From: an uncultured delta proteobacterium
GTDB lineage: Bacteria; RBG-13-61-14; DRUE01
Direction: 5' to 3'
NCBI GenBank assembly: GCA_903930515.1
Contig: CAIYYW010000268.1
Coordinates: 1 to 17,998 of the forward strand
Length of the DNA stretch: 17,998 nt
This document shows positions 1 to 17,998 of the stretch, in pieces; position 1 is the first letter of the stretch, and each line of letters opens with the position of its first letter. The notes under the pieces were generated by a model. That model worked only from the letters and a program-made list of their open reading frames with translations, ran no database searches and was not told the DNA's origin. Position numbers and translations under genes: made by a program.

Positions 1-245
1 ATCAGGTTGTTCTCCAGGATCAGGGCTTCCTTTTCCGTGTCGGTAATCATAAAATCCAGGTCGGCGATTTTGGGGAGGAGGAATTGGAGTTGGAACCTGG
101 TGTCGGTTTCATTGAAATAGGCGCGGACGCGGTTTTTCAGGTTGAGGGCCTTGCCCACATAGAGCACGGCGCCTTTCTGGTCCTTGAACAGATATACCCC
201 GGGCCGGGCCGGGAGGTTTTGCCGTTTGTTTTTCAGATCCTCCAT
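1..245 (-). CDS. uvrC: UvrC, excinuclease ABC subunit C, N-terminal part (cut by window edge)
   Basis: The reverse strand from the ATG at 245 encodes 81 codons that continue past the window edge. The translation contains the UvrC N-terminal GIY-YIG nuclease signature: LPARPGVYLFKD at about residues 11-22, LYVGKALNLKNRVRAYF at about 29-45, and ITDTEKEALILEN near the end. In the UvrABC nucleotide-excision repair complex this domain makes the 3' incision next to a DNA lesion. Full UvrC is about 600 aa, so only the first seventh is visible, and the linker, endonuclease V-like and HhH parts are outside. There is no clear Shine-Dalgarno site before the ATG. The gene is divergent from the membrane glycosyltransferase-like gene, with 38 bp between the two start codons. 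Identification is firm; everything beyond the N-terminus is unseen. Confidence 0.95.
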   Translation of the reverse strand, partial: MEDLKNKRQNLPARPGVYLFKDQKGAVLYVGKALNLKNRVRAYFNETDTRFQLQFLLPKIADLDFMITDTEKEALILENNL

Positions 246-263
246 TTAGCCGCTCATTCATTT

Positions 264-269
264 ATGATA
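264..269 (-). promoter_or_regulatory. Putative -10 element for uvrC
   Basis: Read on the minus strand this is TATCAT, a 5/6 match to TATAAT. Transcription would start near 257, giving a leader of about 12 nt to the uvrC ATG at 245. No good -35 is seen 17 bp upstream. It overlaps the plus-strand -10 element by two bases. Confidence 0.35.
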
Positions 270-273
270 TAAT
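268..273 (+). promoter_or_regulatory. Perfect -10 element for the membrane glycosyltransferase-like gene
   Basis: This is an exact TATAAT. The -35 region 17 bp upstream (TTTAGC) is poor. The predicted transcription start is near 280, so the mRNA leader before the ATG at 284 would be only about 4 nt. No convincing Shine-Dalgarno sequence fits in it. Confidence 0.5.
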
Positions 274-283
274 CAGCAGGCAA

Positions 284-1825
284 ATGCGCAAAGCTTCCAT
301 CCCTTTAATCGTTCTCGCGGGCCTGATCGCGCTGGCCGCGGTTTACTGGCATCAATGGCGTTGGCTGTTAACGGTCGGTCTTCCCCTGGACGATTCCTAT
401 ATTCATCTTCAATACGCGCGGAACCTGCTGCACGGGGAATGGTTTGTTTACAACCCGGGAGATCATCCCACTCCCGGAGACACCTCCCCGCTCTGGGTGC
501 TGTTGCTCGCGGCCGGGGGATTGTTTTCCCAAAACCTGCTCGCGGTCAGCCTGATCTTGGGCGGGATTTTTTATCTCCTGACCGGGATCGTGGCTTACCG
601 GATGGGGGAGCGGCTTCCCGGCCCGAAATGGACGGCCCTGGCTGGGGGCCTGGTGGTGATGTTCACCGGCCGGATTCTCTGGGGGGCGGCGAGCGGGATG
701 GAGATCACGCTGTTCAGCTTCTGTTCCCTGCTCGGGGTCTGGCTTTATTTGCGCGGGAAGGACCGGGGCCGGTTCAGCCTTGCGGCCGGATTGGCAATGG
801 GCCTGGCCGCGAACGCTCGTCCGGAGGGGAACCTGCTGTTTATCTTTATGCTCCTGGACTGGGTCGTGTTTAAAAAAGTGATGTCGGAGAAGAAATTCCG
901 GCTGTCAGATATCCCCTGGTCCGCGGGATTTATTTATTTCCTGCTGGTCACTCCCTATGTCCTGTTTTCGCTCTGGAGCGCGGGCCATCCGGCGCCCAAT
1001 ACTTTTTATGCGACCAAGCTTCCGTTCAACTGGAGCCGGAGCCTGGAATATTTATGGCTGGTGCTGGTTTTTTTTTACCGCGAACATCCCCTGCTGAACC
1101 TGATGCTTCCGGTGGGAGCCGGGGTGTTTCTTTTCAAAGGGATTAAAGGATCGGGCAAGGAGCGGGACGATTTTTTGATCTGGCTCTGGCCGATCGGGTA
1201 TTTGCTGGCCAGCTTTTTCGAGGCGCCGATCAAGTATCATTTCCAGCGTTACCTGATCCCGGTGCTGCCCTTTTTCATCCTGATAAGTTTTTACGGATGG
1301 GGCTGGATTTTCCAGAACCTCCCGGGCCGGCTGAAGGGGAAAAGATGGTCTCGCCTGGGCCCGGCCTGGGCCGCGGTCCTGGTGATCTGGTCCGGGGCGA
1401 TGTCCCTGTCTTACTGGCCCGGGATCACCGCGCTCTGCGTCAAGAACATAGAAGAGATGCAGGTCAAGCTGGGATACTGGATCCGGGACAATACCCGGCC
1501 CGATGACCTGATCGCGGCCAATGACATCGGCGCGATCTTTTACCTCTCCCAAAGGCCGGTCCTGGACCTGGTGGGCCTGGTCAACCCGGAGTTGTTGGAA
1601 AAGGTTCAGGGACTGAGAATCCCCAGCCCGGCGCGCGACCGGATCACGCTCCAATACCTGCTGGAAAAAAAACCGGCCTACCTGGTGATTTTTCCCAATT
1701 GGTATCCGCGGATCGCGGACGACTTGGGAGATTGCCGGAGGGCTTTCTCCGCCCGGTTGAGCGACAATATTATTTGCGCCGGGGACGAGATGGTGGTTTA
1801 TCAATGTCTTTGGCGGAAGAAATAA
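284..1825 (+). CDS. Multi-pass membrane protein of GT-C glycosyltransferase type
   Basis: This 513-aa integral membrane protein has about ten hydrophobic segments, the first at residues 5-22. After it comes the acidic-pair motif LPLDDSYIHLQYARNLLHG (about 34-51) and then a TSPLWVLLLA segment (67-76). An acidic pair in the first extracytoplasmic loop followed by a conserved TSP-type stretch is typical of GT-C enzymes, which move sugars from polyprenyl-phosphate carriers at the outer face of the inner membrane. The C-terminal soluble part (about 395-513) includes DDLIAANDIGAIFYLSQRPV and LVGLVNPEL, seen in many uncharacterised bacterial relatives. The gene stands alone, divergent from uvrC and convergent with the LysM lipoprotein gene. 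Acceptor and donor cannot be told from sequence. It could instead be a non-enzymatic relative, but fold class and membrane location are well supported. Confidence 0.8.
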   Translation: MRKASIPLIVLAGLIALAAVYWHQWRWLLTVGLPLDDSYIHLQYARNLLHGEWFVYNPGDHPTPGDTSPLWVLLLAAGGLFSQNLLAVSLILGGIFYLLTGIVAYRMGERLPGPKWTALAGGLVVMFTGRILWGAASGMEITLFSFCSLLGVWLYLRGKDRGRFSLAAGLAMGLAANARPEGNLLFIFMLLDWVVFKKVMSEKKFRLSDIPWSAGFIYFLLVTPYVLFSLWSAGHPAPNTFYATKLPFNWSRSLEYLWLVLVFFYREHPLLNLMLPVGAGVFLFKGIKGSGKERDDFLIWLWPIGYLLASFFEAPIKYHFQRYLIPVLPFFILISFYGWGWIFQNLPGRLKGKRWSRLGPAWAAVLVIWSGAMSLSYWPGITALCVKNIEEMQVKLGYWIRDNTRPDDLIAANDIGAIFYLSQRPVLDLVGLVNPELLEKVQGLRIPSPARDRITLQYLLEKKPAYLVIFPNWYPRIADDLGDCRRAFSARLSDNIICAGDEMVVYQCLWRKK

Positions 1826-1856
1826 AAAACCGGGCCTGATGCGGTCAGGCCCGGTT
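1826..1856 (-). terminator. Rho-independent terminator of the LysM lipoprotein gene
   Basis: A perfect 12-bp inverted repeat (1828-1839 with 1845-1856, AACCGGGCCTGA and its complement) flanks a 5-nt loop. On the minus strand it is followed by a U-rich run complementary to 1821-1829, the classic layout for the lipoprotein gene ending at 1872. Its U-tract overlaps the stop codon of the convergent glycosyltransferase-like gene (TAA at 1823-1825). On the plus strand no T-run follows, so it should be weaker in that direction. Confidence 0.88.
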
Positions 1857-1871
1857 CTGATTCGACTATGC

Positions 1872-2474
1872 TTATTTATTCGCCTTTTTCTCCGCCGCCT
1901 TGATTTCATCCTCGCTCACATCTTTTTTGACCTTCAGCACCTGCTTGGGATAAATCAGGTTCGGATTCTTGATCTGGTCCTTGTTGTTATCATAGAGCAA
2001 CGGCCACCTATGGGCATTCCCGTAAACATCGGTCATCTTGGAAATATTCCAGAGGCAATCCCCCTTCACAACCGTGTATTCCATGGAATCGGACTTAGGC
2101 GCCGGAGCAGGAGTCACCACCTTTTTCTCCGCCACCGGTGCAGAAACCGCAGCCGCAGGCGCATGCGCCGAAGCCGGGGTTTGCTTGGACGCCAGTGCCT
2201 TTTGCTTGGCCAGAGCCGATAACTGCGCGGATTCGTCCAGGGCGGTCTTGGCCTTGCTATATTGGACTTCGTCCATCAATTTCTTTCCCTCGTTCAGTTT
2301 GTTTTCAGCCGCGCTGTAATCAGCCGGGGCCAATTGGGGCGCTCCGACATCCTTGGCTTCCTGCAAAGCCTTTTGCGCTTTTTCCAGCTCCGCGGTCGGC
2401 TTGGGCGCGCAACCGGAAACGATCAGGCCGATTCCCAAGAAAACCATTCCAACCCATAATCCCCATTTTTTCAT
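1872..2474 (-). CDS. LysM-domain lipoprotein
   Basis: This 200-aa protein has a lipoprotein signal peptide: basic MKK start, hydrophobic core to residue 20, lipobox VSGC with acylated Cys22. Residues 27-97 are helical and charged, resembling the DUF4398-type repeat found before peptidoglycan-binding domains (ADYSAAENKLNEGKKLMDE). Residues 98-128 are an Ala/Pro-rich linker. A C-terminal LysM domain spans about 132-183 (YTVVKGDCLWNISKM at its start, NPNLIYPKQVLKV at its end). The expected role is a periplasmic lipoprotein anchored in a membrane and bound to peptidoglycan, with a structural or envelope-maintenance function. A strong Shine-Dalgarno GGAGGT (2481-2486) sits 6 nt before the ATG. It is a single-gene unit with its own promoter and terminator. 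Domain calls are firm; the precise role is inferred. Confidence 0.88.
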   Translation of the reverse strand: MKKWGLWVGMVFLGIGLIVSGCAPKPTAELEKAQKALQEAKDVGAPQLAPADYSAAENKLNEGKKLMDEVQYSKAKTALDESAQLSALAKQKALASKQTPASAHAPAAAVSAPVAEKKVVTPAPAPKSDSMEYTVVKGDCLWNISKMTDVYGNAHRWPLLYDNNKDQIKNPNLIYPKQVLKVKKDVSEDEIKAAEKKANK

Positions 2475-2487
2475 TCTGCCACCTCCA

Positions 2488-2501
2488 AGTTAAATTTAAC
2501 T
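2488..2501. promoter_or_regulatory. 14-bp perfect palindrome in the LysM gene 5' leader
   Basis: AGTTAAATTTAACT is a perfect palindrome lying between the predicted transcription start (near 2501) and the Shine-Dalgarno site (2481-2486) of the LysM lipoprotein gene. Its position would suit an operator, but an AT-rich palindrome of this size can arise by chance. Confidence 0.3.
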
Positions 2502-2507
2502 GAAAGG

Positions 2508-2536
2508 ATCATTGCATTGAAATCAAGATTTGTCAA
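2508..2536 (-). promoter_or_regulatory. Putative sigma70-type promoter of the LysM lipoprotein gene
   Basis: On the minus strand a perfect -35 TTGACA (2531-2536) is followed after 17 bp by AATGAT (2508-2513), a 4/6 match to the -10 consensus. The predicted start near 2501 gives a leader of about 27 nt containing the GGAGGT ribosome site. Confidence 0.55.
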
Positions 2537-2542
2537 GAACCA

Positions 2543-2558
2543 GGCGGATCTGTCCGCC
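2543..2558. repeat. Short perfect hairpin in the intergenic region
   Basis: GGCGGA (2543-2548) and TCCGCC (2553-2558) are perfectly complementary around the tetraloop TCTG. It lies just upstream of the LysM gene -35 element. No U-tract follows on either strand, so it is not a standard terminator; role unknown. Confidence 0.5.
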
Positions 2559-2572
2559 GATTGAACATTTAA

Positions 2573-2713
2573 CGCGGCAAAGGCCTGAAAAGTTGCCGCC
2601 TGATTCCGGTAGATGTTTTTCTTCCGAACCCGGTCTCCAGGCCGCTGCTGATCCTGGAAGAAAAGGCGGGCCGGTCCATCCCGGATTTGCTATTGGAGCC
2701 GAATTTGCGATAG
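2573..2713 (+). other. Open frame without a start codon, possible gene remnant
   Basis: The plus-strand frame from 2573 to the TAG at 2711-2713 (46 sense codons after an upstream TAA at 2570) reads like a protein: PVDVFLPNPVSRPLLILEE in the middle and IPDLLLEPNLR at the end. Codon use is GC-rich like the true genes nearby. It has no ATG, GTG or TTG at its head and no ribosome site, so it is more likely a decayed fragment or chance than a working gene. I do not recognise the family. Confidence 0.2.
2574..2599. repeat. Inverted repeat in the intergenic region
   Basis: GCGGCAA (2574-2580) pairs with TTGCCGC (2593-2599) across a 12-nt spacer that itself contains the palindrome AGGCCT. It is the second GC-rich hairpin within 60 bp, between the divergent LysM and acyl-CoA dehydrogenase-like genes. 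No U-tract follows. Confidence 0.5.
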
Positions 2714-2735
2714 ATTAGTCCGAGAGCAGGAAGCG

Positions 2736-3821
2736 ATGATCCCATTCTATACGGAAAAAGCGGACCGAGCCAGGAAACAGGCGAAGGAGTTCGGGGAATG
2801 GCTTGAACCCCGGGATCGCGCGATCGAGTCCAACCAGGAGATCAGCGCGGAAGTTCTGGCCGCGCTTTGGGAAAAGGGCTATTATTCCTATTTGATCCCC
2901 AAAGAGTTCGGAGGACAGGGAGGGAATTTATTGGAACTGGCCTTGATCCTGGAGGAATTGGCTCCCCGGAGCGGCTCGGTCTCCCTTTCCATCCTGATCC
3001 AGGCGCTGGGGATCATCTTGCTCAGCCAGGACCGGGAGGCGGGGCGGAAGGCCGGCCGGCTGGCGCAGGTGGTAAACGAGCGGAAGCTGTTGGCGTTCGC
3101 GCTAAGCGAGCAGGGGAAAGAATCGGCTGAGACCCGGGCGGTGGAGTCGGAGGGGGGCTATTGCCTTAAGGGCCGGAAGGTTTATGTCAACCAGGGTCGG
3201 GAGGCGGACTGGATCCTGGTTTTGGCCAAGACCAAGGCCGGGTCCGGGATTTGGTTGACAAGGAAGGGGGACGCGGGCATATTAATTGCCAAGGAGCTAT
3301 TGAGACCCACGGCTGCGGGGTTAAGCTGGGTGGAAGTCCTTTTCAATGAAGTCCGGACGGACGCGGAAAACCTGGTGGTTGAACCGGAGGCCGGCCAAAA
3401 AATAACCGAATTGGCGCTGGCCCGGGCCGGGGTGTTGGTTGCGGCGATGGCATTGGGATTGATTGAGGCTGGAATGAATAGTTTGGGAAAGGATGGCTTG
3501 AGGTTTTTTATTCAGACCCCCGGCTGGGAACGGCTGTGGGGGGAAGCCCGGGTGGAGGCCGAAGCGGGGAGGGCGCTCTGTTATCAGGCCGGTTTCAGCC
3601 TGGACAAGGAGTTCCCCGGCGCGGAAAGAATGGCAGTCGCCGGCAAGATTTTTCTGACCGAACTGGCCCCGAAACTATTTTCCCGGCTCCTGGAATTGTC
3701 CGGGCCCGAGGGGATCAGGTCAGACCTGAAATTGCACCGATGGTTTGAGTTCTCTATTATGCTAAGGGCTCTTCTCGGCTCCAATGCATTTTTGATGGAA
3801 AACTTGACAAGGATGGAATAG
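2736..3821 (+). CDS. Divergent acyl-CoA dehydrogenase-like protein, probably lacking the usual catalytic base
   Basis: This 361-aa protein follows the acyl-CoA dehydrogenase layout. An N-terminal helical domain includes IPKEFGGQGGNLLELALILEE (54-74), a middle beta domain includes LLAFALSEQGKE (118-129) and LKGRKVYVNQGREADWILVLAKT (144-166), and a C-terminal helical domain follows (about 223-361). Family enzymes oxidise acyl-CoA at the alpha-beta bond using FAD. Several hallmarks are altered. The flavin motif usually reading TEPxAGSD is SEQGKES (124-130). The C-terminal YEGTxEI segment that carries the catalytic glutamate aligns to LLGSN (346-350), and the alternative glutamate before the conserved Arg in the isovaleryl/long-chain type is Ala (LALAR, 226-230). 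The QFG helix motif is missing too. AGGAAG precedes the ATG by 5 nt, supporting the start. It stands alone with no electron-transfer flavoprotein genes nearby. It may have a different chemistry or be non-catalytic. Confidence 0.78.
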   Translation: MIPFYTEKADRARKQAKEFGEWLEPRDRAIESNQEISAEVLAALWEKGYYSYLIPKEFGGQGGNLLELALILEELAPRSGSVSLSILIQALGIILLSQDREAGRKAGRLAQVVNERKLLAFALSEQGKESAETRAVESEGGYCLKGRKVYVNQGREADWILVLAKTKAGSGIWLTRKGDAGILIAKELLRPTAAGLSWVEVLFNEVRTDAENLVVEPEAGQKITELALARAGVLVAAMALGLIEAGMNSLGKDGLRFFIQTPGWERLWGEARVEAEAGRALCYQAGFSLDKEFPGAERMAVAGKIFLTELAPKLFSRLLELSGPEGIRSDLKLHRWFEFSIMLRALLGSNAFLMENLTRME

Positions 3822-3888
3822 TTTGATCGGGTGAAAAAATGAGAGAATCGGCAAAAAAGCGAAAATGGCTTGAGGCAGGAGATTGGAC

Positions 3889-3917
3889 TTGACAAGGGTT
3901 TCTGAGTGGGCTACACT
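3889..3917 (+). promoter_or_regulatory. Putative sigma70-type promoter of the exopolysaccharide export cluster
   Basis: A perfect -35 TTGACA (3889-3894), a 17-bp spacer and TACACT (3912-3917, 4/6 match) lie 30 bp before the ATG at 3948. The leader would carry the strong ribosome site GGGAGGA (3936-3942). This is the best promoter-like sequence in front of the four-gene cluster. Confidence 0.6.
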
Positions 3918-3947
3918 TATTATAAGCATAATCTTGGGAGGACGGTA

Positions 3948-4547
3948 ATGACTAAATATTATAAAGTCATAATTTTAGGGCTATTTTTTCTGGCTTTTTT
4001 AACCGGCAACGGTCAGACCCCGGATTTGTGTATGCGGGTGGATATGAAGCCGGTGCTCAGCCTGGAGCAGATTCGGATGGTGGAGTTGGTGGATTTCATC
4101 AGCGAGATCGCCGGGATCAAAAAATTGGACATCTGGCCTTCCGATGTTTCCAAGATGACCCCGCAAGAATACTATCAAATGGAAGTTAAAATGTTGGTTG
4201 ATAATGGGTTTCCTCCTATCTTTCTGGAAATTGAACCGGAGCGGCTGGTCAACCGGAGATTTTTCGCCTCCCTGATGTTCCAGATCGCGATGGAAGCGGA
4301 TCCGAAGGTTCAGGCCGATTGCAAGGCCGCGACCACCGAAACCGAACAGTTGGAATGTCTGGTCCAGCACGATTGGCTTTATTCCAAAGCGGGCAAAATT
4401 TATCGAGAGGAGATTTTATCCATCCTCTGCGAGAAGAAAGACAAGATCATTACTTTATTGCCTACCCCGGTGATTTTGCCCCCGGATATTTATCCGGAAG
4501 AGTTCAAAGAGGGAGTTCTGGAGACACCCGCAACCCCGACGGAATAA
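3948..4547 (+). CDS. Exported protein of unknown function at the head of the polysaccharide export cluster
   Basis: This 199-aa protein matches no family I recognise. Residues 1-23 form a signal peptide (two lysines by residue 6, core VIILGLFFLAFLTG, likely cleavage after GNGQ), so it should be periplasmic. There is no lipobox. The mature part is acidic and mostly helical, with four cysteines (28, 125, 137, 161) that could form disulfides, and a Pro-rich tail (LPTPVILPPDIYPEE). The start was set at 3948, not at the in-frame GTG at 3906, because GGGAGGA lies 5 nt before this ATG and the signal peptide begins there. The 36-bp gap to the next gene and the shared promoter suggest co-transcription with the outer-membrane barrel and export genes, hence a role in envelope polysaccharide export (inference). 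Confidence 0.75.
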   Translation: MTKYYKVIILGLFFLAFLTGNGQTPDLCMRVDMKPVLSLEQIRMVELVDFISEIAGIKKLDIWPSDVSKMTPQEYYQMEVKMLVDNGFPPIFLEIEPERLVNRRFFASLMFQIAMEADPKVQADCKAATTETEQLECLVQHDWLYSKAGKIYREEILSILCEKKDKIITLLPTPVILPPDIYPEEFKEGVLETPATPTE

Positions 4548-4569
4548 GGCCTGAAGGGAATTAGACGCT

Positions 4570-4584
4570 ATGGGGGTAAAGTAA
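4570..4584 (+). other. Four-codon open frame overlapping the barrel gene start
   Basis: ATG GGG GTA AAG TAA sits directly before the barrel gene, its stop sharing one base with that ATG (TAATG). AAGGGA lies 9 nt upstream of this mini-frame. It could act as a translational coupling leader or be chance, since the GGGGGT inside it also serves as a ribosome site for the barrel gene. Confidence 0.15.
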
Positions 4585-5957
4585 TGCAATCGCATAAAAG
4601 TGTCATTAAAGCAGGGATATTTTCCCTTCTTCTGATCGGATTGGTTCTGGGACGGAGCAACCCGGCGCAAGCCGCCAGCGCGAAATTCGTCCCGAAATTG
4701 TTTGTCGGCTACAATTATAACGACAATGTTTGGGGGACGGATCCGGAGTTTGTTGACCCGATCACTATGCAATGGATAGATTACCTGGTCGGATTGGATG
4801 CCAATTACAAGTCCCAGTATTATTCTTTCACCCTGGGAGGATCTGCGGGATATAGCCAGTATATTGACGCTTCCACTAGTTTGAAGGATGTACTGGACAT
4901 CAACCTGGCGAGATTTAATTATTATAACCTCGCCCTCAACTCCGGGTTTCAGTATCTGCGGCCTAATTTCACCTTTGACCTCGCCGATGAAATCAAGCGG
5001 AGTCGGAAGATTTCAGATATCTTTCAAACCCAGATCAGCGAATTGTCGGATATTTACCTTTACACCGACAATGTGGCCTCGGCCCAGGTCCGGTTTCGGG
5101 TGAACCAACCCCTCAGCTTCCTGTTCCGGTATGAATACGAGACCATTATTTTTGAGACGCCGGAGAGCGATTTGGTGCCGACAAACGCGAATGTGACCAG
5201 GAACTCGGGATTCGCCAAGATCGCTTACCAGTTCAATCCCAAGGCCATACTAACCCTTGACCTTCAGGGCGGCCAGTGGAGATATGGCGATGTTATCTAC
5301 AAAGACCCCAGCGGAGATGATATTCGGCTGGCAGTGGCTGATTTTAATTATTATCAGGCCCTGTTGGGAATACTCTATAAAATCACCCCCAGGACCTCCA
5401 TCCAGGTCAGCGGCGGAGCGGAACAGCGGGAGTATTTCGGGGAGCCGGAAGGGAGAGACCTGAGGGACAGTCTGCTTCCAATCGGCCGGATCTCCTTTAC
5501 CTCCGAGCAAGCCTATCACCATAGACTATTTGCGGGCGCGGAATATGCGCAAAGTATGTACGGCCAGAATTTATTTTTCACATACTGGCAGGGAAACGCG
5601 GCTTTCACCTACTATTTCGGCAAAACCCTGTATGCCACCGTCACCGGTATTTACAAGCAAGACACTTTCAGCCGCAAGGCTCTGGACCTGGAAAATATCT
5701 GGAAGGATGATCGGCAGGATACCATTTATATTGGAAAGGCCGAACTTTGCTGGGATGCGCTGAAGAAATATGATACCCCCTATCTTTCCTTTGTTCTGGA
5801 CTATCAATATGATTTCCGGGATTCCAATATTGACGGACAGGTCAGCGACTATGTGGATAACTACCCAGGGGTTATATATTCCTACGCCACCGAAATCAAC
5901 ACCGTTCTGCTCCAGGTCCGGTTCAGTCCCACCATTTTGATCGGTTCTTCCAAATGA
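4584..5957 (+). CDS. Outer-membrane beta-barrel protein of the exopolysaccharide cluster
   Basis: This 457-aa protein has a clear signal peptide (hydrophobic core about 9-22, cleavage after AQA at 28-30). The mature part alternates polar and hydrophobic residues with many aromatics and repeated Tyr/Phe pairs (for example FVGYNYNDNVW, 40-50; DFNYYQALLGILYKI near 252-266), typical of a transmembrane beta-barrel. It resembles the BBP2-type outer-membrane proteins commonly found beside polysaccharide export genes, which are thought to be secretion pores or barrel partners of the Wza-like component. GGGGGT (4571-4577) acts as ribosome site 7 nt before the ATG. Its stop overlaps the next start (ATGA at 5954-5957), so the two proteins are translationally coupled and probably work together. 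Fold and location are well supported; family assignment is by resemblance. Confidence 0.8.
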   Translation: MQSHKSVIKAGIFSLLLIGLVLGRSNPAQAASAKFVPKLFVGYNYNDNVWGTDPEFVDPITMQWIDYLVGLDANYKSQYYSFTLGGSAGYSQYIDASTSLKDVLDINLARFNYYNLALNSGFQYLRPNFTFDLADEIKRSRKISDIFQTQISELSDIYLYTDNVASAQVRFRVNQPLSFLFRYEYETIIFETPESDLVPTNANVTRNSGFAKIAYQFNPKAILTLDLQGGQWRYGDVIYKDPSGDDIRLAVADFNYYQALLGILYKITPRTSIQVSGGAEQREYFGEPEGRDLRDSLLPIGRISFTSEQAYHHRLFAGAEYAQSMYGQNLFFTYWQGNAAFTYYFGKTLYATVTGIYKQDTFSRKALDLENIWKDDRQDTIYIGKAELCWDALKKYDTPYLSFVLDYQYDFRDSNIDGQVSDYVDNYPGVIYSYATEINTVLLQVRFSPTILIGSSK

Positions 5958-6844
5958 GTTTATCGCGCTTTAAATTCGTCCTGCCCGCTCTGATCGGAAT
6001 CAGCCTCGCCCTCGGCCTGGCCCGCGGCCAGGAAGATTATGTGCTGGGCGCGGGGGATAGAATCAAAATCTCACTGGTGGGCGAAAACGACCCGACCACC
6101 GAAACCATCATCTCCCCGGGAGGGACTGTCACTTTCTGGGTTCTGGGCGACCTCCAGGTCGCGGGAAAAAGCGTAAGCGAGTTCAAGAGCGAGCTGACCA
6201 GGATTTTATCGGAAAAATATTTTCAAAACCCGGTGGTGAAGCTGGAAATCCTGGATTACCATTCCAAGGAAGTGGTGATTCAAGGGGCGATCAAGCTGCC
6301 CGGGAATTATTTCCTTGATACCAACTGGACCACCTTGTTGAAACTGATCTCCCGCGCCGGATCGGTTTCTGCGGATGCCGGGACCGTCGCCTATATCATC
6401 CCGGGATACCTGAATACCGTGAAAAATATCAAGGAGGTCGGCGCCCAGCTCCCCAATGATCCCAACCGGATTGAAATCAATCTGAAGAAATTGCTCCTGG
6501 ACGGAGACTTGCAGGAGGACCGGCCGGTTTACGGGGGCGATTTCGTTTTCATTGCCAGCATCGGTTCCGAGGAATTGAGCCTGAATTATGTCTGGTTGGA
6601 AGGCGCGGTGAAAGCCCCGGGGAAAATTCCTTATCAGCCCGGATTGACCGCTCTCTCCGCGGTGATCCAGGCCGGAGATTTCACCGATTATGCCTCCCCC
6701 AACAAGGCGGTTATCCACCGGAAAAATTCCGACGGTTCCACTGCCACCATCAAGCTCAAATTGAAAAACATCCGCAAGGGCAAAAAGCCCGATGTCCCGC
6801 TCCAGCCCGGGGACCGGCTCACCATCCCCACCAGCATTTTCTAA
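5954..6844 (+). CDS. Polysaccharide export protein with SLBB domains (Wza-like)
   Basis: This 296-aa exported protein has a signal peptide (core about 7-22, cleavage near ARG-QE at 25-26) and, unlike Wza, no lipobox cysteine. The Poly_export domain is at about 26-102, with the family opening DYVLGAGDRIKISLVGE (28-44), SPGGTVTFWVLGDLQVAGKS and LTRILSEKYFQNPVVKLEI. Two SLBB units follow: VIQGAIKLPGNYFLDTNWTT (108-127) and VWLEGAVKAPGKIPYQPG (213-230). The C-terminus ends in the usual PLQPGDRLTIP. Members form the periplasm-spanning channel for capsule or exopolysaccharide. The protein ends right after the second SLBB with no C-terminal transmembrane helix, so it probably needs the upstream barrel protein to cross the outer membrane. 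Start is by ATGA overlap; there is no independent ribosome site. No inner-membrane co-polymerase follows. Confidence 0.9.
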   Translation: MSLSRFKFVLPALIGISLALGLARGQEDYVLGAGDRIKISLVGENDPTTETIISPGGTVTFWVLGDLQVAGKSVSEFKSELTRILSEKYFQNPVVKLEILDYHSKEVVIQGAIKLPGNYFLDTNWTTLLKLISRAGSVSADAGTVAYIIPGYLNTVKNIKEVGAQLPNDPNRIEINLKKLLLDGDLQEDRPVYGGDFVFIASIGSEELSLNYVWLEGAVKAPGKIPYQPGLTALSAVIQAGDFTDYASPNKAVIHRKNSDGSTATIKLKLKNIRKGKKPDVPLQPGDRLTIPTSIF

Positions 6845-6873
6845 AACATTCTGAGCGGAGCCGATTCTCTAAA

Positions 6874-7422
6874 ATGAAATGCGCGCTCCATATTCATACC
6901 AATATGTCCGACGGATTCCATCCGCCCGAGGAGATGGTTCAGAGCTATCTCGAGCAGGGATTCGCCTGCGTCGCCGTAACCGATCATCAGTTTCTGGCCA
7001 AGCCGGATTACTATCATCGCCTGCAACTATTGACCCGAAGCTTCTCCGGACAAATAATGGTCCTGCCCGGGATCGAAATTGATTACCAGCCCTGGAACTA
7101 TCATCACCTGCTCAAGATCCAGGGCCGAAAAGAATCCCTCCATATCCTCTGTCATCCCCGCGCCTATTGCCTCACTCCCGAACAAGTGAAAGCCCGGATT
7201 GAAAGCGTCCCTTTCGTAGTGGACGCCATTGAAATCACCCATCGCGGGTTTTACACCCCGGAATACAATCTCCCCGAGATCAAGCTCCCCAAGGTCGCCA
7301 CCGACGACGCCCACGAACTCTATGACATCGCCCGCGCCTGGATTGAAACCGAAACATTCTCCGATCCCGACCGGCTCTTCCGGGCGATCAAAGCCGGAGA
7401 ATTCACCGTCAAATTCGCCTGA
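6874..7422 (+). CDS. PHP-domain metal-dependent phosphoesterase, short form
   Basis: This 182-aa protein carries the PHP metal site: HIHTNMSDG with H6 and H8 plus D13, VTDHQF with D37 and H38, GIEID with E68, CHP with H94, and TDDAHEL with D144, D145 and H147. PHP proteins hydrolyse phosphoesters using two or three metal ions, and substrates range from histidinol phosphate to nucleotides and phosphotyrosine. No signal peptide, so cytoplasmic. It is shorter than most stand-alone members (about 220-290 aa) and does not look like the CpsB/YwqE tyrosine phosphatases, despite following the export gene by only 29 bp. There is no good ribosome site (GGAG is 13 nt away). Cluster membership suggests a link to polysaccharide metabolism, but this is inference. 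Confidence 0.82.
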   Translation: MKCALHIHTNMSDGFHPPEEMVQSYLEQGFACVAVTDHQFLAKPDYYHRLQLLTRSFSGQIMVLPGIEIDYQPWNYHHLLKIQGRKESLHILCHPRAYCLTPEQVKARIESVPFVVDAIEITHRGFYTPEYNLPEIKLPKVATDDAHELYDIARAWIETETFSDPDRLFRAIKAGEFTVKFA

Positions 7423-7440
7423 TTTTTCTTTCACTCTGCG

Positions 7441-7459
7441 AGCGACTTTAGTCGCGACT
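7441..7459. terminator. Overlapping short palindromes between convergent genes, possible weak terminator
   Basis: GCGACT/AGTCGC (7442-7447 and 7450-7455) and the overlapping palindrome AGTCGCGACT (7450-7459) lie between the convergent PHP and GH106-like genes. Neither strand has a proper U-tract right after the stem, so termination is only a guess from position. Confidence 0.25.
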
Positions 7460-7467
7460 ATCAGCTT

Positions 7468-10400
7468 TTATAATTCATTCCTGCTCTTGGAAAACCGATA
7501 AAAGGGCAAAATCATCACCGGTCCGAACAACCCCGACGGCTCGGGCGCGCTCAACAGGTTGGCCGCGGTATTGGAAACGATCCACTCAATCCGATTCTTT
7601 CCCGCCTCAACCAAATCCCGGATCGGGAACTGGTAGGGCGGTCCGAACCTCCTCCCCGCACTTTTGCCGTTCACTAAAACTTCCACCTGCTCCCGGACCT
7701 CCCCGCAATCCAGCAGGAGATAAAAGTCCAGGTATTCCCCGGGAATTTCCAGATCGGCCTGGTATTTGAATTTGCCCGAATAATGCGGGTACCCCAGCTC
7801 CCGCAGGTCTCCGGCCGGCTTGATGGTTTCCCGCGACTTCAGGATTTGCCTTTTACCCAGTTCAAATTCGCCCCGCAACACCAGCGGCTCAATGCTATGG
7901 AAGCTCGGATACAGGCTGGCAAAATCCGGCATCTCGCTCCGGAACGACAGATGATTTTTCCCGAGCTTCACATATTGCCCGATCTCCATCGCCAGGTTGG
8001 CGCGATCCCAGACCAGGACCGGCTTAGGATCCAGCTCCACTCTCCGGCCGTTGATTAGAATCTCCACCGGCTTTCCTAAATCCTCCCACACCAGCTCCAG
8101 TTTGGCCGGGACCGATTCCAGCCGGAAATTAGCGCGCGCCTCGTAATACGCCCCGGCCGGGGGATAGACCTTGAACTCGGTCCGCAGGGGCAGATAGTCC
8201 GCAAACCGGAACAGAAGATCAATTGCCTGATACAGGCCCCGCTCGCGGAGCGGCATCCCCAGCAATCTGGACACCCGATCCATTTCTTGCTCCAACTCCC
8301 CGAAACCTGAATAGATCAGGCCGCGATAGCGGGATTCCGACCGGAGGAAAACATTCAAAAGCCCGAGCAGCGGCTTTAAAAAATAGATCAGAGCGCGGGT
8401 GCGTCCGGAAAAAAAGAATTCCTGCTTCATCTCTGACCAGGGTCGGCTCCCGGCGCGCTTGGTCAGCACGGAAAAAGGCCCGAGCCGGAACAGGTTGGGG
8501 CCGAGGGGCTGGAAGGAAAACGGTCCGGGAATGGGAATGGGGGGAAGCGGACTCAACTTGGATTCCAGCTTGAGTTCTTGATCCCCGGTCTTGAGCCGGG
8601 GCTTATCCTCCGGATAAAAACCGGAAATCTTTTGATCGTCAAATTCCGTAATCACCAGGTCGGTCTCGGAAACCCAGGGCGGATCAATCCGGTCGGACGC
8701 GATCAGGATCAGCGATTCCAGCGGCTCCAGGTCAATTTGAAAAGAAATCCCGTTTCTTTCCCGCGTGAACGGCAATTTATTGAATCCACCCGAGGACGGG
8801 CAAAAAATTTCCACCCCCTTCTTATCCGTGCGCAGGAACCCGCGCACCCGGAACCGCGCCATTTGCAGGTTGGCGAGAAAGAAAGCCTCATCCTCTCCGA
8901 TCTTTCGCTTCTGCGCGATCACCTTGAGCGGCTCAGTCGTATTCAGGCTTAAGACCGGGGGAAGGACCCGGGCCAGCGCCTCAATCGCCGGAATTACCGC
9001 ATTCTCCGGCTCGGCAAAAATTTTCACCTGATCCTTGAACCCCAGAATCCGGTCCCGCCATTCCCCGGTCTCGGCTCCGCCCTGGTCAAAAAGCGGGAGC
9101 GGCCCCAGGAAAATGGCCTTGCCCCCGGAGCGGACCAAATTTTCAATCAACTCCATCGCTGCTTTAGAGATCACCTTGATTGAGGGGACCATCAACAATT
9201 CAAAACCCTCGGCTCCGGCAAAAATTTTCCCCTGATCCGCCCGGACTTTTCCCTCCCCGATCGTCTCTTCAAAAATGAACTCAAAATCCCGCTGCGCCTC
9301 CAGCAAATCCCGGCACAGGTTCTCAATCTGGTCCGAAAGTCGGAAAAGCTCTTCGTCCTGGAATCCCCTTCCCCGGGATAAAGCCTGGAATTCCGAGCGG
9401 GGAATCAGAACCGCCAGCTCCGGCTGATGCTCTCCCTGGGAAAGGAGCCAGGAGACGCACGCGACATATCTTGAGAATTCCGGGTAATACTCCCACCAAG
9501 GCTCCTGCCAGAAATGACTGGGCGGAAAATCGCGCTTGCGCAGGCCCTTGATTGAAAGCAGGCTTTGATGCGGGTTGATGAAATTGATCCCCATTCCGAA
9601 CAGCCAGTCAACCGTTTGCTTGAACCGCCATAACGGCATCTGCCAGCCGGCCCCTCCCCCGGTTTCGCATAAGACCCGTTTCCGGCCCGAAAGATGCGCG
9701 ATGGAACTCACCGCCTTGGCCGAAAAATTCGGAGCCTCCATATTGGAGAGACCCCCGTTCAATCCGTCTCCCACATTGAGCGCGTCCATCCCCGGCATCT
9801 CCATCGCGGAAAGATGATCAGCAATGCCGCCGTGGTTCACCGCCAGCTGGCTGATCCGTTCCTCCATCCCCAGATGGCCGGTAAAGATCAAATTATGCGC
9901 AACGCACCACCCCGAAAGCTGACTATAAAACCCCTCCCGCATCAGTCGCTCCGCCAGCCCATAAAACTGGACCCGGAATTTGATGTAATTTCCCCGATCC
10001 AGGGTCAGGAGGTAAAGATGCGGGATCGGGTCATAACCGTATTCCTTTTCAAATCTGCGCGCGAAATCCGCGCTCCAGGGAAAGCCGTTATAGTTTTGCG
10101 GCTCGTCCGTAAAAATTCCCGGAATGGTCCTGCCGAAATGCTCCGAGAATCTTTTCGCGTATTGATCATAAGTCATTTCAATAAAAGCCTTGGTCGCCCC
10201 CGGGTTCATCAGGTCAAGGTAGCCCGGCTCCGGGTTGACCCAGTTCGCGCAGGAATTGACAAACATCCGGTCCCGGCACTCGGCCTGATAAAAGATCAGG
10301 ACGGGGGTGGTCAGACGCGGAATCCGGACCTGATTCCCGGCGGAAATGTTTTCCAGCAGTTCAACCCCTTCCCCCACTGAAAAAACCGACACCGCCTCTC

Positions 10401-10791
10401 CCGGCAATTCCAAGTATCGGCCTTTGCTCGGTTTTTTTACCATCAGCCAGTCCAGATACTTCTGCCGGTATTCCGGATGAGCGGACAACAGCTTCCCGCC
10501 CGCAACCCCGCTCGGCCAGTTGTATTCGTCATAGAGCCAAGCCTTCAAGCCCAGCTTTGCGCAAGTCTCTATCGCCAGTCCGATTTTCCCGAAAAACTCT
10601 TCGCTCAGGTATTCTATTTCCAGCCCGGTCCGGGGATGAAGGAATACCCCGGCCATCCCCGCCTTCGCCATCTCCTCCAAAGCCCATTCCAAATCCTCCG
10701 GCTTCAAATCTGAATTCAAAGCGAAAAATGGCGTCGGCCCGTATTCCCGGGGAGGGTCCAGCAAATTCCGTTTGAGCAGATCAATAGGCAT
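7468..10791 (-). CDS. GH106-like glycoside hydrolase without signal peptide
   Basis: This 1107-aa protein matches the glycosyl hydrolase 106 (alpha-L-rhamnosidase-like) layout. The N-terminal TIM-barrel start is seen in ALEEMAKAGMAGVFLHPRTG (37-56), then LGLKAWLYDEYNWPSGVAGG (80-99). GIFTDEP (225-231, E230) and RKRVLCETGGGAGW (370-383, E376) carry the likely catalytic glutamates. Residues about 450-670 have a glutamine-amidotransferase-like fold region, and a C-terminal galactose-binding-like sandwich (about 1000-1095) contains VLVNGKSAGRRFGPP and SGLFGPVMI. Known GH106 enzymes remove rhamnose from plant or bacterial polysaccharides and are usually exported. This one begins MPIDLLKRNLL with no signal peptide and so appears cytoplasmic. 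No ribosome site precedes the ATG; a promoter is placed so that transcription begins at the ATG itself. No sugar transporters are adjacent. Substrate is unknown. Confidence 0.82.
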   Translation of the reverse strand: MPIDLLKRNLLDPPREYGPTPFFALNSDLKPEDLEWALEEMAKAGMAGVFLHPRTGLEIEYLSEEFFGKIGLAIETCAKLGLKAWLYDEYNWPSGVAGGKLLSAHPEYRQKYLDWLMVKKPSKGRYLELPGEAVSVFSVGEGVELLENISAGNQVRIPRLTTPVLIFYQAECRDRMFVNSCANWVNPEPGYLDLMNPGATKAFIEMTYDQYAKRFSEHFGRTIPGIFTDEPQNYNGFPWSADFARRFEKEYGYDPIPHLYLLTLDRGNYIKFRVQFYGLAERLMREGFYSQLSGWCVAHNLIFTGHLGMEERISQLAVNHGGIADHLSAMEMPGMDALNVGDGLNGGLSNMEAPNFSAKAVSSIAHLSGRKRVLCETGGGAGWQMPLWRFKQTVDWLFGMGINFINPHQSLLSIKGLRKRDFPPSHFWQEPWWEYYPEFSRYVACVSWLLSQGEHQPELAVLIPRSEFQALSRGRGFQDEELFRLSDQIENLCRDLLEAQRDFEFIFEETIGEGKVRADQGKIFAGAEGFELLMVPSIKVISKAAMELIENLVRSGGKAIFLGPLPLFDQGGAETGEWRDRILGFKDQVKIFAEPENAVIPAIEALARVLPPVLSLNTTEPLKVIAQKRKIGEDEAFFLANLQMARFRVRGFLRTDKKGVEIFCPSSGGFNKLPFTRERNGISFQIDLEPLESLILIASDRIDPPWVSETDLVITEFDDQKISGFYPEDKPRLKTGDQELKLESKLSPLPPIPIPGPFSFQPLGPNLFRLGPFSVLTKRAGSRPWSEMKQEFFFSGRTRALIYFLKPLLGLLNVFLRSESRYRGLIYSGFGELEQEMDRVSRLLGMPLRERGLYQAIDLLFRFADYLPLRTEFKVYPPAGAYYEARANFRLESVPAKLELVWEDLGKPVEILINGRRVELDPKPVLVWDRANLAMEIGQYVKLGKNHLSFRSEMPDFASLYPSFHSIEPLVLRGEFELGKRQILKSRETIKPAGDLRELGYPHYSGKFKYQADLEIPGEYLDFYLLLDCGEVREQVEVLVNGKSAGRRFGPPYQFPIRDLVEAGKNRIEWIVSNTAANLLSAPEPSGLFGPVMILPFYRFSKSRNEL

Positions 10792-10798
10792 CGCTTAG

Positions 10799-10827
10799 AA
10801 TAAACTTTCAGTTGAGGAAATTGTCAA
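10799..10827 (-). promoter_or_regulatory. Putative promoter of the GH106-like gene giving a leaderless mRNA
   Basis: On the minus strand TTGACA (10822-10827, perfect) is followed by a 17-bp spacer and TTTATT (10799-10804, 4/6). Only 7 nt separate the -10 element from the ATG at 10791, so transcription would begin at or one base before the start codon. This agrees with the absence of a Shine-Dalgarno site. Confidence 0.55.
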
Positions 10828-10887
10828 GTGAGATGAATTCCTTGAATGGCGCGAGAGGATTGCAAGTCGGGTTGTCGCGATCATAAA

Positions 10888-10908
10888 GATTGTAAATCAG
10901 ACAAATCC
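10888..10908. promoter_or_regulatory. Imperfect inverted repeat upstream of the cNMP-binding gene, possible operator
   Basis: GATTGT and ACAAATC flank a 7-nt centre, giving the symmetric core TTGT-N7-ACAA (10890-10904). It coincides with the putative -35 element (TTGTAA). A regulator bound here would block that promoter. Confidence 0.3.
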
Positions 10909-10917
10909 TGATAAGAT
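10890..10917 (+). promoter_or_regulatory. Putative promoter of the cNMP-binding gene
   Basis: TTGTAA (10890-10895, 4/6), a 16-bp spacer and TAAGAT (10912-10917, 4/6) predict a start near 10924, leaving about 3 nt before the ATG at 10927. No Shine-Dalgarno sequence is present, in keeping with an almost leaderless mRNA. Both hexamers are moderate matches. Confidence 0.4.
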
Positions 10918-10926
10918 AATAATAAG

Positions 10927-11397
10927 ATGTCTATCGATTTTGACTTGTTAAAAAAAACCGACTTGTTCAAAGGGTTGAGCAAAGAGGAACTGGGCAAGAT
11001 CACGGGGATTTCTGCGAAGGAAACCTTTGAGCCGGGCAAGGAGATTTTCGCCGATGGCGACAAGGGAGAAAAGTTTTACCTGATTTTGGACGGCAAGGTC
11101 CGGATCAGCAAGAAGATCCAGGGGGTTGGCGAGGAAGCGCTGGCGATTTTGGAAAAAGGACATTATTTCGGGGAGATGAGCCTGATTGACTCTGCCCCCC
11201 GGAGCGCGTACGCGATCGCGAACACCGCGGTTGATTTGATGGTGATTGACAAGGACGATTTCGGCAAGCTCCTGGAGGTGGACAAGGATTTGGCGTATAA
11301 ATTGCTCTGGAGCTTTGTCCGGACCCTTTCGGCGCGGCTCCGGGAGACCAACGAGAAGATCAAGGGATTTTTCGTGATGACCGGTCCTTTTAAATAA
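10927..11397 (+). CDS. Stand-alone cyclic-nucleotide-binding domain protein
   Basis: This 156-aa protein is a single cNMP-binding domain of the CRP/PKA-regulatory type. It opens with LLKKTDLFKGLSKEEL (7-22), followed by FEPGKEIFADGDKGEKFYLILDGKVRI (34-60 region) and the phosphate-binding cassette YFGEMSLIDSAPRSAYA (80-96). Glu83 and Arg92, which hold the ribose and cyclic phosphate in family members, are present, so nucleotide binding is plausible. A C-terminal helix (about 118-146) follows, but no helix-turn-helix, so it is not a DNA-binding regulator by itself. It is probably a cytoplasmic sensor acting on a partner. It lies 42 bp upstream of the two chelatase-type AAA+ genes on the same strand, which makes them candidate partners (inference). 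Confidence 0.88.
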   Translation: MSIDFDLLKKTDLFKGLSKEELGKITGISAKETFEPGKEIFADGDKGEKFYLILDGKVRISKKIQGVGEEALAILEKGHYFGEMSLIDSAPRSAYAIANTAVDLMVIDKDDFGKLLEVDKDLAYKLLWSFVRTLSARLRETNEKIKGFFVMTGPFK

Positions 11398-11439
11398 AGT
11401 AGTGAAGAACAAATCAGAGCGCGGTTTTAGGAGTCGGAG

Positions 11440-12495
11440 ATGAGAGATTGGAAAGTCTTTCCCTTCAGCGCGATCGTAGGCCAGGACAAGATGAAGCTGG
11501 GCCTGGCGCTCAACGCGATCAACCCCAAGCTGGGCGGAATCCTGATCCGGGGAGAAAAAGGCACGGCCAAGAGCACCGCGGTGCGCGCGCTCGCGGCCCT
11601 GCTCCCGGAGATAGAAGTGGTCAAGGGGTGCCGGTTCCGGTGCGACCCGAAGCTTGCGAGCAAGCTCTGCCCGGAATGTAATGCCCGGTTGGAAAAAGAT
11701 GGGAAGCTGGAAACCGAGAATTTGAAGATGCGGGTGGTGGACCTCCCGATCAATGCCACGGAAGACCGGGTGGTGGGCACGCTGGATTTGGAGCATGCGC
11801 TCAAAGAAGGCGAGAAGAGGTTTGAGCCGGGCGTGCTGGCGGAAGCGGCTCGGGGGATTTTGTATGTGGACGAGGTGAATTTGTTGGACGATCATATTGT
11901 GGATGTGCTTCTGGATTCCGCGGCGATGGGCGTGAACACGGTTGAGCGGGAAGGGGTAAGCTATTCTCATCCGGCGGAATTCATTTTGGTCGGCACCATG
12001 AACCCGGAGGAAGGGGAACTGAGGCCGCAGCTTCTGGACCGGTTCGGGTTGTGCGTGAATATCCAGACCATCCGGGACCAGGATCAGCGGGTGGAGATCA
12101 TCAGGCGCTGGTCCGAGTATGAGGATAATCCGGAGCAGTTCTCGCAAAAGTGGAAAGAAGAGGACGGGAAATTGGGGGCGCGGATAGAAGCGGCCAAGAA
12201 AATTCTTCCGCAAGTGGAAATCAGCAAGGAGATGCTGTTCCGAATCGCCGGGATTTCCATCCTGCTCGCGGTTGACGGACACCGGTCCGATTTGGTGCTG
12301 ATGAAAGCGGCCAAGACTCGGGCGGCGTTTATGGGCAGGAAGGAAGTTCTGGAGGAGGATGTGGACGCCTGCATAGAGCCGGCGTTCGCGCACCGGATGC
12401 GGCGAAGGCCCTTTGAAGAAATTTCGTTTGATTCCAAGAAGATTGGGGAGATGATCGCCCGGCAGGAAAGCGAGCGGGCCGGCTCCAGATATTGA
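11440..12495 (+). CDS. Magnesium/cobalt chelatase-type AAA+ ATPase, ChlI/BchI-like
   Basis: This 351-aa AAA+ protein is of the ChlI/BchI class. It has [10 protein letters not shown] at the N-terminus, Walker [10 protein letters not shown] (38-46), Walker [11 protein letters not shown] (140-149, D144/E145), sensor-1 [19 protein letters not shown] (185-203) with its arginine, and sensor-2 GHRSD (280-284). An insertion after Walker A holds four cysteines (64, 68, 77, 80) in CxxxC...CxxC spacing, as in proteins annotated as putative cobaltochelatase subunits; it probably binds zinc or an Fe-S cluster. In chelatases such subunits form hexameric rings that power metal insertion by a ChlH or CobN subunit. 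Neither is in this window. AGGAG (11429-11433) lies 6 nt before the ATG. It ends 5 nt before the paralogous ChlI-VWA gene, and the two should be co-translated. Confidence 0.88.
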
Positions 12496-12500
12496 TCATT

Positions 12501-14576
12501 ATGGATCGCAAATATCGGCCGCCGGTATTTCCTTTCAGCGCCCTGGTGGGGCAGGACCTGCTCAAGATCGCCCTGCTCCTGAACGCGGTCAATCCCAAAT
12601 TGGCCGGGGTCCTGATCCGGGGAGACAAGGGCACGGCCAAGAGCACAGCCGTGCGCGGTCTGGCCAACCTCCTTCCCGAGATTGAAGAAGTATCGGATTG
12701 CCCGTTCCATTGCCATCCTTACAACCCTTCCCAAATGTGCGAGCGCTGCGCACAGCGGTTCGCGTCCGGGGAAAAAATTCCCACCCGGACCAGCCGGGTG
12801 CGGGTGGTTGACCTGCCCTTGAACGCCACCGAGGACCGGCTGGTTGGGAGCATAGATTTTGAGCACGCGCTCAAGACCGGCAGGAAAAAATTTCTGCCCG
12901 GGATTTTGGCCGAGGCCAACCGGGGTATTATTTACATTGACGAGGTGAACCTGCTGGAAGACCACCTGGTGGACATCCTGCTGGATACCGCGGCTTCCGG
13001 GGTGAACCTGGCGGAGCGGGAGGGGATCAGCTTTTGTCATCCCGCGGAATATATTTTGATCGCCACGATGAACCCGGAAGAGGGGGACATCCGGCCTCAG
13101 TTTTTGGACCGGTTCGGACTGTGCGTGACCATCGCCGGCTTGAACGATCCGGCCTCCCGGGTGGAGATCGCCTTGCTCCGGGAGGAATTTGACCGGAACC
13201 CGGAATTGTTCCTGAACAGTTGGAAGCCGTCCGAGGATAAGCTCCGGGAAAGGATTATTCGGGCGCGGGAATTGCTCGGTCGGGTCGGGATCAGCCCGGC
13301 CCAGTTGCATCAGATCAGCAAGATTTCCCTCCACCATTTTGTGGCCGGGCATCGCTCGGACCTGTTGATGGAAAAAGCCAGCCGAACCATTGCCGCCTTG
13401 GAAGGACGGAGCCAGGTTATGGCAAGGGATATGGAATTGGCCGCGGAGCTGGTTTTGGCGCATCGGGCAAGGAACATCGCGGAGCCATCGCTGGAGAAAA
13501 GGCCCCAAGAGCAGAGCGAAGGTTCCGCCGAGAAGAATCCGAGCGAGGAAGGGAAAAACGCGGCTGAGGAAACCGGCCGGGAAAAATCATCCGGCGCCGG
13601 GGAACAGGGGGAGAGCGGGGATCAAAGCTCCACCGAGCGGTCTCCTCAATCCTATCCGGGGAATGCCGAGGATTTTTCCGGCAAAGGCCAGGCCCCCTCC
13701 CAGGACCAGGTGTTCAAGATCGGCCATCCCCTGTCCGTAACCACCCGCGACCTCCGCTTCGCCCGCGACACCCTGAAGCGGAACCAGAGCGGGAGAAGGA
13801 CCCGCACCCGCACCTCCAACCGAACCGGAAGATATGTGCGCGCCACCAGCCAAAGGCTCAACAACGACCTGGCCCTGGACGCCACCCTGCGAGCCAGCGC
13901 CCCGTATCAGAAGCGGCGTCCCAAGACCCATCTGGCGGTGAACATCCAGGAGCCGGACATAAGGGAAAAAATCCGGATGAAAAAAACTTCCAACCTGCTC
14001 TTGTTCGTAGTGGACGCCTCCGGCTCAATGGGCACCAAGTTGATGAGCGAGACCAAGGGCGCGATTTTCGCGCTGCTCTTGGAGGCATATCAAAAGCGGG
14101 ACCGGGTGGGCCTGATCGCGTTCCGGGGAATGAAGGCCGAGCTCCTGCTCCCGCCCACTAATTCCATTGAGCTGGCCAAGAAGCGCCTGGAGGAACTTCC
14201 GACCGGGGGCAAGACCCCGCTCGGGCACGGCCTGCTCACGGCGTATCAGACCCTGGACCGGGAGTTGAGACGGGAGCCGGATTTGCTCCCGATGCTGATC
14301 GTGGTCACGGACGGGAGGGCCAATGTGGGGCTGGACCGGGGAAAATATTATGAGGGTCCTCAGTTCGGGGAAATCTACCAGGAGATTTACGAGTTGTGCG
14401 GTTTGATCAAAAATAAGCAGAAGCTCCGGTCATTGGTGATTGACGCGGAAGAGAAACGGCTGGGGAGCTTCGGGAGGTCCAAAAAGCTGGCCCAGGCCCT
14501 GGAGGCCAAGTATGTGATTTTGGAGGAACTGGTGAAGGACGAGATTTTAAAAACCATTGAAAGCGAGCTGGGGTGA
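12501..14576 (+). CDS. Chelatase-type AAA+ and VWA fusion (ChlI-ChlD-like)
   Basis: This 691-aa protein joins an AAA+ module (about 9-330) to a von Willebrand A domain (about 497-685) through an acidic low-complexity linker (about 329-404, Glu/Ser/Gly-rich) and a basic Arg/Thr-rich stretch (about 418-475). Walker A is GDKGTAKST (41-49), Walker [11 protein letters not shown] (143-152), sensor-2 GHRSD (283-287). The four cysteines (67, 71, 80, 83) match the upstream paralogue. The VWA metal site is complete: DASGS (505-509), T572 in GGKTPLG, and D604 in [10 protein letters not shown]. The layout matches ChlD/BchD and cobaltochelatase-type fusions, where the VWA domain contacts the large catalytic subunit. 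The ATG at 12501 was preferred to the in-frame TTG at 12492 because it matches the paralogue's N-terminus; neither has a ribosome site, so coupling to the upstream gene is likely. Metal chelation remains unproven without a ChlH/CobN partner. Confidence 0.86.
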
Positions 14577-14655
14577 AGGAGAGATCCTTTTGCGGGAAAC
14601 CATTCGGGCCTTTTTATTTCTAAATAAGAGCATAAAAACTTGAGGAGGGAATGGA

Positions 14656-15156
14656 ATGAAGATTATGGTTGAGAAGAAAAGCCTGCTGGAGCTAAAGGTG
14701 GACGCGATTGTGAATCCGGCGAACTCTTCGGGCAAGATGGGAGGGGGAGTGGCCGGGGCGATCAAGAAAATGGGCGGGGAGCAGATTGAAAAGGAAGCGA
14801 TGGCGCAGGCGCCGATCGCGGTGGGCGAGGCGGTCCTGACCAGCGCCGGCAAGTTGCTCTGCAAGCATGTGATCCACGCGCCCACGATGGAAAAGCCGGG
14901 GTCAAAGACCAATTCCGAGAAGGTTTTCCGGGCGGTGACCGCGGCGATTGAACTGGCGAAAAAGAAGAAGCTTAGGAGCCTGGGTTTTCCGGGAATGGGC
15001 GCCGGCGTGGGCAAGGTTGCTCCGGAAGAAGCGGCCAAAGCGATGATTGACGCGCTTAACAATTTCGCCGATAAAGAGATAGACTTGGTTTACCTGGTGG
15101 ATTTGGAGGACGGGATGGTGAAGGCTTTTCGGAAGATCCTGGAAGCCGCGGCCTGA
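14656..15156 (+). CDS. Macro-domain protein (ADP-ribose binding)
   Basis: This 166-aa protein is a single macro domain. VDAIVNPANSSGKMGGGVAGAI (15-36 region) supplies the Asp and Asn-Ala-Asn motif and the glycine loop, HVIHAPTM (71-78) forms a central strand, and LGFPGMGAGVGKVAPEEAA (109-127) is the phosphate loop. Such domains bind ADP-ribose or O-acetyl-ADP-ribose and many remove ADP-ribose from proteins or small molecules. D16 and N23 are where active de-ADP-ribosylases have their key residues, so activity is plausible. A strong GGAGG (14644-14648) 7 nt before the ATG at 14656 selects this start over the ATG at 14651, which opens only a two-codon frame. It lies 79 bp after the ChlI-VWA gene and 67 bp before ktrB. 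There is no toxin or ADP-ribosyltransferase next to it. Confidence 0.9.
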   Translation: MKIMVEKKSLLELKVDAIVNPANSSGKMGGGVAGAIKKMGGEQIEKEAMAQAPIAVGEAVLTSAGKLLCKHVIHAPTMEKPGSKTNSEKVFRAVTAAIELAKKKKLRSLGFPGMGAGVGKVAPEEAAKAMIDALNNFADKEIDLVYLVDLEDGMVKAFRKILEAAA

Positions 15157-15183
15157 CCGGAGCCGGAATTCAACGGTTTCCTT

Positions 15184-15211
15184 TTGACATCGTGTCCGGT
15201 TGTTATAACCT
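15184..15211 (+). promoter_or_regulatory. Putative promoter of the potassium uptake genes
   Basis: A perfect TTGACA (15184-15189) is followed by TATAAC (15204-15209, 5/6) at 14 bp, or TAACCT (15206-15211, 3/6) at 16 bp. Spacing is therefore not ideal either way. A start near 15216 would leave about 8 nt before the ATG at 15224, with no Shine-Dalgarno site. Confidence 0.4.
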
Positions 15212-15223
15212 GATTGAGCAAAA

Positions 15224-16591
15224 ATGGGTAGGCTGAGAAACTGGGTTCGGAGACGGAGCTGGGCGGAGTTGCTTTTGATCAGTTTCGGCAATTTGGTCCT
15301 GGCCGGGGCGGTCCTGCTCACGCTTCCAATCTCGGCGACCAAGGGCCGGGTGGGGTTCGTGGACGCGCTGTTCACGTCCACCAGCGCGGTGTGCGTGACC
15401 GGCCTGGCCGTGAATGACATCGGGACCGTGTTCAATTCCTTCGGCCAGGCCGTGATCCTGGTCCTGATCCAACTGGGCGGGTTCGGGATCGTCTCCTTCG
15501 GCACGGTGATGGTCTTTGTCCTGGGCCGGAGGGCCTCCCTGATGACCCGGGACGCGGTTTCGGAAAGCTTCCCCGACCTGTTTGGAAAATCGCTCAGGCG
15601 GATCGTGCGAAACGCCTTCCTGGTAATGTTCGCGATAGAGATCGCGGGCGCGGTTTTGCTCTTCTTTGGTTTCCGCCATTCGCATCCGGCGAAGGAGCGG
15701 GCCTGGCAGGCGCTGTTTCATTCCATCAGCGCCTTTTGCAACGCGGGTTTTTCCCTTAAGACCGACAACCTGATCGGGTCCGCGGACAATGTCTTTGTCA
15801 ACCTGGTGATAATGACCCTGATCATTCTCGGCGGGATCGGCTTCATCGTGCTTTTGGAGATGGGCGAGGTTCTGCGGGGAAGGCGGAAGTGGCGGGGGCT
15901 GACCCTTCATAGCAAGCTGGCGCTGACGATGAGCGCGATCTTGATCGTCGTTGGCGCCGCCCTGATCATCGGTCTGGAGAACCATAACCTGTTTGCGGGG
16001 GTATCCCTGAAAGGAAAAATCCTGCGGGGATTGTTCCAATCGGTCACGGCCCGCACCTGCGGATACAACACGGTGGAGATCGGCCGGATGACCGAGGCCT
16101 CGCTGGTGGTTTTGATCGGGCTGATGTTCATCGGCGGAGCGCCGGGGTCGTGCGCCGGGGGGGTGAAGGTGACCAGCGCGGGCGTGCTTTTGGGCCTGGC
16201 CCTGCATGCGTTCCGGAAGGAGAAGTATCCGAGCCTGTTCGGGCGGACCCTTCCGCGCGAAGCGATAGAACGGGCCTTGATCCTGATGATCAGCTCATTC
16301 CTTTTGATCAACTTCGTCTCCCTGATCCTGCTCGGGACCGAGGGCGGCCTGGTCTCGCCTCAGACCGACCCGGGCCGGTTTATGAAAATCATTTTTGAGG
16401 CCACCAGCGCCTTCGGCACCGTGGGCCTGAGCACCGGGATCACGGCCAGTCTCACCGTGACCGGGAAGCTCCTGATCACATCCTTGATGTATATCGGCAG
16501 GGTGGGCCCGCTGACGCTGATTTATCTGTTGCAAAACCGCGGGGAAAAGGTTTCAATAGTTTATCCGGAAGAAGAGATTATGGTCGGCTAG
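15224..16591 (+). CDS. ktrB: Potassium uptake transporter, membrane subunit (KtrB/TrkH family)
   Basis: This 455-aa membrane protein has the four pore-loop repeats of the Trk/Ktr/HKT superfamily: TSTSAVCVTGLAV (51-63), SISAFCNAGFS (168-178), SVTARTCGYNTV (273-284) and ATSAFGTVGLS (393-403), each with the selectivity-filter glycine. The length and the absence of the extra N-terminal helices of TrkH favour the KtrB type, which commonly couples K+ entry to Na+. It forms a dimer in the inner membrane gated by a ring of the cytosolic subunit encoded immediately downstream. No ribosome site precedes the ATG, and a promoter-like -10 lies about 15 bp upstream. Expected roles are K+ homeostasis and osmotic adaptation. 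Family identification is firm; ion coupling is inferred. Confidence 0.95.
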   Translation: MGRLRNWVRRRSWAELLLISFGNLVLAGAVLLTLPISATKGRVGFVDALFTSTSAVCVTGLAVNDIGTVFNSFGQAVILVLIQLGGFGIVSFGTVMVFVLGRRASLMTRDAVSESFPDLFGKSLRRIVRNAFLVMFAIEIAGAVLLFFGFRHSHPAKERAWQALFHSISAFCNAGFSLKTDNLIGSADNVFVNLVIMTLIILGGIGFIVLLEMGEVLRGRRKWRGLTLHSKLALTMSAILIVVGAALIIGLENHNLFAGVSLKGKILRGLFQSVTARTCGYNTVEIGRMTEASLVVLIGLMFIGGAPGSCAGGVKVTSAGVLLGLALHAFRKEKYPSLFGRTLPREAIERALILMISSFLLINFVSLILLGTEGGLVSPQTDPGRFMKIIFEATSAFGTVGLSTGITASLTVTGKLLITSLMYIGRVGPLTLIYLLQNRGEKVSIVYPEEEIMVG

Positions 16592-16599
16592 GAGGAAAG

Positions 16600-17259
16600 A
16601 TGGCTCAGATAGCGATAATCGGATTGAGCAGTTTTGGGTATTTTCTGGCCCAGCGTTTGAGCGAACTGGGTTCGGAAGTGCTGGCGGTGGACAATAACCG
16701 GGAGCGGATAGACAAGATCAAGAATTTCGTGGCCAAGGCCGTGATCGCGGACGCGACGGACCGGAAGGCTTTGGAGCGGCTGGAGCTGGAGGAGATGGAT
16801 ACGGTGGTGATCAGCCTGGGAGAGGATATTGAGAGTTCCATCCTGGCCGCTTTTTATCTGAAGGAGCTGGGCGTGAAGAAGGTCGTGGCCAAGGCTTTAA
16901 GCGAGGATCACGCCCGGATTTTGGAGCTGATCGGCGTGGATCAGATTGCGTTCCCGGAACGGGATTCCGGATACCGGCTGGCGATTTCGCTCAATCAGCC
17001 TGAGATCGTGGAATACATCCCCCTGGGCAAGGGGGTGAGCTTGGTGGAAATGAATCCCTTGAAAGAGATGATCGGAAAGACCATCAGGGAACTTGATTTC
17101 AGAAAGAAATACCATTGCCAGATCGTGGCCATCCGGCTGAAAAAAGAAGGAGAAAAGGTCATTCTTCCGGAACCGGACTTCGTGATTGACAACGATAATA
17201 TCCTGGTGATGATGGGGCGGAACGAAGACTTGGAAAACCTGCAAAAACACACCCGTTAG
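16600..17259 (+). CDS. ktrA: Potassium uptake regulatory subunit (KtrA/TrkA, RCK domain)
   Basis: This 219-aa cytosolic protein has an RCK_N Rossmann domain (about 1-118) and an RCK_C domain (about 133-217). The nucleotide loop reads IGLSSFG (7-13), where the second glycine of the usual GxGxxG is serine (S10). The acidic residue ending strand 2 is D31 (VLAVD), and VIADATD (48-54) is the next conserved element. The RCK_C part starts NQPEIVEYIPLGKG and ends DNDNILVMMG. In Ktr systems an octameric ring of this protein binds ATP/ADP or NAD(H) and, often, c-di-AMP in RCK_C to gate the KtrB pore. A textbook AGGAGG lies 5-6 nt before the ATG, 8 nt after the ktrB stop, so the two form an operon. One full RCK unit matches KtrA rather than double-unit TrkA. 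Confidence 0.94.
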   Translation: MAQIAIIGLSSFGYFLAQRLSELGSEVLAVDNNRERIDKIKNFVAKAVIADATDRKALERLELEEMDTVVISLGEDIESSILAAFYLKELGVKKVVAKALSEDHARILELIGVDQIAFPERDSGYRLAISLNQPEIVEYIPLGKGVSLVEMNPLKEMIGKTIRELDFRKKYHCQIVAIRLKKEGEKVILPEPDFVIDNDNILVMMGRNEDLENLQKHTR

Positions 17260-17266
17260 CAATTCT

Positions 17267-17300
17267 GCCATTTTTTGTCACTTACTCTGTTAAAAATGGC
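17267..17300. terminator. Inverted repeat after ktrA, possible terminator
   Basis: GCCATTTTT (17267-17275) pairs perfectly with AAAAATGGC (17292-17300) around a 16-nt loop, starting 7 nt after the ktrA stop codon. It is not followed by a U-tract, so it may instead stabilise the mRNA end or be a protein site. Confidence 0.4.
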
Positions 17301-17347
17301 GGGGTTAAGTCGGCTTGGCAGTTATTTTTATCTATCCCATTGAATGA

Positions 17348-17404
17348 TTGACAAAATTGTTGAGTCCTATTATTGATATGGATTTTGCTCCATATTGATA
17401 TGGA
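17348..17404 (+). promoter_or_regulatory. Promoter-like and repeat-rich region upstream of the prepilin pseudogene
   Basis: A perfect -35 TTGACA (17348-17353) is followed at 17 bp by a weak TATTGA. Just downstream, TATTGATATGGA occurs twice as a direct repeat (17371-17382 and 17393-17404). An inverted repeat, ATATGGA (17376-17382) and TCCATAT (17389-17395), spans the gap with a 6-nt loop. The arrangement could be a regulator binding region for the former pilin gene. No sigma54 -24/-12 pair was found. Confidence 0.35.
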
Positions 17405-17415
17405 GATATTTGGAG

Positions 17416-17881
17416 ATGAGGATTTACCTTGATTGAGTTGATGATCGTGGTGTCAATCATAGGGATCCTATCCGCCCTGGCCATTCCAAACTTTCTCAAC
17501 TTTCGCGCCAGGGCCGCCCAGACGGAAGCTCGGGCGAATTTAGGCGCGGTTCATACCAGCCAGGTCGCCTGTTTCAGCGAATATGATTGTTATTCCGGGG
17601 GCACATAAGCTTTTGAGCAACTGCAATTTATCCCGATCAGCGGCCGGAATCGTTACACATATATTATTGACCAATCGGTTCTGCCCGGGACCATTCCGGT
17701 CAATCCGCTGCCCGAGGGTATCTCCTTGAGCCAAAATGGCTTTACCGCGATTGCGGTGAGCAACTTGGATAATGACCCTTTCCTGGATTTTTGGGCCGTC
17801 AACGAGAATCCGGATATCCGCAACCAGCAGGTTGACAGTTCAAGTTGGGGCGCGGACGGCTCCGATGTCAGGGGCAAATAA
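17416..17881 (+). pseudogene. Type IV prepilin / major pilin pseudogene
   Basis: The frame beginning GGA TTT ACC TTG ATT GAG (17420) gives the type IV prepilin signature GFTLIELMIVVSIIGILSA, with the leader peptidase site after Gly, Glu at +5 and the hydrophobic N-terminal helix. A globular domain follows with two cysteines (VACFSEYDC), RNRYTYIIDQ, and VSNLDNDPFLDFWAVNE, as in PilA-like major pilins. Two defects are seen. The only suitable ATG (17416) is out of frame, with ATG+A directly before GGA and an in-frame TGA at 17417-17419, as if two bases were lost from the leader. A TAA at 17606-17608 interrupts the globular domain where Tyr would fit; the frame then stays open to the TAA at 17879-17881. 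Intact it would be about 153 aa. Sequencing error could explain one lesion, less easily both. Confidence 0.75.
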
Positions 17882-17921
17882 CGGTTCAGATCATTAGGAT
17901 CAGAAATCCGGCCTCAATCCC

Positions 17922-17998
17922 TCATCGTTCCAGGATGGAATAAAGCTCCAGATTGGCGCTCTCGGCCAAGTTTTGAGCCGGCCGGGTTTTGCTCCAGG
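17922..17998 (-). CDS. 3' end of an unidentified minus-strand gene (cut by window edge)
   Basis: On the minus strand a frame enters from the window edge and ends at TGA (17922-17924). Its last 24 residues (starting WSKTRPAQNLAES and ending LELYSILER) have high third-position GC like neighbouring genes and look protein-like and helical. It would be convergent with the prepilin pseudogene, 40 bp away. Too little is visible to name a family, and a chance frame of this length is possible. Confidence 0.4.
   Translation of the reverse strand, partial: WSKTRPAQNLAESANLELYSILER

Follow-up and report, generated by a model that had tools for sequence, protein, structure and literature searches.

The window analysed here, 17,998 nucleotides from an uncultured delta proteobacterium, is contig C268 of a genome bin made up of 401 contigs, with 93.5% completeness and 2.4% contamination. 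At its far end, downstream of intact trkH- and trkA-like genes, the forward strand carries a PilA-like prepilin frame, which can be read from a GGA (Gly) codon at 17420, where a GFTLIE motif begins, to a TAA at 17879-17881. The immediate upstream neighbour, encoding a TrkA-like potassium-uptake protein (16600..17259, + strand), is intact, and is separated from the pilin frame by an AT-rich intergenic stretch of about 157 bp (17260..17415, + strand) that holds no usable in-frame prepilin leader and has a GC content of 35%, against 53% in the pilin frame. Directly upstream of the broken leader, the 12-bp sequence TATTGATATGGA is present as a perfect direct repeat at 17371 and 17393 (22-bp spacing; 17371-17404). 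On the other side, a probable convergent gene runs off the contig, and only its 3' end is present (17922..17996, - strand; ...NLELYSILER followed by a stop, with a coding-like score of 0.52 in the reverse frame). Farther upstream, at 11440-14576, there are two adjacent genes whose predicted products resemble magnesium-chelatase-type AAA+ ATPases; the second also has a putative C-terminal VWA-like domain.

The reading from the glycine codon is GFTLIELMIVVSIIGILSALAIPNFLNFRARAAQTEARANLGAVHTSQVACFSEYDCYSGGT, followed by a TAA at 17606-17608 and then by 90 open codons up to the final TAA. The first part of this frame (17420..17605, + strand; 62 codons) is the prepilin N-terminal methylation helix continued as α-1, and the part beyond the internal stop (17609..17881, + strand), which is both open and conserved, makes up the remainder of the globular domain. 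Two lesions disrupt the gene, at the positions given in the initial annotation. One is an in-frame TGA (17417..17419, + strand) that adjoins the prepilin cleavage glycine and makes an in-frame leader peptide impossible. No start codon separates this TGA from a further in-frame TGA at 17396, and the ATG at 17416 is in a different frame from the glycine and meets a stop after 6 codons. The initial annotation named two extra bases near 17419 as part of what would make the gene an ordinary intact one; they are one among several readings of the leader region, and no frame yields a leader. The other lesion is the in-frame TAA (17606..17608, + strand), which falls in a loop of variable length 3' of the helix and interrupts the globular domain.

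The helix itself is preserved, as had been proposed. The N_methyl family (PF07963) matches with 31.7 bits when the stretch including the TGA is searched and with 26.2 bits for the cut protein (Pfam cut-off, 21.2 bits), and TIGR02532 matches with 27.6 bits (cut-off, 16.3 bits); the N-terminal methylation helix GFxxxE with its cleavage glycine is thus present. Over the frame as a whole, the closest NCBIfam model is NF041775, PilA-Myxo, for the PilA of Myxococcota, with 92 bits. The cut-offs of the full-length models (400 bits for NF041775, an equivalog; 28.5 bits for Pilin_PilA, PF14245) are reached neither by this copy nor by an intact paralogue in the same genome, which scores 95 bits with NF041775. 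Like PilA-type type IVa pilins, the frame has the GFTLIE N-terminal helix, α-1 and the globular pattern ...RNRYTY...GNxDxDxxxDxW..., but it differs from them in having an internal stop and no in-frame leader peptide. With the stop written as X, identity over the whole length is about 38-42% to the best relatives from other genomes; no close orthologue was found in the genomes compared, the best reaching about 40% protein identity.

Evidence of pilin ancestry continues past the internal stop, where the initial annotation had described the sequence as open and pilin-like to 17881. Searched alone against the frames of relatives with the pilin domain, this part scores 44.7 bits, and none of 20 shuffled versions exceeds 28.1 bits. 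If positions conserved in at least 7 relatives are taken as family-conserved, all ten such residues after the stop are kept, as are 22 of the 27 before it, and the five changes are conservative (A to S twice, Q to R, K to R, and I to V). Of the three forward frames, it is the pilin frame that codon bias favours, both before and after the stop. The openness of the post-stop part is not due to chance, the frame staying open in only 1.8% of shuffles. Homology to intact genes is thus found on both sides of the inactivating lesions, as in a pilin pseudogene. The preservation of a coding signature beyond the stop would also be compatible with a working gene in which the stops are read through or bypassed, by recoding or programmed frameshifting. 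The chance of this is close to nil: TAA, TAG and TGA all serve as normal stops in the flanking genes, on which ground we rejected recoding; the intact paralogues have no such interruptions; and two different stops and a wrong-frame leader would all have to be bypassed.

The proposal that the TAA stands at a position suited to Tyr did not hold up: relatives have N, D, G, D, A, L or a gap in the aligned column, so that nothing marks a Tyr site there. Loop length in this region is highly variable, and the only well-conserved Tyr nearby, at position 58, is intact in the broken copy.

Only 117 bp lie between the gene and the end of its contig, in a fragmented bin, and the frame is otherwise perfectly kept; this raises the question of an error in the assembly or consensus, the true gene being an intact pilin. 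We regard this as unlikely, albeit less so than any other alternative discussed here. Two independent errors of different kinds would be needed, as the internal stop is a base substitution and the leader defect is a separate lesion; the 13 other, longer genes on the contig are all open to a normal stop; and no other copy similar enough to have produced a chimaera was found. A double error within a single gene is a less likely reading than a pseudogene, and the lesions are probably real in the cell.

In a relative from the same order, a metallo-β-lactamase-fold gene and a transporter lie downstream of the trkA homologue, with no pilin; the pilin therefore does not belong to the conserved content of this place. 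A syntenic intact orthologue was also sought in a same-genus genome (87% complete), but trkA was not found there.

The initial annotation had advised looking for an intact paralogue and for pilT, pilB and pilD; the genome holds an intact pilin gene and genes for pilus assembly. The intact PilA-like gene, encoding 185 amino acids with the leader MKTKKG, is located on contig C212 (3007-3564), and its product has a relative at 51% identity in a genome of the same genus. Contig C107 encodes a PilB-PilT pair (TIGR02538, 802 bits, and TIGR01420, 498 bits, both over the cut-off), and PilM and a prepilin peptidase are also encoded in the genome. With an intact PilA-like gene, PilB, PilT, PilM and prepilin peptidase all available, pilus assembly need not depend on the broken copy, which was probably redundant and could be lost without the loss of pili.

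These observations lead us to conclude that this lineage very probably has, at this place, a supernumerary PilA-like type IV pilin gene which was recently inactivated and is now a decaying pseudogene. In the course of its decay, the usable leader and start would have been lost, leaving a stop right before the cleavage glycine, and a nonsense substitution would have been acquired in the loop past the α-1 helix. Since the copy has no leader and carries a stop past the helix, it would give rise to no prepilin: the prepilin peptidase would have nothing to process, and translation in frame would end past the helix. Pili would be made from the intact paralogue or paralogues. The loss is likely to have been recent, because there is a single internal nonsense codon and no internal frameshift, and because a random substitution in this gene creates a stop in about 3% of cases; one internal stop with an unbroken frame is consistent with no more than a few tens of neutral changes. 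The earlier suggestion of a recent loss of function is thus well supported, also by the post-stop score, the complete set of conserved residues after the stop, and the in-frame codon bias.

The initial annotation had also considered that the gene might serve as a silent donor cassette for pilin variation; such a cassette would act through gene conversion, in the manner of Neisseria pilS. Two properties are in keeping with such a role, namely the lack of a usable start and a globular part that stays open past the stop, and, as in Neisseria, an unexpressed pilin-like sequence coexists with an intact pilin in one genome. Donors in gene conversion, however, have tracts in common with the expressed gene. 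In the assembled bin, which lacks about 6% of the genome and was covered by a whole-genome DNA search, no tract of near-identity to any pilin was found: the best match is 77% over 78 bp and is confined to the conserved helix, and exact matches to the seven contig stretches of this genome with pilin-type genes reach 13 bp at most. The copy is, moreover, single and isolated, and its architecture is reversed. Gonococcal silent copies are devoid of the 5' constant coding region (PMC6796969), whereas here most of the 5' helix is kept and it is the globular part that is interrupted by a stop. A cassette was rejected on the absence of a near-identical tract in both the whole-genome and the exact-match searches, and we consider this role extremely improbable.

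The mature PilA of Geobacter sulfurreducens has 61 residues, and the TAA in the broken copy also leaves 61 residues after the glycine, ending in the same loop past α-1. The match in length and site is a noteworthy coincidence. The truncation sites of Geobacter pilins are in the loop after α-1 (PMC5174107), and F1, E5, F24, R28 and Y57 agree with the truncated pilins, with an aromatic residue at position 27. It could be imagined, then, that the TAA has produced a split of the Geobacter type, into a short helix-only pilin (PilA-N) and a separate C-terminal protein (PilA-C). We find this very unlikely and rejected it, for although length and site agree, the leader and the second start are missing. 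In the first half, the TGA before the glycine leaves no leader or start; in the second, there is no early in-frame start codon, the first TTG being at 17726, 39 codons past the TAA, and the C-terminal part has no signal of its own. The distinctive Y32 and E48 of truncated pilins are absent, and K30, K44 and D53 are replaced. A variant supposes that the leader lesion is an assembly error and that a full-length gene is only now splitting into a C-terminal remnant and a short, 61-residue pilin like those of Geobacter; this is if anything even harder to credit.

The appropriate annotation for the locus is a pilin pseudogene, rather than a functional pilin or a cassette for variation. A dead extra copy of a pilin gene is an ordinary thing, with little import beyond annotation, as intact genes elsewhere in the genome account for the organism's capacity to make pili.

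Several other proteins in this group of genomes join a PilA globular domain, without the prepilin cleavage motif, to other N-termini. In one of them (G000:C289:14028-14450, - strand) the domain follows a zinc ribbon and DUF4190 membrane segments; a literature search for DUF4190 in connection with pilin found nothing. Other membrane segments precede the domain in G000:C218:8734-9141 (+ strand), G002:C80:42579-43004 and G001:C670:4339-4743. The domain is also found inside a 668-residue protein (G000:C1:8157-8525, - strand) and in a tandem pair of short proteins (G002:C106:113669-114487). The DUF4190 fusion and the intact pilin on C212 have the sequence AAIAIPNFLRFQARAKQSEAKQNLGAIFT in identical form and are 72% identical at the DNA level over 238 bp; judging by this similarity, they are close relatives within one genome despite their different N-termini. 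Finally, four consecutive prepilin-type genes at G000:C391:5016-6447, with a T2SSE-family ATPase on the same contig at 7887-9038, look like a type II secretion pseudopilin operon.
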